Below the pieces are notes generated by a model that was not told where the DNA came from, made no database searches, and was given only the letters and a program-made list of their open reading frames with translations. 57,563 bases of DNA from a virus: the IMG/VR virus record IMGVR_UViG_3300027736_000054, positions 1 to 57,563 of that record. The stretch is one strand, 5' to 3'. The position numbers and the translations under genes are program-made. How positions within the stretch are numbered: position 1 is the stretch's first letter; each line of letters begins with the position of its first letter. Below are positions 1 to 57,563 of the stretch, in pieces.

Positions 1-105
1 ATATTTTCGGGTAGCAATGGAGACGCAATCCGAGATATTTTTAAGCAATACATACAAGCCGAAATGGCACACAGAGAGGAAGCACATGAAGTGGACACCC
101 CCTAA
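1..105 (+). CDS. 3' part of a small gene that spans the window ends (partial)
   Basis: Frame 1 is open from the first base to a TAA at 103-105. It has no start of its own, but it continues exactly in frame from the ATG at 57522 that runs off the other end of the window. The joined product is 48 residues, charged and without a recognisable domain. It overlaps the next gene, which has a strong Shine-Dalgarno sequence inside this frame. I infer that this is the C-terminal 34 residues of the junction gene and that the window is a circular molecule cut inside it. Function unknown. Confidence 0.6.
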   Translation: MFSGSNGDAIRDIFKQYIQAEMAHREEAHEVDTP

Positions 106-283
106 AGGGACAAAGGTAGTTAAACCTACCTTAAAGTTGACTGATGACAAGTTTAAATACACACGAGGGTCTGATGTTCAAGCCACATGGCGTAAGTATG
201 GGTGGAAGCCTGTAACCGCCTATCAGCCCGACCCCATTGTTGCCGAGCAACTCCCGCCACTAAAGATATACCGAGCCAAATGA
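86..283 (+). CDS. Small basic phage protein, unknown function
   Basis: This is a 65-residue product, lysine-rich at the N-terminus and ending in a proline-rich stretch. I chose the ATG at 86 because GAGAGGAAG ends five bases upstream, a near-ideal ribosome binding site. The longer in-frame ATG at 17 has no such site and overlaps the junction gene. The stop overlaps the next start (ATGA at 280-283), so translation is probably coupled. It belongs to the rightward operon that begins at 56285 and passes through the window ends. No family recognised. Confidence 0.65.
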   Translation: MKWTPPKGTKVVKPTLKLTDDKFKYTRGSDVQATWRKYGWKPVTAYQPDPIVAEQLPPLKIYRAK

Positions 284-501
284 GAAAAAAACCAATACAA
301 CGACCCGCCACTTCAGTTTTTTCCCTGTTCCTCATGGAAGACAAGGATGGTAATGTTACCATCCGCTCAGACTATGTTGGACAGGGAGAGAACTCCTTTG
401 ATATCGGCATGGATATCCTTCATGGATTGAAAATCTTAGAGTCCATGAATCGTAGTGCAGTCCGAGTCGAAGAATGTTTCCTATCCTCTTACCATCAGTA
501 G
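280..501 (+). CDS. Hypothetical protein, last gene of the rightward operon
   Basis: The product has 73 residues. The start at 280 sits in an ATGA overlap with the preceding gene; a longer frame from 202 only reads the shadow of that gene. The middle carries an acidic stretch (MEDKDGN) followed by a mixed beta/alpha-like C-terminus. Its 3' end overlaps by 21 bp the 3' end of the convergent primase-like gene, so both operons finish here without room for a separate terminator. The degenerate palindrome TGGTAATGTTACCA (348-361) lies inside it. Function unknown. Confidence 0.6.
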   Translation: MRKKPIQRPATSVFSLFLMEDKDGNVTIRSDYVGQGENSFDIGMDILHGLKILESMNRSAVRVEECFLSSYHQ

Positions 502-1308
502 TTTGTTTATGGTTTGGGTGAATTTAAATAGCCCAACCCTTTGATGGAAATCGTTAGCATCCTCACCGACTTTTTCGCTTATCCAATAAGTCATGCCAAT
601 TTGCTTCGCAATTCTCTCGCCAGTACCGCTATCGTCATTGTCTGCAATCACATACCCCTTGCCAACCCTTTGAGCAACCTTCAATAAGTTACCTGCCGAG
701 AAACATACATGGATGACATACTGCCTCTTCAAACTTTTAAGCGCATATCTAAGTGACAAAGCAGTAGCGTACCCCTCGCAAAAGAAGTTAACCCCCTTAT
801 TGTCAAATACAAATGTAGCATCCGATGTTCTCTGACCAAACAGAAATTTCTTGCTACCATCCTCATCAATAGTCTGCAATCCAACAACCTCGCCATCCAC
901 ACGCATAGGAATTAGCAAGGTCTTTTTTCCATCCTTGGCTATCACATTACCTATCTCATCAGGAAATCCTTTGCTCAAAAAATACTGGTGGTGAGCAAGG
1001 ACTGATTCTTTAATCATCCGAATGGCTTTTTCTTTGGCCTCAATTTGCCGTTTCTTTTTCTCATCATCCGCCTTAGATGCCATCCGAGCAATCTTGGACA
1101 GGTCTATATCGGTTACTTTGTCTGACTTCCATACGGATACTTCGGTTTCGGTGGCGTGGTTCTGCACAAAAGCATGAGTCCCCATGAACTTGACCGCACC
1201 ATTCCTTTTGTTTAAGTGGTCGGTAGTGTGGTAACGTTTCCATTGTCCGATGGGTGGCGGGTGGTCAATCAGGATTCCGTGAGCCTGACAAAAAAGTAAA
1301 AACTCCAT
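481..1308 (-). CDS. Toprim-domain primase-like protein
   Basis: The 275-residue protein has a C-terminal Toprim fold. The glutamate motif FFCEGYATAL lies near residue 175 and the aspartate motif VIADNDDSG near 220, the metal-binding pattern of DnaG-type primases and topoisomerases. An N-terminal zinc-binding domain is not visible, so it may act with another protein for template recognition. The ATG at 1308 overlaps the helicase stop (TGATG); an upstream TTG is less likely. With the adjacent SF2 helicase it forms a primase-helicase pair, the only replication enzymes seen here. It is the last gene of the leftward early operon. The palindrome at 1229-1242 lies within it. Confidence 0.8.
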   Translation of the reverse strand: MEFLLFCQAHGILIDHPPPIGQWKRYHTTDHLNKRNGAVKFMGTHAFVQNHATETEVSVWKSDKVTDIDLSKIARMASKADDEKKKRQIEAKEKAIRMIKESVLAHHQYFLSKGFPDEIGNVIAKDGKKTLLIPMRVDGEVVGLQTIDEDGSKKFLFGQRTSDATFVFDNKGVNFFCEGYATALSLRYALKSLKRQYVIHVCFSAGNLLKVAQRVGKGYVIADNDDSGTGERIAKQIGMTYWISEKVGEDANDFHQRVGLFKFTQTINKLLMVRG

Positions 1309-2783
1309 CAACGACCCCGTTTAATCTTTCTGATATAGGCTTTAATCCGAGCATCAATAAACTTCATTAACTCTGGACTGGGCGTTTCAATATGGTTACT
1401 CAAACCTCTTGGCCATACTCCAAACTTTTCTTTGTAGGTGTGTGCTGCCCGACCACTCGCCCATCCGTTGTGCGCTACATACCATTGCAACTGCGACCAC
1501 CAAGCCTGCTTATTTTCTCTCGCCATCGTGCCAGTTAACTCTTCTAAACTGCCCGCCTCAACAACCACCTTGTTCTTTCTTTCCCGTACATGACCACAGT
1601 TAGCACAAGTATCGGAACTGGGAGGCCACAAATGCTCACAAACTGGACACTTTGCCTCCTCTTTTTCTTTGTCGGTGGGTTCTTTCTTGGCCTTCTCTTT
1701 GCCATCATCCAATTCTTTTACGCCATTCTCATATACATCTTCCCAATCCGCTCGAAATCTGAGGTAGTTACCCGAATGGTCTAACCATAACGCATATTCT
1801 TTGCCGTCTGCTTTACGCATCACCCGCCCCATCTGTTGGATGTGACTAGATAAAGACTTGCTAAATGGTCTGGCAGACACACCAATCATCACATCAGGAA
1901 CGTCAAAACCCTTAGTTAGTATGTCCGTGGCTATCAGCCCATGAATCTCGGTGTCAGGCTTTGCAAAATCCTCAATAACATCTCGCTTGAACTCGTCATC
2001 ATCCTTATAACTGACCGATATAAAGTTAAATCCTTGCTCTGCAAACTTGCGAGACAAGTCTGACCCATGCTCAACACCCGAACAAAATATGATTGTCTTT
2101 CGTGGTCGTCCAAACACTTCGTGCGTCTTCTTAATCCACTCGGTAACGATGTCGCCAGTTATCTTCATGCCCCGCTTGGTGGTTTCAAGTTGATTCCACT
2201 CACCCGCAACCTTCTTAACCCCGCTCATGTCAATCTCTTTAGAGATAAACACCCGCAATGGGACTAGGAAATTGCCATCAACCAAATCTTTGGTGGTCAC
2301 AGTAGAGATTACGTTGCTATAAGTCTTCGCCAATCCCTTGGTAAATGGTGTGGCGGTCAACCCGATTACCCTGATGTCAGGATTGTTCTTAATAAAGTCC
2401 ATTGTCTGCCGTCTGGTCTGATGGGCTTCGTCCACAATCAACAGGTTCAGACCCGGAAATTCCCCTCGTTTCTCTAACGTCTGAGCAGAGCAAACTTGGA
2501 TGTGTTCATAGGGTCTGTACCGCCAATGCCCCGACTGAAGAACGCCGTGGTCTATGTCGTAGTTATTCAACCGTTGACTGGTTTGGTCGCACAAAACAAT
2601 CCTGTCAAGAATCATGGCTGCTTTATTGCCCTTCTTCCTGACGGCATCCAACAAAGCAATAGCCATCTCAGTCTTGCCTGCACCAGTAGGTGCGTACAAT
2701 ATTTGAGAACGATTGCCCATAGCAAATCCATTTCGGAGCGCTTCTAGCGTATCCGATTGGTACTGTCTCAGTTCCAACCCCAT
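1308..2783 (-). CDS. Superfamily 2 DEAD/DEAH-box helicase with C-terminal zinc ribbon
   Basis: The protein has 491 residues. Walker A APTGAGKT is at 31-38 and the Walker B box DEAH near 118. The motif III-like TATPF and the motif VI-like QQMGRVMRKADG complete an SF2 helicase of the type III restriction/RAD25-like group. A CxxC...CxxC zinc ribbon lies near 378-400. It probably unwinds DNA during replication or recombination. The start is the ATG at 2783, 12 bp after the ParB-like gene, and the end overlaps the Toprim gene. No nuclease or methylase partner is present, so a restriction role is unlikely. Confidence 0.9.
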   Translation of the reverse strand: MGLELRQYQSDTLEALRNGFAMGNRSQILYAPTGAGKTEMAIALLDAVRKKGNKAAMILDRIVLCDQTSQRLNNYDIDHGVLQSGHWRYRPYEHIQVCSAQTLEKRGEFPGLNLLIVDEAHQTRRQTMDFIKNNPDIRVIGLTATPFTKGLAKTYSNVISTVTTKDLVDGNFLVPLRVFISKEIDMSGVKKVAGEWNQLETTKRGMKITGDIVTEWIKKTHEVFGRPRKTIIFCSGVEHGSDLSRKFAEQGFNFISVSYKDDDEFKRDVIEDFAKPDTEIHGLIATDILTKGFDVPDVMIGVSARPFSKSLSSHIQQMGRVMRKADGKEYALWLDHSGNYLRFRADWEDVYENGVKELDDGKEKAKKEPTDKEKEEAKCPVCEHLWPPSSDTCANCGHVRERKNKVVVEAGSLEELTGTMARENKQAWWSQLQWYVAHNGWASGRAAHTYKEKFGVWPRGLSNHIETPSPELMKFIDARIKAYIRKIKRGR

Positions 2784-2795
2784 AAAACTCTCCAG

Positions 2796-3611
2796 TTATT
2801 CGTACTTCTTCAGCTTCTTCTGCAACATGGCAACTTGTCGTTTAAGTTGGGCGTTTTCTGACTGGAATGTGTCTCGACTTCTGGTAACTGCTACCAATTC
2901 TATTTTTGTCAACCGCATCTCTTCCTTCAATTCGGTTATCAAATCTTTGGCCATGTCTTTATCTTCTGTCGTTCCATCAATAGAAGCAATAGCTAACTGT
3001 TCTTTCAGTTTGTCGTTCTCTGCCAACAAAGTATCAACCATTACATCGGCCTCGCTTACCTCGTCCCCTTTTATTTCTGGTGGTAACGTTTCCATTGGTG
3101 TGCGCTTGTTGACTGTACGCTCCCTGACGCTTCCTTTGTTGTCCTGATATTTGCGTGTTTCTTCGTGCGGGCTCTCTAAAGACGCTCTAAGTTTGCCAAC
3201 AAACGGATGGCTGACACCGCAATGCCGTGCTATCTCTCGGTCACTCCACTTCGACCACTCCGAATCTTGGAGCATATCTAAAACTATCTTTCGCTTATCC
3301 TCTGCCGTAGGTCGCAACCCGTGGGCCATGTTTGCTTTGTAACTGTAGAGTTTGGCATCTCGCAAAGTGCCAGCAATAACATCTGCCAATATACCTGCCT
3401 TGTCTAACTTTAGGTGAGCAAAGTAGCGGTGGAAACCATCCGCCAAATAGTGGTGGATGCCATCATTAAAAACTATGACTGGAGGAAACTTTGCCCCCTC
3501 TTCCATCTGTCTTGCGTAATCATCTACTGTCTCTTGGTTAATCTCCGCTCTTGGCTGTGTGCCTGCGTTTATTGTGATTATTTTTATGTTTAACATTTGA
3601 TTCTCTTTCAT
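2796..3611 (-). CDS. ParB/Spo0J-like DNA-binding protein
   Basis: The protein has 271 residues. The N-terminal 110 or so resemble the ParB/sulfiredoxin fold: DGFHRYFAH matches the DGxHR-type motif, preceded by a VIVFNDG strand. A helix-turn-helix follows near 115-140 (SDREIARHCGVSH). The rest is an acidic linker and a C-terminal coiled coil, which suggests a dimer. Chromosomal ParB proteins bind palindromic parS sites and spread as CTP clamps. No parA gene is visible, so segregation is not assured; transcriptional control is an alternative. Seven copies of one 14-bp palindrome occur in this window, one inside this gene (3081-3094). Confidence 0.8.
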   Translation of the reverse strand: MKENQMLNIKIITINAGTQPRAEINQETVDDYARQMEEGAKFPPVIVFNDGIHHYLADGFHRYFAHLKLDKAGILADVIAGTLRDAKLYSYKANMAHGLRPTAEDKRKIVLDMLQDSEWSKWSDREIARHCGVSHPFVGKLRASLESPHEETRKYQDNKGSVRERTVNKRTPMETLPPEIKGDEVSEADVMVDTLLAENDKLKEQLAIASIDGTTEDKDMAKDLITELKEEMRLTKIELVAVTRSRDTFQSENAQLKRQVAMLQKKLKKYE

Positions 3612-3760
3612 AGTTGATTTTCTCCCATTAACCAGCCTGCTCTAAAAGCAACCCACTGGTTTTGGATTCTTGGTTTGTCGTATCGCCTTCCGTTCCATCC
3701 CAATTCTGTATAGCCCTTAGAAGCCATCCACAATTCAAATTTCTCTTTTACTTTTTCCAC
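3608..3760 (-). CDS. 50-residue hypothetical protein (GTG start)
   Basis: This short frame starts with GTG at 3760, preceded by AAGGA at a good spacing, and ends in a TGA that overlaps the ParB-like start. The product is rich in tryptophan and aromatic residues (WMASKGY, WNGRRYD, WVAFRAGW), which suggests a small folded helical protein. Its upstream neighbour overlaps its start by 13 bp. Overlap on both sides supports a real gene. Function unknown. Confidence 0.55.
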   Translation of the reverse strand: MEKVKEKFELWMASKGYTELGWNGRRYDKPRIQNQWVAFRAGWLMGENQL

Positions 3761-3918
3761 GGTTGTTCCTTTTTATATACGTCATCATAAGCCGCCCAAT
3801 GTAGCAACCAACCCCACGATAGGGTCATGCAATGTTGTCTAGCTTTTGGAGTCATCTTATGCCGATGAGGCAAATAGTAGGTCATCTTTGCCCTCTTTAA
3901 ACATTCTGATTTAATCAT
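3748..3918 (-). CDS. 56-residue hypothetical protein
   Basis: The frame opens at an ATG (3918) that overlaps the end of the zinc-ribbon gene and closes at a TAA inside the next gene. The product is basic (RHRHK-type N-terminal half) with a central WGWLLHWAAYDD segment. Starts and stops interlock with both neighbours in the pattern used by the whole operon, which is the main support. No family recognised. Confidence 0.5.
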   Translation of the reverse strand: MIKSECLKRAKMTYYLPHRHKMTPKARQHCMTLSWGWLLHWAAYDDVYKKEQPWKK

Positions 3919-4111
3919 TTTTTTCCAACTTTTTGTTTCTCATAATGTTTGTTCGCTCAATCCTTTCATCCTGCATTTTGTATGGAGACACAATTACCTC
4001 TTCCGTTGTAAAGTAGTGTCCGTTTTTACACTCTCTGCGCCTGCGATACCGAACTTCAGTTTCCCTCGCCTCTTTCACAATGGATTTAGCACCGCATATT
4101 TGGCATTTCAT
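3911..4111 (-). CDS. NrdR-like zinc-ribbon protein
   Basis: The 66-residue product begins with CQIC, followed by RRRRECKNGHYFTTEE. This resembles the N-terminal zinc ribbon of the NrdR repressor (CxxC, an arginine run, CxxxxxxFTTYE), but the second metal pair is C and H rather than CxxC. The ATP-cone that completes NrdR is absent, so it is not an NrdR orthologue. It is probably a small DNA- or RNA-binding protein. The start overlaps the stop of a 19-residue frame (ATGA). Confidence 0.65.
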   Translation of the reverse strand: MKCQICGAKSIVKEARETEVRYRRRRECKNGHYFTTEEVIVSPYKMQDERIERTNIMRNKKLEKND

Positions 4112-4167
4112 TTCTTATCCTTTGGGTCAGGCGGAGTTAATATTCTTATTGGAAAAGGCCATGTCAT
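4108..4167 (-). CDS. 19-residue proline-rich microprotein (candidate)
   Basis: A 20-codon frame fills the only gap in this part of the operon. Its ATG overlaps the TGA of the gene before it and its own TGA overlaps the ATG of the gene after it, both as ATGA. The product has a PFPIRILTPPDPK core. The double overlap suggests that it is translated, either as a microprotein or simply to carry ribosomes across the gap. Too short for homology. Confidence 0.4.
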   Translation of the reverse strand: MTWPFPIRILTPPDPKDKK

Positions 4168-4448
4168 GTGTTCTTCTCCTTGAGTTTGGCTTCAATGGCA
4201 TCTGCAAACCTCACCCAAAACGGCTTGCTGTCAACAATCTGTTTGACTTGGTCATAAATAAAAGATTGCTCATCATCCGTCAGCCCTACCCATTTAAGTT
4301 TCACGCCAGAGAGTTTCATGTCTGTTCGCATCAGGTCGTTTAGCAACTGCTCGTCACAGTCAGCCCAGTTTTCGGGGTAAGTCTGCTTAAATATGTCAAG
4401 CGCATCCCATGCTCTGCGTAACACTTCGATTACTTGGTCTTGTGTCAT
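4164..4448 (-). CDS. Hypothetical phage protein
   Basis: The 94-residue product is mainly helical and acidic, with tryptophans near 14, 28, 54 and 79. It opens with MTQDQVIEVLRRAW, close to the MTQDEIIEMA start of the 72-residue protein two genes upstream, so the two may share an N-terminal helix. Both ends overlap neighbours as ATGA. No known domain recognised; an accessory early protein is likely. Confidence 0.65.
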   Translation of the reverse strand: MTQDQVIEVLRRAWDALDIFKQTYPENWADCDEQLLNDLMRTDMKLSGVKLKWVGLTDDEQSFIYDQVKQIVDSKPFWVRFADAIEAKLKEKNT

Positions 4449-4609
4449 TCGTCATCCTCCATGTTTAAACTTTCCGTTATCAGTTGTTGCTTGACCAGCT
4501 CCAACACGCCAATGACGCTACATATGTACAGCGATTCGTCATACTTGTGGATGACTGCAAGCAGTTCATCAACCAATCCGTTTGCCAGTTTGCCTTGGTC
4601 AAGAATCAT
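4445..4609 (-). CDS. 54-residue helical protein, unknown function
   Basis: The frame runs from the ATG at 4609, overlapping the preceding stop as ATGA, to a TGA that overlaps the next ATG. The product is one or two amphipathic helices (VDELLAVIHKYDES, VIGVLELVKQQLI) and an acidic tail MEDDE. The helix pattern and interlocked overlaps support coding. I believe similar short proteins occur in other phage operons but cannot name a function. Confidence 0.6.
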   Translation of the reverse strand: MILDQGKLANGLVDELLAVIHKYDESLYICSVIGVLELVKQQLITESLNMEDDE

Positions 4610-4824
4610 TTTTGTTCTCCTGTTCTTGCTCTGATTGCATCAGCAATGATTTCAGAGTAGTTACGCTCAAGCCCGTTAGCGTATTCGTCAGCCACCTTTG
4701 CACACGCCTCACGCTCACGCTCTGCAACCAATTTGGCAAAGGCTATGAAATAGTCACGTTCTTCTTTTTTAATAACTCCACCAAATGATTGGCAAGCCAT
4801 CTCTATGATTTCATCTTGTGTCAT
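4606..4824 (-). CDS. Hypothetical phage protein
   Basis: The 72-residue, highly charged helical product has a central REREACAKVADEYAN segment. That kind of motif recurs in short phage proteins of unknown function, often as the tail of larger composite proteins. It starts with MTQDEIIEMA, like the 94-residue protein two genes downstream. It has ATGA overlaps at both ends. I cannot assign a function. Confidence 0.65.
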   Translation of the reverse strand: MTQDEIIEMACQSFGGVIKKEERDYFIAFAKLVAEREREACAKVADEYANGLERNYSEIIADAIRARTGEQK

Positions 4825-5060
4825 GTTTTCATAGCCCTCACAAATATTTGAAAAGATGCAACAGTATCCACACCAAACGAATGAGTGAATGTTTCAAACT
4901 CTCGTGCAACTTCTTCAATCACCTCGTTGCGCATATCGTCATGTAACTTTTTCTCGGCAATAGCTCGCATTTTCATTTCTTCATCAAACGCTTTCTTTAC
5001 TCTGTTCATGCTCTCAATATGCTTGAACGCATCATCTTCATCATCACACATCATGCTCAT
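4821..5060 (-). CDS. Hypothetical acidic/helical protein
   Basis: I chose the ATG at 5060 because AGGAGG lies at 5067-5072, six bases upstream. The longer frame to 5114 would place that site inside the coding region, and the ATG at 5066 has no spacing. The 79-residue product is helical and charged and ends in a VASFQIFVRAMKT segment. The start lies within the preceding 49-residue gene, whose C-terminus is encoded by the same bases. Function unknown. Confidence 0.55.
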   Translation of the reverse strand: MSMMCDDEDDAFKHIESMNRVKKAFDEEMKMRAIAEKKLHDDMRNEVIEEVAREFETFTHSFGVDTVASFQIFVRAMKT

Positions 5061-5193
5061 CTTCATCCTCCTCACACTTCTCACACCCAATATGGTCTGG
5101 GTCACGACAGTCATGCTCCATTCTCCTAAAGGATTGATAGCTTGAGTACCACTCCTCTTGTCTCATCTCCCGTATATCTTCTTCGTAAAGCAT
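5044..5193 (-). CDS. 49-residue protein with HxxCxxC-like ending
   Basis: The start at 5193 has a strong upstream AGGAGA and overlaps the previous stop as TGATG. The product holds a putative metal-binding stretch (CRDPDHIGCEKC) followed by an acidic tail. The AGGAGG of the next gene lies inside its 3' end, so the two genes are nested by 17 bp. The cysteine/histidine spacing suggests a small zinc site, but this is inference. Confidence 0.55.
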   Translation of the reverse strand: MLYEEDIREMRQEEWYSSYQSFRRMEHDCRDPDHIGCEKCEEDEDEHDV

Positions 5194-5300
5194 CAATCTT
5201 TCTCCTGAAAAACAGCCAAGGCCGCAAACAAAATAACAATGGCAACAATTGCTATTGCCGCCCCCAAAAACAAAACAAACCAGATTACGAATATTTCCAC
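5193..5300 (-). CDS. 35-residue single-span membrane microprotein (GTG start)
   Basis: Starting at GTG 5300 behind a GGGGGG ribosome binding site, the frame encodes one long hydrophobic helix (IWFVLFLGAAIAIVAIVI) with a short charged end, QEKD. It begins two bases after the stop of another tiny membrane protein and its stop overlaps the next start. It is an inner-membrane microprotein of unknown role; early phage membrane peptides can affect the host envelope or superinfection, which is only a guess here. Confidence 0.5.
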   Translation of the reverse strand: MEIFVIWFVLFLGAAIAIVAIVILFAALAVFQEKD

Positions 5301-5301
5301 T

Positions 5302-5391
5302 TCAGTCCCCCCTAAAGAAGTAAATTACCCCCATCACTATCACCACCGCTATCAAAGTACCTAATACCAACATCAATAATTTCATTACCAT
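5302..5391 (-). CDS. 29-residue single-span membrane microprotein
   Basis: The ATG at 5391 follows AAGGA at a suitable distance. The product is a single hydrophobic helix (LLMLVLGTLIAVVIVMGV) ending in FFRGD. It appears to be the first translated gene of the leftward operon, just downstream of the paired ACCAGTTA sites and a TATAAT box. Length and composition allow only the statement that it is a membrane peptide. Confidence 0.5.
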   Translation of the reverse strand: MVMKLLMLVLGTLIAVVIVMGVIYFFRGD

Positions 5392-5427
5392 TTGTGCATC
5401 CTTTTGCACAATTGTACACTATTTTAC

Positions 5428-5469
5428 ATTATATTACCAGTTAGCTAGGGAAAACACCTACCAGTTATG
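5428..5469 (-). promoter_or_regulatory. Leftward operon control site: TATAAT box and two ACCAGTTA repeats 24 bp apart
   Basis: On the minus strand TATAAT occupies 5433-5428, but the base run at the expected -35 position (5451-5456) is poor. ACCAGTTA occurs at 5436-5443 and again at 5460-5467, exactly 24 bp apart. The same pair with the same 24-bp spacing covers the strong rightward promoter at 6609-6637. I infer a protein-binding pair, a repressor or an activator that compensates for the weak -35. Confidence 0.5.
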
Positions 5470-5482
5470 TTAAAATTTAAAT

Positions 5483-5650
5483 TTATTTACGGTAGCTAAT
5501 TGTTTTGTTGCCTTTTCTTTTGTTGCATGGCCCGCATAGAGGCTGTAGATTTTCAATATTAAGCGCCAGTTCAGGATAAAACTTTCTAGGTTTTATGTGG
5601 TCTATGTTTATTGGGTGCTGTCTTGAATTTTCTTTTCCGCAACATAAACT
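5483..5650 (-). pseudogene. HNH endonuclease remnant, N-terminus lost
   Basis: The minus strand encodes a clear HNH core: CCGKENS, then INIDHIKPRKFYPELAL, then ENLQPLCGPCNKRKGNK, ending at a TAA (5483-5485). The frame is blocked by TAA at 5651-5653 and has no usable start codon before the motif. Just upstream, another frame reads GCKVY, which would join the first cysteines if a single base were added near 5645-5650. It is therefore either a frameshifted gene or the 3' portion of one interrupted by the structured element next to it. HNH enzymes of this kind are common phage homing-type nucleases. Confidence 0.6.
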
Positions 5651-5679
5651 TTACACCCTTGGTGGACGAGAGATGCTTT

Positions 5680-6000
5680 GTGGCAAGACTCTGCCTACAG
5701 GGGAGCGAATCCCCTTTCGGCATATTTCCACACCCTCGGAGCCACGTTTAGTCTCCATGTGGGGTAACATCAATCTACCTTGTGTTACCTTTAGATGCTT
5801 TCCACTGCGTAGCAATGTCTAGCTCGGCCATCTAACCCTATGCCGCCACCCGCAGACTGAACCACGGACACCATAGGAACTCCCCCGATTGCGCCTTGCA
5901 TCTTCTTTGCGCTCTCGCTTTAGACTAGAACGTTGTAGGGGCGGTGGACTGCGCACTACGCCTTACGGCTTCCTACGCTTCCCTCATGCCACCCCAAAAC
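5680..6000 (-). ncRNA. Large structured RNA candidate with a group I intron-like pseudoknot
   Basis: This stretch has no credible gene and is dense in complementary segments on the minus strand. GCUACG (5808-5813) pairs with CGUGGC (5741-5746), and AGACU (5750-5754) pairs with AGUCU (5686-5690). Their order makes a pseudoknot with the topology of group I intron P3 and P7. Between them GUGG/CCAC (5802-5805, 5759-5762) and GGUAACA/UGUUACC (5783-5789, 5763-5769) stack as a nested helix. GCC-GUAA-GGC and GC-GAGA-GC hairpins lie further upstream. No P6 helix or A-rich J8/7 is seen, so it may be a divergent intron or another large RNA class. The HNH remnant follows directly. Confidence 0.5.
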
Positions 6001-6035
6001 CCGATAGATATCTAAAACATAGATGCGTAGGGGAC

Positions 6036-6142
6036 AATAAAAAAGCCGCTTACTACTGCCCTCGGTAGGAACCCTACGGATTAAACCAAGGGCAAGGGCA
6101 TGAGTAAACGGCTTTAAAACCTGTCGCTTCCTACGGCAACAG
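6036..6142 (-). ncRNA. Short structured RNA with its own promoter and terminator
   Basis: A consensus promoter ends at 6148, giving an expected start near 6141, and a T-run closes the transcript near 6039. The roughly 105-nt RNA has a 7-bp 5' hairpin (CUGUUGC with GCGACAG), then a long terminator-type helix of 12 bp enclosing a UGCCCU/AGGGCA helix. GUAGGAA in the first loop is complementary to UUCCUAC inside the second hairpin, so a loop-loop contact or a switch is possible. It could be a free regulatory RNA or an attenuator leader for the leftward operon. Confidence 0.6.
6039..6114 (-). terminator. Rho-independent terminator of the short RNA
   Basis: On the minus strand 12 bases at 6114-6103 pair with 12 bases at 6054-6043 (one G-U pair), followed by six U residues (6044-6039). 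A second helix sits in the loop. The stem is long and closed, typical of an intrinsic terminator. Confidence 0.65.
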
Positions 6143-6147
6143 TTCCG

Positions 6148-6175
6148 ATTATACAGATATTTTAATCGGTGTCAA
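6148..6175 (-). promoter_or_regulatory. Consensus sigma70 promoter, leftward
   Basis: On the minus strand TTGACA (6175-6170), a 16-bp spacer and TATAAT (6153-6148) match both sigma70 hexamers perfectly. It reads into the short RNA, and beyond that into the large structured region and the leftward operon if the terminator is passed. Confidence 0.8.
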
Positions 6176-6196
6176 ATACGACACGATGTCGCTTTT

Positions 6197-6225
6197 AAAA
6201 AAAAAGTGGGGCCACATGACCCCAC
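6197..6225 (-). terminator. Intrinsic terminator after the nuclease gene
   Basis: GTGGGG (6225-6220) and CCCCAC (6211-6206) on the minus strand form a perfect 6-bp G+C-rich stem, followed by nine T residues (6205-6197). It lies about 50 bp after the nuclease stop, so that gene is probably transcribed alone and insulated from the short RNA promoter. Confidence 0.85.
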
Positions 6226-6274
6226 AATCCTATTACTAGGAGAACTATGAAGCGGCAACTGCGCCGCACCTCTA

Positions 6275-6562
6275 TCATACACAGTTTTTTAGCAATGCCA
6301 ATGCCTCATCTACGTTATTAACTACGGCCAACATACCGCCTTCCCAATTATCAAAAAAATTTTTCTCTGCTGGTGTTAGCGTTCTAGCCGATGGCGGTTT
6401 GTTTCCGTCTTTAATTTCAAGCAATAAGGTAAAACCCCTATAGCCCACTAATAAATCAGGTATGCCATCGCCCTGACTAATTATGCGTACATAAGCACCA
6501 CACGCCCGTAACGCATTAACTATTTCATTTTGGTTCTCATCAATCCTGTTGGCTCTTCTCAT
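6275..6562 (-). CDS. PD-(D/E)XK nuclease (VRR-NUC/resolvase-like)
   Basis: The 95-residue product has the compact PD-(D/E)XK core. GIPDLLVG places the aspartate at residue 36, and LLLEIKDG places E49-x-K51. This layout is seen in VRR-NUC domains and archaeal-type Holliday junction resolvases, so branched or nicked DNA is a plausible substrate. I start at the ATG at 6562; the frame continues upstream into repeat sequence with a poor protein character. The start codon overlaps the palindrome TGGTAACGTTTCCA, which also covers the ribosome binding site region. The gene stands alone between a candidate weak promoter near 6594-6622 and a terminator. Confidence 0.8.
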   Translation of the reverse strand: MRRANRIDENQNEIVNALRACGAYVRIISQGDGIPDLLVGYRGFTLLLEIKDGNKPPSARTLTPAEKNFFDNWEGGMLAVVNNVDEALALLKNCV

Positions 6563-6575
6563 GGTAACGTTTCCA
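6562..6575. promoter_or_regulatory. 14-bp palindrome over the nuclease start codon
   Basis: TGGTAACGTTTCCA overlaps the first base of the nuclease ATG and its ribosome binding region. It is one of seven copies in the window, with 1229-1242, 3081-3094, 16831-16844, 21262-21275, 55173-55186 and 55312-55325. The sequence fits LacI/GalR-type operators and could also be a parS-like site. Binding is inferred. Confidence 0.5.
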
Positions 6576-6608
6576 TCATAAGTATTTGTAGCAGTTATAA
6601 CATACCTA

Positions 6609-6659
6609 TTGACAACACACAATAAACCAGTTATAATCCCATCACTTAGACCAGTTATG
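6609..6659 (+). promoter_or_regulatory. Perfect sigma70 promoter with a pair of ACCAGTTAT operators, rightward
   Basis: TTGACA (6609-6614), a 17-bp spacer and TATAAT (6632-6637) form an exact consensus promoter pointing right. ACCAGTTAT occurs at 6626-6634, overlapping the -10 box, and at 6650-6658, just past the expected start near 6644. They are 24 bp apart, as at 5436/5460. A bound protein at the first site would block the polymerase, so repression is likely. The transcript would run through the hairpin array toward the recombination operon. Confidence 0.8.
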
Positions 6660-6660
6660 T

Positions 6661-7763
6661 ATGGTCTGGTGCGGTTAGGCGGGGTAGGTTGAGGCAAGGT
6701 AGGCTGCGGGCTGACAACAGTCGATAGGTGATTAGCAATAGTCATCCTTCGAGTGAGGTGGGGTCAGGTGCGGTTAGGTGTGGTAAGTTTAGGTTTGGTG
6801 AGGCGAGGTAAGGGCTGACAACAGTCGATAGGTGATTAGCAATAGTCATCCTTCGAGTGGGATTTGGTACGGTAGGGTCGAGCGGGGTGAGGTCAGGTTG
6901 GGTGGGGTAAGGTCCGGTGCGGTATGGTAAGGAACTAGCAATAGTCGATGGGTGATTAGAAATAGTCATCTTTCGAGTGGGGTTAGGTTATGCTGGGTAA
7001 GGCAGGGTGCGGCGAGGTATGGACTGACAACAGTCGATAGGCAATTCAATGAGTTGCTCTTCGAGTGTTCGGTAAGGTAAGGTACGGTAAGGCGAGGTCT
7101 GGCGAGGTAGGGTATGGAAAGGTGCGGCTTGGTTTGGACTGATAACAGTCGGTTGAAGATTGGCAACAGTCTTTTTCCGAGTGTTTTGTTGGGGTAGGGT
7201 ACGGTAAGGCTAGGTCAGGTTTGGTCGGGTAGGGCGTGGAACTAGTAATAGTCGATAGGACATTTTCACAAGTGTCTCTTCGAGTATTGAATTCGGTGCG
7301 GTGGGGTGGGGTCGGGTATGGTTGGTTTGGGTTTTGTCGGGTTGGGTAATGTATGGGCTGACAACAGTCGATAGGGCATTAGAAATAGTGTTCCTTCGAG
7401 TGTTAATCAAATGGGGCTTGGTCGGGTTCGGACGGTTTGGTCGGGCGAGGCTGGGTGCGGTGCGGTGAAGTCAGGCACGGTTTGGCAAGGAACTAGCAAT
7501 AGTCGATAGGTGATTAGAAATAGTCATCCTTCGAGTACTGCGGTGAGGTGCGGCAAGGGACGGTTTGGTTAGGTGGGGTCGGGCGAGGTACGGTCGGGCA
7601 AGGCATGGAACTAGCAATAGTCGATAGGGTATTGGAAACAGTACCACTTCGAGTGGGGTTAGGTGCGGTGTGTTACGGCACGGTATGGAGAGGCGAGGTA
7701 TGGCAAGGTCAGGTATGGGCTAATGTAGCGGATAGGGTATTGGTAACAGTACCACTTCCGATG
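6661..7763 (+). repeat. Array of ten covarying hairpins separated by period-5 GGYNN tracts
   Basis: This 1.1-kb region has no gene that I accept. It alternates tracts in which GG recurs every five bases (GGT or GGC then two free bases, up to about 13 units) with conserved blocks. In each block a 31-32 base hairpin lies at 6721-6752, 6825-6856, 6945-6976, 7034-7064, 7149-7180, 7252-7283, 7368-7399, 7503-7534, 7621-7652 and 7729-7760. The shared plan is an outer 4-bp stem, a one-base bulge, 2 bp, a 4-bp stem of variable sequence, 3 bp and a loop that is GNRA in eight of ten copies on the plus strand. A smaller hairpin precedes most copies. The strong promoter at 6609 reads into it. Function unknown; I know no matching family. 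Confidence 0.85.
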
Positions 7764-7797
7764 CAACGGTGCATCAATTAACTTTTTTAGGAAAACT

Positions 7798-8364
7798 ATG
7801 AAACAACTTTCAATCAAAATCAACGGCACGGCTCCATTACTTATGCACTCAGATAGGTTTGCAGACCCGCTCAATCCATTAACCAAGGCGCACAAAGAGT
7901 TAACCGGCAAGCGCAAGAAGACAGATGATGATTTAATTGCCATTGCTAAAAGTGAATTTATTGGTAGCTGCTATTGGAATAACTCTGTTGGCTTTCATCT
8001 GCCATCACAAATGTTGGAAAGCTGTTTAATTAATGGCGCAAAACTTCAAAAACTTGGCACTAAATTTAAACAAAGTGTACGGGTGCTTGAAGATGAACTT
8101 CCATTGGTTGGTTACACCAAAACAAATCCCGAAAAACTTTGGGACAACCCTGAGATGCGTGACGCACGAGGCGTAAGAGTTGGAACATCAAAGATTATTC
8201 GTTACCGCCCAATCTTTAGACAATGGAGTTTGTCGGCCACAATCACAATTGACGAGGATGTTGTTAACGTCAACGAGGTTAAGAAAGCCATTGAAGATGC
8301 TGGGAAACTAATTGGCCTTGGGGATTACCGTCCACGTTTTGGTCGTTTTGAGGCAGTAATCTGA
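7798..8364 (+). CDS. First gene of the recombination operon; RAMP-like glycine-rich loop
   Basis: The 188-residue product contains beta-rich segments and ends in GLGDYRPRFGRFEAV. That ending resembles the glycine-rich loop near the C-terminus of RAMP (Cas7-like, ferredoxin-fold) proteins. Other RAMP-defining features cannot be checked by eye, so this is a weak fold suggestion. The start has AGGAAAA upstream and follows the hairpin array by about 35 bp. The stop overlaps the next start (TGATG). Its position with a Cas4-like nuclease and an annealase points to nucleic-acid binding during recombination. Confidence 0.6.
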   Translation: MKQLSIKINGTAPLLMHSDRFADPLNPLTKAHKELTGKRKKTDDDLIAIAKSEFIGSCYWNNSVGFHLPSQMLESCLINGAKLQKLGTKFKQSVRVLEDELPLVGYTKTNPEKLWDNPEMRDARGVRVGTSKIIRYRPIFRQWSLSATITIDEDVVNVNEVKKAIEDAGKLIGLGDYRPRFGRFEAVI

Positions 8365-8849
8365 TGGATACAACGCTTTACCCTGCATGGAAAGAGGCTG
8401 TTAAGCGGCTTCTTGATGGTGGCATGACCTACGGCAGTACGGTTAAGCGCAGTTATTTAATTGAATTGTGTGGAGTAGCGCCCCCCACTTCAATTGAAGA
8501 TGTGCGTAGATACGATTTGGAAGTGCTGAAGTGCATAACCGACATTAAAGATACGCTACTGACTGCTCACTGTATGTTGTTGGCAACCGACAATGCCGGT
8601 AGTTATGTTGTTATTGCGCCTGAATCTCAGACGCAATACGCCGTAGACAATGGTGTTAAGGCCATTACTAAAGAGATGAAGAAGATGGCAATGAATGTTA
8701 GCTTCACTAAGACGGCCTTACTTTCAGACCCGCAACGAGCAAAGAATGCTGATGCGCAAGCAAAGATTTCTATGTTGGCGGGGATGATGGGCAAGGAGAA
8801 TCGGGAACTTAAACGCTTGGCCGGAACAAGAAATGAAATTAACGAATAA
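8364..8849 (+). CDS. Hypothetical protein of the recombination operon
   Basis: The 161-residue product has a helical N-terminal half with VKRSYLIELCGVAPP and an RRYDLEVLKC segment, and a polar, helical C-terminus. No catalytic motif is visible. It is coupled to the preceding gene by TGATG and overlaps the nuclease gene by 17 bp. The setting suggests an accessory of the nuclease-annealase system, but nothing in the sequence proves it. Confidence 0.6.
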   Translation: MDTTLYPAWKEAVKRLLDGGMTYGSTVKRSYLIELCGVAPPTSIEDVRRYDLEVLKCITDIKDTLLTAHCMLLATDNAGSYVVIAPESQTQYAVDNGVKAITKEMKKMAMNVSFTKTALLSDPQRAKNADAQAKISMLAGMMGKENRELKRLAGTRNEINE

Positions 8850-9711
8850 ATTTAATCTGCCACAGACATTTGTTAATGTGATAAATCGACCAACCTATAG
8901 CAAGGGGAAGTCAAACATATCTGCAACCGAACTATTGAACAGTCCTCAGATAGTCCAACTCAAACGCAAGCATTGGGATGAGATTGAAACTGATGCCAGC
9001 GAAATGGTTTGGTCTTTGTTTGGTTCTGCTATCCACAGCATACTGGAGCATGGTAAAGACAACCATCACATTGTTGAGGAAAGAATCTATACAGAGATGG
9101 ACGGATGGAAAGTTAGCGGAGCAATTGATTTACAAGAGGTTGAGGCCGATGGAATTATTGTTTCTGACTATAAAACTACTGGTGCATGGGCGGTGATGAA
9201 TGAAAAACAAGACTGGCACAACCAGTTGAACGTCTATGCGTGGCTAGTTGAAAAGGTGAAGAAGCAACCGGTTAAGAAGTTGCAAATCATTGCTATTGTT
9301 CGTGACTGGGTGGCAAGGGATACGGTTAAAGAGGGGTATCCCTCTTCCCCTATAGCGACAATAGAGATACCACTTTGGCCGTTTGAGCAAAGAGAAGCCT
9401 ATGTCAAAGAACGCATTGCTTTGCATAGTGAGGCATTTTTTGAGGCGGAAACAAATGGTGAGATGGGGCATTGCACATCTGATGAGATGTGGGAAAAGCA
9501 AACTTCATATGCGGTAAAGAAAGAAGGAAACGTCAGGGCCAAGAGTCTTCACAAGACTTTAGAGGAAGCACAACACGCATTGAATCAATTGAAGGGTTAT
9601 TCGTTGGAAGTTAGGCAGGGCGAGAGAACTCGTTGCGAGAAGTATTGTCAGGTAAACACTTTCTGTTCTCAGTATCAGACTTATCTTAAGGAAAAAAATG
9701 ACAGTCTATAA
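8833..9711 (+). CDS. Cas4/RecB-like PD-(D/E)XK exonuclease
   Basis: The 292-residue protein shows the RecB nuclease pattern: an early helix with GSAIHSILEHG, GAIDLQE near residue 95, and SDYKTT near 112, which supply the histidine, aspartate and D-x-K residues. The C-terminal RCEKYCQVNTFC, together with a cysteine near 214 (GHCTSDEMW), could hold an iron-sulfur cluster, as in Cas4 and AddB nucleases. It probably resects DNA ends to expose single strands for the ERF protein encoded next. It overlaps both neighbours. Confidence 0.82.
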   Translation: MKLTNKFNLPQTFVNVINRPTYSKGKSNISATELLNSPQIVQLKRKHWDEIETDASEMVWSLFGSAIHSILEHGKDNHHIVEERIYTEMDGWKVSGAIDLQEVEADGIIVSDYKTTGAWAVMNEKQDWHNQLNVYAWLVEKVKKQPVKKLQIIAIVRDWVARDTVKEGYPSSPIATIEIPLWPFEQREAYVKERIALHSEAFFEAETNGEMGHCTSDEMWEKQTSYAVKKEGNVRAKSLHKTLEEAQHALNQLKGYSLEVRQGERTRCEKYCQVNTFCSQYQTYLKEKNDSL

Positions 9712-10378
9712 AAAGTTGCAGACTGCTCGCCATAAATTGGCTGCATCAGGCATCAAACAATCGGGTAAAAATACTTTCCACGGGTGGACGTATTGGCAAC
9801 TTGAAGACTTTATCCCATCAATTCACCGCATCTTTGATGAGGTTGGATTGTGTGGCGTGGTTACATTTGGCGACACCGCTACTTTGACAATTTACGATTC
9901 TGATGGTGGTGAAAGCACGGTGTTTTCTATTCCAATTGTTTCTGCGGAAAGCAATAAGGGTCAATCTATTCAGGTTCTTGGTAGCACAATTTCTTATTTG
10001 CGCCGTTACCTTTGGTTATTGGCCATGGAAATTAGTGAGGACGACACCATTGACAACCAAGAGCAAGAGGTAAAGAAAGAGCCAATCAAAATTGCTATTA
10101 AGAAAAAACCGCCCGCTGTTATTGAGGGGGCTGATGCACCTTGGCATATTAAGGTTACGACAGACGCATCCGCAGGGATGAACGAGTGGCTTAACATTGT
10201 GAACGAGGCATTTAAAACTGCATTGACTGCGGTTAAATCAGAGAGGGATGTGCTAGATATTTTTAAAGTAAACAAGAATATCTTTGACAAGTTAAAAGAA
10301 GAAGCTCCCGATGACTACGACAAATTGATGGCAGATTTTAAAAAGGCAAGACAATCATTTAAGGAAGGAAAAGCATGA
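9698..10378 (+). CDS. erf: ERF-family single-strand annealing protein
   Basis: The 226-residue protein has the ERF signature in its first half: FHGWTYWQLEDFIPSIHRIFDEVGL resembles the conserved Y-xx-L helix region, followed by beta strands and QVLGSTISYLRRYLW, a typical ERF motif. ERF proteins form rings, bind single-stranded DNA and anneal complementary strands. The C-terminal third is lysine-rich and probably a separate small domain. It overlaps the nuclease gene before it and the SSB-tailed gene after it, forming a two-component recombinase. Confidence 0.85.
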   Translation: MTVYKKLQTARHKLAASGIKQSGKNTFHGWTYWQLEDFIPSIHRIFDEVGLCGVVTFGDTATLTIYDSDGGESTVFSIPIVSAESNKGQSIQVLGSTISYLRRYLWLLAMEISEDDTIDNQEQEVKKEPIKIAIKKKPPAVIEGADAPWHIKVTTDASAGMNEWLNIVNEAFKTALTAVKSERDVLDIFKVNKNIFDKLKEEAPDDYDKLMADFKKARQSFKEGKA

Positions 10379-10674
10379 GTCAATATCCCAACAGTGGTAA
10401 GTTAAACAAGAACGGCTTCAAGCAAGAGGGTTCTAAACAGCCCGATATGTGGGGAGATATAACAATGGACAGGTCTGCCGTTGAGCAATTGCTTAAAGAG
10501 TCGGGAGACGAAGTTATTATCAAACTCAACGCATGGCGCAGGGAAAGCCAAAACGGAGAGTGGATTAGCTTGGCATGGAACAATTTCAAACCACAGACCC
10601 AGTTTGCTCCGCCCAAAGAAGCACCAAAGCCTCCGCCATTGGTTGAAATAGACGACAAAGATATACCTTTTTAG
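10375..10674 (+). CDS. Small protein with SSB-type acidic C-terminal tip
   Basis: The 99-residue product ends in a proline-rich linker followed by EIDDKDIPF. This closely resembles the DDDIPF tip of bacterial single-strand DNA-binding proteins, which recruits recombination and replication partners. The body (EVIIKLNAWRRES, EWISLAWNNFKP) looks like two beta hairpins, shorter than a full OB fold. I infer a minimal SSB or an SSB mimic serving the ERF system. The start overlaps the erf stop as ATGA. Confidence 0.65.
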   Translation: MSQYPNSGKLNKNGFKQEGSKQPDMWGDITMDRSAVEQLLKESGDEVIIKLNAWRRESQNGEWISLAWNNFKPQTQFAPPKEAPKPPPLVEIDDKDIPF

Positions 10675-10675
10675 T

Positions 10676-11095
10676 ATGAAAACATCACAGTTTGAAGCGG
10701 TAAAGGTTGCCATCAAACAGGATAAGACTGGGTATGTGCTTACCCTTTCTATCCATCCCGATGAAATCCCTGACGAAATCATGCGTGATTTTGTTGGGGC
10801 TAGGTATCAGGTTGTGATGGTTCGGATAAACGAACAAGAGGCGCCAATGAATCGTGAGCAGGAACTGGCACGAAACATTGTTCAACTTGCAGGAGTATTG
10901 TGTGGAGACGAGAGTTTCCATCATTGGGTGCTTGAACTGGGGTTCATCAACGAGCCATCGGCAAGGGCGGCAACAGAGTGGTTAAGGGCTGAACTGGGTG
11001 TGCAATCAAGAGCAGAACTTAAAACCAACAAAGAAGCGGCACAGAAATTAATTCAAATCAACGAGGAATTCAAAGCATGGAAGCGAAAAAACTAA
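10676..11095 (+). CDS. Hypothetical protein of the recombination operon
   Basis: The 139-residue product opens with a beta-rich region (AIKQDKTGYVLTLSIHPDEIP) and continues with helices and a WLRAELGVQSRAEL segment. Similar proteins seem to recur in phages of Burkholderiales, but I know no function. It starts one base after the previous stop and overlaps the next gene by 19 bp. A role in early DNA metabolism is inferred from context only. Confidence 0.6.
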   Translation: MKTSQFEAVKVAIKQDKTGYVLTLSIHPDEIPDEIMRDFVGARYQVVMVRINEQEAPMNREQELARNIVQLAGVLCGDESFHHWVLELGFINEPSARAATEWLRAELGVQSRAELKTNKEAAQKLIQINEEFKAWKRKN

Positions 11096-11397
11096 TCCCC
11101 TACTCGGTACATCTGAGAGAGGACATTTATCTTAAACTGAAAACGGCTGCGGGTGACCGCAAAGCGGCTGGCATGGTACGAGATGCTATTACCATGTTGA
11201 TTGAGGGTGACGACACCTTTAACGCAGGGTACAACAAGGCAATTAAAGATGTAATTAATATTGTTCAAGAGAACCAAAGCGCAAACGCTATTGCTATAGA
11301 GGGACAAACAATTGCTCAAATATTAAACAGGACTTTTTCTGAAATGATTGTTACTCAATCTGTAAAAGGAAACTCAAATGGCAAGAAAAAAAGCTGA
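11077..11397 (+). CDS. Ribbon-helix-helix-like small protein
   Basis: The 106-residue product begins with a segment of the form beta-strand then two helices (YSVHLREDIYLKLKTAAGDR, then AGMVRDAITMLI). This suggests a CopG/Arc-type ribbon-helix-helix, a fold often used for small phage repressors. The rest is helical with a basic KKKS tail. It could be the protein that binds the ACCAGTTA or other operators, but that is a guess. It overlaps both neighbouring genes. Confidence 0.5.
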   Translation: MEAKKLIPYSVHLREDIYLKLKTAAGDRKAAGMVRDAITMLIEGDDTFNAGYNKAIKDVINIVQENQSANAIAIEGQTIAQILNRTFSEMIVTQSVKGNSNGKKKS

Positions 11398-11575
11398 AGG
11401 GATAGAGGCGTTGGTTGAAAAATCAGAGCCAATATCTATACAAGAAATAACCATGACGGATTGGTTTGCTGCATTTGCTTTGCTGGGTGTATCCCCTATG
11501 GCCACAGCAGAGACGGCGGCTAAAGACGCATACGAAAGAGCAGAAGCCATGATGGCAGAAAGAAGCAAACGATGA
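11378..11575 (+). CDS. Small protein, paralogue of the next gene
   Basis: The 65-residue product has a lysine-rich start and a core MTDWFAAFALLGV, and ends in AYERAEAMMAERSKR. The next gene ends in AYEIADAMMAERNKE, and the two gene ends are almost identical in DNA as well, so one arose from the other by tandem duplication. Proteins with this DYFAAKAMQ...AYxIADAMxxERxK pattern are frequent in phages; I know no function for them. The stop overlaps the next start (ATGA). Confidence 0.6.
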   Translation: MARKKAEGIEALVEKSEPISIQEITMTDWFAAFALLGVSPMATAETAAKDAYERAEAMMAERSKR

Positions 11576-11736
11576 ACAGTCCAACCACATACGCAAAAGA
11601 TATGGAGCTTAGAGATTACTTTGCGGCAAAGGTTATGCAAGCGTTAATCACAGAAACGGGCATGACCATGCCAAACTTTTCAAAAAAAGCATATGAAATA
11701 GCAGACGCCATGATGGCAGAAAGAAACAAAGAATGA
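11572..11736 (+). CDS. 54-residue protein, paralogue of the previous gene
   Basis: The frame begins in an ATGA overlap and ends in another with the following gene. Its MELRDYFAAKVMQALI core is closer to the common phage family than the diverged copy before it, so this is probably the original and the upstream gene the duplicate. It is helical with a charged end. Function unknown. Confidence 0.6.
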   Translation: MNSPTTYAKDMELRDYFAAKVMQALITETGMTMPNFSKKAYEIADAMMAERNKE

Positions 11737-11918
11737 CATTATCAGAAATGGGATTAGAGATAGCAAGTTATCTTGAATCTTTTAAAACATCCGACCCAGT
11801 AGCTAAATCAGCTTTGCTGTTGGCCGCTAGAGAAATCGAGCGACTAGAAACAGAACGTAGTTTTTGGTACAAGACTGGATACCAAGCAGGGCAAGAAGAC
11901 CACAAGGCGATTTCTTGA
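11733..11918 (+). CDS. 61-residue helical protein
   Basis: This short acidic product has two helices (EMGLEIASYLESF, LLLAAREIERLETERSFW) and a GYQAGQEDH turn. It is coupled to both neighbours by four-base overlaps. No family assigned; it may form a small helical dimer. Confidence 0.55.
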   Translation: MTLSEMGLEIASYLESFKTSDPVAKSALLLAAREIERLETERSFWYKTGYQAGQEDHKAIS

Positions 11919-12190
11919 ACAACAAACTTACCGCCAAGGAGCGGGCGTATATAGGGCTGGTTAAAGAATTACCATGTTCTGTATGCAATGCATCAGGTCC
12001 ATCAGACGCACACCACATAGAACAGAAATTACAATTCTGTGTGGTGGCTTTGTGTAAAGATTGCCATCAGGGTTCTATGATGGGATGGCACGGACAAAAG
12101 CGGATGTGGAAGATTAAAAAGATGGACGAACTAGATGCCTTAGACGTTACTATTCAACGAGTGATGGAAACTTTAAAATCACTTCTTTAA
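11915..12190 (+). CDS. Ref-like HNH nuclease
   Basis: I use the TTG at 11915, which overlaps the preceding TGA as TTGA. The longer frame from 11864 lies inside the previous gene. The 91-residue product carries CSVCNASGPSDAHHIE, then CVVALCKDCHQG and GWHG. This gives two CxxC zinc ligand pairs and an HH pair typical of the HNH/Ref (recombination enhancement function) proteins of phages such as P1. Ref is a RecA-dependent nuclease, so it fits a recombination operon. The gene ends in a 12-bp convergent overlap with the long ejection protein gene. Confidence 0.7.
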   Translation: MNNKLTAKERAYIGLVKELPCSVCNASGPSDAHHIEQKLQFCVVALCKDCHQGSMMGWHGQKRMWKIKKMDELDALDVTIQRVMETLKSLL

Positions 12191-15100
12191 AGACTTTCTA
12201 AGCGATTCTGTTTGCTCGGCCACCATAGAAATTAATTCTTTCATGCGGTCAATTTCTTTTCTTTTGGCCGCACCATCCATTGTCTTGTCATTTGTAATAA
12301 CGCTAATCTGCTGCCTGATTTGCGCCATAACTTTAGATTGGCGGTCATAGGTTTTAGCCAGTGCTATTTTGTCTCCCTTTTCACGCATGATTTTTATGAC
12401 TTTTTCTGTGTCGCCAATGGCGGCATAATGCCTCATGTCAGCCATTGCTTGACTAATCTCTTTGTTGCTCTCGTAGAAAGCCGTGGCAAATTTAGACTGG
12501 TTAGATGGTAAAGATTTAACAAGACCCACACTAGCCCTGTCTACCCACTTGCTATCGGGATAAGCCCCTTCTTTAAACGGCATAACCGCATAGTGAGAGG
12601 TCTCAGCAATAGCACTTCCAAGCCAACCAAAATAAGCCTTGATTGCGTAATCCATTTGCACCGGTGACATTCCCTCGCCAGTAAACGGCATGACGCTAGA
12701 AAGGCCGCCAAGGGCTATAGCAAGCGGGCTAGTAGTATCGGTTGTGCGCTCCTGTTTAGACAGCCGCTCCAGACCAGCAGACTCAATAGGCGCACCAGTA
12801 AACGAATCTTTGTTGGCGTACAAATCTACCAATGGCTTGGCAATCTGAGGCAAGTTAACAGCAAATGTATCCGTTACCATGCGTTTCAAAGAATCTTCAA
12901 ATTGTTTGCCCTCTGCTTCTTTGTCAAAAACTTGTTCGGCTATACGTTCGGCCAAAGTTCCAAATGCACCAATTTCAAATGGTTTGGGTACACGCAAGGC
13001 GTAATCCATTCCGGGCAGTTTGAACCACCAGAAGTTATCCCTATCCCATTCGTCCCGTTTCTTAAATTCATCATCATCCTTAAACGCAAAGTACAGGGCC
13101 AAAGATGCAAGGCACACTGAGGCGGTAACGATGCTAAAAGAAGCGGCCTTCTGCTGGTCTGTCAGCTTCTGTCTTTCGCCCTTTTCAGTCAACTTTCCTT
13201 GCTCATCCACATCCCAAAGTGATTTGCCGGTTATGGTGTTGTAAGCAACCCTAGTGGTTGGGGTAATACCATCTCTGCCAAGTTTGTATAGTCCTTGTAC
13301 ACGAGCATTCAAGAATGGAATAACTTGGGCAACCTGACGAAACGCAGGCCACGAACCTGACATAGAAAAGTCCAACAAATCACGAGCATTAAACGATGCT
13401 TCAAGGTGGCTCATTCCCTTGTCTCTCATCTGAGTGTACAAAGCCATGCGGTTAGCAGACTCAGATTTATTGCCCCACTCTTGATACTTATCCCATGCTA
13501 TCTTCAAGCCTTCTTTAACTTTGACTGGGCTATCAAGAATGTGTTCTGGTTTAACGCCTTGCGCAACAAGACGCTTAATCATTTTTGCTTGGTCGCCCTC
13601 ATAGGTTGAGCCAAAGTTAAATATAGCGCCACCAGCAAGAGCAGATATATAGGCTGGTCTGTCTTTATTACTCTCAGCCCATCCATTAACAATGTTAGCA
13701 AATGGATTTTTCTTTAAATCACTAACGGCCATAGCAGATATGGAATCACGAATCAAGTTTCTAACTTTAAATGCAGGAGAAATAGTAACCCCGTATTGGA
13801 GCATATTCTTAAAGTCTCTTGCTACATCTAGGAATTTATTTGATGTACCCAAATACCCAATAGATGAAATAGAATCTAAAAGCATGGGGTCAAGAACGTT
13901 GTAATAAGCTGGACTTCCAGCTACCATTATTTTAACATTTATTTTGCCAGACTTGCCGGTTGCAGGAGTAGTCATCCAAGGTTCTATTTGACCATCCTTA
14001 TAAACCTCTGCATCTTCGTATATATTTCCATCCTCATCTTTCTTGCGAACAACAACATTTACTTTGTCATCAATCATTACAAACTGTTGTTTCAGGTTTG
14101 GCTCTGCGCCGCCCATAAGAATGGCTGCATCTATTGTGGCTTTGGCTGCTTGCGCCTTCATGGATGCGGAAAGTATATGACTCCAGTTACGCAAAGTGTT
14201 TTCCATCAAGTCGGCAAATGGACTTTCCCCGCCCTTTAATTCTTTAGAAAAATGTTGATTGGTCAGGCTAGATGCCGTCATCACCGCATCAATATCCCCG
14301 TCTTCCATCTCACGATAGAAAGGAATGTAGTTAATGTCGTTAACAAATCGCTCATATCCTATTGGGTCTTTGCGTAACTCATCAATTTTTTGTTGTAACT
14401 CTTCTATTTGCCTGTCTTTGGCGCCGTTGCTTAAACCTTCTTTGTTTTCTATGTAATCTATTTGCTCTTGGATTCTCTTAATCATATTGGCAGTTGAATC
14501 AATCAACCCCATCTCAAGAGCAACTTTAAGCACAGACTCATTTAATTTTTGCATATCTTTACGAACAGACTCGTAAAGTTCTTTGCGAGACTTACCATTC
14601 AAATCGCCTTTAATAAGCTCTTCTCTTTTGGCCACTAATTCAGGCATGATGTCTTTGCCATTTTTATCTATAAATCTAGACCGTTTATTGGCTGGTAAAT
14701 TAGCCTCCCTAGTCAATGCCTTCCACATATTAAATCGGTCAACCTCAACGCCTAAAGGCTTAAGTATTTCTAACAAACCTTTTGTATTTGGCTTAATGTT
14801 TAATGCTCCACCGTCATTAAATACCTCTCCATACATCATTAAGCCTTCAAGCACACCATCAACAGATTTGGATAAGCGGGCTAACATATATGCAACAGGG
14901 CTGTATTCTTTGATGGTTCTAAACTGGTCAGCCATTCCTTGGGCCACTTTTTTCCAAAAACCGTCTCGCAACCCGTTAATGCGGTCAACAATTGTTTTCT
15001 TTTGTGGAGCAAAAACAGGTTGAGCATTGTTCATAAACTCAGGAGATACGCCATCAAATGATTCAGGCCTCAAAGGCTGTCTCTTTTGTAAAGAGGCATT

Positions 15101-18100
15101 AAACTTTCCTTTTATTTTTTCGCCTATGCCTTCTTCTTCGGCAACTTCTTTTGCGCTCTCAGGAGTTGATTTTGGTTTAACTGGCGCAACCGTTTTGCTT
15201 CCAATTTTGCCTATTGCTTTTTCCGTTACATCTGTGGATGTTTCTAACAAAGAATCGGCAGCCCTAACCACTGCATCCAAGGCGGTTTCATATTGAACAT
15301 CTAAACCAAGGAGTTTTCTAAATATTTCAACCATGCGTGTTAACGCATTGGTATTGCCAACCTTAATCGTGGTTAAATAATCTTGAAAGTTTGGGTCGGT
15401 TAATCCCCAAGCAACCAATTCTTTAACATTTTTAACGGTATTTGTATTGTAATTAGCAATGTATGTAAGAAATGGGTGTTGTTTACCAGCTTTTACATCT
15501 GCATCTATTTGTTTCTTTACTTTGTTAAGCACAACAGATAGGTCGTTAAATTCTTTGCCGTTGGCGCTCAATGCAGGAACGGTGGCGGCGTGTAATAACT
15601 CATGCAAAATAGTAATGTATCGAGTGCCGGTATTGCTATGGGCTTTGCCGTTTTTTAAACCAGCAAACTGAAAGTGTCCATAACTAAAATTAACCGCATA
15701 TCTAAATCTACCACGCCATCTAAGGTCATCTCTATTTAAAACAGCAACTGGTTTATTAAAAAAATTCCTAGCATCTAATTCTTTAATTCGAGCCAAAACT
15801 TTTTCAGCAATGGCTTTTGCTGCACTATTGGGCGCATTATCAACCGTCCATTGAGCAAGTTCTGTAGCTGTCATGCCTTTAATTTCTTTGGCAATCTGCT
15901 CCATAGGCTTTTTAATTTTAAAGTCTTTTGGTTCTGGTAAGTCTATTGGCGAATCGGGTTTAGTAAATAAATCAGGCGAACCTTCGGACTTTAAAGATTT
16001 AAACACATCAGACAAAGAAAGCTTGGGTTTTTCACCAAACATATCTTCGCCCGCCTGTGATTGGTCATAAGCAGCATCAGCCAAATTACCAATCAATTCG
16101 CCCATACGTTTGCCTGAGCGACTATTTTCAGCAAACATTTCCAATATTGCTAGTGTGTTGGGGTCTAATCCTATTTGACCTTGTGCTACAAAATCTGAGA
16201 GCTTCATGCCGCTACGTTTTGCAGTAACAGCCAACTCTGCCGCCTCAACAATGTTGGGACGAATATCGTACTCGCCAGCCCCCTCTAACTTAGAAACGTT
16301 TGAGGCCGACCTAGCTAGAGCTTGTAAAATTAACTTTGCTTCTGGGTCTGCCGCTTGTGCATACAGATTTATTAAACTATCGCTACCATATGCTTTGTAA
16401 AAAATGGCATTGTTTAGCCTATCAATAGCTTTGGTATTGGGTACGCCTTTGCTGTCAAGCAATTCGCCCTGTTCTTCTTTAGGCATACCTTTGACAAACT
16501 GAACCAATGATTGAGTGTTAACGCTGCCATCTTCGCCGTATTGAAGTCCAGACAAATCAAAGCGGTTTAGGTCATTCTTTGCCGCCTCTACTGGGTTAAG
16601 CCTTAACTGTCCAGCCACATTAGAAACATCGCCAATGTCGGACGTAACAAATGACTTAGGCATAATCCTAACCAACACAGGATTATCCATGTCTAATATT
16701 TGACCTTGTTCAATACCGTGCTGATTATCATTGGCCATTGCTGAACGATAGTCGCTTGCGGTATCGCTACCATAGGCGGCCTGTAGTCCTGCTATGCGAC
16801 CATTGCCTGCAACAGCACGAATTGCTTGAGTGGAAACGTTACCATAATCAGAGTTTGTTCTGCCATCTGCTGTGTGTGATGCAAGCAATTGACCGGCATC
16901 TATAACTGCGTATTGAACGGGAATCTTCCTGCCGTCAGAGGCAGTAGCCACATCTATCCTACCCAGTTGATTGTCCGGAATGGTCAAATCACTAATAACT
17001 ACAGGCGCACCAGACCCAAAATCAGGGGATGTTTTAAGTCGGTCGTAGTCAGGTTTAGATGCAATACCTTGCACTTGCTGAATAGATGCAGCCGTAGCAC
17101 GGTCACGGTTTTGCAACTTAGCAAATATATCTGCCGCATCATCAGGCAATCCTTGCGTGTAATTTTTTAACGCATCCAAATCTGGTTGTTTTATTTCTGC
17201 CTTGGCAGCGGGAGGCATTTTGAGAGTAGGTGGTTGAGAAACATCTGTTGATGGCGGAACAATTTCAGCAGGAGGAGCGGTATTTTCAACAGGTGGCGCA
17301 GCGGTTTGGGTATTAGGTTGATTTATTGATGCTTTAATTTCATCAACGGGTGGTTTAATAACTGTTGGTTCTTTTTCAATTGCGGCGGGTCGTTGAGCTA
17401 ATCCTGTAACACCACCCATACCAACACCACCAACCGCAGCCATACCAGCAGTTTGCCCTAAACCCTCAACCAAACTTTGTTCTGGTTTGACTTCACGCAC
17501 AGCAAGGTTTTCAGAAAACTTTCCTCCAACCTCTTCTGCTATTTCACTGGCACCCTCGCCTAAAGCGCCTTTAACTCCGCTTGCAACACGGCCAGTCAAA
17601 CCTCTTGCGGCAACTTTACCAACTTCTTTAGGTACACCAACCAATGCCTTTTCAATTGTTTGTGCGCCGGGTAATTTTTGAGCCAACAAAGAAAGGATTG
17701 CAGCCGATGCACCTGTAGCACGGGCTAGGTTTAACGCACCTTCAGCAGCCTCTTCGTCTGATGCGCCCTTTGATTTTAATTCTTTGTAAATGTTTTCATA
17801 AGCGCCAGCACCCACATCTGCGCCTTGCTGTACCGCTCCTGCGCCAACAGCCGATTTAACAGCCGTTTTTCCAGCAAGTTTTACCGCCTCTTCTGCAACC
17901 AATCCTTTGCCAGCAGAACGAGCTAAAGATATTGCCGCACCCGCCTTACCCGCTCCAAATGGAACTAGTAGTTGAGGCGCTTGCTCTGCCAAAAAGTTAA
18001 GAAGCAACGCAGGGTTTGTAATTGTTTCGCCAAATGCAGTGCCAAATGCAGCAAGCTGTCCCTTTTTTTCTGCCTCTGCTATCTTGGTTGCCCTGTCTTG

Positions 18101-18493
18101 TTCCATTTGTTTAAGTGCGGGAGACTTCATTTCCTCGCCGTACTCTTGCATTCGTTTGCCTACGCTCTTTTGACCTTCTAATATTGCCTGCCCTACGGGG
18201 CCTCCAGCAATAGCCATGCCTGCAATTTGTCTTGCTTTGTCAACATTAGTTTCTGCTGGTTTGCCCATATCGCCAGTAACCAAGCCATACAGTTGCCCCG
18301 GCAATTGAACCAAAGAGCCTGTGCCAGAAACAACACCAGCACCCACATCTTTAATTGCCTCGCCCCACGTTCTTTCTAAAGGTTTTGCTTGGACCTTTGG
18401 TCGTCTTGGTGCTAAGTCTGATGGTAAGTCGTCCTCTGGTACAGCCCTGCTCACTAGCCTTTCGGGAAGGTCGTCAAGAGGTACTGTTGCCAT
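12179..18493 (-). CDS. Giant polyvalent ejection-type protein with ParB-like, zincin and LPD38-like regions
   Basis: The 2104-residue product starts at the ATG at 18493, which shares a base with the preceding stop (TAATG). After a glycine/alanine-rich hydrophobic N-terminal part there is a DdrB-type ParB-like region near 495-665 (SDGRKIPVQYAVID, RAVAGNGRIAGLQ). A zinc protease motif ILHELLHAA lies near residue 964. A C-terminal region near 1555-1900 (GVTISPAFKVRNLIRD) matches what I recall of large polyvalent protein domain 38. Such proteins are packaged in the virion and delivered with the DNA, where they can degrade or shield host factors. It is the last gene of the late block. Confidence 0.75.
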   Translation of the reverse strand: MATVPLDDLPERLVSRAVPEDDLPSDLAPRRPKVQAKPLERTWGEAIKDVGAGVVSGTGSLVQLPGQLYGLVTGDMGKPAETNVDKARQIAGMAIAGGPVGQAILEGQKSVGKRMQEYGEEMKSPALKQMEQDRATKIAEAEKKGQLAAFGTAFGETITNPALLLNFLAEQAPQLLVPFGAGKAGAAISLARSAGKGLVAEEAVKLAGKTAVKSAVGAGAVQQGADVGAGAYENIYKELKSKGASDEEAAEGALNLARATGASAAILSLLAQKLPGAQTIEKALVGVPKEVGKVAARGLTGRVASGVKGALGEGASEIAEEVGGKFSENLAVREVKPEQSLVEGLGQTAGMAAVGGVGMGGVTGLAQRPAAIEKEPTVIKPPVDEIKASINQPNTQTAAPPVENTAPPAEIVPPSTDVSQPPTLKMPPAAKAEIKQPDLDALKNYTQGLPDDAADIFAKLQNRDRATAASIQQVQGIASKPDYDRLKTSPDFGSGAPVVISDLTIPDNQLGRIDVATASDGRKIPVQYAVIDAGQLLASHTADGRTNSDYGNVSTQAIRAVAGNGRIAGLQAAYGSDTASDYRSAMANDNQHGIEQGQILDMDNPVLVRIMPKSFVTSDIGDVSNVAGQLRLNPVEAAKNDLNRFDLSGLQYGEDGSVNTQSLVQFVKGMPKEEQGELLDSKGVPNTKAIDRLNNAIFYKAYGSDSLINLYAQAADPEAKLILQALARSASNVSKLEGAGEYDIRPNIVEAAELAVTAKRSGMKLSDFVAQGQIGLDPNTLAILEMFAENSRSGKRMGELIGNLADAAYDQSQAGEDMFGEKPKLSLSDVFKSLKSEGSPDLFTKPDSPIDLPEPKDFKIKKPMEQIAKEIKGMTATELAQWTVDNAPNSAAKAIAEKVLARIKELDARNFFNKPVAVLNRDDLRWRGRFRYAVNFSYGHFQFAGLKNGKAHSNTGTRYITILHELLHAATVPALSANGKEFNDLSVVLNKVKKQIDADVKAGKQHPFLTYIANYNTNTVKNVKELVAWGLTDPNFQDYLTTIKVGNTNALTRMVEIFRKLLGLDVQYETALDAVVRAADSLLETSTDVTEKAIGKIGSKTVAPVKPKSTPESAKEVAEEEGIGEKIKGKFNASLQKRQPLRPESFDGVSPEFMNNAQPVFAPQKKTIVDRINGLRDGFWKKVAQGMADQFRTIKEYSPVAYMLARLSKSVDGVLEGLMMYGEVFNDGGALNIKPNTKGLLEILKPLGVEVDRFNMWKALTREANLPANKRSRFIDKNGKDIMPELVAKREELIKGDLNGKSRKELYESVRKDMQKLNESVLKVALEMGLIDSTANMIKRIQEQIDYIENKEGLSNGAKDRQIEELQQKIDELRKDPIGYERFVNDINYIPFYREMEDGDIDAVMTASSLTNQHFSKELKGGESPFADLMENTLRNWSHILSASMKAQAAKATIDAAILMGGAEPNLKQQFVMIDDKVNVVVRKKDEDGNIYEDAEVYKDGQIEPWMTTPATGKSGKINVKIMVAGSPAYYNVLDPMLLDSISSIGYLGTSNKFLDVARDFKNMLQYGVTISPAFKVRNLIRDSISAMAVSDLKKNPFANIVNGWAESNKDRPAYISALAGGAIFNFGSTYEGDQAKMIKRLVAQGVKPEHILDSPVKVKEGLKIAWDKYQEWGNKSESANRMALYTQMRDKGMSHLEASFNARDLLDFSMSGSWPAFRQVAQVIPFLNARVQGLYKLGRDGITPTTRVAYNTITGKSLWDVDEQGKLTEKGERQKLTDQQKAASFSIVTASVCLASLALYFAFKDDDEFKKRDEWDRDNFWWFKLPGMDYALRVPKPFEIGAFGTLAERIAEQVFDKEAEGKQFEDSLKRMVTDTFAVNLPQIAKPLVDLYANKDSFTGAPIESAGLERLSKQERTTDTTSPLAIALGGLSSVMPFTGEGMSPVQMDYAIKAYFGWLGSAIAETSHYAVMPFKEGAYPDSKWVDRASVGLVKSLPSNQSKFATAFYESNKEISQAMADMRHYAAIGDTEKVIKIMREKGDKIALAKTYDRQSKVMAQIRQQISVITNDKTMDGAAKRKEIDRMKELISMVAEQTESLRKSLKK

Positions 18494-20031
18494 TATGCAT
18501 ACTCCCACTTCCCATTACGATAGATGATTGGTTTACCAGAATTAGAGGTTGCTTTATCCCCCTCTTTGGCTCCGCCCGTTGGCGGCTTTTTCATTTTCTC
18601 TGTAAACTCTAACATACGTTGAGCATAATCTTCGGCATTATTAACGCCTTGTTTTTTCCAATTATCCTTTTCCATAAGGTCCATTTTGTTCCAGTCTTGC
18701 AGATGCCTTTCAACCAATGCATTTCTACTGCTTTCTAAACGACCAGAAGATTTATCAACGTAGAATTGGGCAAATGCTTCGGCCTCTGTTTTTTCTGCAT
18801 TTTTGGGGTCGGCCTTAAACATTCTGTAATAGTCATCAAAGTTTTTCTTTTCTTGAGTAGGCGCACCTTGTCTAAATTCCTCAAGCGCTCTTGCAGAACC
18901 AGCCCTAATGCCTTCAAGTTTAATATCATGCTTGGAACGAATTTCCGCCAACTCTTTCTCATTAGCAAATCTACTCTTAGCAAGTTCAATTTCATTTGCA
19001 TAACGGGCTTTTTCTCTATCAAGTTCATTGCCCGCCCTAAACGATTCAGCCGCAAATGTTCTGCCGGTTGTACCACGCTCTGTTCTCTGCTTCTCAAGAG
19101 AACCAAGACCTGCCGTAGCCATGCCAATAGCCTCTTGTCTACGAGCCGCCTCAATCTCAGCAAGTAATTTGTTTTGTTCTTTGGTATTTGCTTGGTCAGC
19201 ACTTCGTTCTGCACTCATCTGAGCCAAATAAGCAGGACCAGCACCGCCCAAACTGCCTCTAGCCATACCACCAAGAACAGCCATGACACGCTCATAATCT
19301 CTATCGGATATTGCCTTTTGATATTCTTCCTGTTGCTTTTTAATTCCTGCCTCTGCTTGGTCTCCGTACTGACCCTTGACTCCGGCAAGCTCTCTCATTT
19401 TTGTTTGAGCCGCCATAATATCTTCAGGCGTTTGTACCTTTAAAGTCTCTTTAGCGGCAGTTAAAAACTCTGGGTCTAATTGGTTTTGTGCGGTAGGAGC
19501 GGGTTGAGGTATTGTGCTTTGCTGACCTTGCGCCGACCTAATAATTTCTTGCATCTCTCTGCGCCGTGCTTCTTCAGGCGTTTCTGCCACAGGAACATCG
19601 CTTCGTTGTTCTCCAGCAAAAGCAATAATTCCACCGCTTCCATATTGGAAAAACTCTGAACCTATTGGTAACTGTGCCACCCCACCCATAGCCATTTGAG
19701 CCTCTTCTTGTGGTTGTGGTTGTGGAATACCTTCAGGTACGGGCATAGGTTGCTGCTGCCCTTGTTGCATCATCTGTTGCTGTGCTTGTTTTTGTTGTTG
19801 AGCTTGAAGAGCCATTAGCCCAGCCTTCTGTTCTAACTGGTCTTTAAGAGTTGGCGCACCAGCACCTTGTGCGGCTTGGTTTTCTTGCTCTCGTTTATTC
19901 ATTGCTTCTCTGCGATTTAATTCGCCTTGAGCCATCCAAGCAGGAACTTCTGGATTTAATCCATTTTGATATTCAATTAATTTTTGTGGAGCAACTTCTT
20001 TTAAATGCTCATTTATTTGAACGAGATTCAT
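18493..20031 (-). CDS. Glutamine-rich internal virion protein candidate
   Basis: The 512-residue product has a short folded N-terminus (VPAWMAQGELNRREAM) and a glutamine-rich linker. Two glycine motifs follow (MGGVAQLP, YGSGGIIAFAGE), then a very long charged coiled coil. This composition, the position among other long coiled-coil genes downstream of the tail genes, and coupling to the giant protein suggest an ejected internal protein. No enzymatic motif is visible. It overlaps the giant gene by one base. Confidence 0.6.
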   Translation of the reverse strand: MNLVQINEHLKEVAPQKLIEYQNGLNPEVPAWMAQGELNRREAMNKREQENQAAQGAGAPTLKDQLEQKAGLMALQAQQQKQAQQQMMQQGQQQPMPVPEGIPQPQPQEEAQMAMGGVAQLPIGSEFFQYGSGGIIAFAGEQRSDVPVAETPEEARRREMQEIIRSAQGQQSTIPQPAPTAQNQLDPEFLTAAKETLKVQTPEDIMAAQTKMRELAGVKGQYGDQAEAGIKKQQEEYQKAISDRDYERVMAVLGGMARGSLGGAGPAYLAQMSAERSADQANTKEQNKLLAEIEAARRQEAIGMATAGLGSLEKQRTERGTTGRTFAAESFRAGNELDREKARYANEIELAKSRFANEKELAEIRSKHDIKLEGIRAGSARALEEFRQGAPTQEKKNFDDYYRMFKADPKNAEKTEAEAFAQFYVDKSSGRLESSRNALVERHLQDWNKMDLMEKDNWKKQGVNNAEDYAQRMLEFTEKMKKPPTGGAKEGDKATSNSGKPIIYRNGKWEYA

Positions 20032-20040
20032 TTTTATCCC

Positions 20041-22044
20041 TTAAGTTTTTGCTGGTGTTGTTGCTGGCGTTGTTGCAGCAGGAGCTTGCCCAAGACCAGA
20101 AAGAGTTTTATACAAACCCATTAACCCTTGTATTTGAGCAGAAAGTTCACTGATTTGCGTTTGATTTAAAGAATTGGAAGTTGTAGTAATTGGCAACCCT
20201 TGCAACAAATCTTTTTGGTACTGAACCATTTTTCCGGGGTAATCCCTTTCTTCTTCAAACTGAAGTTTGTCGGCAGTCATGCCTTGTTGGTCAATGTTGC
20301 GTTGAGTTTCTCCGGCCCTGCCAAGCTCTTGCTGAACTTGTAAATCACGGGATTTATCGGTACCAAAGATGCCAGCCGCTTTGTCAAATGCAGTAGAGTA
20401 GCCTTGTGCAAGGGCTTTGTTTTGCTCCATCATTAAATTGCGCTGTGTTTCTGCATCCATGATTGCCTGTCTACTACCGCCATAAGCACCGGCTTGCGAA
20501 AGTTTTCCAGCATTTGTCATTTGAGTAATCTGAGCCTGACGGCGCATCTCATCTAACTGTGGGTTTAATGCGGCCTGAATATATGGATTCATATACTGCT
20601 GTGCGGCAGAAGCATTAAACGTATTGTTGTCGGCCAAATTAGATAATCCTGAAAATTGTTTTTTCTGCAACTCAGATGAGTCGGCAACTAATGGTCCTTT
20701 ATAGCCTTCATACGGAGTGTCAGCTACTGCCGCCCCCTTACTTAAATAATCAGATACATACGGACCAGCCCATTCAGATAAAGAACTTTCTGTAGATGAA
20801 CCCAAACCCGGAGCGGTGGTAGATGCCGCACTTGTTCCTGTTGTACCTGTAGAACCAGTTCCGGTTACCCCTACAGCACTACCATCTGGTCCGGCAAACC
20901 TAGCAATACCACCAGAGGCATAACCAACCCGACCACCGGGCATAAAACTATCAGGATTAATTCGCCTACCTTGTTGGGTTGTGCCTGTTCTAGCCTTGCG
21001 GATACGGGCCATCATGTCATATAACTTCTTGGCACCAGCATCAGAATTGCCGTTACCAAAGTGAGATACAACATCGGCAGGAATAACAAACTCGCCATGA
21101 CTCAAGGCGGCTTTTTGTTGACCGTCAATAGATGATGGAATTTTGTCGGCCATACCATCAGTCATTCCTTGAAGGTATCGGGGCTGGGCAATACCGCCTC
21201 TTGCCATTCCTGTGGCTTGAGGAATAGGCATTAAAGATGATACGCCTGATGCTCCTGATGATGGTAACGTTTCCATTGGTGCTGGTTGAGTGGTTGGTTG
21301 AGGGGCTGGAGTTGGTTTATATGCAGACAAAATTCCTTTTGCCTGCTCAGTAACGCCCGCTCTGGCGGCAGCGGCATTTGCTGGACTAGCATAAGCCATA
21401 TCGGTAAAATAACTTCTACCCATGCTTCCGGGTCTGCGGTTTGGGTCGTTGTAATCTATTCTTCCACGGATTGCTTGCGTATCCATTGGGATAGAACCTT
21501 TCCAGCCGCCAGTTTTAACCTTATCTCCGCCTGTTATAGCTTTAATTCCAGCGGCGGCAGTGGCTAATTTAGCCCAGTCTGTTTTGCCATTAGCATCAGT
21601 AAAATAACTTTTTAAACCGCCTGTAATTTTGTCAATAACAGAGCCGGATGGGGTAACTGGGCTGCCTCGAAGAGAAGCCATTGTGTCTTTTGTAATACCA
21701 GACACATCGCCATGATTTATGGCGGCATCCATAGCTTTATATTGAGCATCAGTTATTTTATAATAATTGCCGTCTGGAGTTTGACCATACTTACTGCCGT
21801 CAGGCAATGTATGAATTACATCCCCCGCAAGATTTTCAGTTTTAACCGCTCTTTCGGCAATTGTTCCATCGCCACTAGATGCCGATTCTCCATACATATC
21901 TGGCTCTGTATTTGCATAAGCAACTGGGTCTTGAACCGAATAGGTAGGCAATATAGATGTGTCCATACCGCCGCCAGAGGCTTCCCCGTCATCCGCCCAA
22001 ATGGGTTGGTCGTTATCGTCCCATCCTGATACATACATTGTCAT
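20041..22044 (-). CDS. Internal virion/ejection protein candidate
   Basis: This is a 667-residue protein. The middle carries ADKIPSSIDGQQKAALSHG and GEFVIPADVVSHFGNG, a segment I associate with internal proteins of podovirus-like phages, preceded by MARGGIAQ and followed by YASGGIARFAGP. The C-terminal half is glutamine-rich and helical, suited to a long coiled coil, and ends in an alanine/threonine tail. The palindrome TGGTAACGTTTCCA at 21262-21275 lies within it. Role inferred from position and composition. Confidence 0.6.
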   Translation of the reverse strand: MTMYVSGWDDNDQPIWADDGEASGGGMDTSILPTYSVQDPVAYANTEPDMYGESASSGDGTIAERAVKTENLAGDVIHTLPDGSKYGQTPDGNYYKITDAQYKAMDAAINHGDVSGITKDTMASLRGSPVTPSGSVIDKITGGLKSYFTDANGKTDWAKLATAAAGIKAITGGDKVKTGGWKGSIPMDTQAIRGRIDYNDPNRRPGSMGRSYFTDMAYASPANAAAARAGVTEQAKGILSAYKPTPAPQPTTQPAPMETLPSSGASGVSSLMPIPQATGMARGGIAQPRYLQGMTDGMADKIPSSIDGQQKAALSHGEFVIPADVVSHFGNGNSDAGAKKLYDMMARIRKARTGTTQQGRRINPDSFMPGGRVGYASGGIARFAGPDGSAVGVTGTGSTGTTGTSAASTTAPGLGSSTESSLSEWAGPYVSDYLSKGAAVADTPYEGYKGPLVADSSELQKKQFSGLSNLADNNTFNASAAQQYMNPYIQAALNPQLDEMRRQAQITQMTNAGKLSQAGAYGGSRQAIMDAETQRNLMMEQNKALAQGYSTAFDKAAGIFGTDKSRDLQVQQELGRAGETQRNIDQQGMTADKLQFEEERDYPGKMVQYQKDLLQGLPITTTSNSLNQTQISELSAQIQGLMGLYKTLSGLGQAPAATTPATTPAKT

Positions 22045-22046
22045 AA

Positions 22047-24770
22047 TTAACCTCTTCTGTGTAGAAGCCCCATTAGACCAATCGGTCCACCTGAAGCGAT
22101 TTTAACCGTGCCATCATCTTTTTGTGTAAGATTTTCTTGGCGGCCTCTTGCCACATCACCAAAATAACCTACATTAAATGGTTGCCCTAAATCAAACGTA
22201 CCTGTTGATTCAACAACCGGTATTGGAGCTGGGGCTTGTTGCTGCATAACCCCCTGAGTAATTCCTTGCGAAGACGTTTCCAATTCAGGCATTTGCGAAG
22301 ACGTTTCCAATTCAGGCATTAAAGCGGCAATACCCGCCGTAAGTTGTTCTTTTGTTTTTGTGGCCGCTCTTACTTTAGCATCAGCCTTGGCTTTGGCATC
22401 AGCCTTGGCTCTGGCTTCATTATCAGCGTTGGCTTTGGCGGCGGCGGCCTTGGCGGCGGCTTTAGTGATTGCTATTTGAGAGCCGGTAGCCCCCCATATA
22501 TTGCCAGTAGTACCTTTAAAAGCCTGAGTTGTTGCCTTCTTTTCGCCAACATAATTGCCATATAAGTCAAATGCATTCCCGCTTGGGTCTGTCCAAACGT
22601 TGTTCTTAAATGACCAACCAGCCATGTTTCCAGTATCGCCAGATTTGCTTAAATTTTCCCATGGCTGAACTTCATACTCTTGTTCTTTGCCGGTAATAAT
22701 GTTTCCGTTGATATCTAAAACATTTCCTTCTGGGCTTACCCAGTTTCCTTCTGGAGTAAGACTCCAACCAGCCGCAGAAGTTTCATCAACCATGCCAAAT
22801 GCGTTAGCAATATTAGCTGTTTTTGTTGGGTCGTAATCTGCTCCAGCCACTATATTTTTTAGCGCCAGCACATCTTTTGCATCTACTTTGCCATCACCGG
22901 TAGCGTCATAATTAAGATTTTGTGATAGCTCGCCTTTGGCAATTTTTTCTACTGTTGCAATATCTTCCGGCTTAACCGCCCTTGATTCATATCCTGCATA
23001 AGTAGTTTTTCCGTCTGGAGTGGTAACGATTCCAGCAAGAACATTGTCTGATACTGGGTTATCAATGCCTACAAATTGTTGCTTCCCGTCTAAGGTTAAA
23101 AACTGCTTACTTTGTGAGTCAATAACTGAACCGTTACTTAAATAAATTAATCCGGGTTTACCCTCTGGGTTATCTACTGGGGTAACATCACCCTTCAATA
23201 TAGCGTCATTCAATATATCTCTTGATACCGATGTAGCAATTTGTGTACTATATTTTGTTTGCAAATCTTCAAATTTTGTAGCGGCGGCATTTGCGGCATC
23301 TGCTGTTTTTTGTATATCTTGTGAAGACTGGTAAAGTTGCCATGCGGGAGAACCTTCTTTATTGGAGGCCGATGGTGCGCCAGTGTTGTAATCAGTTAAA
23401 AGGGCAACCTTTCCATTTAATTCTGTTGCTTTAGCTGTCAATTCTTCATTTTGTTTTGTATATGAATCAAATATGGGCTTATTTGCTGGCAACTGTGTAT
23501 ATTTATCAAAACCTTGTGCATAAGTGTTTGCAAGACGGGCTTGTCCCGATGCTTGGGTAGCAGCCGCATTTCTTGTGTCTATATCTAAAGCAGTATTGTT
23601 ATATATTGCCATTTGCTTATCGTATTCTGCCTTGGCATCGTTATAAGCATTAGTAAATTCATTTTGTTTATTTAAAATAGGCTGCATATTTTTATTCCAA
23701 CCATCCATAAATGTGGTTCTTTGTGCATTAAAAGCATCTATTTCTTTTTGGGTTGCAGTTTGTTGATTCTGCCAATCCTTAAGGTCGGCATCATAAGCTT
23801 CTTGTTTTGGTTTTAAAGCAGAAAAATAATCAGCATATTCTTTGTATGCGCTTTTAGCTTCTGTCGCCAAAGCAGACCCTGCTGTATTGACAACCGCATC
23901 GGCAATAAAATTAGTAATAATTTGCGTTGGGTCTTTGCCTGTAATGGCGCCAGCCAATCCAGTAGATATGGTTTTATTAATTAAATTCATTGTCTTATCA
24001 GACAAACCCCAATCTTTTTGCAACCCTAACTCATTGGTTAAACTAACAGTACCCGCAGAAAGAGAGCCAGATAACGCCCCAGCGGTCATTGCAGCGCCTA
24101 CATCTTTACCAGTTAAGCCCGCCGTAACGCCCATAATGACGGAGTTATTTAAAGCAGAAGATGCCATATTGCCTATTGTTTGGGTGGTGCTTTCACCAAC
24201 AGATAAACCAATTTGTTTTGTAATATCAGTAAAAGTCTGAGGAGCTTGATAGTTTTCTCCAAACTCACTTACAGCATCTGGTCCCAAACCAAGGTCCACA
24301 TTTTGCGCAACATAGCTAACGGCATAAGAAACTGCGGCACTTTTAACCATATCGCTAATATCACCGCCACGAGCAGCAGTAATGGCCGCCGAAGTAACAA
24401 AAGGAGGTATGCCAATTGCCGCACCAGCGTACATTGCAATAAACGGCAACGGGTCTTTTATAATTGCTTTAACAGTGGAACTTACTTTAGAAAGCGTTTT
24501 TTCTATAGCAGTACCAACACCCTGTAATGTTTTGACAACCGCATTTGAAACGGATGATACGGCAGATACAACTTTACTAACAATATTTTGCGGGCTAAAA
24601 CTTTTCAAACTTAATCTATATTCAGGCAATCCAGTATGCGGATTAGTTGTTCCAGAACCGCCCAATGCTTTTAATATTTCAGCCTCATAAGGGTTGATGT
24701 GAGCAAGCATAGTGTCGCCATCACGACCCTTTTTAACAAGCTCTTGAGCTAAAGATTTTAAGCCTGACAT
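22047..24770 (-). CDS. Internal virion protein candidate with dockerin-like EF-hand repeat
   Basis: The 907-residue product begins at the ATG at 24770, three bases from the previous stop. The N-terminus has GDTMLAHINPYEAEILKALG, followed by hydrophobic, coiled-coil and alanine-rich parts. Near residue 615, YDATGDGKVDAKDVLAL is a dockerin-type calcium-binding loop. Two WSxxxxGNWVSPEGN-like repeats follow it. A 27-bp tandem repeat (22266-22319) duplicates a nine-residue segment near the end. Probably part of the ejection apparatus; calcium binding is inferred. Confidence 0.6.
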   Translation of the reverse strand: MSGLKSLAQELVKKGRDGDTMLAHINPYEAEILKALGGSGTTNPHTGLPEYRLSLKSFSPQNIVSKVVSAVSSVSNAVVKTLQGVGTAIEKTLSKVSSTVKAIIKDPLPFIAMYAGAAIGIPPFVTSAAITAARGGDISDMVKSAAVSYAVSYVAQNVDLGLGPDAVSEFGENYQAPQTFTDITKQIGLSVGESTTQTIGNMASSALNNSVIMGVTAGLTGKDVGAAMTAGALSGSLSAGTVSLTNELGLQKDWGLSDKTMNLINKTISTGLAGAITGKDPTQIITNFIADAVVNTAGSALATEAKSAYKEYADYFSALKPKQEAYDADLKDWQNQQTATQKEIDAFNAQRTTFMDGWNKNMQPILNKQNEFTNAYNDAKAEYDKQMAIYNNTALDIDTRNAAATQASGQARLANTYAQGFDKYTQLPANKPIFDSYTKQNEELTAKATELNGKVALLTDYNTGAPSASNKEGSPAWQLYQSSQDIQKTADAANAAATKFEDLQTKYSTQIATSVSRDILNDAILKGDVTPVDNPEGKPGLIYLSNGSVIDSQSKQFLTLDGKQQFVGIDNPVSDNVLAGIVTTPDGKTTYAGYESRAVKPEDIATVEKIAKGELSQNLNYDATGDGKVDAKDVLALKNIVAGADYDPTKTANIANAFGMVDETSAAGWSLTPEGNWVSPEGNVLDINGNIITGKEQEYEVQPWENLSKSGDTGNMAGWSFKNNVWTDPSGNAFDLYGNYVGEKKATTQAFKGTTGNIWGATGSQIAITKAAAKAAAAKANADNEARAKADAKAKADAKVRAATKTKEQLTAGIAALMPELETSSQMPELETSSQGITQGVMQQQAPAPIPVVESTGTFDLGQPFNVGYFGDVARGRQENLTQKDDGTVKIASGGPIGLMGLLHRRG

Positions 24771-24771
24771 A

Positions 24772-25239
24772 TTAGGGTCTTTGCTTTCCAAGGACGATTA
24801 TTATTCTGTCTCCCTCGCCAGCAATCTCTTTATCTTCATTTTGGTATTTATCAAACGCTTGTTTAAAAGCCATTGCAACATTGGATTCAACTTGATAGAT
24901 AAGAACATCAGCGCCTACCTTGTATGAGGCCTCAAAACACATGGTTAAATTGTTTGGCAAGTTGTTTAACGTATCGCCGTTAAACATACGAACCACACAA
25001 ACTCTTTCTGGAAGAGGGTGCAATACAAACAAAGTATTATTCTCTTGCATCCTGATTAAAGACTTGTCTTGAATCTCCGCTACATAAGACGCATGAAGTA
25101 TTCTTTCTGCCGAAACACCTTCGGTTTTGTTTTCTTTTTTAATGGTTTCAAGCACAGCCCTGTTTTGATTGGCGGCAACAATAAGAATATCTGCTGGTTG
25201 CAGTTTCTTTTTCTTGCTATCAACTAATGTTACGTTCAT
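24772..25239 (-). CDS. Hypothetical virion-region protein
   Basis: The 155-residue product has an alternating beta/alpha pattern (ADILIVAANQNRAVLET, NTLFVLHPLPERVCVV, ADVLIYQVESNVAMAF). This suggests a compact three-layer fold, possibly acyltransferase-like, but no catalytic residues can be named. It overlaps the C1q-like protein gene by four bases. The location between tail and ejection genes suggests a virion or assembly role. Confidence 0.5.
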   Translation of the reverse strand: MNVTLVDSKKKKLQPADILIVAANQNRAVLETIKKENKTEGVSAERILHASYVAEIQDKSLIRMQENNTLFVLHPLPERVCVVRMFNGDTLNNLPNNLTMCFEASYKVGADVLIYQVESNVAMAFKQAFDKYQNEDKEIAGEGDRIIIVLGKQRP

Positions 25240-25889
25240 GGTAGTGCTGATACAAAGGACATTGTGGCTACAACAGATTGTGTTGCAGGTTTAGTAGGCG
25301 CAGCAGAGGCGGCGTAATACTGGATGGTTACATTGGCACTAGTAGTTGACCAATATATTTCTATGTATTGCCCTGCCGTCATACTTAAAAAATAATTCCA
25401 ACCAATAATATTGTGAAACGGGTCACCAACACCTTTTCTAGCAGGCATACCCACTTTACCTGCGGAGCCAGCAATATCCACGCCGTTTTGTTTAAGCCAA
25501 ATAAAAGTATCTTGCGATGCGTTATCATTGTTTTCTAACTGCACACTAAACTGAAGGTTGTAGATGCCTGCATTTACCACCGTAATCTTGGAAGAACTAA
25601 TAGACACATCGTTTGAAAAGTCAGTGGTGTTGAGCGTCATCAGCGTTGCTGTATTGGCTGTAGTAGATTGGTCTACCCCGCTTGAAAACGCCCCGTAAGG
25701 AAACCGTATAGTTGAAATGCCAGAATTTGTATTAAGCTGCCCAAGCATTCCTTGAAGGCGGTTAAAGTACAAACGTAATACGCTGTTAAGTTGGTCTTGA
25801 TAAGTTTGTGAATACGCTTCAGTTGCCAACGGTAAAGCGGGGGCGGAAATTTTTACAAGTTCATTAGACGATGTAACAATTAATGTCAT
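25236..25889 (-). CDS. C1q/TNF-like jelly-roll virion protein
   Basis: The 217-residue protein starts with a short helical region and then shows an all-beta domain (AGIYNLQFSVQLENNDNASQ, FIWLKQNGVDI, GQYIEIYWSTTSANVTIQYY). The pattern resembles C1q/TNF-type jelly rolls found in trimeric phage adhesins and tail parts. It probably forms a trimer on the tail or fibre. It overlaps both neighbouring genes by four bases, in a row of tail genes. Confidence 0.6.
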   Translation of the reverse strand: MTLIVTSSNELVKISAPALPLATEAYSQTYQDQLNSVLRLYFNRLQGMLGQLNTNSGISTIRFPYGAFSSGVDQSTTANTATLMTLNTTDFSNDVSISSSKITVVNAGIYNLQFSVQLENNDNASQDTFIWLKQNGVDIAGSAGKVGMPARKGVGDPFHNIIGWNYFLSMTAGQYIEIYWSTTSANVTIQYYAASAAPTKPATQSVVATMSFVSALP

Positions 25890-28234
25890 CTTTTGCCGTC
25901 CTGCCTAATGTCAATACGAGGAGAGCCAAGCTGCCACGTTACACCTAGAGCAGTAGACCTAACTTCCATAGCCATTTGCCTACCTCTAACCCTTGTATAT
26001 ATTTGACCAGTAAAAGCTTCAATTGGAAGCTCTGCCGTTCTTGTTACCGTAGCATTGTTAGACCCGCCCAAAGATTGCGGGCTATTGTATCCAGAGCCTG
26101 AGTTTTGCATGGGCTTAAGATACATAATTAACTGAGGACTAACGGCGGTTGAGCCACGGAAGGTAACGTCAGGCAGTACACGCCAGACAAACCCAAACTT
26201 ATCCCCGTCATCCAAGTCAAATTCGGCAGAAGTTATATATGCTTCAATAGCCATAGCTGTGCCGGTAGTTTCGTCATCTACGCCAAACTCATGGTTAACA
26301 ATATTGTTACTATATGTAGCGGCCAAAGGATAGTTATTTAATCCGCTATCTAACCAAGCCGTTCTACCCATTGAACCATAGTACCAAATGCCAAGTCCAT
26401 TTTTTCCATTGTTTTCTGCGTAGTTATAAACAACATAACTATCAACAACCGTGCTAGTTCCAGAACAATAGAACCACCAAACCTCATTAAACCCTTCATT
26501 TGTTGTTCCAAATACTTGGTCTAATTGATTTTTGTTTATGTTGTCAAAAACAAACTGTCTTAAGTCGCATATTAATGTTTGCGTTCTACCGTCATATTTG
26601 TAAAACTTATCTACGCCCATCCAATATGCAACTCCGTTTGCATATGCCGTGGCGTTTTGAGACATGATAGAAAGGTTGTCGCCCATTAATTGGGAACCCC
26701 AAACTCCATTTGTTGCCCCCAAATATTGAAGCGAGTACAACGAAGAGTCAGTCCAAACCAATATCTCTTGACGAGATTGCATAGCACAAACAATTTCTGA
26801 ACCGTGTGACAACCTTAAACTTCCAGCTTGATTTGTTCCTGACGGAGACCAATTTATTAAAGATTCTTGGTCACACCACCTAATAAGCATTGGGTCTTGT
26901 ACTGTTGAGCCAATCTCATTGCATCCAAAAGCAAAAAGAAACCGGCTTGCATCAGATATGATTAAAGTATTTTGAACAACTGGCGCACTTGTTGAGCCTC
27001 CCAAACTTGTAATATCTATTCCTCTTGGTGATAAATAATGCGTTCCAGAACCGGCAGCAGTGGTATTAATTGCAGTTCCATTATAAATAGCGGATACATT
27101 ACAAGTGGAAGCTGAAGCGTTAACAACATAATAAATTGTTCCAACAAATAATCCTGTGGGCAAAGAACCAGTGGTTGTAAACTGAATTGCTTCGCCATTG
27201 GTAAAGTTTACCGAGGCAGAAGTAACCACCGCTGGAGAAGCAAATGATATGGTGACGGATGTTTGCTGTATTCCAATAGCGGCATTCCAATAATACATTG
27301 GACCGCCTCTTGGACCAAAAATTAAATCTTGTCCAAAATTGGCCTGACTCCATAACCTCATTGGTAAATTGTTAGAGGTACTACCCGTACCCCAAGTGCC
27401 AGCACCCCACCCACCAGCACCCCATCCAGTAATTGATACAGAAGTCTCTGGACCGGGCTGAATTTGATATGCCGCTCTAACAGTGCCACCCCCTGCTGGG
27501 GCATTAGAAGATGCTTTAGCAGTTACAGTATGTTGACCAGATTGCGTTGAACCAAACGTGCTTATAGCCGCACCACCGGAAGTTAAAGATAAACTAAATG
27601 TATATCCGGATGTTGATACAACATAATACGTTGTGCTTACAACAAAAGGAGATGGTAAAATTCCATTTGTTGATAGCGTAACTTGTACTCCATTAGATAA
27701 TTGAAAATCTGTAGTAAAAACTGCTGGATTAGCAATTGATATAGCTGCGTCAGATTTAGATATTACCAAATACGTTCCCGCTACCGTTCCAGAAATAACT
27801 TGATATTGACCCAACAAAGTAATGCCGCCGTTTGATGTTGAGCCGGTAAAGGTAACAAATTGATTTTCTATATAACCACCCGCCGCATCTGCAACAGTTA
27901 CAGTTATTGAACCGCTAACCATGCTAAATGGGCTACCTAATGTTCTTGTAAAAATTAATGGCGTTACATCGTAATAAGCTCCGCCATTGCCAATGTAAAA
28001 CTTTAAATTGGTGCCGACCCCAAGCAAATTTAAGCCGCCCAAAGTTACCCAGTTCCACAAAGAACGGCAAACCCCTAAAAAAATATTGACGGAAACCCTA
28101 GCCCACCCACCTATTTTTTCAGGTGTGCTTTGACGGAAACGTATTTTGTCGCAGTCATACCAGCCATTCTCGTTGGTATAGCGAGTATTTTCCTTGTTAA
28201 CGCCCGGTATTAATGTCAGTTTCTTGAGTGGCAT
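25886..28234 (-). CDS. Tail nozzle-like structural protein
   Basis: The 782-residue, beta-rich protein begins with LTLIPGVNKENTRYTNENGW and contains a long block with VLVWTDSSLYSLQYLG and GVDKFYKYDGRTQTL, typical of the nozzle/tail tubular B-like proteins of short-tailed phages. The middle holds repeated Ig-like segments, each with a YYVV strand. It is the longest purely structural tail gene and lies directly after lysis genes in the operon. Identification rests on pattern, so related tail hub proteins are possible. Confidence 0.65.
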   Translation of the reverse strand: MPLKKLTLIPGVNKENTRYTNENGWYDCDKIRFRQSTPEKIGGWARVSVNIFLGVCRSLWNWVTLGGLNLLGVGTNLKFYIGNGGAYYDVTPLIFTRTLGSPFSMVSGSITVTVADAAGGYIENQFVTFTGSTSNGGITLLGQYQVISGTVAGTYLVISKSDAAISIANPAVFTTDFQLSNGVQVTLSTNGILPSPFVVSTTYYVVSTSGYTFSLSLTSGGAAISTFGSTQSGQHTVTAKASSNAPAGGGTVRAAYQIQPGPETSVSITGWGAGGWGAGTWGTGSTSNNLPMRLWSQANFGQDLIFGPRGGPMYYWNAAIGIQQTSVTISFASPAVVTSASVNFTNGEAIQFTTTGSLPTGLFVGTIYYVVNASASTCNVSAIYNGTAINTTAAGSGTHYLSPRGIDITSLGGSTSAPVVQNTLIISDASRFLFAFGCNEIGSTVQDPMLIRWCDQESLINWSPSGTNQAGSLRLSHGSEIVCAMQSRQEILVWTDSSLYSLQYLGATNGVWGSQLMGDNLSIMSQNATAYANGVAYWMGVDKFYKYDGRTQTLICDLRQFVFDNINKNQLDQVFGTTNEGFNEVWWFYCSGTSTVVDSYVVYNYAENNGKNGLGIWYYGSMGRTAWLDSGLNNYPLAATYSNNIVNHEFGVDDETTGTAMAIEAYITSAEFDLDDGDKFGFVWRVLPDVTFRGSTAVSPQLIMYLKPMQNSGSGYNSPQSLGGSNNATVTRTAELPIEAFTGQIYTRVRGRQMAMEVRSTALGVTWQLGSPRIDIRQDGKR

Positions 28235-28237
28235 CGT

Positions 28238-28714
28238 TTATCCTAAAAACAAGGCTCTTTCGTCCATGCGGCGATTTTGCAACCCTTTAAGAATTTTACC
28301 CCCTGCCATGCAATACTTCAAGAGTTCTTCTGCTGCGCCGTCCTTATCCCCACGGTTAAGTTTCTGTCGTAATGTGCTGCGCTGTAACGTTCCCAGACCT
28401 ACATTAAAGGAGAAAGAAACAAGTGCGTCAAACTGCCCTTGAGTAAGAGCAACAGGACAATAAGTAGCCACGCCTTTCTCAAACCGAGCAAGGTCACTTT
28501 TAAGTATTGCATTGACTTCTTCCATTGTAAATGTGCGATTGTCTTCCTCTAGCAAGCACAGCCCCATCCTGTCTTCTATCTTGAGCCTGCCCTGCGCAGG
28601 ATAAAGCACATGCCCTACACCCACCGTCCACAATTTGGCTGGACAGCGGTAAGGTTTTTGACGCACACCTTCATGGTGTTGAATCATCTTTATGGCTTTA
28701 CCTGAGACGTTCAT
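28238..28714 (-). CDS. Endolysin, T4-type lysozyme (GH24)
   Basis: The 158-residue muramidase cleaves the glycan backbone of peptidoglycan. E15 (HHEGVRQKPY) and T30 (LWTVGVGH) are in the T4 lysozyme positions, while the usual aspartate between them is C24. A cysteine there is known to be tolerated in T4 lysozyme. LVSFSFNVGLGTLQRSTL is the conserved C-terminal lobe motif. No signal peptide or N-terminal anchor is visible, so export through a holin is expected. The holin gene overlaps it by four bases. Confidence 0.92.
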   Translation of the reverse strand: MNVSGKAIKMIQHHEGVRQKPYRCPAKLWTVGVGHVLYPAQGRLKIEDRMGLCLLEEDNRTFTMEEVNAILKSDLARFEKGVATYCPVALTQGQFDALVSFSFNVGLGTLQRSTLRQKLNRGDKDGAAEELLKYCMAGGKILKGLQNRRMDERALFLG

Positions 28715-29226
28715 TTACCGAATGCCCGACCACCAAAGTGAAATGAAATTATTGCTGCAAACAACGCTTGGGTATCGTTGTCCCACAGTTGGTCTGCCAA
28801 CTCAGTAAAAGGCACGTTGGTCGTAATGCCTTGATAAGCAAGCGCTACATCAATACCCACTAAGAGAAAAAAGAAACCAAAAGTAATAATGGGTCTAACA
28901 CCTGCTCTGAGGTTTTTCATCCATGTAGATGTACCCTCGTTTAAACTCATGTCGTGGGCGTAGAGCGCCTGCATCTCAGCTTTTTGTGCGTCAATAATTG
29001 ACATTTGAGTCTGTGCTTTAGTCTCAATCTCAAGCTGCTCGGTGTGAATATTCTCCACCCGCTCCTGCGCTTCAAAACCTGCTTTACGCAAAGCCAGTTC
29101 ACGCTCGGTTTGCATCTGAGCCAAGGCAAGTTCATGCTTTTTATCTGAGCGGTCTTGGAAGAAGTCAAGCAACTTGGGCAAGCCGCCCATTAAAAAACTA
29201 ATTAGGGTCGATAGTAGTGTCAGCAT
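28711..29226 (-). CDS. Holin-like membrane protein
   Basis: The 171-residue protein has a hydrophobic N-terminus (LTLLSTLISFLMGGLPKLLDFF), a long charged coiled-coil centre, and two hydrophobic segments near the C-terminus (IITFGFFFLLVGIDVALAY and ALFAAIISFHFG). This is the layout of the three-span phage holin family. It overlaps the endolysin gene by four bases, which strongly supports a lysis function. It should form the pore that releases the cytoplasmic lysozyme. Confidence 0.75.
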   Translation of the reverse strand: MLTLLSTLISFLMGGLPKLLDFFQDRSDKKHELALAQMQTERELALRKAGFEAQERVENIHTEQLEIETKAQTQMSIIDAQKAEMQALYAHDMSLNEGTSTWMKNLRAGVRPIITFGFFFLLVGIDVALAYQGITTNVPFTELADQLWDNDTQALFAAIISFHFGGRAFGK

Positions 29227-29555
29227 TATTTTTCCTTAATACGTTGAGCTACGCCAAGTTTTTCTTCCAAAATGGCAATGTGCATACGGTTAACGTGAAT
29301 GTCGTCACGGTTCTTTTGAACTTCTTTCTCCAAGTCTTGGCGTAATTTTTCTCTTGCTAACTCAGCACCCGTGTTGCTTGCTTGCTTATTGTCTGAGGTC
29401 ACCACCAAACTAATCTTGTTATTTAGCACGGTGACTTCGTGAGACAGCGTGGATAAAGAGTTCATAAGGTACACAACGCAGGTAAACAATATTGGCAACA
29501 AAGCAAATGCCGTTTTTTCAATTAATGCGCTTTTAGCTTCCAGTTTCTCGCTCAT
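29226..29555 (-). CDS. Membrane-anchored coiled-coil lysis-cluster protein
   Basis: The 109-residue product has one membrane span (TAFALLPILFTCVVYLM) followed by a long charged helix. It shares one base with the holin gene and overlaps the next upstream gene by 23 bp. The single span with a periplasmic coiled coil resembles inner-membrane spanins, but the partner lipoprotein is not certain. It could also be a structural or antiholin protein. Confidence 0.55.
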   Translation of the reverse strand: MSEKLEAKSALIEKTAFALLPILFTCVVYLMNSLSTLSHEVTVLNNKISLVVTSDNKQASNTGAELAREKLRQDLEKEVQKNRDDIHVNRMHIAILEEKLGVAQRIKEK

Positions 29556-29718
29556 TTTCTCGTTCCTTTTCCACCTTGCGGCGTAACTCTTGGAGTTTTT
29601 TAGTCTCCATTTGAACTTCCTTTTTGGTCTGTTGTATATCTAAATACATCAGCCCCATCAATGGCAACATACCGCAGAAGATGACACAGCAGATGATGAG
29701 TGCGGCTAAAAACCCCAT
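29533..29718 (-). CDS. Small membrane/coiled-coil protein
   Basis: I start at the ATG at 29718, which has GGAAAG eight bases upstream; the ATG at 29748 lies deeper in the preceding gene. The 61-residue product has an N-terminal span (FLAALIICCVIFCGMLPLMG) and a strongly charged helix. It overlaps genes on both sides. With the neighbouring span-plus-coil protein it could make a spanin-like pair, although no clear lipobox is seen. Confidence 0.5.
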   Translation of the reverse strand: MGFLAALIICCVIFCGMLPLMGLMYLDIQQTKKEVQMETKKLQELRRKVEKERENERETGS

Positions 29719-30266
29719 CGAATCTTCCTTTCCTCGACTATCAGCCAAAACATAAACCCCATGACCAGACAGACAAACAATACAACAAATACATAAATGA
29801 TGTCCTCTTGGATTGTGTCAATCATCTTTTGGCGTTTAGCCTGTGCTATGCGTTCCTTTCGGTCTTGTTCTTGTCTTGCCTGCTCCTGTTCATACTGAAT
29901 CGTCTGCCTCATTTTGTTGAAGCGGGTATACAAATCGCCAAGTTCTGGAGGGCTTTGATAAATTAAGAGTTCTCTTAACTCAACCTCCATCTGATACATA
30001 CGCCCCTCGGCGAGTACCCTATCTAGCGCCTGTTGATTAAGGTTTGCATCAGGGCTGTGAACCTTTGCTGATTTACGCTTCTCTGTCTCGACAACTTGTT
30101 TAAGTTGTTCCTGTGCTTTAAAAAAGCCACCAAGACTTTTACCAATGTCCTGTACAACGTCGTGGACTTCATTCCCTGTAGCTTTGAACTCCCGATATAA
30201 GGCACAGCCCTTTTTAATGGCTGACATGGCTGAAGTAGCCATAGCAAGGAGTGTGATTGGGTCCAC
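29706..30266 (-). CDS. Coiled-coil protein with C-terminal membrane span
   Basis: The 186-residue product begins with GTG at 30266. The N-terminus (MDPITLLAMATSAMSAIKKG) is an amphipathic helix. A long glutamine/lysine-rich coil follows, and a span near the end (IIYVFVVLFVCLVMGFMFWL). It resembles small membrane proteins encoded between tail and lysis genes of podovirus-like phages. Function unknown; membrane attachment during lysis or DNA entry are both possible. Confidence 0.55.
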   Translation of the reverse strand: MDPITLLAMATSAMSAIKKGCALYREFKATGNEVHDVVQDIGKSLGGFFKAQEQLKQVVETEKRKSAKVHSPDANLNQQALDRVLAEGRMYQMEVELRELLIYQSPPELGDLYTRFNKMRQTIQYEQEQARQEQDRKERIAQAKRQKMIDTIQEDIIYVFVVLFVCLVMGFMFWLIVEERKIRWGF

Positions 30267-30272
30267 ATTTAA

Positions 30273-32048
30273 TTATCTATTTTTTAATTCGTAAATCTCT
30301 GCCTTCATTGATTCAATTTGTGCAGACAATTCTTTAACCGCATTAATCAAAGGCAAAACAAATGACTCCGTTGAAACGCCTTGTAAACCATCAGACTCAC
30401 GGACATTCCAACCAGCAAAGTGTTCAAAACCATGTTTGTCCATTGCGGCCTTAACTTCCTGCGCCATCAAGCCATACATTGTTGTAATTGTATCTTGAGT
30501 ATTTTCTTTGTTGTATCCAATTATGTTTTCTGGATATTCGTTATTGGGCCTCCAGTTATAAGACTTAACATTAATATCTTTAATAAAATTCAACCCAATT
30601 GCAACATCTTGTATATTCTTTTTAATCCTTATGTCGGAGGCTTTTGTCCAAGTAGCATTAGTATTAAATGCATTGTAAATATAATTTGTTCCTCCACTAC
30701 CAATACTTACGTAATTATTACCCTGACCAACACCATTTGTACCAATAACAATTTGGTTAAATGCGTCTACCACTGATGCGGCAGAATTAGAGCCAAGCAA
30801 AACATTGTTTGTGCCGGTTGTAATAGCAGTACCAGCAGACCACCCAAGCGCCGTATTACTGCTCCCCGTTGCGTACATTAAAGCTTCCAGTCCAACGGCG
30901 GTGCAATTATTGTTTGCACTACCAATACTCAAAGCCCAATCGCCCACGGCAACATTTTCACTGCCCGAATACATTTGCCCCATACTACTGTGTCCTAGGG
31001 CTGTATTACGACTACAGCTGCCTGAAAGCCTAAGGGTATTCCAGCCTATAGCAACATTTCTACTGCCAGTAGTTAAGTTTTTTAGTGTTTCAATGCCTAT
31101 AGCAATATTATAAGTTGCTGTTGTGGCCAACGTCATTGCGGAAGTGCCAAATGCTATATTGTTGTTCCCAGTGCTAATAGCTTGCAGTGAACCAACGCCA
31201 AATCTAAGATTGGTGCTTATATTGTTTTGACCTAAACCTATATTTACACTATTTATTGTTGCATCCGAAGTGGAGCTGTTTTTAATTAATTTACCAGTTG
31301 TGCCGTCAAAAAGAGCAACAGCACCGGTTGTTGCTGAAGCCGGACCAACAACATCACCAACACCAACTACAGCACCCCAAGTTGGAGCGCCGCCTGTATT
31401 TGCTACCAACACTTGACCAGTAATACCGGCAGATGTTGCTGCTGGAGCAACGCCGGGGCCGCCACCATAAAGAACACCGTATTGAGTTAGTGCCGCACTT
31501 GTTGCCCAAGTTGTTGCAGAATTAAAATAAGGTATGCCACCCGATGTTCCGGCAATAGTAAACGCCGGGGTTGTTGTTGCTGTAGCTACAGAAACAATAC
31601 CACCAGTCCATCCAACACTGGTAACTGTTCCGCCCCCACTAGAGCTGCCAACTTTTACAAAATCAGAACCATTCCAAGCAACAATGGCTTTTTCATTTTG
31701 AGCAATAGTTACACCCGTGGTTGGTCCAACACCCCTAAACACAATTGATTGAGCAGCAGTTGCGGCATTAATAACAATATAAACTTTACTTTGCGCTGGT
31801 GCTGTTATGTTTCTTGTAGTTGTGCCGCTTGCAGTTGCCCATTTAATAATGGCTTGTCTAGATTCGTTTGTAGCCAAAGCAGTTGTAGAAAGAACAATAT
31901 CAGCATCTGCTGTAATTGTTGTTGTACCCGCTATAGCAGAATCCAAAAGGGATGTAATGCTGTTATTTACAGTGTCTCCCCATGTTCCAGATAACTCACC
32001 GGTTACTGGAAGTGCTAAACCTAATAGTGACGTTGATGCCGTGGTCAT
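30273..32048 (-). CDS. Tail fibre with YadA-like repeats and S74 intramolecular chaperone
   Basis: The 591-residue protein has a beta-rich shaft and a run of short repeats such as NIAFGTSAM, NVAIGWNTL and NTALGHSSM, like the trimeric head repeats of YadA-type adhesins. It ends in a peptidase S74 domain. SDIRIKKNI near residue 470 holds the catalytic serine-aspartate pair used for self-cleavage, and a terminal coiled coil closes it. The domain guides trimerisation and is then released. It is a receptor-binding fibre candidate. Confidence 0.85.
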   Translation of the reverse strand: MTTASTSLLGLALPVTGELSGTWGDTVNNSITSLLDSAIAGTTTITADADIVLSTTALATNESRQAIIKWATASGTTTRNITAPAQSKVYIVINAATAAQSIVFRGVGPTTGVTIAQNEKAIVAWNGSDFVKVGSSSGGGTVTSVGWTGGIVSVATATTTPAFTIAGTSGGIPYFNSATTWATSAALTQYGVLYGGGPGVAPAATSAGITGQVLVANTGGAPTWGAVVGVGDVVGPASATTGAVALFDGTTGKLIKNSSTSDATINSVNIGLGQNNISTNLRFGVGSLQAISTGNNNIAFGTSAMTLATTATYNIAIGIETLKNLTTGSRNVAIGWNTLRLSGSCSRNTALGHSSMGQMYSGSENVAVGDWALSIGSANNNCTAVGLEALMYATGSSNTALGWSAGTAITTGTNNVLLGSNSAASVVDAFNQIVIGTNGVGQGNNYVSIGSGGTNYIYNAFNTNATWTKASDIRIKKNIQDVAIGLNFIKDINVKSYNWRPNNEYPENIIGYNKENTQDTITTMYGLMAQEVKAAMDKHGFEHFAGWNVRESDGLQGVSTESFVLPLINAVKELSAQIESMKAEIYELKNR

Positions 32049-32464
32049 TAAATTGAACTCCTAATTAAAGCTGTTGTAACCGTGTTCTCAGGCATCGTAA
32101 TCAAAAATGTTCCTGCTGATGTTTTGTCTGAGCCAAAATCCAAAACAGCAATAGACCGATTTGCTTTGCTTGAGTTGTAAATTAACGCACATCTTGCGGT
32201 AATAGTACCAGTCCAAGAAACATTAAGAAATCCTACATAAGCCGTATAGCCTGATGAATTTACTGTAATGCCAGTTAAGGTAGACCCGCCAGCAGAATAA
32301 CTTCCACCGCTTGCCTCATTAGTTACCGAGTATGCAGTTGTATCCGCATTCAAATTAGCATTAGCTGTAAACAAAGCTATCTTAATAACATCCGTAGTTA
32401 AGTCGTGGATACCTTTATATAACTCCACTTTAAAGCTAGTGGTCTGAGTTTGAACTATGCTCAT
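32048..32464 (-). CDS. Small beta-rich virion protein
   Basis: The 138-residue product contains LYKGIHDLTTDVIKIALF near the start and then beta strands ending in TFLITMPENTVTTALI. Similar short proteins are often encoded beside fibre genes. It shares four-base or one-base overlaps with both neighbours. A fibre attachment or decoration role is inferred from place. Confidence 0.5.
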   Translation of the reverse strand: MSIVQTQTTSFKVELYKGIHDLTTDVIKIALFTANANLNADTTAYSVTNEASGGSYSAGGSTLTGITVNSSGYTAYVGFLNVSWTGTITARCALIYNSSKANRSIAVLDFGSDKTSAGTFLITMPENTVTTALIRSSI

Positions 32465-33114
32465 TGAACTTGAGTCCTAGTCTGACCATCACGATATGTA
32501 TCCATACGTTGTTTACCATCTCCCAAATTCTTGAGAAGAGCAATAGATTGAAGATACATATCTTGGTAAAACTTAATAAGGTCTGGTTCGCCTTTCATGT
32601 AGCGAATAGCCTCAACCATTGTTCCATTAAGCAAAGCAGAATCAAAATATTCACCAAGCCAAGTTGTATTGGCTGTGACAATAGATTCTGGGTAACCAAA
32701 ATAAGTTAAAAAAACACCAAAAACCGCATTAGGTGTTGGGCCTAAACCAAATCTAAGAGCGTTTACGTTTGTAGCCTGAGTGCCATACAAAGAATAATGT
32801 TTAGGCACACCAGTAACAACCGGATTTGGATATGCTTCTTGCATAAAATTAGCGTCTTTATTTAATAAATAAATATAGTCGCCGCCGCTATTAGGGTAGA
32901 TGGCTAATGAAAAAGTAGATAAAAAATCACTTGGCGCATTTATATACTGGTCGCCATTTACGGTAGCCAATATAGATGTTTTACGCAAGTTTGTAAGCTG
33001 AACAGTATTATAAATACGCTGTTCAGCCTGTTTAATCATTGTGTTCATGTCTGCCGTAAGAAACGTATTCTCACAGTAATCAGAAACAGCAGTGACTAAC
33101 TCTGTGTATGTCAT
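32461..33114 (-). CDS. Tail adaptor protein (gp6/gp11-like)
   Basis: The 217-residue protein begins with a helical bundle (YTELVTAVSDYCENTF, TMIKQAEQRIYNTV). It continues into beta segments with PSDFLSTFSLAIYP, a pattern of the phage adaptor or tail tubular A-like proteins that dock on the portal. A second connector-like protein is encoded at 33947-34882, so one may serve as adaptor and the other as head completion protein. Confidence 0.65.
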   Translation of the reverse strand: MTYTELVTAVSDYCENTFLTADMNTMIKQAEQRIYNTVQLTNLRKTSILATVNGDQYINAPSDFLSTFSLAIYPNSGGDYIYLLNKDANFMQEAYPNPVVTGVPKHYSLYGTQATNVNALRFGLGPTPNAVFGVFLTYFGYPESIVTANTTWLGEYFDSALLNGTMVEAIRYMKGEPDLIKFYQDMYLQSIALLKNLGDGKQRMDTYRDGQTRTQVQ

Positions 33115-33368
33115 GCCATCGGACCTCTAGACTTAATGCCTTTAGTCGCCGCCCCATAACCACGCATAGTAATGCCGTCAGTTTTAACGTTGCCGTTATT
33201 GCCAATAGCAACACCACCATTTAATGGCGCCCAGTTTTCTCTGCTTGGCATTTTTACAGGCAAACCAACATCATTAATGTTGACAGTTTTACCACTCATT
33301 GTGTGAGGTTTGGCATAAACGCTGGCATCGCCAACTTCTTTGCCCATTATTTTTTTAGAAAAACCCAT
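33111..33368 (-). CDS. Small basic virion-region protein
   Basis: The 85-residue product is basic and glycine-rich and ends in MRGYGAATKGIKSRGPMA. The ending loosely resembles the C-terminal tag found in four nearby proteins. The start overlaps the stop of the 59-residue gene (TAATG). Such small proteins are common between the connector genes of related phages, but no function is known to me. Confidence 0.55.
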   Translation of the reverse strand: MGFSKKIMGKEVGDASVYAKPHTMSGKTVNINDVGLPVKMPSRENWAPLNGGVAIGNNGNVKTDGITMRGYGAATKGIKSRGPMA

Positions 33369-33547
33369 TATTTGCTCCCCTGATTATTGGCACGAGCCAT
33401 ATTTCGACCAACAGATTTCATCTGGTCGGTAGTCACGCCACCTTTGGCAAATTTGGTTGGCTTCATTCCTTTGTGCATTTTTTTCTCATGCTTATTAATC
33501 ATTGAGCCAACCATCTTTTTGTCCTGTTTTAAATCCGCTTTATCCAT
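33368..33547 (-). CDS. 59-residue lysine/methionine-rich protein
   Basis: This frame runs from the ATG at 33547 to a TAA sharing one base with the next ATG. The product is highly basic (KHEKKMHKGMKPTKFAKGG) and contains the FAKGGV motif that recurs in several virion proteins here. It is short but fits tightly between genes. Nucleic-acid or capsid contact is possible. Confidence 0.6.
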   Translation of the reverse strand: MDKADLKQDKKMVGSMINKHEKKMHKGMKPTKFAKGGVTTDQMKSVGRNMARANNQGSK

Positions 33548-33556
33548 GTTTTACTC

Positions 33557-33946
33557 CTAAGTTACCGTTACCGTTACTGTACCAACAATTGCCGTAGAAA
33601 CCAAGTAATTTGGTGTTAAAGCAGCATCAAATTGACTAGCCCCACCCACCGGACTCCATCCCCACTGAATATCTCTTGAACCACCTGTTGGGTTCCCGCT
33701 TGCATTTGGTCCAGCCGTAACATACGTTGAGTCTGGTCTTGGTTGCAAAACACCTTGCGGGTCATCTACAGGATACATTCCCAATTGAAGTTGAGGTTGG
33801 TCTGGGTCCCAACACTCAGGACAAACCTTTAGTTGATACAGCTTTAATTTAATAACTTCAAACTTCAACTGTTTTAACTTAAAGCGTTGCCCGCACCGGT
33901 CACACTCAGCAATGGAAAATTTACCAGAGGAAAACCGATTACCCAT
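33557..33946 (-). CDS. Zinc-ribbon head/connector-region protein
   Basis: The 129-residue product has CDRCG near residue 15 and CPECW near 38, a treble-clef type zinc ribbon, followed by a proline-rich and beta-rich tail. It lies one base from the connector gene. Short zinc-ribbon proteins are found in this position in related phages and are thought to be structural, but the exact role is unknown. Confidence 0.6.
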   Translation of the reverse strand: MGNRFSSGKFSIAECDRCGQRFKLKQLKFEVIKLKLYQLKVCPECWDPDQPQLQLGMYPVDDPQGVLQPRPDSTYVTAGPNASGNPTGGSRDIQWGWSPVGGASQFDAALTPNYLVSTAIVGTVTVTVT

Positions 33947-34882
33947 TTAAGGCGTACTCCCCCCAATAAACGATTGCAGGGGCACCAAGCGCAAAGCAGC
34001 TTTTTCGTGGTCTTCCCCTGCCGCCAAGTTAAATTGTTCGTCATACGCCTGTTTAAGCATATCCATGCGTGTCTGTAACTCAGGAACCTTCATGGCTATG
34101 TAGTAAGCCAATCCAGCCGCCAAAGCAGGCAAGAATCTAAAATTCATATCAGAAGTTTGAATGCCGCTTCCAGCATCTTGAACTCTTCTCATGCGGTAAT
34201 AAACAAACTGATAAGTTGTAGAGTTATCTGGAGTGGGCCACAAAGTTACCGCAGGCAATTGCGCTACATATATAGCTGTAGTGCTTGTGTGTGATGCTGC
34301 CGTTGTATCGTTTTGACCCCTAAAACAACCACCAAGATTGTTTCCGTCTACATAACCATAATAAATTACTTCACTATCAATTTTAATAAAACCAGAAGAC
34401 GCCAATCCTACGGTTGTATTTAATGTAATTGTTGTGTCGGTAGCGGTTAATGTTTCGTTTAAAGTCGATGAAGTTGGGTTTGTTTCCCCAGATAACCTCT
34501 GAATCCATACCTGAATAGGCCGAGCCTGAGTCAGCTTGTTAGGTATCGTGGCATAAGTAGAAACACTAATACGAGTAATTGTTAAGTCAGCCTGTGTGCT
34601 GGCGCTATTTGCCCCCGTGCGAATCACATGGTCTAACAAATCAATCGTATCTAATGGCAATGCATATGTGCTTAAGCCGGGCACCAAGTCAATAACCCCC
34701 GCCTCAATTGTCCACATATTTAAACCACGATTAGCCCACTCAATAGTCATCAGGTTCATTGACCTACGAGCAGTTCTTAAATCGTAGCCACTGCGCATTT
34801 CACGACCAGCCCTCTCCCATGCTTCTTCGGCAATCTCCGTGAAGTCCATATTAAAAGAAGTAGAGCCAGTGGTGTATGCCAT
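33947..34882 (-). CDS. Head-tail connector/tail accessory protein
   Basis: The 311-residue protein has an N-terminal helical part (AEEAWERAGREMRSGYDLR) and a central beta-rich insertion. A C-terminal helical part follows (FRFLPALAAGLAYYIAMKVP, LKQAYDEQFNLAAGE). This is the arrangement of P22 gp4-like tail accessory factors and similar adaptors that close the portal. Its neighbours are zinc-ribbon and small basic proteins. I am fairly confident of a connector role, less so of the exact family. Confidence 0.65.
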   Translation of the reverse strand: MAYTTGSTSFNMDFTEIAEEAWERAGREMRSGYDLRTARRSMNLMTIEWANRGLNMWTIEAGVIDLVPGLSTYALPLDTIDLLDHVIRTGANSASTQADLTITRISVSTYATIPNKLTQARPIQVWIQRLSGETNPTSSTLNETLTATDTTITLNTTVGLASSGFIKIDSEVIYYGYVDGNNLGGCFRGQNDTTAASHTSTTAIYVAQLPAVTLWPTPDNSTTYQFVYYRMRRVQDAGSGIQTSDMNFRFLPALAAGLAYYIAMKVPELQTRMDMLKQAYDEQFNLAAGEDHEKAALRLVPLQSFIGGSTP

Positions 34883-35127
34883 TATTTTGCAGTCTTCATT
34901 GAATTAATAAATGCTTGCTTTGTTGGTGCGCCTTTACTTCCGGGCTTTCTCATCTTCTCACCTGAACCAGCGGCAATCCTTTTTTTCTTTGCATTGATGT
35001 TGTCATACAAACCGGCTTTGCCACCTTCAGAAAAGTTGGTAAAGTCCGTGTTATCACGGCGCTTTGCCTTCTTTCCTTTTGGCATCTTAGAGGGGTTAAT
35101 ATCCCCCATGCCACGGCTTGCTTTCAT
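34882..35127 (-). CDS. Small basic glycine/lysine-rich protein
   Basis: The 81-residue product has GMGDINPSKMPKGKKAKRRD at the start, FSEGGKAGLYDNINAKKKR in the middle and KPGSKGAPTKQAF near the end. It is strongly basic and probably partly disordered. It overlaps both neighbouring genes. It could be a minor capsid or DNA-contacting protein. Confidence 0.6.
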   Translation of the reverse strand: MKASRGMGDINPSKMPKGKKAKRRDNTDFTNFSEGGKAGLYDNINAKKKRIAAGSGEKMRKPGSKGAPTKQAFINSMKTAK

Positions 35128-35699
35128 ACCATTCGGCCTTTAGTCTTGCCACGCTGGGCAATACCATCACCACGTTTAGAAGCAGAAGAACCACTAGAAT
35201 TTTTAGAAGAAGGCACTTTCCCACCGTCTTTCATTTTAAAGCCTGCTCTTAGTCTATTAACAACACCGCTCAATTTTCCGCCAATATTAGAAGCAACTGG
35301 TGCCGCAGGTGCTGGATTTTGAATTGCTTGAGCTGCCATTTGTCCTAGTTTAGAACCCATAGAAGTTGAGGGCGCAGGCATAGAAGTTGATGGCGCAGGT
35401 GCTGCCGCAGGTTCGGCTCTGCTTATAGCACCTCGTATCATTTTAGACAAACCTCCAAAAGCATACTTTTGCTCTGGCCGAACCTTTGAATACTTTTCAA
35501 AATCTTTATCTTCAGCGGCTTGACGCTTTGCTGCATCAGTCATAGGCATAAGGTAGTCTCTAGGATTTGCACCGGCTTTAGGAGGGCGAGCAAGTCCAAG
35601 CTGCTCTTCACTAGGGTCCACCGGAGTTTTAGAAGGTCGAGAAAGTCCAAGCTGTATATCGCTTAAATCTTGCTGTTTTTGTTTTCGCAAATCAGGCAT
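35124..35699 (-). CDS. Low-complexity virion-region protein with C-terminal GKTKG tag
   Basis: The 191-residue product has internal duplications (QLGLSRPSK/QLGLARPPK and APSTSM twice), a YAFGGLSKMI motif and an alanine/proline-rich centre. It ends in SKRGDGIAQRGKTKGRMV, the tag shared with the proteins at 35709, 36088 and 37125. Probably disordered. The shared ending in otherwise different proteins suggests a common docking or packaging signal. Confidence 0.55.
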   Translation of the reverse strand: MPDLRKQKQQDLSDIQLGLSRPSKTPVDPSEEQLGLARPPKAGANPRDYLMPMTDAAKRQAAEDKDFEKYSKVRPEQKYAFGGLSKMIRGAISRAEPAAAPAPSTSMPAPSTSMGSKLGQMAAQAIQNPAPAAPVASNIGGKLSGVVNRLRAGFKMKDGGKVPSSKNSSGSSASKRGDGIAQRGKTKGRMV

Positions 35700-35708
35700 G
35701 ATAACTCC

Positions 35709-36086
35709 TTAACAGGCTTTGCCGCCTTTAGCTAACATTTTACCTTTGGTCTTGCCTTTTGTAGCAACCCCATCGGCACGGCTAGAAGCAGAACCGCCTT
35801 TGGCGTAACCACCCATATTCATTTTCTTAGCGACTCCGCCTTTTTTCATAGGCATAGGTGCAGCAGGAGCAGCGCCCATAGAGGCTTTCTTTTTAGCCAT
35901 CATCATTGCCATCATTTTTGGGTCCATCTTTGTAGCCATATCACCACCTCTTTTAAAAGTTTTGCCTTTATCGGCGTTTGAAAAATCTTTACCCACTGAT
36001 TGTGGAACTCCTGCTTTCTTGGCAAACGCTGGATTATGGGCCACCGCCTCCATGAATCTATGTTGTTTTGCTGATGTGCTAGGCAT
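35709..36086 (-). CDS. Basic methionine/lysine-rich protein with GKTKG tag
   Basis: I start at the ATG at 36086, two bases from the previous stop; the longer frame to 36239 lies inside the previous gene. The 125-residue product opens with TSAKQHRFMEAVAHNPAFAK, a segment known from small phage proteins. It then becomes very rich in methionine, lysine and glycine. Near the end it carries RADGVATKGKTKGKM, a version of the shared tag, followed by a short extension ending in cysteine. A capsid-associated basic protein is plausible. Confidence 0.6.
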   Translation of the reverse strand: MPSTSAKQHRFMEAVAHNPAFAKKAGVPQSVGKDFSNADKGKTFKRGGDMATKMDPKMMAMMMAKKKASMGAAPAAPMPMKKGGVAKKMNMGGYAKGGSASSRADGVATKGKTKGKMLAKGGKAC

Positions 36087-36087
36087 C

Positions 36088-36882
36088 TCAGCACATTTTC
36101 CCACGGGTTTTACCCCGTTGAGCAATACCATCTCCACGACTAGATGCGGAAACTTTACCGCCACTTTTAAATCTATCTCTGTATTTAGCGTTTTTAGCTT
36201 CTGCTCTTTCTCTAGACAAACGCTGTCCGGTGGTTTCATAGTTTTTAAAGGAATCTCCTATGCCACTAGCCGCTGAACTAGCCGCTGAACCAATTCCTTT
36301 ACCAATTGTTTCAACGGCACTTGGCCCATCTTCGGTGGTTCTTTGAATCTTACCCTTAAAGTCCCGATAAGTTGAACCCTTTGGCGCAGTAGAAGATTGT
36401 TTTTCTTGAGCGGCGCTTATTTTAGAACCAGCCATATTAACGTCATCTGCGGAAGCTCTTAAATTGGCTGCTCGCTCTTTTTCACGTTGTTTCATAGCAT
36501 CCAAAACCGCTTTACCGCCTTCTTGGTCATAAGCGCCAGTACGTGGCGATTTTACTTTTTTAACCTCTGCCGCAGAAGATTTAGAGGCAGTTGTTGATGC
36601 TGACGAAGATTGAGGAACATAATCACCCATATCTTCTTTTGCTTCTACTGGAGATGGCAGTGGTCGAGGAGTTCCTTCGCTTCTATTGATTGGAACGGGT
36701 GTTGGAGCGGCTTCTGGTTTACTAACAGGCGTAAATTTTTTATCTTCTACCGGGGGTAATGCATCAGGAACAGCCTTGCGCATACGAGCAAGAATAAAAG
36801 GGTCTGTTCGGTCTGCACCACCCAACCATTTTTCTTGTTCTGCGGTAAATCCACCAGTATCAAAACGTTTAGTCTTTTTCAT
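36088..36882 (-). CDS. Charged, mostly disordered virion-region protein with GKTRG tag
   Basis: The 264-residue product starts with RFDTGGFTAEQEKWLGGADR and has a proline/serine-rich middle. It ends in FKSGGKVSASSRGDG followed by IAQRGKTRGKMC. The last 15 residues match the shared C-terminal tag. No folded domain is recognisable. It lies between the coiled-coil membrane protein and the basic protein, all tightly packed. Confidence 0.55.
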   Translation of the reverse strand: MKKTKRFDTGGFTAEQEKWLGGADRTDPFILARMRKAVPDALPPVEDKKFTPVSKPEAAPTPVPINRSEGTPRPLPSPVEAKEDMGDYVPQSSSASTTASKSSAAEVKKVKSPRTGAYDQEGGKAVLDAMKQREKERAANLRASADDVNMAGSKISAAQEKQSSTAPKGSTYRDFKGKIQRTTEDGPSAVETIGKGIGSAASSAASGIGDSFKNYETTGQRLSRERAEAKNAKYRDRFKSGGKVSASSRGDGIAQRGKTRGKMC

Positions 36883-36885
36883 TTA

Positions 36886-37125
36886 TCACCCCTTTTGTTG
36901 AATAAGTTGGTCAATTTTTGCTTCAAGTTTGTTAAAGCGTTGGTCAATGTGGTCAGTAATTCTTTGCACTTCTGAGTTAGTAACGTAATCACGGGCAATC
37001 TCCTCACGAGTAATGTTTAAGAGGCGTTCAAGTCTTTTAATATCCTCGAACTTTTCACGAAGAAAAAACCACAATGCGCCCATAAGGAGCGATAGTGCGG
37101 CTGACCATATGGTGTTGATATCCAT
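36886..37125 (-). CDS. Single-span membrane protein with coiled coil
   Basis: The 79-residue product uses the ATG at 37125, overlapping the previous stop as TGATG; an adjacent TTG is less likely. One membrane span (IWSAALSLLMGALWFFL) is followed by a helix of the form RLLNITREEIARDYVT and a coiled coil with regular leucine/isoleucine spacing. I have seen this pattern in many phages near capsid or lysis genes, without known function. Confidence 0.6.
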   Translation of the reverse strand: MDINTIWSAALSLLMGALWFFLREKFEDIKRLERLLNITREEIARDYVTNSEVQRITDHIDQRFNKLEAKIDQLIQQKG

Positions 37126-37439
37126 CAAACAAACCTACCTTTGGTTTTTCCCTTTGTAACACAACCATCTGCCTGTGTCACATACCCACCACCAGCACAG
37201 TTCCATGCCCGCAAAGATTTGTTAATCCTGCTATCTGGGTCATTGGCCGTTTTTGCTGATGTGAGTTTCTTTTTCATTCCTGACATCCTTGCACAGAACG
37301 AATCTTTGCGTGAACCACCCTCTGGTTGAGGCGCTTTTAAATTCATCCCTTGTTTTTTTGCAGACGCTCTCCCTTTAGCATTTAAGCCACCACTAGGGTT
37401 TTTTCCCTCTTTACGCTGCCATGCTGGAGTCTTTGCCAT
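37125..37439 (-). CDS. DUF6321-like protein with GKTKG tag
   Basis: The 104-residue basic protein contains RKDSFCARMSGMKKKLTSAK and DPDSRINKSLRAWNC, the conserved core I recall from DUF6321 phage proteins. It ends in TQADGCVTKGKTKGRFV, the fourth instance of the shared C-terminal tag. Function unknown; three cysteines could bind metal. The short gap (37440-37483) separates it from the glycine-rich gene trio. Confidence 0.65.
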   Translation of the reverse strand: MAKTPAWQRKEGKNPSGGLNAKGRASAKKQGMNLKAPQPEGGSRKDSFCARMSGMKKKLTSAKTANDPDSRINKSLRAWNCAGGGYVTQADGCVTKGKTKGRFV

Positions 37440-37483
37440 AATGTCTTGACTTTACTTTGTTTTTGTGTTTTATGCAATTAATT

Positions 37484-38467
37484 TTACCAACTTGTAATGA
37501 TAACCAAACCATCACCACCATCGCCCCCTTTGCCGCCTGTTGTTCCAGTGAATCCACCACCGCCACCACCTCCGCCACAGCCGTAAGCGGCTTTGCCTCC
37601 TGCGCCGCCTATGTCGGCTACTGTGCCCGTTGCTCCGCAGCCAGCGCCCCCGCCTCCAACGCCCCCAATAAACAACATCATTTTTGGAAACACCTGAAAA
37701 CCGTTTGAGCCGTTATCTCCTGCTCCGCCTCCAGCAGAGCCTCCATTAGCTATGGCGGTTGCAGGCCAACCTGCAATAACAGTAGTCATTCTTCCGCCAT
37801 TGCCACCCGAACCATTTGCAGCCGCATATCCGCCCCCGCCACCCCCGCCACAAGTAATTGACCCTGTTGTTGGATAAGTAATACTATTACCCGGATTGCC
37901 GTTAATTCCTCCGCCAGCACTACCCGCCTGTCCAGCAACACCTACAGATCCTGTAGCTGTAGAGTAAGCAGTTCCCAATGCTGCTAAAGGTTGACTTGCT
38001 ATACCAATACTAGAAGCAGCAGGTCCAGCAGCACCCCCTGCACTAGCAGTTCCTGCTCCTCCCGGATCGCCTGTATTTACGTTAATTAAATAATAATTAG
38101 CTATAGACGAAATGGGACAAATAGATACTACAGAAGGTTGACAAGAGCCTCCAGCAGACCCAACTGCCCCTCCAGCACCTCCATAACCTATAGACACATA
38201 TAACGTATCAGGTAAATCAAAAGCCAAAAAGAAAGAACTAACATGACCACCAGAACCACCACCACCGCCGCCACCTGCTGAACCTGCACCGCCAGCAAAA
38301 CCACCACCTCCGCCACTTCCAGCGGCAATAGCTAAAATATGAATAAATCCAACACCCCTTGGTTTAGTCCATATTCCCCATCTTACACTGGCAGAGGAGT
38401 ATGTATTAGCAGTAAAAATCTGTTGATCTACTTTTTGATTTGTTGGTAAGTTATTTAAATCAAGCAT
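37484..38467 (-). CDS. Glycine-rich receptor-binding protein candidate, copy 3
   Basis: The 327-residue product begins with LDLNNLPTNQKVDQQIF, has a short beta region (IWTKPRGVGFIHILAI) and then long glycine-rich stretches alternating with serine, alanine and hydrophobic residues. It ends in GGDGGDGLVIITSW. Glycine-rich sandwiches of this type form the tips of T-even-like adhesins such as S16 gp38. Two paralogues precede it head to tail, so this set looks like an expanded adhesin locus. Confidence 0.6.
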   Translation of the reverse strand: MLDLNNLPTNQKVDQQIFTANTYSSASVRWGIWTKPRGVGFIHILAIAAGSGGGGGFAGGAGSAGGGGGGGSGGHVSSFFLAFDLPDTLYVSIGYGGAGGAVGSAGGSCQPSVVSICPISSIANYYLINVNTGDPGGAGTASAGGAAGPAASSIGIASQPLAALGTAYSTATGSVGVAGQAGSAGGGINGNPGNSITYPTTGSITCGGGGGGGYAAANGSGGNGGRMTTVIAGWPATAIANGGSAGGGAGDNGSNGFQVFPKMMLFIGGVGGGGAGCGATGTVADIGGAGGKAAYGCGGGGGGGGFTGTTGGKGGDGGDGLVIITSW

Positions 38468-38470
38468 ATA

Positions 38471-39448
38471 TCACCACGCAGTAATTATTACCAAACCATC
38501 ACCACCATCACCACCCCAACTGCCAGTAGAGCCTGTGAATCCTCCTCCACCACCGCCTCCTCCGCAACCATAAGCACCTTTGCCACCAGAACCTCCTGTG
38601 AGTCCTGTGTTACCTGTTGCAGCTTGACCCGCACCACCGCCACCTGCTCCACCATAAAAAAATAGTAAATTTGGTATAGCTTGCACTCCATTTGAACCAT
38701 TTACTCCAGCAGTTCCTGACGATGTTCCTCCAGCAGCAAATGGTTGAGCTGGGAAAACTGGTGCTGAAGCAGGTGATATATTTCCGCCCGGACCTCCAGA
38801 ATTATTTGCTGCGGAGGTATACCCCCCTCCTCCACATCCACCCATAACAATAAGCCCAGAAGTTGGTAAAATTAAACTTGTACCCGTTCCTGCAGCAGCA
38901 ATACCTCCAGCACCACCTCCTTGTCCATTAATGCCTAAATTTGCTGCGGCTGATCTACCGCTTTGCCCTAAAATTGCCACATACGAATTTGCAACTGTAC
39001 CAGATGATGAAACAGATCCGCCAGATCCTCCCGCAAGAGCGGCATTTCCACCTCCTCCGGCATTTGCATAGCAAACTGTATTGTTTGGAACCACACTTTC
39101 ATAAATTGAAATATATGTGTCAACGCCGGTAGCGCCATTAGAAGAAGCTGTACCTCCTGCGCCACCATATCCAACAGCCACATAAAGCACATCAGGTAAT
39201 GCCCATGCAGGAAAAGTAATAATTGTTTGAGATGAAGAAGCTCCCCCACCGCCACCACCAGCTGCACCTGCAACGCCAACAAACCCTCCACCTCCACCTC
39301 CACCTCCAGCAAGGCATAAAATTCTTATAAAATTAACGCCACGAGGTTTTAGCCATGCAATCCAAGTGCCGCCTTGTGATTTAGAGGTGGCATAAAAAAT
39401 TTGCCTGTCAATTTTTTGATTTGTGGGTAAATTATTAAGATCAAGCAT
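38471..39448 (-). CDS. Glycine-rich receptor-binding protein candidate, copy 2
   Basis: The 325-residue product shares its start (LDLNNLPTNQKIDRQIFYA), the WLKPRGVNFIRILCLA segment and the ending GGDGGDGLVIITAW with its two neighbours. The central glycine-rich part differs in spacing and residues between copies. Conserved ends and variable centre suit a receptor-binding module that changes by recombination. Confidence 0.6.
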   Translation of the reverse strand: MLDLNNLPTNQKIDRQIFYATSKSQGGTWIAWLKPRGVNFIRILCLAGGGGGGGGFVGVAGAAGGGGGGASSSQTIITFPAWALPDVLYVAVGYGGAGGTASSNGATGVDTYISIYESVVPNNTVCYANAGGGGNAALAGGSGGSVSSSGTVANSYVAILGQSGRSAAANLGINGQGGGAGGIAAAGTGTSLILPTSGLIVMGGCGGGGYTSAANNSGGPGGNISPASAPVFPAQPFAAGGTSSGTAGVNGSNGVQAIPNLLFFYGGAGGGGAGQAATGNTGLTGGSGGKGAYGCGGGGGGGGFTGSTGSWGGDGGDGLVIITAW

Positions 39449-39451
39449 AAA

Positions 39452-40411
39452 TCACCATGAAGTAATGATTACAAGACCATCGCCACCATTGCCGCCATAA
39501 CCGCCAGATGATCCGGTAAAACCACCGCCTCCACCACCGCCGCCACAACCATATTGCCCATTACCGCCTGAGCCGCCATTTAAACCTGTATTACCTGTTG
39601 CAGCTTGACCCGCTCCACCGCCCCCAGCGCCGCCTGTGCCAAATGGCAAATTTGGAAACATTTGAACTCCGTTAGAGCCATTACTGCCTACCGTTCCAGC
39701 AGCTGTTCCCGCAGTTCCGCCAGAAAGACCTGTAGGGAAAAAAGTATTTGCAACTCCATTAATATTTCCGCCAGCGTTGCCAGCAGAATTTGCGGCAGTA
39801 GCATAAGAGCCACCTGCTGCACCGCCTGTAGTAAGTGAATTTGTAAGAGTTATTGAATTTCCCGCAGAAACAATACCTCCAGCACCACCTGCTTGTCCAG
39901 CAGCACTTTGACTTCCAGAAACACCTGAATAAAACGTTCCTATAGATGCTAAACAAGCGCTATTAATAATAGTAGCAGGGCCAGCAACACCAGCACCACC
40001 AGCACCAGTACCCCCCGTTCCAGCAAGAACAGCATGAATTACGTTATTGCCTGTAGTAGATGGATATATTGAAATATATGTATTTATACCAGCTGATCCA
40101 GCGCCTGCTGTAATTGATCCAGCGCCACCTTTTCCAACTGATACATAAAGCACATCAGGAAGCATCCAAGCGGGAAATAATGATGAAACATACGCACCAC
40201 CACTGCCACCCCCGCCTCCACTTGCTGATCCAGCAACTGCTCTTGCGCCACCGCCGCCGCCAGATCCTCCGGCTATAGCCAAAATAGAAATAAAATTAAC
40301 GCCTCTGGGTTTAATCCAAGTTACCCATCCTACTCCAGACGTTTGAGAATTAGCGTAGAAAGTCTGCTTATCAACCTTTTGGTTTGTTAAAAGATCGTTT
40401 AAGTCAAGCAT
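39452..40411 (-). CDS. Glycine-rich receptor-binding protein candidate, copy 1
   Basis: The 319-residue product follows the same plan: LDLNDLLTNQKVDKQTFYA, WIKPRGVNFISILAIA, a glycine/alanine-rich body, and GGNGGDGLVIITSW at the end. It is the first of the tandem trio in the direction of transcription and shares one base with the gene before it. The terminal tryptophan is conserved in all three copies. Confidence 0.6.
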   Translation of the reverse strand: MLDLNDLLTNQKVDKQTFYANSQTSGVGWVTWIKPRGVNFISILAIAGGSGGGGGARAVAGSASGGGGGSGGAYVSSLFPAWMLPDVLYVSVGKGGAGSITAGAGSAGINTYISIYPSTTGNNVIHAVLAGTGGTGAGGAGVAGPATIINSACLASIGTFYSGVSGSQSAAGQAGGAGGIVSAGNSITLTNSLTTGGAAGGSYATAANSAGNAGGNINGVANTFFPTGLSGGTAGTAAGTVGSNGSNGVQMFPNLPFGTGGAGGGGAGQAATGNTGLNGGSGGNGQYGCGGGGGGGGFTGSSGGYGGNGGDGLVIITSW

Positions 40412-40836
40412 TAGTAAGCGCCAGCAATTACCGTTGGGTTCCAGCCTGATGCAAGAGCAGAAGCCGCAGAAATACCAATAACAATTCTGTACCCCGCAGG
40501 TAAAGCAAAGTTTAATGGATAATCAATATCAACCGTACCCGCAGTTGTTGAAGCAGTTGTAGCAGGTAAAGACAATTCACCATAAAACGTGTTGTTTGCC
40601 GCAGTTGCATTAGTTGACCCGTTGTTTATATAAATACGAGCAACAGACACAGCATTTGTGCCTACCGCTTTAAAACGAATACGTTGTACAAATCCACCGT
40701 TAGTCGCATTAGCCGTGAACGCTACTACGTTGTTTGCGCCTGTACCAACGTAATCAGTAACAACCGATGTACCGATAGCTGTTCCTAAACTAATTGCTCC
40801 TGCGTTTGAAAAAATTGGTGCTGTATTTGCCGCCAT
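40411..40836 (-). CDS. Small beta-rich virion protein
   Basis: The 141-residue product is a compact all-beta protein (VQRIRFKAVGTNAVSVARIYI, FALPAGYRIVIGISAASA). It sits between fibre genes and shares one base with the adhesin trio. It is a plausible decoration or fibre-linking protein; a similar fold may be present in the 161-residue protein at 46509. Confidence 0.5.
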   Translation of the reverse strand: MAANTAPIFSNAGAISLGTAIGTSVVTDYVGTGANNVVAFTANATNGGFVQRIRFKAVGTNAVSVARIYINNGSTNATAANNTFYGELSLPATTASTTAGTVDIDYPLNFALPAGYRIVIGISAASALASGWNPTVIAGAY

Positions 40837-40847
40837 AAAAAACTCCT

Positions 40848-41363
40848 TTAAATCATGTTCCAGCCTTGGGCTGTTGTTACTACTGAACCTAACGTGACTC
40901 CGCCTCCGCTTCCAGTTGAATCAATTTGGATTGTCCCTGAACCGTTTGTAACTGTAATTCCTGTTCCTGCTGTTAAGGTAGCGTAAGAAAATCCAGTTCC
41001 GTTACCAATTAACAATTGTCCGTTTGATGGGGTTGAAGCATAACTAATTGCCAATGTACCAGACGCTGTAATTGGAGAGCCTGAAACAGATAAAAAGTTA
41101 GGAACAGTAGCGGCTACGCTTGTTACTGTACCAGTTCCACTAGAAGAAATCCACGATGTATCTGTTCCATTTGTGCTTAAAACTTTTCCGCTATTGCTTG
41201 TCTGAGACGGCAATAAAGCGTTTAAACCAGCGTTTGCTGTTGTTTGTCCTGTACCGCCATTAGTAATAGCCAAAGCCGTTGTGGGTGCGATTGCACCACC
41301 AACATTCAACGTACCTGTTGATGGCGTCAGCGTGTCTGATACTTGGTCGGTATTAATAGCCAT
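40848..41363 (-). CDS. Short tail fibre protein
   Basis: The 171-residue product has the repeats typical of phage fibre shafts (ALAITNGGTGQTTANAGLNA, GTGTVTSVAATVPNFLSV), also found in the 1160-residue fibre. It lacks a chaperone domain. It could be a truncated fibre or an adaptor that extends another fibre. The shared modules with neighbours suggest recombination between fibre genes. Confidence 0.6.
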   Translation of the reverse strand: MAINTDQVSDTLTPSTGTLNVGGAIAPTTALAITNGGTGQTTANAGLNALLPSQTSNSGKVLSTNGTDTSWISSSGTGTVTSVAATVPNFLSVSGSPITASGTLAISYASTPSNGQLLIGNGTGFSYATLTAGTGITVTNGSGTIQIDSTGSGGGVTLGSVVTTAQGWNMI

Positions 41364-41365
41364 GT

Positions 41366-41638
41366 TTATACATCCTCTGCGCCAGCATACTCAGTAAGCG
41401 TTTTTAAGGATGTGTAGATTGCAGGAATTAAATCACCCTGCAAATCTGCAATACCGATGTAATGGGCGTTTTCTTTGATTGTTTGCAAGTTACTTTGTCT
41501 TGCATCAGCTGATGAATGAATAGCAACTTGTACTTGAATCTGGTCTTTAGTCCCGTAAAAATTGGTAATACGGGCATAAGCCTCGGCACAAGTTTGACCC
41601 GTTGTTGGGTTGATTACGTTTGTTAGTTTTAAAGCCAT
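41366..41638 (-). CDS. Hypothetical protein between fibre genes
   Basis: The 90-residue product contains NVINPTTGQTCAEAYARITN and QVQVAIHSSADARQS and has a mixed alpha/beta look. It is one of several small genes inserted among fibre genes. No family recognised. It starts 10 bp after the long fibre gene and has its own plausible ribosome binding site. Confidence 0.5.
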   Translation of the reverse strand: MALKLTNVINPTTGQTCAEAYARITNFYGTKDQIQVQVAIHSSADARQSNLQTIKENAHYIGIADLQGDLIPAIYTSLKTLTEYAGAEDV

Positions 41639-41647
41639 TGTTTACTC

Positions 41648-44600
41648 CTAGTATGTCATTTCTGTTGTTTCTACTTTGCAAACCCAACGAATTGTTGTAG
41701 CCGCTTGTCCTGTTACTGTAAATGCCAAAGCACCATTAGTTGTGTCAGCCGTTGCAGTTACCGCCCATGTTGATGCCCCTGCATCATAAGCCGTTCTTAC
41801 AGTTGTTACTGTACCAACAATAACAGTAGACGCAGCATTTGCACCACGTTTGATTGAGCCTTCTAATGTCCAAGATGCGGTATTTCCTGCACCCGTTACA
41901 CCAGCAATAACCATTGCTTTAAACGCATACGCAGAGTTATTAGGCAAGGTTACTTGGTTTGACCCTGATGCCGCATTTACGTCTGATGGAATGACTGTGG
42001 CAGTAGCATCTGTAGTCTGTCTACCAAGAACAAGTATTGCAGATTGACTTGCTCCTAATGCTGTTACAACAGGACTTACAGAGCCTGTAAAAACTACATT
42101 TCCATTAATTGCCCTTGATGTTCCTTGTTGACCACCAATGACAGAAGTATACGAACCACTTGCAGTATTAGCATTTCCAGAAGTAATAGCCGCACCAAAA
42201 CCAGTTGCACTATGTCCAGCACCAGCACCAATAAAAGCATATGTACCACTAGCAAGATTTAGTGTTCCAGCTCCAACAAACGAAGAAGTACCGCTTGCTG
42301 TATTTCCTTGTATAACAGAAGTGGCAGATACTAAACCCCCTCCTGCAACAACAGAGCCAATACCTGATGCTACGTTTTTACTTCCACCACCAACAACACT
42401 CCAGTCCCCTGACGCAGTATTTCTATTAGTTGCAGTCCCTGCATCACCACCGCCACCAATAAAGCTAAAACTACCCGTAGCCTGATTGTTACCACCGCCT
42501 ACTACCACGCCATGAGGTGTAAAGAAGTTGAGTGTGTTTGTTGTTGAACCCGATGCCACTTGGGATAGCGTTAGAGATGTTCCTGATATTGCCGCAACAT
42601 ATGTATTATTTGATATTGATGTACCAGTTATAAATTGACCAACTTTAATTGAAGCATTACTGCCTGACAAAGTAACAGCAGTTGTGCCGTTCATTGTTGC
42701 CGACTGTGTAGTTACTGCGGCACTTGCAGTCCCTGAGTTTATGTACCCACCCCCAATTACGCTGTAATAGCCTGCAGCTGTATTGCTAGTACCGCCACCA
42801 ACAAAAGTGTAATTAAGCGTGGCAGTATTAGCAGTACCACCTACAATAACAGCGGCAAACCCTGCTACTGCATTAAATTGACCACCAGCAACAACAGACG
42901 AGCCGCCAGTAACTGTATTAGATTGACCGCCACCAATAGTAGAGCCTGCACCACCACTAGCCACATGGGTTGCCGCAGTTCTTAAGGTCTGCCAATCTAC
43001 TGCATTAGCACCTCGTACATTACCACCAACAGTAGTAGATGTGGGTTTTTGTGCTTGCAAAGCACCCGTACCCAAAGGCTGAAGCACTAAAGGTGTGTTT
43101 GTTCCACCAGCCGCCAACACTTGAGGATAAGACGCATCACCAACAATCTGAATAGACGTTGTTGACCCCGTTGCTAAACTTGCAGTACCCGTTGATTCTA
43201 AAGTTGTGAATTTACCTGTGTTTGCGGTTGTATTGCCAATAGTAGGTGGACTAGATAAATCAAGTGTTCCACCAAGGGTTAAATTTCCACTTGATGTAAC
43301 TGTGCCTGATAATGATATTCCTGATACTGTTCCAGTGCCACCAACACTTGTTACTGTTCCACTACCTTTATTGTTAAACGTAGTCCAATCGGTAGAAGTA
43401 AGGTAACCGCTTACAGAAGTAGTGGCGGCAGGCATAGATATATCTGGAGTTGCACCGCCTGTGGATGCAACAGGGCTTGTCGCAGTTACCGATGTAACAC
43501 CGCCAGTAGAAGCAGACCATGTAGCAGTAGTTCCGTTAGATGTTAAAACATAAGTGCTTGCACCAATAGCAAGCCTAGTTGCATTATTAGTTCCGTTTCC
43601 AATAATCAAATCGCCTGTTGTTGTTATTGGAGACAAAGCGTTAAAAGCCGCACCTGCCGTTGTTTGACCTGTACCGCCATTGGTCAATGCAAGCGTTCCC
43701 GCTACTGTCACTGCGCCTGTAGTTGCCGTTGCTGGAGTCAATCCAGTAGAACCAAAAGTGATTGAACTTACGCCAGAGCCTACACCTGAGAACTGCGTCC
43801 ATGTGATTGCAGTAACGCCAATCGTGCCGCCAGCATCGGATGTGCAGACCCAACCCGTATCAGCAAGGGTAGAGCCAGTTTCAACAAAGACGTAAGCGCC
43901 GGGAACTTCCGCCCAAGTATCCATGTCCGTGGTTCTTGTCCACGCCCCCGCCGCACAAAGGTAAAGACCATTATTTGCTGGCAATGTTTGGTTTTTTACC
44001 AAGACGCGGTCACCTGCGACAAGCACAACACCGTCAATTGTTTGAGTGCCACTCAAAGTAATGTTCACCGTTGTGCCGGCCACCACGCTTGCTTTGGTGT
44101 CTAAACCTTGCGCTACAGTGTCAACATAAGATTTGTTTGCAATGTCTGTGTTTGAACTAGGCGTAGTTGTTATTGTTCCTGTTGTCAAAGCAATAGAAGT
44201 TATATCTGTATTTGCACCACTTTGAGCCGCATTTAAATTAGACCTTGCGGTTGGTGCAGTTGTAGCACCCGTGCCACCATTAACAATTGCTACAGTGCCT
44301 GTTACATTGGTAGCATTTCCACTAATATTTCCAGTAACCTGAGAACCGGGCAAACTTAAAGAACTTAATGTAGTTAATGTGCTATTACTTGTTGCCGTAA
44401 TATTGGATGCGGTTCCTGTTGTATTCTGATTAAGAGTTGGAATATCTGTTGCAACAATAGCTCTAAATGTAGGAACTCCAGCAGCTCCATCTGGGGCGGC
44501 TAAAACATAATTAGCAGTCTTAGATGCGTAAGGATTTAAAGTATCTCCATACCCACCAGCCAAAGAAATTGCGGGTGTTGTGCCGCCACTTGAATTAACG

Positions 44601-45130
44601 GGAGAAGTTCCAGTTACAGAGGTGACCGTTCCGCCTGATGAGGGACTAGTATTGATAATTGTGAAATTAGGATAAGTGCCTGTAACGGAGATTCCCGTTC
44701 CATTATTTAATACAACTGTTTGGTCGGGTGCTGTATTAGTTATATTTAACGTACCACTTGTCGTTATCGGACTACCTGTAATAGAAATACCCGTGCCCGG
44801 AGTTGCGGCTACACTCGTTACTGAGCCACTTCCTTTATTGTTAAAAGTTGTCCAATCAGTAGAAGTCAAATAACCACTTACTGATGTGGTGGCTGCGGGC
44901 ATACTGATTACAGGGCTTGTTCCTCCTGATGAAGCTACGGGTGAAGTTGCGCCAACAGAAATTACACCCCCATCATTATAATAAGCTAAACTATTCCATG
45001 CCGTAGTACCATCACCAATTTTAATTTTGTATGTGTCTGTTTCTAAACCCATTTCTCCTTGTGACAGGGTTGGGTTAGTGGCCGTCCATTGACTTGCTGT
45101 GCCTCGTCTTAGTTGTATCTGAACAGCCAT
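41648..45130 (-). CDS. Long tail fibre with tropism-determinant-like N-terminus and head repeats
   Basis: The 1160-residue protein begins with QIQLRRGTASQWTATNPTLS and an IGDGTTAWNSL segment, the pattern of the major tropism determinant N-terminal domain, which anchors fibres to the tail. The shaft contains many GTVTSV... modules. STSVSGYLTSTDWTTFNNKG occurs twice almost unchanged. The C-terminal part has YadA-like head repeats (SVVGGGSKNVASG, SVVAGGG). It is the major fibre candidate. Confidence 0.75.
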   Translation of the reverse strand: MAVQIQLRRGTASQWTATNPTLSQGEMGLETDTYKIKIGDGTTAWNSLAYYNDGGVISVGATSPVASSGGTSPVISMPAATTSVSGYLTSTDWTTFNNKGSGSVTSVAATPGTGISITGSPITTSGTLNITNTAPDQTVVLNNGTGISVTGTYPNFTIINTSPSSGGTVTSVTGTSPVNSSGGTTPAISLAGGYGDTLNPYASKTANYVLAAPDGAAGVPTFRAIVATDIPTLNQNTTGTASNITATSNSTLTTLSSLSLPGSQVTGNISGNATNVTGTVAIVNGGTGATTAPTARSNLNAAQSGANTDITSIALTTGTITTTPSSNTDIANKSYVDTVAQGLDTKASVVAGTTVNITLSGTQTIDGVVLVAGDRVLVKNQTLPANNGLYLCAAGAWTRTTDMDTWAEVPGAYVFVETGSTLADTGWVCTSDAGGTIGVTAITWTQFSGVGSGVSSITFGSTGLTPATATTGAVTVAGTLALTNGGTGQTTAGAAFNALSPITTTGDLIIGNGTNNATRLAIGASTYVLTSNGTTATWSASTGGVTSVTATSPVASTGGATPDISMPAATTSVSGYLTSTDWTTFNNKGSGTVTSVGGTGTVSGISLSGTVTSSGNLTLGGTLDLSSPPTIGNTTANTGKFTTLESTGTASLATGSTTSIQIVGDASYPQVLAAGGTNTPLVLQPLGTGALQAQKPTSTTVGGNVRGANAVDWQTLRTAATHVASGGAGSTIGGGQSNTVTGGSSVVAGGQFNAVAGFAAVIVGGTANTATLNYTFVGGGTSNTAAGYYSVIGGGYINSGTASAAVTTQSATMNGTTAVTLSGSNASIKVGQFITGTSISNNTYVAAISGTSLTLSQVASGSTTNTLNFFTPHGVVVGGGNNQATGSFSFIGGGGDAGTATNRNTASGDWSVVGGGSKNVASGIGSVVAGGGLVSATSVIQGNTASGTSSFVGAGTLNLASGTYAFIGAGAGHSATGFGAAITSGNANTASGSYTSVIGGQQGTSRAINGNVVFTGSVSPVVTALGASQSAILVLGRQTTDATATVIPSDVNAASGSNQVTLPNNSAYAFKAMVIAGVTGAGNTASWTLEGSIKRGANAASTVIVGTVTTVRTAYDAGASTWAVTATADTTNGALAFTVTGQAATTIRWVCKVETTEMTY

Positions 45131-45594
45131 TATGGTCCCCCTCCATCTACAGCAGTTGTTCCGCCGTAGTTTGAATTATAAAGACCGCCATCAAGATTAG
45201 GACTACCTGTTGACGGAATAGCCCACGAGCCATCGCCACGCCAAAATGAGGTAGCAGAAGCGGATGTACCGCTATTTAAATTTGTAACAGGTAAATTTCC
45301 AGTAACTTGCGTAACCAAACTTACGTTACTTAACGCCCCACCAAGCGTTAAATTTCCCGCCGTTGTAACTGTGCCTGTTAAAGCAATACCGTTTACTGTT
45401 CCAGTTCCACCAACAGACGTAACGGTTCCTCCGCCCGGTCCACCTCCACCCGGCGCCCAACCTGAAGCCGTTAAAACGTATGCTTGTTGTCCAGCCAAAG
45501 GCTGTGGAACCTCACCTTGTATCCCGTCTGTTGAAACAGTAGGAGCAGTAAAGGTTCCAAAATCTACAATACCCGTATGCGGGGCAATAGACAT
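45130..45594 (-). CDS. Fibre-like protein sharing shaft modules
   Basis: The 154-residue product holds [20 protein letters not shown], nearly the same as a shaft module in the 1160-residue fibre next to it, and a [13 protein letters not shown] motif common in fibre C-termini. It may be a fibre base or a remnant of fibre gene exchange. It shares one base with both neighbours. Confidence 0.6.
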
Positions 45595-46157
45595 TACAAA
45601 CTCTCTATAAGTTTTTGGTGCTTGGCTATGATTGCGTCTTTAACTGATTGTGCTTCAGCAATAGCCGCATCAAGTGTTGCTTGAGAATTTGCAAGAATCT
45701 TACTACGAGCCGTGTAATCCGCAACAATAACATCCGCACTAGCCTTGGATTGCTCGGCATCTTTTAAAGCCTGTTTAACTGCTTTAGCGTCTGCTTTTGC
45801 TTCATCTTTAGCGGCTTTTGCTTCACCAGCAAGTGCAGCCATTTCCTCGTTGGTGCGATTAACTGTAGCCGCTGCCTGCGAATTTGCCGTTGCCAACATT
45901 TCATCGGCTTTGGTTTGCGCATCTTTAATTTTTGCTACTGCCTCGTCCCTAGCGGATTTGGTTTGCTCACGCAAACTCAAAATATCCTTTGCAGGGCCAA
46001 CGGCGTCAATAACTTTTTTATGTTCATTGATTGCGTCTTGCAAAGCTTGTATTTTGGAGTTGTAAGCATCAGGATTTGAAACAATTGCAAACAAATCCAT
46101 AAGCTGATTAGAGCCGCCACCCCCCATTGGAGTTCCGTCTTGGTTATAAGTGTTCAT
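45594..46157 (-). CDS. Coiled-coil virion protein
   Basis: The 187-residue product is almost entirely a long alanine-, lysine- and glutamate-rich coiled coil after a glycine stretch near the start. Candidates are a fibre linker or a minor scaffolding element. It is in the fibre gene row and overlaps both neighbours. No catalytic motif. Confidence 0.55.
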
Positions 46158-46495
46158 GCGTTACCTCCGCCACCGGCTTGGATAATTGTCATTGTTGCAG
46201 AGCCTGTAGTGCCGGTGTCTAAAACTAAACGAAGGCCCGTACAAGGATACGCTACGTTAGTAACAGTATTTGCAGTAGCGGGAGTGCCGCTAGGAGTTGC
46301 GGGATGGTAAAACCATGTTGCTGAAGAAGGAGTAAACCCAGCAGCAAACACATCGCTAAACGTGTACTGAAGATAGGCATTTACAGTTCCAGTAATTACT
46401 AAGGCAATACCCCAGTTTGTTGGTGAAATGTAGTTATCTACAGGAACCACATTGGAATTTGCAACTCCCGTTACAGATATTCGGATTGGGCGCAT
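46154..46495 (-). CDS. Small beta-rich virion protein
   Basis: The 113-residue product opens with RPIRISVTGVANSNVVPVDN and is beta-rich to the end (GSATMTIIQAGGG). It may be a capsid or fibre decoration protein given its place just after the capsid block. It overlaps the coiled-coil gene by four bases. Confidence 0.5.
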   Translation of the reverse strand: MRPIRISVTGVANSNVVPVDNYISPTNWGIALVITGTVNAYLQYTFSDVFAAGFTPSSATWFYHPATPSGTPATANTVTNVAYPCTGLRLVLDTGTTGSATMTIIQAGGGGNA

Positions 46496-46508
46496 TTTAT
46501 GCTCCTAA

Positions 46509-46994
46509 TCAAACTTGTGATGGATTAGCAGAGCCGTCAGAATCTTTTACAACATACGTCATAGTCAATATGCCAGCACCAGATGTGGCAGTGACGTTAG
46601 CCTGTGTAAACGTAATGATTGCATCGCCTGTACCCACGTTGTTACATAGCACAGCGGCGGCGGCATTATTATTGCCTAGCAGTAAGTTAACAATACCTGT
46701 GTTTGTATATACACTGCCGTTTGCGGCTGTATTGATTGCAACAGCATTAACAAAAAGAGCGTATGTAGGCGTTGTTGTTGCGTAAGCAACAGTGGTGTTA
46801 AACGCAGCGGTCAGAATCTGTGAGCCTGCCGGAATCGTAAAAGCAACCGTAGCCGCCGTAATGTCCGTGTACAAAATGGATTTGCTTTGAGTAACCACAG
46901 TAGCACCCATATTACGGATAGTACCAGCAGTAGTTCCAGTTGTGTTTTTAACAGTGCCCAATAACCAAGGGCCAAGGTGTGTTGCGAATCCCAT
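46509..46994 (-). CDS. Beta-rich virion protein, first gene after the internal promoter
   Basis: The 161-residue product is beta-rich (VAFTIPAGSQILTAAFNTTV, ILTMTYVVKDSDGS) with few charges. A GGAGAT ribosome binding site precedes its ATG at 46994. It is the first gene after the capsid terminator and the candidate promoter at 47080-47107, so it may be expressed at a different level from the capsid genes. Probably a decoration or fibre-associated protein. Confidence 0.5.
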   Translation of the reverse strand: MGFATHLGPWLLGTVKNTTGTTAGTIRNMGATVVTQSKSILYTDITAATVAFTIPAGSQILTAAFNTTVAYATTTPTYALFVNAVAINTAANGSVYTNTGIVNLLLGNNNAAAAVLCNNVGTGDAIITFTQANVTATSGAGILTMTYVVKDSDGSANPSQV

Positions 46995-47079
46995 ATGAAT
47001 ATCTCCATGCGTTGTGGCGTATCAATCTGCATGAGGTCAGCCGGACCTGTTTGATACACCGAAAAATTCCGGTTTGTTA

Positions 47080-47107
47080 ACTATAACCTATTTAAAAAAA
47101 AAGGCAA
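47080..47107 (-). promoter_or_regulatory. Candidate sigma70 promoter for the fibre gene block
   Basis: On the minus strand TTGCCT (47107-47102), a 16-bp spacer and TATAGT (47085-47080) give 4/6 and 5/6 matches. It lies directly after the capsid terminator and 86 bp before the next start. The untranslated stretch between holds two small hairpins. It would restart transcription for the fibre genes. Confidence 0.5.
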
Positions 47108-47108
47108 G

Positions 47109-47138
47109 AAAAAAGGAGGCTTTTGGCCCCCTTTTTTT
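47109..47138 (-). terminator. Intrinsic terminator after the capsid gene
   Basis: On the minus strand a 9-bp stem (one G-U pair) built from AAAGGGGGC and GCCTCCTTT, with a short A-rich loop, is followed by a T-run. It stands about 15 bp after the capsid gene stop. The sequence is nearly symmetrical and could also act on the other strand. Confidence 0.8.
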
Positions 47139-47147
47139 ACTTATTCA

Positions 47148-48059
47148 TTAAGTGCTTCCGGGTGAACCGAAAATTCCTAATGGGTCTGATACACCGAAGC
47201 TGTAACGCTCACGGGCTTTGTAGCGCACGTTGCCTGTATCGAAATCACCATCCATGCTGTTAGCAAGGGGTGTACGAACAAAGTGCTTTAAGCCGTTTGG
47301 TACATCAGTAGTCAAGAACCATCCGTTTACGTCTGTCAAATAGTGATTGACAGTGTAACCTTCTGGGATTGAACCATTGTTTTTAATGGCATTGATATCG
47401 TTGTCAGTTGTGCCAACACGGAGGCTGGTTTCTAACAAACGAGTAGCAACGAACATTAATTGTGGTGGAACAATCAACTTCTTAGGCTTGGCTGCAATCA
47501 ATAAACCACGCTCATCAGTCCAACCGGCAATTTGAATAACTGCGTTTTCCAACGAAGTTTCGTTCAAGTCTGCTGCTGTGGATGGGCGATTACTGTTTGT
47601 ACCACCATTCACCAATGGGTGAGCAGTAGAGCAAAGAGAAACGCCGTCACCATAGGTGTAGGAGCCAGAGAATGCGTTGTTAAGAATCGCTGCGGCTTTT
47701 ACCTGTTTGGTATAAGCCATTGCACGAGCCAATGCTTTGGTATAGCGGCTGGACAAGCTGTCATACAGATTGTCTTCCACTGCTTCTTCAGTGATGGAGA
47801 AGCCCATAGCGATGGTTTCGTGGTTGTAGCGAGCAGTCCATGCCTCTTGCGCATTGTCATAAGCGATGGCAGCGCCTTCGTTTTTAACAGGAGCAGCAGA
47901 GAAGCCAGACAGTTTTGTTTCTTCTTCAAAAGAACGCTCAGAGGTTTCAGTGTCATAAATTTCTTTATGTTCTTCACCGTAACGAGCGTACTCCAAGCCA
48001 AACAAAGCGTTTAAGCCGGGGAGAAGTTCTTTAAGTAGTTGTGCACGTGAAATAGCCAT
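47148..48059 (-). CDS. Major capsid protein, Mu gpT-like
   Basis: The 303-residue protein matches the pattern of the Mu-like major head subunit (HK97 fold). The N-terminal arm has LLKELLPGLNALFGLEYARY, then GFSITEEAVEDNLYD, a LCSTAHPLVNGG segment, and KKLIVPPQLMFVATRLLETS. It forms the icosahedral shell. The position between the head protein gene and a terminator, and the strong terminator itself, fit a highly expressed capsid gene. Upstream genes encode a scaffold candidate and a GroES-like protein. Confidence 0.85.
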   Translation of the reverse strand: MAISRAQLLKELLPGLNALFGLEYARYGEEHKEIYDTETSERSFEEETKLSGFSAAPVKNEGAAIAYDNAQEAWTARYNHETIAMGFSITEEAVEDNLYDSLSSRYTKALARAMAYTKQVKAAAILNNAFSGSYTYGDGVSLCSTAHPLVNGGTNSNRPSTAADLNETSLENAVIQIAGWTDERGLLIAAKPKKLIVPPQLMFVATRLLETSLRVGTTDNDINAIKNNGSIPEGYTVNHYLTDVNGWFLTTDVPNGLKHFVRTPLANSMDGDFDTGNVRYKARERYSFGVSDPLGIFGSPGST

Positions 48060-48072
48060 TTTATGTTACTCC

Positions 48073-48897
48073 TTATGCAACAGCTGTACCAGCATAGTAT
48101 TTGTGTAAACCAAAATTGATTTTCACGAGTACCTCTGGGTATTGATTAAAGACAATTGTTGAACTTGCAGCAAATGCTACTAGCGGCGCTGTATTAAGCA
48201 CAACCGTTGTAGAGTTTGTTACAGATGCAACATACGAACCGCTGGCAATGTACTGACCATTTGCCGCAATGGAGCCAACATCAGCGCCAACTGCTGGCGT
48301 AAACGAAAGAGCCGAAGCAAGCGTAACGGTAGAGGTAGCGATACTGGAGTAAACGCCCGTACCTTGTGCCACCATAGAGTCAGGAACCAACCCAATAACA
48401 CGAATTGGCAAAGCCGCAGTAAGTGCTAGGGAAGTATCTGCCAAAACAGCGTTAGCTGAATTACCTGTGCTAGTGCTACCTGTATTGTTAACTGCTGCTA
48501 AGTTTTGACCAATCATGGCACGAGCGCCAGAAGTCACCACTGTAGTACCAGAAACCATCACAGCTTGAAACACTGTATCAGGGTCATCACAAACAATAGC
48601 CACCGCATCACCAGCAAGCGTAGACGCAGGCCAGTATTGACTAAATTGCTTTTGTTTGGTTAAAGGGTTGGTGTACGAACATCCGAGGAAAACCCCCATC
48701 AATGTACCAACAACACCTGTTGTAACGCTTATGCGTTCCAAATTCCCACGTACCAATGTTACAAAATCACCATAAAAGATGCTTGTAGCATAGCCGTAGG
48801 TGATAGGTAGTTCACGGGTTGAACCCGCAAATACCTGACCGCCAATCAAGTTGACTGGTCGTAGCCCGTAAGGGGCGTTAACCACTGGATAAGCCAT
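48073..48897 (-). CDS. Head-associated structural protein
   Basis: The 274-residue protein has a compact N-terminus (NAPYGLRPVNLIGGQVFAGS) and beta-rich body (TSIFYGDFVTLVRGNLERI). The C-terminal third resembles an inserted Ig-like domain rich in serine, threonine and valine. It lies directly before the capsid gene, where a decoration or second capsid component is usual. The exact role is not settled by sequence. Confidence 0.6.
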   Translation of the reverse strand: MAYPVVNAPYGLRPVNLIGGQVFAGSTRELPITYGYATSIFYGDFVTLVRGNLERISVTTGVVGTLMGVFLGCSYTNPLTKQKQFSQYWPASTLAGDAVAIVCDDPDTVFQAVMVSGTTVVTSGARAMIGQNLAAVNNTGSTSTGNSANAVLADTSLALTAALPIRVIGLVPDSMVAQGTGVYSSIATSTVTLASALSFTPAVGADVGSIAANGQYIASGSYVASVTNSTTVVLNTAPLVAFAASSTIVFNQYPEVLVKINFGLHKYYAGTAVA

Positions 48898-48918
48898 TTA
48901 AGACTCCTTTGAAAAAAA

Positions 48919-49377
48919 TTAAAGACCTTTGCCAAAAGTTACCTTAGAGCTACGTTCTTTAAACATAGGCATCCGAGGGTCGCTCTCACGCATATAAGTA
49001 TTGTCAACTGATGACATTTGCGCATCAGCTTGTTGCCGATAATGCGCATCACGGTCAGCGACAAATTCGACTGGGGTTTTGCAAGCAATCAATCCACCAA
49101 TCTGTATGCTGTCAGGAAATCGGTTTCCGCCGATATTTAACAATGCAACTTCTGGGTGGTCTGAAGCTTTTACAGGCTCCCAACCTTCTGCAAATTTTGA
49201 GGAAATATTAATGGCATCATCACTACCAAGAATGCTAAGACGAATCCAACGAAACGCATACCCGTCCTCTGGTGCAAGGTCTGGTAGAAGTTGGGGAGGT
49301 CTCCATTTACGGGGACGCTCTGTAGTCTCACGAATGTCAGCATCACGCTTTGTGCGCTTTTGGGTTTCTTCAGTCAT
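48919..49377 (-). CDS. Head-region structural protein
   Basis: The 152-residue product has a basic N-terminus and a core with GYAFRWIRLSILGSDDAIN and IGGLIACKTPVEFVADRDAH. Similar proteins lie between scaffold and capsid genes in related phages. It probably binds the shell or portal. It shares one base with the scaffold candidate. Confidence 0.6.
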   Translation of the reverse strand: MTEETQKRTKRDADIRETTERPRKWRPPQLLPDLAPEDGYAFRWIRLSILGSDDAINISSKFAEGWEPVKASDHPEVALLNIGGNRFPDSIQIGGLIACKTPVEFVADRDAHYRQQADAQMSSVDNTYMRESDPRMPMFKERSSKVTFGKGL

Positions 49378-50354
49378 TAAATTGTCCTCATTTGTTCCGC
49401 AACCTTACGGGCATAAAGTTCCAATGGAACCCCCAACCGCTTGGCGATGTTTACTTGGGTTTGAGTGAGCGTTACCTTCTTAGGGGCAGAGCTTCTCGTT
49501 GCTGGCGCAACCACATTCGATTTTGGCCGCTTGACTTCCCTTTCAGGTTCATCAGCAGGTTCTCCAGACTCGAAGTTTTCTGGAAACACTTGTCGCATAC
49601 GGGCATTTACACGCTCGTAGTAGTGGTCGGAAGTCGGGTCTACTCCATTTTTAACTAGCTTGTTGTGGAGTCCAAGCGCAAAACTAGTCATTTCGTCGTC
49701 CTGTCCGAACCAGTTGTTATTCTCTCTCCACTTCTGTGCTTTTAGGTCAACATAAGCGGGTTGTGAATCAACTTGTTGCGTTTTTACCGCATTTTCTTCC
49801 TCTTGTAAAGGGGTTACCCGTAAATTATTTACTCTTTCTGCTTTTATTTTGACAGAAGTGAGGTTTTCTTGGGCATCTACCAGTGCATCAGAGTCTCCAG
49901 CCTCATACGCTTGCTTGTATTGACGCTTTGCTTCCTCTAATTCATTAGCAATTACCTTCTTTGCCTGCTCATGCAGTACAGTTTGGCCTTGATTTAGTGA
50001 ACCTTTGAGCTTTTTGTTCTCTTCAACCACTAAATGAGCCGCCCGTACAGCCTCTTCACGCTCTTTTGAGGCTTGTTCAGCCCTGCGCCTTTCTTCGTGA
50101 TAGCCTTTTTGCAAATGTTGCAGGCGTTTTCTAACCTTTTCACCATAACCACTTAGTTCGTCCTCATCCAAATCCTTGGGAGGGTCGTTCATTTCCTTGT
50201 AGTTGTCAGGTTTTTCAGGAGTATCGTCAACAATTTCAATATCAGCCTCATCAGCTTCCATCTCAATCTTTATATCCTCCTCCGGTTTAACAACTTTCCC
50301 ACCTTTGCGGGGGTTTTCTTTTTCGTCAGGGAATTCAAATTCAACTTTTTCCAT
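49377..50354 (-). CDS. Scaffolding protein candidate
   Basis: The 325-residue product is highly acidic in the first 80 residues and then a long charged helix (EERRRAEQASKEREEAVRAA). A basic C-terminal segment ends it (KKVTLTQTQVNIAKRLG), the usual design for shell binding. It sits between the co-chaperonin and head genes. This fits a scaffolding protein that directs procapsid assembly and leaves before packaging. Confidence 0.7.
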   Translation of the reverse strand: MEKVEFEFPDEKENPRKGGKVVKPEEDIKIEMEADEADIEIVDDTPEKPDNYKEMNDPPKDLDEDELSGYGEKVRKRLQHLQKGYHEERRRAEQASKEREEAVRAAHLVVEENKKLKGSLNQGQTVLHEQAKKVIANELEEAKRQYKQAYEAGDSDALVDAQENLTSVKIKAERVNNLRVTPLQEEENAVKTQQVDSQPAYVDLKAQKWRENNNWFGQDDEMTSFALGLHNKLVKNGVDPTSDHYYERVNARMRQVFPENFESGEPADEPEREVKRPKSNVVAPATRSSAPKKVTLTQTQVNIAKRLGVPLELYARKVAEQMRTI

Positions 50355-50364
50355 AATCTACTCC

Positions 50365-50775
50365 TTAAACTCTTGTAATACCACGAGGGTCTTGCACAAC
50401 AGCTTCTACAGAGTCATCATTTATTATTCTGAACTCTTGGCCGTGAATTTTGATGCGGGTTCCGCTGTTAGGTCTAACTAAAACAAAATCTCCCTTCTTG
50501 CACGATGGCCCGCTTGGAAAACGTTTTTCGTCTTTATAACAATCAGGTCCCATTTTTGCCACAAACAGCACTGGTGACAGTAACTCCTCGTATTGCATAG
50601 TGGTTCCAGACTTTACAAGCCCGCTGTCATATTCCTCATCAGCTTTTGGAAGAACGCACAAAAGATGATAAGTAACAGGGTCAGGTACTTGTTTGGCTTT
50701 TTCCTCTGCCGAACCCGGCAAAACAGACACCGGACCCTCAGGGTCTAAAGTCTGACCAATCAATAACTCTTCCAT
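50365..50775 (-). CDS. GroES-like co-chaperonin
   Basis: The 136-residue product aligns in pattern with Cpn10: YHLLCVLPKADEEYDSGLVK, a mobile-loop region, VLFVAKMG, KKGDFVLVRPNSGTRIKI and FRIINDDSVEAVV. GroES caps GroEL during folding; T4 gp31 and similar phage proteins replace it for large capsid proteins. The gene lies beside the portal and scaffold genes, supporting a role in capsid folding. The N-terminal 30 residues are extra. Confidence 0.75.
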   Translation of the reverse strand: MEELLIGQTLDPEGPVSVLPGSAEEKAKQVPDPVTYHLLCVLPKADEEYDSGLVKSGTTMQYEELLSPVLFVAKMGPDCYKDEKRFPSGPSCKKGDFVLVRPNSGTRIKIHGQEFRIINDDSVEAVVQDPRGITRV

Positions 50776-50847
50776 AAATTTCCTTGTCGCAAAAGGCTAC
50801 AAAAAAACGCACTAACACGCCTCCGAAATATTAGTGCGCCTTGAAAA

Positions 50848-51051
50848 TCATTCTTGGTCTTCAGAGTCCCTCATGTTTTTTCCCAACTCTTTAATTTCCA
50901 TTTGGGCCATCTTTAAACCACGAATTGCTCCACACAAATCTTTATATTGTGCGTAATCATTAGCAGCACCATCGTTTAAAACAGACTGGTACTGCCCTAT
51001 GTAGTCTTCTAATTTAGAAGTAAGAATCTCTAAAATCTTGTGTTCAATCAT
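50848..51051 (-). CDS. Small helical protein next to the portal
   Basis: The 67-residue product is helical and acidic (HKILEILTSKLEDYIGQYQS, LCGAIRGLKMAQMEIKELGK). The start overlaps the portal stop by four bases. Small proteins like this often follow portal genes in phages of this type, with no assigned function. Confidence 0.55.
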   Translation of the reverse strand: MIEHKILEILTSKLEDYIGQYQSVLNDGAANDYAQYKDLCGAIRGLKMAQMEIKELGKNMRDSEDQE

Positions 51052-53510
51052 TGGTTAGGCTCCGGTTTTTGTTGAGCTTGCATCGCCATTTGTTGCTGGG
51101 CTTGCTGGGCTTGCTGGGCTTGCTGTTGCTGTGCCTGCGCAATCTTTTGCTGATGCACTTCATCCCTTTGAATCATTTCTTGAATGTGTTTTTCAACAAC
51201 AGCAGACGGGTCTTCAGTTGGCTGTGATTTCAAATCCAACTCAGCCTCTTTAATTGCCAATTCAGTTTGTTTAGCTTGAAAATCGTTTTGCATTTTCTGC
51301 TCTTTAATAGCAACCTCTTTGGCTTTAATCTGCAACTCTTGTTGCTGAATTTGGATAAGCGGGTCTTGTGCCGCTTGTTGAGCCTGTTGCTGTTGCTGTT
51401 GCGCCATGTTCTTTTTCAACAATTGAGCAGAGCCTTGAGCAACCAATCTTGACAATTGCACTTCGACATCTTCTGGCAGTTTTTCGTTTGGCGGTGGCAA
51501 TGGAACGCCCATCTCGTCTTCCACTTTCTTTCTATAACTAAATGCCAAATGCTCTGCAATGTGAGCCATGATGGCCGCTTGCATTTGCTGTGCCATTGGG
51601 TTTTGACCAATAGTTGCCGCCATCATTGGGTCTTGCATAAACGATTGATGCGCTCCAATGTGAGCCTCGTGGTCTTGATAAATAAACGCCTTTGTCGGTT
51701 CGCCTCTTAAGAAAGCCATGTTTTCACTAATCGGGTCCCGTGGTGTTTGGTCATCTTTAGTTGGTATTAATTTATCCGCATTCTTAACGCCCAACACTTC
51801 AATCATCTGTCTATGCAATTCAGGCAAATTGTAAATTTGCGGCGCCTGACCAGCCAACTGAATAACAGCTTGATACTGCATAATCCTTTGAGCCATAGTC
51901 GCAGAGTTAGGGTCTGACACTGGAATAACTTCCACCATGTCATAGTCTGATTGCTTGGCTTTTCTATCTCCGCCGTCTGGGTCATATTCATACTCAGTCG
52001 GCGCATAGTCTCTAATAATATTCTTAAGAATCTTAAACTCTTGCTTCATTGAATAATGAACACGAGCTTGCACCGCACTCATTGTCTTCAACTGTCTCTC
52101 AAGAATAGCCAGCGTAGTTCCAACTGGAGAGTTAGCACTCATATCACTAATCTTCATATCAGCAATAGAGCCAAGTCTTCTTCCCTCTTCAGTAATTTTT
52201 TCAAGCAATTGTGCTAAAACTTGGCTAGGTTCTTTATATGGTAAAGCCATAATGTTGTCTTTAATAGACCCACTTGGCACATCCACATCTCGCCATTCTC
52301 CGGGTGCAATCGGTGTATCGTCACCCTTAACACGCAACCCTCTAGACTTCAATCCGCCGGGTAAATTAGACAACGTACCACAATCAATCAATTGACGAAT
52401 CAACGATGTTCCAGCTCTAGCATATCCACCAATCAAATGAATATATCCAAATCCATAAGCTCCAAAGCCGGGTATGTAATCGTACTGAACTAAATGCTGT
52501 CTCTTCAGACGCATCTTGTCTTCTTCATCCCAATTACGATAGATAGATAAAATACTTCCTGTACCCACATCAATAGTCACTATATAAGGTACAGCAATTT
52601 CATCATCATCTTCATAACCGGCAATATCTAAATCAATCTGTACTTCGTAAATTTGATATCGGTCATCATCATTAATACTGTAGCCTTGGTCTCCGGCTTT
52701 CTTCTTCTCTACATCAGTATGCGTAGCAACAGGTTCACCTAAATCTATATCACTATAAAATCCTGCAACTTGTAACTTTCTAATATCATTCTTTGTCTTT
52801 CTCATTACATGAGTAACACGTTCAGCAGTTCTCGCACCACTAGAACCGTAAGGGATTATTACGTCCTCCGCAGGTATATACAAAGCCGTTTGTCTATTCA
52901 ATGCTGGGTCAAAATAAACTTTCTTAAACGCAGAGCCAGCCAATCCTAAATTAAATAACATCCTCTCATGCTCTGTTCTATATTCAGGCATCTCTTCCGT
53001 TAACTGATAATTCATATCAGCACGAACCCTATCCGCAGCTTCTTCTTTTAATTTAGTAACAGCACCAATAATTTCTGTCTTAACAGGACCTTGTGCCGGA
53101 AATGTTTCAATAATAGTTTCCGATTGAAACCGCACAGCCGCCTCAGTTAATATCGTAGAGTAAACACCACAAGCCCCATTCCAAGGTTGCGTTCTTTCCT
53201 CATACTTCATTCCTAAAACTTCTAAGCCCTTAACAAACATTTCCGTCCAGTCTTTTCTGGAAGCAATGTCTGCATCAATTAACTCTATAATTTCAGACCC
53301 TAAACTCTCTAACTCGCCCTCATCCATATAATCGGCCAGATTAGAATCAAACTGCTCACCCTTAGTTTTTTCTTTCTTGGGTTCTAAGTCAATCTCCATC
53401 CCATCCATTCCAATATGGACAGCTTCCGGGTCTTCAATCTCAATCTCAATTCCTTGGCCTAAAGATTCCAAACCCAAAGGAGCCTCGTACAAACTTTTTG
53501 CGATATCCAT
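51048..53510 (-). CDS. Portal protein
   Basis: The 820-residue protein has the size and pattern of podovirus portals: RKDWTEMFVKGLEVLGMKYE, then TQPWNGACGVYSTILTEA and IPAEDVIIPYGSSG. A long helical region and a glutamine-rich coiled-coil C-terminus follow, perhaps forming a barrel inside the head. It makes the ring through which DNA enters and leaves. The gene lies next to the large terminase gene, as expected. Confidence 0.85.
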   Translation of the reverse strand: MDIAKSLYEAPLGLESLGQGIEIEIEDPEAVHIGMDGMEIDLEPKKEKTKGEQFDSNLADYMDEGELESLGSEIIELIDADIASRKDWTEMFVKGLEVLGMKYEERTQPWNGACGVYSTILTEAAVRFQSETIIETFPAQGPVKTEIIGAVTKLKEEAADRVRADMNYQLTEEMPEYRTEHERMLFNLGLAGSAFKKVYFDPALNRQTALYIPAEDVIIPYGSSGARTAERVTHVMRKTKNDIRKLQVAGFYSDIDLGEPVATHTDVEKKKAGDQGYSINDDDRYQIYEVQIDLDIAGYEDDDEIAVPYIVTIDVGTGSILSIYRNWDEEDKMRLKRQHLVQYDYIPGFGAYGFGYIHLIGGYARAGTSLIRQLIDCGTLSNLPGGLKSRGLRVKGDDTPIAPGEWRDVDVPSGSIKDNIMALPYKEPSQVLAQLLEKITEEGRRLGSIADMKISDMSANSPVGTTLAILERQLKTMSAVQARVHYSMKQEFKILKNIIRDYAPTEYEYDPDGGDRKAKQSDYDMVEVIPVSDPNSATMAQRIMQYQAVIQLAGQAPQIYNLPELHRQMIEVLGVKNADKLIPTKDDQTPRDPISENMAFLRGEPTKAFIYQDHEAHIGAHQSFMQDPMMAATIGQNPMAQQMQAAIMAHIAEHLAFSYRKKVEDEMGVPLPPPNEKLPEDVEVQLSRLVAQGSAQLLKKNMAQQQQQQAQQAAQDPLIQIQQQELQIKAKEVAIKEQKMQNDFQAKQTELAIKEAELDLKSQPTEDPSAVVEKHIQEMIQRDEVHQQKIAQAQQQQAQQAQQAQQQMAMQAQQKPEPNQ

Positions 53511-53519
53511 TTTTTATCC

Positions 53520-55013
53520 TTAATAATAAATCTGTTTGCGCCTGAAACTTTGAAGCTCTTCTCGCTCATCCGTTGCAAGCCGTAAAAACCCGCCCTTCCT
53601 GAATCTTATCAGCGCTTGGGTACTTGAGTCCACTAAATCATCATTCGGCGCATTAGGAAATGCAGCCATCTCTTCTATCAATTCATCCGCCCATCTCGTC
53701 TCCGGCGCCCACACCTTACCAGACGCAAACAAATCAGCAACAGAATTAATCCTCACAAACTTATCATTCCCCCTGCTCGGCGTATATTCACTCACCACAA
53801 TCCCCATCTGCCGCAATTCAAATATCAAAGGACTTCCAGCAGCCTTCGCCTCAATCACAAAAGCATCCGGCTCCCAATCCATATAGTTCCGATACGCCTT
53901 CTCCTTAAGTTCAGGAAACTCCATCCTCTTCTTAAACGCATCCAACAAAATAATATGAGCATCCTCTTCATTCTCATTTAAATAAAACACACCCCAAGTC
54001 GTACACGCACTATAGTCACTTCTCTCATTCTTCGTAAACGCCGTGTCCCAACTCTGAATAATAAAAGAACAATCCGGTGGGTCATCCTTCAACCACCTCT
54101 TCCACCACTCCCGCTTAACAATAGCACCCTCCTCACCAGTGGGATTTTGCTGATACTGCGCATTCCACTTGGCTGGTGGTAACTCCTCCCTTAGAGCAGC
54201 CAGTTGCTCCAACGGCCAGAACTCAGGCCACAACGGATTACCACTCGGCATAATCGCAGGCAGCTCAATAATCTCCCACTCATCTCCCTTGTCCCTACCT
54301 AGTGCATCCTTAATCACTCTACCAGTTAAGTCCCTATCGCCCCAACGGGTCATCACAATAACAATAGCACCACCCGGCTGTAAACGTTGCCGTGGTCCAG
54401 ATGTATACCACTCATACACCTTATCGTAAATACTTGGGTCGCCAGCAGCCAATGCAGCCTCTTGCTCCGAATGCGGGTCATCAATAATTAAAAGGTCAGC
54501 ACCCTTACCCGTCACCGTTCCCCCAACACCAATAGCAAAATATTCCCCGCCCCCACTAGTGGCCCACCGGCCAGCAGCTTTACTATCCTGTCTCAAATTA
54601 ACATTAGGAAACACCTCAGAATATTGCTCACTACCAACCAAGTTCCTAACCTTACGCCCAAACCCAACAGCCAAGTCAGCCGTGTTAGAACACTGAATCA
54701 CCTTCTTATTAGGAAACCTACCCAAAAACCAACTAGGCAATAAATAACTAGCAAACTCCGACTTCGTATGCCGTGGAGGCATATTAATAATAACCCGCCT
54801 AATCTTCCCATCAGCAATATCCTCAAACTTCTTAGCCATCAAAGCATGATGCCTGCCAGATATAAACCCCGGCCACATAGTCTTCACATACTCCAAAAAC
54901 TTGGTCTGACCCTTCTCCCTCTTCACAGCATTCTGAAAGTTAACAACCTTCTCCATGAACGCCTCATACTCAGCAGGGTCCAACTTCTCAATCAACTCCT
55001 CCAACTTACTCAC
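53520..55013 (-). CDS. terL: Terminase large subunit
   Basis: The 497-residue motor protein has the ATPase motif PPRHTKSE (79-86), Walker B LLIIDDPHSE near 172 and nuclease motif IIQSWDTAFTKN near 318. It drives DNA into the procapsid and cuts it. It starts with GTG at 55013, which overlaps the stop of the gene before it as GTGA. Circular permutation of the window fits a headful-type packaging system, but that cannot be read from this sequence alone. Confidence 0.92.
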   Translation of the reverse strand: MSKLEELIEKLDPAEYEAFMEKVVNFQNAVKREKGQTKFLEYVKTMWPGFISGRHHALMAKKFEDIADGKIRRVIINMPPRHTKSEFASYLLPSWFLGRFPNKKVIQCSNTADLAVGFGRKVRNLVGSEQYSEVFPNVNLRQDSKAAGRWATSGGGEYFAIGVGGTVTGKGADLLIIDDPHSEQEAALAAGDPSIYDKVYEWYTSGPRQRLQPGGAIVIVMTRWGDRDLTGRVIKDALGRDKGDEWEIIELPAIMPSGNPLWPEFWPLEQLAALREELPPAKWNAQYQQNPTGEEGAIVKREWWKRWLKDDPPDCSFIIQSWDTAFTKNERSDYSACTTWGVFYLNENEEDAHIILLDAFKKRMEFPELKEKAYRNYMDWEPDAFVIEAKAAGSPLIFELRQMGIVVSEYTPSRGNDKFVRINSVADLFASGKVWAPETRWADELIEEMAAFPNAPNDDLVDSSTQALIRFRKGGFLRLATDEREELQSFRRKQIYY

Positions 55014-55384
55014 TCTAAATTCCTAAAGTTAATATACACCGGCCTAATACTCCTCTTCCCCTCTAACTTCTTCACAACACCCAACCCGCACAACCTATCA
55101 ACAATCTTCTTCGTATTAGCAATACTATTTTTCCCACGCTGATTAGTTATATCCCTCAATGTCGGACTAAAGTGGAAACGTTTCCACCACTCATCTATAA
55201 TTAAAAACACCTCATTTTGCGCTGGACTCATCTTTATTTCCAAACATTGTTCGTAAGTTAAATCTTTCTTCTTCTCTACCATGCTTCTATTTAATACTAA
55301 TGGGGGGGTGATGGAAACGTTTCCATCCACATCTAAAAGTTTTAAATTTTTATACCCCCCTACCCCCTTCGTATTACTTTTCAT
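55010..55384 (-). CDS. Winged-helix DNA-binding protein
   Basis: The 124-residue frame contains SPAQNEVFLIIDEWWKRFHF, SPTLRDITNQRGKNSIAN and a KIVDRLCGLGVVKKL wing, close to the LexA N-terminal winged helix pattern. The ATG at 55384 overlaps the previous gene. An internal ATG at 55282 would still include the full domain and would place the palindrome at 55312-55325 in the upstream leader. A second palindrome (55173-55186) lies within the gene. It could be a regulator that binds these sites, or a packaging-region protein. Confidence 0.65.
   Translation of the reverse strand: MKSNTKGVGGYKNLKLLDVDGNVSITPPLVLNRSMVEKKKDLTYEQCLEIKMSPAQNEVFLIIDEWWKRFHFSPTLRDITNQRGKNSIANTKKIVDRLCGLGVVKKLEGKRSIRPVYINFRNLE
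55312..55325. promoter_or_regulatory. 14-bp palindrome near the winged-helix gene start
   Basis: TGGAAACGTTTCCA is a perfect palindrome 30 bp upstream of the alternative start at 55282. With the same sequence at 55173-55186, it makes the closest pair of such sites in the window (139 bp apart). Autoregulation by the winged-helix protein or binding by the ParB-like protein are the two readings. Confidence 0.5.
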
Positions 55385-56078
55385 AGTGGGTGGGTTCGCT
55401 GGTAAAAGGGGGTGGGTCTTCCATACTGGAAAAATTGTCAGATTGTTCGAGTGGAATAGTATGTTTAGCGAGAGTCGGAGTCACATTTTGATTTGGGTTG
55501 GTGGTGGGTGAGTGGGTCGCATGGTTTGCCAATTCCGACAGCAGGGAATCAGCGTCTATCGTTTCTATATCTGTTGCCGAGTCTTTCATTAGTAATCTAA
55601 TCTGCTTTAACAATTCGCTCTTCGCTTTATCACTTGAATGATGCACGATTGTTTCTTTCCGCTCTGTAAACAATGCCACCTCGGTTACTGTTCCAAGCAC
55701 TTTAGCAGATGCAACCTTTGTGGCCTGCTTTGCTGTTGGGTCGATTAGCACTTGTACAAGGGATTGAATAATTAAAGCCCGTAAACCTTCAGCCGTTCTA
55801 TGTTTACTTGCCTCTAATGCAAGGGTATAAGCCTGTATTTCCGCAGATATTCGGGAATCTTTTGAGAGTCTAGAACCCGCATCACCCGCAGTCTTCGGTT
55901 TAGCCTTACTAGAATAAACCTTCCTATAACTTCCCGCCTTTGTATTACCCTTTGCCACTTCAATAGCAAATTGTTTCTGTTTATGCGTCAACCCTCTATC
56001 AGTAGACTTGCCGAGTATATCTACAATAGGGACTTGTTCCAATCCTTCTACTATCTCTCTTCTACTTAATTTGTGCAT
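55374..56078 (-). CDS. terS: Terminase small subunit
   Basis: The 234-residue protein has GLTHKQKQFAIEVAKGNTKA followed by SYRKVYSSKAKPKTAGDAGS, the helix-turn-helix pattern of small terminases that recognise the packaging site. A coiled oligomerisation region and a proline-rich, probably disordered C-terminus follow. The position at the head of the late block upstream of terL supports the call. The promoter at 56112-56141 reads into it. Confidence 0.75.
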   Translation of the reverse strand: MHKLSRREIVEGLEQVPIVDILGKSTDRGLTHKQKQFAIEVAKGNTKAGSYRKVYSSKAKPKTAGDAGSRLSKDSRISAEIQAYTLALEASKHRTAEGLRALIIQSLVQVLIDPTAKQATKVASAKVLGTVTEVALFTERKETIVHHSSDKAKSELLKQIRLLMKDSATDIETIDADSLLSELANHATHSPTTNPNQNVTPTLAKHTIPLEQSDNFSSMEDPPPFTSEPTHYEK

Positions 56079-56111
56079 AAACTGTCTCGCTTCGCTTTAA
56101 ACAATGCCCGC

Positions 56112-56141
56112 AGTATAGGGTAACAAAAGGGTAATCGTCAA
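56112..56141 (-). promoter_or_regulatory. Late block promoter, leftward
   Basis: On the minus strand TTGACG (56141-56136), an 18-bp spacer and TATACT (56117-56112) match 5/6 at each box. It stands about 35 bp before the small terminase start and probably drives the terminase-capsid block. Confidence 0.65.
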
Positions 56142-56155
56142 TAGGTGTTGCCTAT
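56141..56155. promoter_or_regulatory. Inverted repeat upstream of the late promoter
   Basis: ATAGG and CCTAT are separated by five bases and abut the -35 box of the late promoter. Its position fits an activator or repressor site between the divergent operons. Confidence 0.45.
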
Positions 56156-56186
56156 CAACCCTTCAAATCAAATAAAAAATATTGTT

Positions 56187-56215
56187 TTGACAAGGTAAAC
56201 CGATTCCTCAATACT
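56187..56215 (+). promoter_or_regulatory. Rightward promoter of the small-gene operon
   Basis: TTGACA (56187-56192), a 17-bp spacer and AATACT (56210-56215) form a good promoter reading toward 56285. An inverted repeat, ATGTAG and CTACAT (56222-56227, 56231-56236), covers the expected transcription start and may be an operator. Confidence 0.6.
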
Positions 56216-56284
56216 AGCGTTATGTAGGTGCTACATGACGCACTTATGTAACAGATAACTATATCAATCAACGAAAGGGAAACT

Positions 56285-56587
56285 ATGATGACAGTAATAA
56301 AAATTGGACATTCAGCATATAAAGGGACTAATGCGCTTCGCTTTTGTTTTAGTAAGGCGCAAGCAGTACGGGTTTTATGTAATCGGGGAATGAAACGCAC
56401 ACAAGCCCGCCTAGCCATCAAAGCCCTAACAGCCAAGCAAATAGGGTGCATAACAATTAACTATGAAATCTGCGAATTGGCAGACATGACCGACATACTA
56501 AACAACCCCGACCTTAGAAAACAATACGGCTTTTATGCGACTACAAAGGAAATCAAAGCCACTTGGAAAAACGCAACCGAACTCTGA
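56285..56587 (+). CDS. Hypothetical protein, first gene of the rightward operon
   Basis: The 100-residue product starts at one of two adjacent ATGs behind AAAGGGA. It is basic in the first half (RGMKRTQARLAIKALTAKQI) and acidic later, with helix-forming segments that could be a helix-turn-helix. No clear family. It follows the divergent promoter region and is the first product expected from that promoter, so a regulatory or takeover role is possible. Confidence 0.6.
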   Translation: MMTVIKIGHSAYKGTNALRFCFSKAQAVRVLCNRGMKRTQARLAIKALTAKQIGCITINYEICELADMTDILNNPDLRKQYGFYATTKEIKATWKNATEL

Positions 56588-56597
56588 AAGGTAAACA

Positions 56598-56831
56598 ATG
56601 ATTATTTTCAAACAGTCCTACGGACAATTCAACGAAGAAAAAGACGGGAGGTTATCAGGCCATGTTTTAACCATCACGGGAAAACGCAAAGACAATAAAT
56701 ATATGGTCTGTCACGCTTTTGGGTCAGGCAGTAGACTAAAAAAAATCTACAGCACCGAACAATTGATTGAAGAAATTTTAAAAGTAGACCCGACCGCTTT
56801 TTTGAATTTAAGGAAGGAAGCCACAGCATGA
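56598..56831 (+). CDS. Hypothetical small protein
   Basis: The 77-residue product has a beta-rich start (HVLTITGKRKDNKYMVCHAF) and a helical end (TEQLIEEILKVDPTAF). It is 10 bp from the previous gene with AAGGTAA upstream, and its stop overlaps the next ATG. Function unknown. Confidence 0.6.
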   Translation: MIIFKQSYGQFNEEKDGRLSGHVLTITGKRKDNKYMVCHAFGSGSRLKKIYSTEQLIEEILKVDPTAFLNLRKEATA

Positions 56832-57013
56832 AAACGATAACAGTACAAGTGAAATCAAACTATGGGCAAACTGTCGCATATCCCGTATGCACCGAGTCAA
56901 AATTATTCGCCAAATTAGCAGGCACAAAGACCCTGACAATTGACGCACTTAAAACAATCAAAGCCCTTGGTTTTGAAGTAATCCAACAAGCCCCACAACT
57001 ATTGAAAGTCTAA
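56828..57013 (+). CDS. Small phage protein of recurring type, unknown function
   Basis: The 61-residue product reads MKTITVQVKSNYGQTVAYPV near the start and has KLAGTKTLTIDALKTIKALG in the second half. I recognise this pattern from phages and mobile elements of Burkholderiales-type hosts, where it has no known function. It is coupled to the preceding gene by ATGA. Confidence 0.65.
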   Translation: MKTITVQVKSNYGQTVAYPVCTESKLFAKLAGTKTLTIDALKTIKALGFEVIQQAPQLLKV

Positions 57014-57015
57014 CC

Positions 57016-57525
57016 ATGTCCAACGAATCAAACGCACTTGCAAGCCTAATCGGGAAAACCCAACACTTGCCCCGCCCCTATTGTCTCAGCGATGGAAGCC
57101 CAAAATTTAGGGCGCAAAGAGCCTTAAACGACAAGACTCACTATGTCACCGACTCATCACTCAAATATCACTATTCTAAAATTTTATCAGCCCTCCCAGT
57201 ATCTAGCGGGTTATTCTTTAAGATTATTGAATCAGTAGCCATCGACCCGTACAACACACAAAGAGGCTTTCGAGCCGTGTTATTTGACATTTTCGGAACT
57301 GTCGTATATCGCCCATCATTGGAAGAAACCCTAAAAAGCACAGTTAAAGCAGATAAAGAATTTTATTCTTGGTTTGAAACATTTAACGAATTGAAGCATT
57401 ATCGAGAGGCAATTCAATTCAAACATGAAAATTTAAAAAGGGAAACCGAAGATATGAAGGAAATATTTACAAAAATACATAAACAACAATGGTTGCATGA
57501 ACGATTGGAAAGAATCGAAGCATGA
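57016..57525 (+). CDS. Hypothetical protein
   Basis: The 169-residue product contains VTDSSLKYHYSKILSALPVS, FRAVLFDIFGTVVYRP and a long charged C-terminal helix. The FDIFGT stretch superficially recalls a haloacid dehalogenase motif I, but it is not at the N-terminus and no other HAD motifs follow, so I do not call it. The stop overlaps the junction gene start. Confidence 0.55.
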   Translation: MSNESNALASLIGKTQHLPRPYCLSDGSPKFRAQRALNDKTHYVTDSSLKYHYSKILSALPVSSGLFFKIIESVAIDPYNTQRGFRAVLFDIFGTVVYRPSLEETLKSTVKADKEFYSWFETFNELKHYREAIQFKHENLKRETEDMKEIFTKIHKQQWLHERLERIEA

Positions 57526-57563
57526 AACCGAATTTTTTATTCTATTTAGAAGCCCAACCCGAA
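57522..57563 (+). CDS. 5' part of the junction gene (partial)
   Basis: The ATG at 57522 overlaps the previous stop as ATGA and the frame is open for 14 codons to the window end, exactly on a codon boundary. It continues without a stop into bases 1-105. The start and the coupling make a real gene likely; function unknown. Confidence 0.6.
   Translation, partial: MKPNFLFYLEAQPE

Follow-up and report, generated by a model that had tools for sequence, protein, structure and literature searches.

The 57,563 nucleotides of viral DNA analyzed here (IMG/VR record IMGVR_UViG_3300027736_000054; hereafter, the window) contain an array of repeated units behind a promoter of exact consensus, which raises the question of what this array encodes and what decides when it is transcribed. 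An earlier note, made from the letters alone, had proposed that the promoter feeds the array. This assignment was retained, although the note had not named the type of the array, whose units are VIPR guide RNAs. The locus belongs to a VIPR system and contains ten vrRNA units in one array. According to the main text of the preprint in which VIPR was described in 2026 (PMC13142463), the system is RNA guided, is proposed to be older than CRISPR, and is used in phage-phage conflict. It comprises the Vipr protein and vrRNAs of 9 to 16 tandem GGY/NN units with a folded 3' tail, and it reads DNA by a 1-nt skip rule (PMC13142463).

The array extends from 6663 to 7763 on the plus strand. Each unit consists of a (GGYNN)8-15 tract followed by a folded tail of approximately 46 nt, and the tails start at 6709, 6813, 6933, 7022, 7137, 7240, 7356, 7491, 7609, and 7718. 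The ten tracts parse as 8 to 15 pentamers, with a few units degenerate or shifted. Comparison of 19 tails from the array and from relatives revealed that 98.9% of the cells were paired, 39 with changes on both sides, and none of 500 shuffles reached the level of covariation seen in these tails. Ten tails were counted here, compared to 0 to 7 in the relatives examined, by a loose pattern. The unit adjoining vipr (7718-7797) carries a distinct conserved tail, GGGCTAATGTAGCGG...CGATGCAA..GTGCATC. The same differing last-unit tail, unlike the tails of the other units, is found in most close relatives.

The gene following the array (7798-8364, plus strand) encodes the Vipr protein, which belongs to phrog_4652 and has a RAMP fold. 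The only PDB sequence matched was 36pp_D, "SUSP1 Vipr protein" (profile E value, 4e-64; phmmer E value, 4.8e-52). The AF2 model (pLDDT, 91.9) matched Csm3/Cas7-type RAMP proteins in Foldseek, with E values down to 2e-5, and aligned in VIA-align with Z scores of about 10 to 11 to the backbone subunits of type VII and type III-A systems. Directly after vipr, a Vap-like protein is encoded (8364-8849, plus strand) that resembles SUSP1 agp038, the product of the gene after vipr in that phage (38 bits; pairwise E value, 6e-9). GGNNN tracts were located directly upstream of the Vipr gene in nearly all of 62 IMG/VR relatives. Of the features that characterize VIPR, a Vipr RAMP protein, GGY/NN tracts, a folded 3' tail, and an adjacent vap were found in the window. 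Comparison of 64 guides with the relatives' loci examined gave no match. Exact patterns of 20 to 22 bases for targets of three guides in IMG/VR, and an exact pattern for one guide in genome_contigs, gave no match either; mismatched targets would be missed by both searches. Rfam at gathering thresholds returned nothing for the window, and its single match on 5300-8000, to ncS16, was below threshold (26.8 bits versus a cutoff of 48). No phage match was obtained by megablast with the left part of the window.

The array promoter (6609-6637, plus strand) consists of TTGACA (6609-6614) and TATAAT (6632-6637) with a 17-bp spacer, an exact sigma70 consensus as the earlier note had stated, and its predicted transcript start lies near 6644. 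Exact 12/12 promoters with spacers of 15 to 19 bp occur twice in the window, compared to 0.09 on average in 400 dinucleotide shuffles. Alignment revealed that the array promoter is retained in relatives, where it is positioned ahead of their arrays. It shares an intergenic control region with a divergent gene for a small nuclease (6275-6562, minus strand; phrog_93 match). The other 12/12 promoter, which the earlier note had not mentioned, is located on the minus strand approximately 430 bp away (TTGACA at 6175, 16-bp spacer, TATAAT at 6148). It reads into a very stable hairpin RNA of approximately 110 nt (6030-6175; fold z, -5.6) that ends with a terminator-like stem and a T run. No operator was found at this second promoter. 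Therefore, an exact consensus is by itself uninformative on repression, and the earlier suggestion that it implies tight repression did not hold. Several relatives that pair weaker promoters with the same operators undercut this suggestion as well.

Around the array promoter, the word ACCAGTTAT occurs twice, and both copies are predicted operator sites. Site 2 (6626-6634, plus strand) overlaps the -10 box, and site 3 (6650-6658, plus strand) lies 24 bp farther on, just within the transcript, in agreement with what had been reported. The third, partial copy of the note, AGCAGTTATAA (6590-6600, plus strand), is present near the start of the nuclease gene, but CAGTTATAA begins at 6592 and not at 6593. 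A degenerate site, ACCTATTGA (6604-6612, plus strand), shares its register with ACCTATTGCA / ACCTGTTGC in relatives L029, L023, L025, and L026; it is weak and was seen in the alignment only. The ACCAGTTAT 9-mer is not rare, with 18 matches at no more than one mismatch in the window versus 14.5 expected. Outside the array, the window contains four cases of a 9-mer pair repeated at equal spacing at two distant places, three of them in repetitive (coding) sequence; no such case was seen in 100 dinucleotide shuffles. The exact pattern ACCAGTTAT-15-ACCAGTTAT was matched 31 times in IMG/VR. These matches were rejected as related operators: their context is repetitive and codon-like, they look like coding repeats, and no homology to genes of this phage was seen. 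Only the promoter context and the relatives give the ACCAGTTAT pair meaning.

Fourteen related array promoters from IMG/VR were compared with that of the window (15 in total), and expected numbers were derived from the remaining sequence of their contigs. The motif ACC(A/T)G(A/C/T)T(A/G) (ACCWGHTR), which was defined after inspection of the promoters, occurred 37 times in the 15 promoter regions versus 0.7 expected, an approximately 52-fold enrichment over the remaining contig sequence; the 15 promoters are not independent because they are related by descent. Measured from where the -10 box ends, the sites are located mostly at about -12 and +12/13, with more near -33 and -57. Most internal repeats within single promoter regions of approximately 120 bp are not significant alone. 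Direct copies 24 bp apart were found at the corresponding place in L069 (TACCTGCTATAA / TACCTGATATAA), and a weaker direct pair with the same spacing was found in L031 (AACCTACCTG/AACCTACCCG). L035 and L038 have a perfect inverted repeat at that position, and L029, L040, and L053 carry the window's own word in inverted form (AACCAGTTAG) at +12. Between relatives, the sites have drifted in sequence and orientation, and their registers have mostly been kept. Conserved registers and the 52-fold enrichment support the view that the paired sites behave like operators. Loss of the paired sites from relatives that keep the promoter, which would have spoken against the earlier note, was not seen among those that combine the divergent nuclease with a promoter of this type. 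Sites were absent only from a separate promoter type (L015, L018, L024, and L028), in which an array promoter is kept.

The same element is used at a second operon. Upstream of the leftward operon, an exact copy of ACCAGTTAT (5460-5468, plus strand) is positioned 24 bp from ACCAGTTAG (5436-5444, plus strand). The latter lies beside TATAAT (5428-5433, minus strand), the putative -10 box of this operon, for which no convincing -35 box was found. The earlier note had described the same element at the same spacing here; the spacing and the copy at 5460 agree, but the copy at 5436 matches at only 8 of 9 positions. In the relatives L023, L025, and L026 (contigs of 41 to 61 kb), a different word, TACCTGCTAY, occurs exactly twice per contig. 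One copy lies over the -10 box of the array promoter, and the other, at the leftward operon head, lies over a TATAA-type -10 box. The same site type is thus present in both control regions and is kept in relatives. These results support a link between the two operons by paired operators. Of the claim that a shared regulator joins them, the sharing of sites is confirmed independently by three relatives, whereas the regulator itself is a matter of candidates.

Several further elements were observed in this part of the genome. The leftward operon encodes an NrdR-type zinc-ribbon protein (3911-4111, minus strand; Pfam E value, 6e-5, below the cutoff). In relatives, this operon begins with a small HTH-like protein (L026, 1849-2049, minus strand; L023, about 2345, minus strand), of which no counterpart was seen in the ORF list of the window. 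A noncoding, GC-rich stretch (5684-6007, minus strand) shows about 71 to 85% DNA identity in relatives, with counterparts in L021 (2331-2791), L026 (2540-2872), L040, and L032, and has no Rfam match. In L026, an HNH endonuclease gene (2159-2512) directly follows the counterpart, and the stretch in the window adjoins a truncated HNH piece (about 5483-5640). It is possibly an RNA of a new type tied to HNH genes.

The last gene of the array operon (11077-11397, plus strand) encodes a ribbon-helix-helix (RHH)/CopG-like protein, a candidate repressor. Homologs were found downstream, in the same gene order, in 10 of the 10 operator-bearing loci long enough to include this region. When twelve homologs were combined in a profile, it matched CopG chains weakly at the ribbon-helix-helix part (E values, 0.015/0.038 over residues 7 to 57), and 4 of the 12 weakly matched RHH_1 (best E value, 0.048). 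The AF2 monomer model was poor (pLDDT, 67), too poor for a fold search. L015 and L028, which lack these sites, still encode an RHH homolog. Taken together, the comparison is suggestive of the RHH-like protein as the best candidate regulator.

The sites might instead be real operators of a different regulator, an explanation that we regard as unlikely but worth retaining. DNA-binding candidates are available in the window, namely, a LexA-like winged-helix protein (55010-55384; LexA-type domain E value, 0.006) and a ParB/HTH-like protein (2796-3611; phrog_1033; E value, 7e-20). The leftward HTH-like protein of the relatives might also serve, since the first leftward gene past the operator in L026 looks HTH and L023 starts similarly there, as might a host factor. 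However, the operator-bearing loci examined, which are short, yielded no homolog of the LexA-like protein, and the HTH gene is the one for which no counterpart was seen in the window, whereas the RHH-like protein is the DNA-binding candidate present in all loci reaching far enough.

It is rather improbable that the promoter is simply strong and constitutive, with no dedicated regulator, and that the words are duplication remnants or RNA structure. The operator-free promoter at 6175 fits such an explanation, and site 3 sits inside a predicted leader hairpin, AGACCA..TGGTCT, which is weak (z, -1.4). A register kept despite changes in sequence and orientation and the reuse of the sites at the leftward operon would be unexpected, however, and a register that stays constant while the words and their direction vary is better explained by protein-binding sites than by chance or RNA structure. 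That the VIPR complex itself regulates both operons through vrRNAs matching the control regions is very hard to credit: promoter-directed VIPR is described as repressing transcription (PMC13142463, main text), but matches of the guides to their own genome were no better with a 1-nt skip than with skips of 0, 2, or 3 nt, and none of the best matches lay at the operators.

We therefore favor, with a probability of roughly 0.6, a regulated VIPR-locus promoter at which a phage DNA-binding protein, probably the RHH-like one, blocks polymerase and also controls the leftward operon. The near-ideal sigma70 promoter would transcribe the ten-unit vrRNA array first, and transcription would continue through vipr and vap to the recombination genes (exonuclease/Erf). 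The protein, probably that encoded at 11077-11397, would bind the ladder of sites spaced by roughly 24 bp, and its occupation of the -10 box and the first transcribed bases would exclude polymerase, which presumes repression rather than activation. Through the sites at 5436 and 5460, the same protein would limit the leftward operon. With the regulator encoded last in the operon, this would amount to negative feedback, and the likely outcome would be that guide RNAs and early proteins are produced in a burst once the phage has entered, followed by shutdown. The operator-flanked promoter probably acts as the switch for production of the VIPR weapon and sets its timing.

VIPR itself is already known from the 2026 preprint (PMC13142463), and this locus is a further member whose control region is well defined; promoters, operators, and the switching-on of guide arrays are not discussed in the main text of that preprint. 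The locus provides a concrete, testable control region with a candidate regulator in the same operon, relatives in which sites and regulator can be compared, and a large ten-guide array. As a tentative and somewhat doubtful generalization, VIPR arrays may commonly be under a dedicated, fast-evolving repressor that is encoded in the array operon and acts at paired sites around the first vrRNA start, with an equivalent of unrelated sequence in the Felix O1-like VIPR phages SUSP1 and wV8. If so, a dedicated repressor would tie guide production to the early gene switch of the phage.

Class 1 CRISPR-Cas systems resemble the window in combining a guide array with a RAMP-fold protein (Csm3/Cas7 backbone). 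In contrast to these, the window has guides made of GGY/NN pentamers and a promoter with phage-type operators, and no adaptation genes were seen. Autoregulated repressors at phage early promoters are exemplified by Arc/Mnt of P22 and Cro/CI of lambda, and there, as in the window, operators lie over the -10 box and start site and are common to two control regions. The window differs from these examples in that its binding protein is a candidate only, its first product is a guide-RNA array, and sites of its type switch orientation between relatives.

The SUSP1 VIPR system (PMC13142463) shares with the window the Vipr and Vap homologs, the GGY/NN tracts, and the folded 3' tail. In SUSP1 and wV8, as in the window, a near-consensus promoter (TTGACA-16-TATACT) precedes the first vrRNA; these promoters are located at about 2737-2800 in L104 and about 3103-3160 in L010. 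An inverted repeat, GGTGAGTA..TACTCACC, covers the -10 box and the early transcript. The SUSP1 promoter word GGTGAGTATACT has a single occurrence each in SUSP1 and wV8, which gives no sign of sharing with another operon in these phages, whereas the window has a different operator word that is found again at a second operon. Also unlike SUSP1, all guides found in the window precede vipr in a single ten-unit array, and the array operon continues with recombination genes and the RHH-like gene. These comparisons of control sequences hint that regulated start sites may be a wider habit of VIPR loci.

What the first reader, a model, noticed from the sequence alone, without database searches (positions are those of the whole stretch)
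6711..7763. Ten hairpins with compensatory changes in a tandem array: a candidate new RNA element
Seen directly: ten copies share one fold although their stems differ. The outer stem is TCGA/TCGA in eight copies but TCGG/CCGA in copy 5 (7149-7180) and CGGA/TCCG in copy 10 (7729-7760). The inner 4-bp stem reads GTGA/TCAT, GCAA/TTGC, AAGA/TCTT, GACA/TGTC, GGCA/TGTT or GGTA/TACC. The pair closing the loop changes between A-T and G-C, with C-G and T-A in single copies. A single-base bulge is kept on each side. Eight loops are GNRA on the plus strand only (GCAA, GAAA, GTAA), which points to a rightward RNA rather than DNA structure. Known knowledge: paired substitutions and GNRA caps are standard marks of selected RNA structure. 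Inference: the array is a functional transcript, perhaps a protein sponge, a packaged RNA, a leader controlling the recombination operon, or an anti-host RNA.
Basis: partly seen in the sequence, partly recalled or inferred. Interest (0 to 1): 0.95.

Follow-up and report, generated by a model that had tools for sequence, protein, structure and literature searches.

The report
Phage VIPR guide-RNA array, ten units
The ten hairpins are the 3' ends of ten guide RNAs of a phage-borne VIPR system, a recently described relative of CRISPR that phages use against competing phages; this is a well-preserved new member of that known kind, with ten guides in a row.

Summary
In detail: ten structured elements in which all 14 modelled base pairs are kept in every copy, with compensatory changes at 8. 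It is only half of the object. Each hairpin unit is the 3' tail of an RNA whose 5' part is a strict five-base repeat, GGY-NN, 8-13 units long. A perfect sigma-70 promoter (6609-6637) points into the array. The next gene (7798-8364) is a 188-aa RAMP/Cas7-fold protein, 43% identical to Vipr of phage SUSP1, followed by a vap1-like gene. This is the VIPR system of preprint PMC13142463, most likely type II; 20 of 23 related bacterial loci carry such arrays. The published decoding rule (read NN, skip one target base) was re-tested: relatives' guides hit 18 or 20 consecutive code bases, which no other skip length or shuffle reached. Window vrRNA 5 matches 22 of 22 bases in a VapE replication gene of enterobacterial prophages, with skips on codon position 3. 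Possible new detail: the tail-proximal dinucleotide is nearly fixed and apparently unread. New member of a known kind.

The parts
6609..6637 (+). sigma-70 promoter, TTGACA-17-TATAAT (12 of 12), start site expected near 6645
   Evidence: two perfect sites in 57.6 kb, 0.04 expected
6663..6707 (+). vrRNA 1 guide tract, 9 GGYNN units
6708..6754 (+). vrRNA 1 tail, two hairpins
6757..6811 (+). vrRNA 2 guide tract, 11 units
6812..6858 (+). vrRNA 2 tail
6866..6930 (+). vrRNA 3 guide tract, 13 units (one degenerate unit AGCGG)
6931..6978 (+). vrRNA 3 tail
6981..7020 (+). vrRNA 4 guide tract, 8 units
7021..7066 (+). vrRNA 4 tail
7071..7135 (+). vrRNA 5 guide tract, 13 units; units 2-12 match a prophage VapE gene 22 of 22
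7136..7182 (+). vrRNA 5 tail
7193..7237 (+). vrRNA 6 guide tract, 9 units (10 if 7188-7192 GTTGG is counted)
7238..7285 (+). vrRNA 6 tail
7295..7354 (+). vrRNA 7 guide tract, 12 units
7355..7401 (+). vrRNA 7 tail
7439..7488 (+). vrRNA 8 guide tract, 10 in-phase units; a few more upstream (from about 7415) after a one-base phase slip
7489..7536 (+). vrRNA 8 tail
7542..7606 (+). vrRNA 9 guide tract, 13 units
7607..7654 (+). vrRNA 9 tail
7657..7716 (+). vrRNA 10 guide tract, 12 units
7717..7762 (+). vrRNA 10 tail
7798..8364 (+). vipr gene: 188-aa RAMP (Cas7-like) protein, phrog_4652
8364..8849 (+). vap1-like gene (161 aa), phrog_5926, homologous to the gene after vipr in SUSP1, Medea1 and LESphi2

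Best explanation
This is a VIPR locus (Viral Interference Programmable Repeat), most likely type II: a promoter, an array of ten vrRNAs, the vipr gene and a vap1-like gene. Each vrRNA is roughly 85-125 nt: 8-13 GGY-NN units followed by a two-hairpin tail. Vipr subunits (Cas7-like) line up along the pentamers, holding the GGY bases and exposing the NN dinucleotides; the NN series pairs with double-stranded DNA while one target base is skipped between dinucleotides. Binding blocks transcription of a gene in a competing phage, prophage or satellite. Here vrRNA 5 is predicted to hit a VapE-type primase/helicase gene. Shown here: sequence anatomy, RNA covariation, homology and fold of Vipr, homology of the vap1-like protein, the skip rule on relatives' guides. 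Taken from the preprint for SUSP1 and P. fulva: RNA expression, RNP formation, DNA binding, repression, phage interference. Inferred: that this phage's copy does the same and that VapE-bearing elements are its competitors.
For: GGYNN tracts of 8-13 units before every hairpin; the preprint defines vrRNAs as 9-16 YNNGG repeats plus a structured tail. Vipr 43% identical over full length to SUSP1 Vipr, E 6e-63; AlphaFold model pLDDT 93, the 41 PDB matches below E 0.001 are all CRISPR RAMP subunits, Z 10.8 to type VII Cas7. Gene after vipr homologous to SUSP1's (E 6e-9). Same arrays beside relatives' vipr genes in viral contigs, phages and 20 of 23 bacterial or MAG loci. Skip rule: 3 of 81 guides (two near-identical) reach 18/18 at one-base skip in 0.27 Mb on both strands, none at skips 0, 2, 3 and none in 10 shuffles; targets are a Bro-N antirepressor (20/20) and a phage tail J gene (18/18), skips on codon position 3. 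Window vrRNA 5: 22/22 in 17 contigs and 21/22 in two more, one VapE gene family, codon position 3; the same units in reversed order gave 3 scattered hits. Perfect promoter.
Against: No transcript or protein data for this phage. Only one of ten guides found a convincing target; scans for vrRNAs 3, 9 and 10 gave none or chance-like hits. The VapE hits are in enterobacterial prophages, while the nearest Vipr relative in a cellular genome is in a Rhodoferax MAG, so the true target is probably an unsampled homologue. The tail here varies between copies whereas the preprint calls its tails invariable, and no pseudoknot was tested. The class rests on one preprint.
Confidence: 0.95

Rival explanations
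1. A structured RNA array that acts as a protein sponge, packaged RNA or leader of the downstream recombination operon; the spacers between hairpins carry no information.
For: Covarying hairpins and a promoter into the array; recombination genes (exonuclease, Erf) lie downstream.
Against: The spacers are strict GGYNN tracts whose NN positions are near-random while GGY is fixed; relatives place the same kind of array and vipr next to quite different genes; decoded NN series hit phage genes in codon register.
Confidence: 0.03
2. A CRISPR-like array proper, with contiguous spacers and acquired memory.
For: Repeats with hairpins, variable intervals, Cas7-like protein next door.
Against: Intervals are periodic; no other cas genes among the neighbours tested (the Cas4-like score belongs to the phage exonuclease); contiguous reading (skip 0) finds nothing.
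Confidence: 0.01
3. A VIPR locus that is decaying or no longer used: ten guides but several with off-register or degenerate units.
For: vrRNA 8 has a one-base slip; vrRNAs 3, 4 and 7 carry units such as AGCGG, TGCTG, TGTCG; few targets found.
Against: vipr and vap1-like genes are intact; every tail keeps all pairs; the promoter is perfect; single GGY departures also occur in relatives and in SUSP1.
Confidence: 0.05

Closest known systems
VIPR of Escherichia phage SUSP1 (type II, PMC13142463)
   Same: Vipr homologue (43% identity), vap1-like gene directly after vipr, GGY/NN guide tracts followed by a structured 3' tail
   Different: SUSP1 has one vrRNA upstream and three downstream; here ten, all upstream of vipr behind one promoter. 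Tail sequences differ; here two stacked hairpins with copy-to-copy compensatory changes
VIPR arrays of Pseudomonas prophages and phages (Medea1, LESphi2, loci L013, L018, L021, L027; the preprint's P. fulva clade is probably of this kind)
   Same: Tail begins GGGCT, small GCTG/CAGC hairpin, then in several a hairpin with the AUU/AGU core; arrays of several vrRNAs
   Different: Order of vrRNAs and genes varies; Vipr 44-56% identical; guides all different
Class 1 CRISPR RAMP complexes (Csm3, type VII Cas7, Csf2)
   Same: Fold of the backbone protein; RNA with variable guide and structured handle
   Different: No CRISPR repeats, no contiguous spacers, no other cas genes; single small protein
TIGR-Tas arrays (PMC12045711)
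   Same: Phage-borne tandem guide RNA array with non-CRISPR logic
   Different: Tas proteins are a different protein family (Nop-type RNA-binding domain, own knowledge); here a RAMP protein and a pentamer code

Membership tests
VIPR system | Vipr: small RAMP-fold protein (about 20 kDa) with one RRM core | tested here: met
   188 aa; 43% identity to SUSP1 Vipr; model pLDDT 93, best PDB matches all CRISPR RAMPs
VIPR system | vrRNA with 9-16 tandem YNNGG repeats, GGY fixed and NN variable | tested here: met
   ten tracts of 8-13 units; NN entropy about 3.6 of 4 bits away from the tail
VIPR system | Structured 3' tail after the repeat tract | tested here: met
   100% of cells paired, covariation in copies and relatives
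VIPR system | Minimal locus with vipr plus a vap gene in a phage or prophage | tested here: met
   vipr 7798-8364, vap1 homologue 8364-8849; window is an IMG/VR virus record with terminase, portal and head genes
VIPR system | 1-nt-skip code for DNA targets, skips on codon wobble positions | tested here: met
   relatives' guides: perfect 9-unit matches at skip 1 only; window vrRNA 5: 22/22 in VapE. For the other nine window guides no convincing target was found
VIPR system | vrRNA expression, binding to Vipr, transcriptional repression of the target | not testable with these tools
   needs bench work; a perfect promoter supports transcription
VIPR type II | Vipr phylogeny with SUSP1 and P. fulva, vap1, array architecture | tested here: inconclusive
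   homology to SUSP1 Vipr and its neighbour and array shape fit; no tree of all seven types was built, the type references are not held
CRISPR-Cas | Contiguous spacers between identical repeats, cas1/cas2 and effector genes | tested here: not met
Any Rfam RNA family | Score above gathering threshold | tested here: not met
   no match in the window

The most novel reading that the evidence does not exclude
The guide ends one unit before the tail: in this clade the tail-proximal dinucleotide is a near-fixed AA or AT (41 of 54 vrRNAs) and is not read, so it belongs to the handle; and the window phage carries a ten-guide arsenal in which guide 5 strikes the VapE replication gene of temperate competitors at its most conserved protein motif, so that synonymous escape is nearly impossible.
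Probability: 0.5. Interest if true: 0.5.

Novelty: new member of a known kind. Interest (0 to 1): 0.45.

Why it matters
VIPR is a very new class of RNA-guided DNA recognition, proposed as older than CRISPR, known so far from one preprint. An independent, sequence-only encounter in an environmental phage, with ten guides, confirmed covariation of the tail and a re-test of the one-base-skip code, supports the class and supplies a long natural array. The apparently unread tail-proximal dinucleotide is a testable refinement of the guide boundary and useful for target prediction: including it in a search pattern can remove true hits.

Tried and rejected
Rfam scan of the window: nothing. Exact 10-unit scans of viral contigs for vrRNAs 9, 10 and 3 including the tail-proximal unit: nothing, later understood as perhaps a pattern error. 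vrRNA 10 without that unit: three unrelated hits that do not extend, treated as chance. vrRNA 9 without it: nothing; one 3-mismatch match in what reads as a flagellar hook protein gene of a genome from the Rhodoferax family, at about the chance rate, rejected. vrRNA 5 with up to 2 mismatches in 61 family and 274 class genomes: nothing. vrRNA 3 likewise. No vrRNA of the window matches the window phage itself above chance. Other vrRNAs do not hit the held parts of the VapE prophages. Structure from a single sequence was poor and replaced by an aligned run. CRISPR, sponge and leader readings rejected as stated under rivals.

Full report
What was checked. The ten hairpins are present at the stated places. 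Aligned, they keep all 14 modelled pairs in every distinct copy, with changes on both sides at 8 pairs; no shuffle of 500 reaches the score and sliding the partner by 1-3 columns destroys it. With 24 tails including relatives, 12 of 15 pairs show compensatory change and the U.G pair is kept in 23.

What lies between the hairpins. Written in fives, every interval reads GGY NN GGY NN. GG dinucleotides recur at lags 5, 10, 15, 20 (105, 94, 88, 81 of 183) and rarely at lags 3 or 8. Each tract has 8-13 units and runs directly into the tail. A consensus promoter with all 12 of 12 bases and a 17-nt spacer lies at 6609-6637 on the plus strand, one of only two perfect sites in the window against 0.04 expected. 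The transcript would start near 6645 (inference) and run through all ten units towards the gene at 7798.

What it is. A literature search for RAMP, phage and guide RNA returned one matching description, a 2026 preprint on VIPR systems (PMC13142463): a phage-encoded RAMP protein, Vipr, and vrRNAs of alternating GGY/NN motifs with a structured tail, which bind double-stranded DNA by pairing only the NN dinucleotides and skipping one target base between them. The gene at 7798-8364 is 43% identical over its whole length to the SUSP1 gene next to that phage's vrRNAs. Its AlphaFold model, built with 27 sequences, has mean pLDDT 93; the 41 PDB matches below E 0.001 are all CRISPR RAMP subunits, with Z up to 10.8 for type VII Cas7 and about 10 for Csm3. 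The following gene is homologous to the gene in the same place in SUSP1, Medea1 and LESphi2, taken to be the preprint's vap1. Twenty of 23 bacterial or MAG loci that encode a Vipr relative carry GGYNN arrays nearby; the three without are among the more distant.

Does the code work here. I decoded 81 guide tracts from the window and relatives and compared every nine-unit stretch with the held DNA outside the arrays (0.27 Mb, both strands; loci fetched by guide patterns left out). With a one-base skip three tracts (two of them near-identical) find 18 of 18 bases; with skips 0, 2 and 3 the best are 17, 16, 16; ten shuffles of unit order never pass 17. Extended, a Pseudomonas typographi prophage guide matches 20 of 20 bases in a Bro-N antirepressor gene beside another VIPR locus, and a Pseudomonas prophage guide 18 of 18 in the tail J gene of phage Medea1; skipped bases fall on codon position 3. 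This independently supports the preprint's rule.

Targets of the window's own guides. vrRNA 5 (units 4-12) was scanned against IMG/VR: 21 contigs matched, 19 of them the same VapE-type primase/helicase gene and one more a distant VapE-like gene (L052); in 17 contigs the match extends to units 2-12, 22 of 22 bases, in L040 and L047 one base of unit 2 differs; the skipped base is the third codon position in all 19, over the peptide NTKELESIKAF. A control with the same nine units in reversed order gave three scattered hits. Since a nine-unit pattern has a background of about three hits per scan, the weight lies in the extension, the register and the gene, not in the number of contigs, which are one gene family. 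Relatives of that gene sit in E. coli prophages annotated as VapE. Guides 3, 9 and 10 gave nothing convincing; guides 1, 2, 4, 6, 7 and 8 were compared only with held DNA.

A detail not found in the preprint's main text. The dinucleotide next to the tail is AA or AT in 41 of 54 vrRNAs (entropy 2.06 bits against about 3.6 elsewhere; the second from the tail shows a weaker bias, 3.24), and it is not matched in any of the decoded targets. I infer that it belongs to the handle. The sample for the mismatch is three targets, so this is a lead.

Verdict. A VIPR array with ten guides, a new member of a known, very recent kind. Function in this phage is inferred by homology; nothing was measured here.

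Noticed in passing
window 6022-6175, minus strand: A second perfect sigma-70 promoter (TTGACA-16-TATAAT, 6175-6148) followed by a very stable long hairpin ending in a T run (fold z-score -6.6): candidate small RNA, no Rfam match.
   Followed up: partly
window 12179-18508, minus strand: 2109-aa protein whose N-terminal 480 residues match a PHROG family annotated as virion RNA polymerase (E 3e-22) and which otherwise resembles giant phage proteins of unknown function.
   Followed up: no
L003 4308-4972: Related viral contig with six vrRNAs upstream of vipr; the last one, next to the gene, lacks the second tail hairpin.
   Followed up: no
L026 3543-4153 and L033 2256-2841: MAG contigs with unusually long GGYNN runs (27 units in one tract at L026, longer in L033) near vipr homologues: possibly fused or staggered vrRNAs.
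   Followed up: no
L030, L031, L032: Vipr homologues (29-39% identity) without a recognisable GGY/NN array within 3 kb at the threshold used; L031 has GGANN-type runs near 3535-3700, maybe a variant consensus.
   Followed up: no
L062 1350-2111: The E. coli prophage region around the VapE homologue carries a TIR-domain gene between its DNA polymerase and VRR-NUC genes, a possible defence gene.
   Followed up: no
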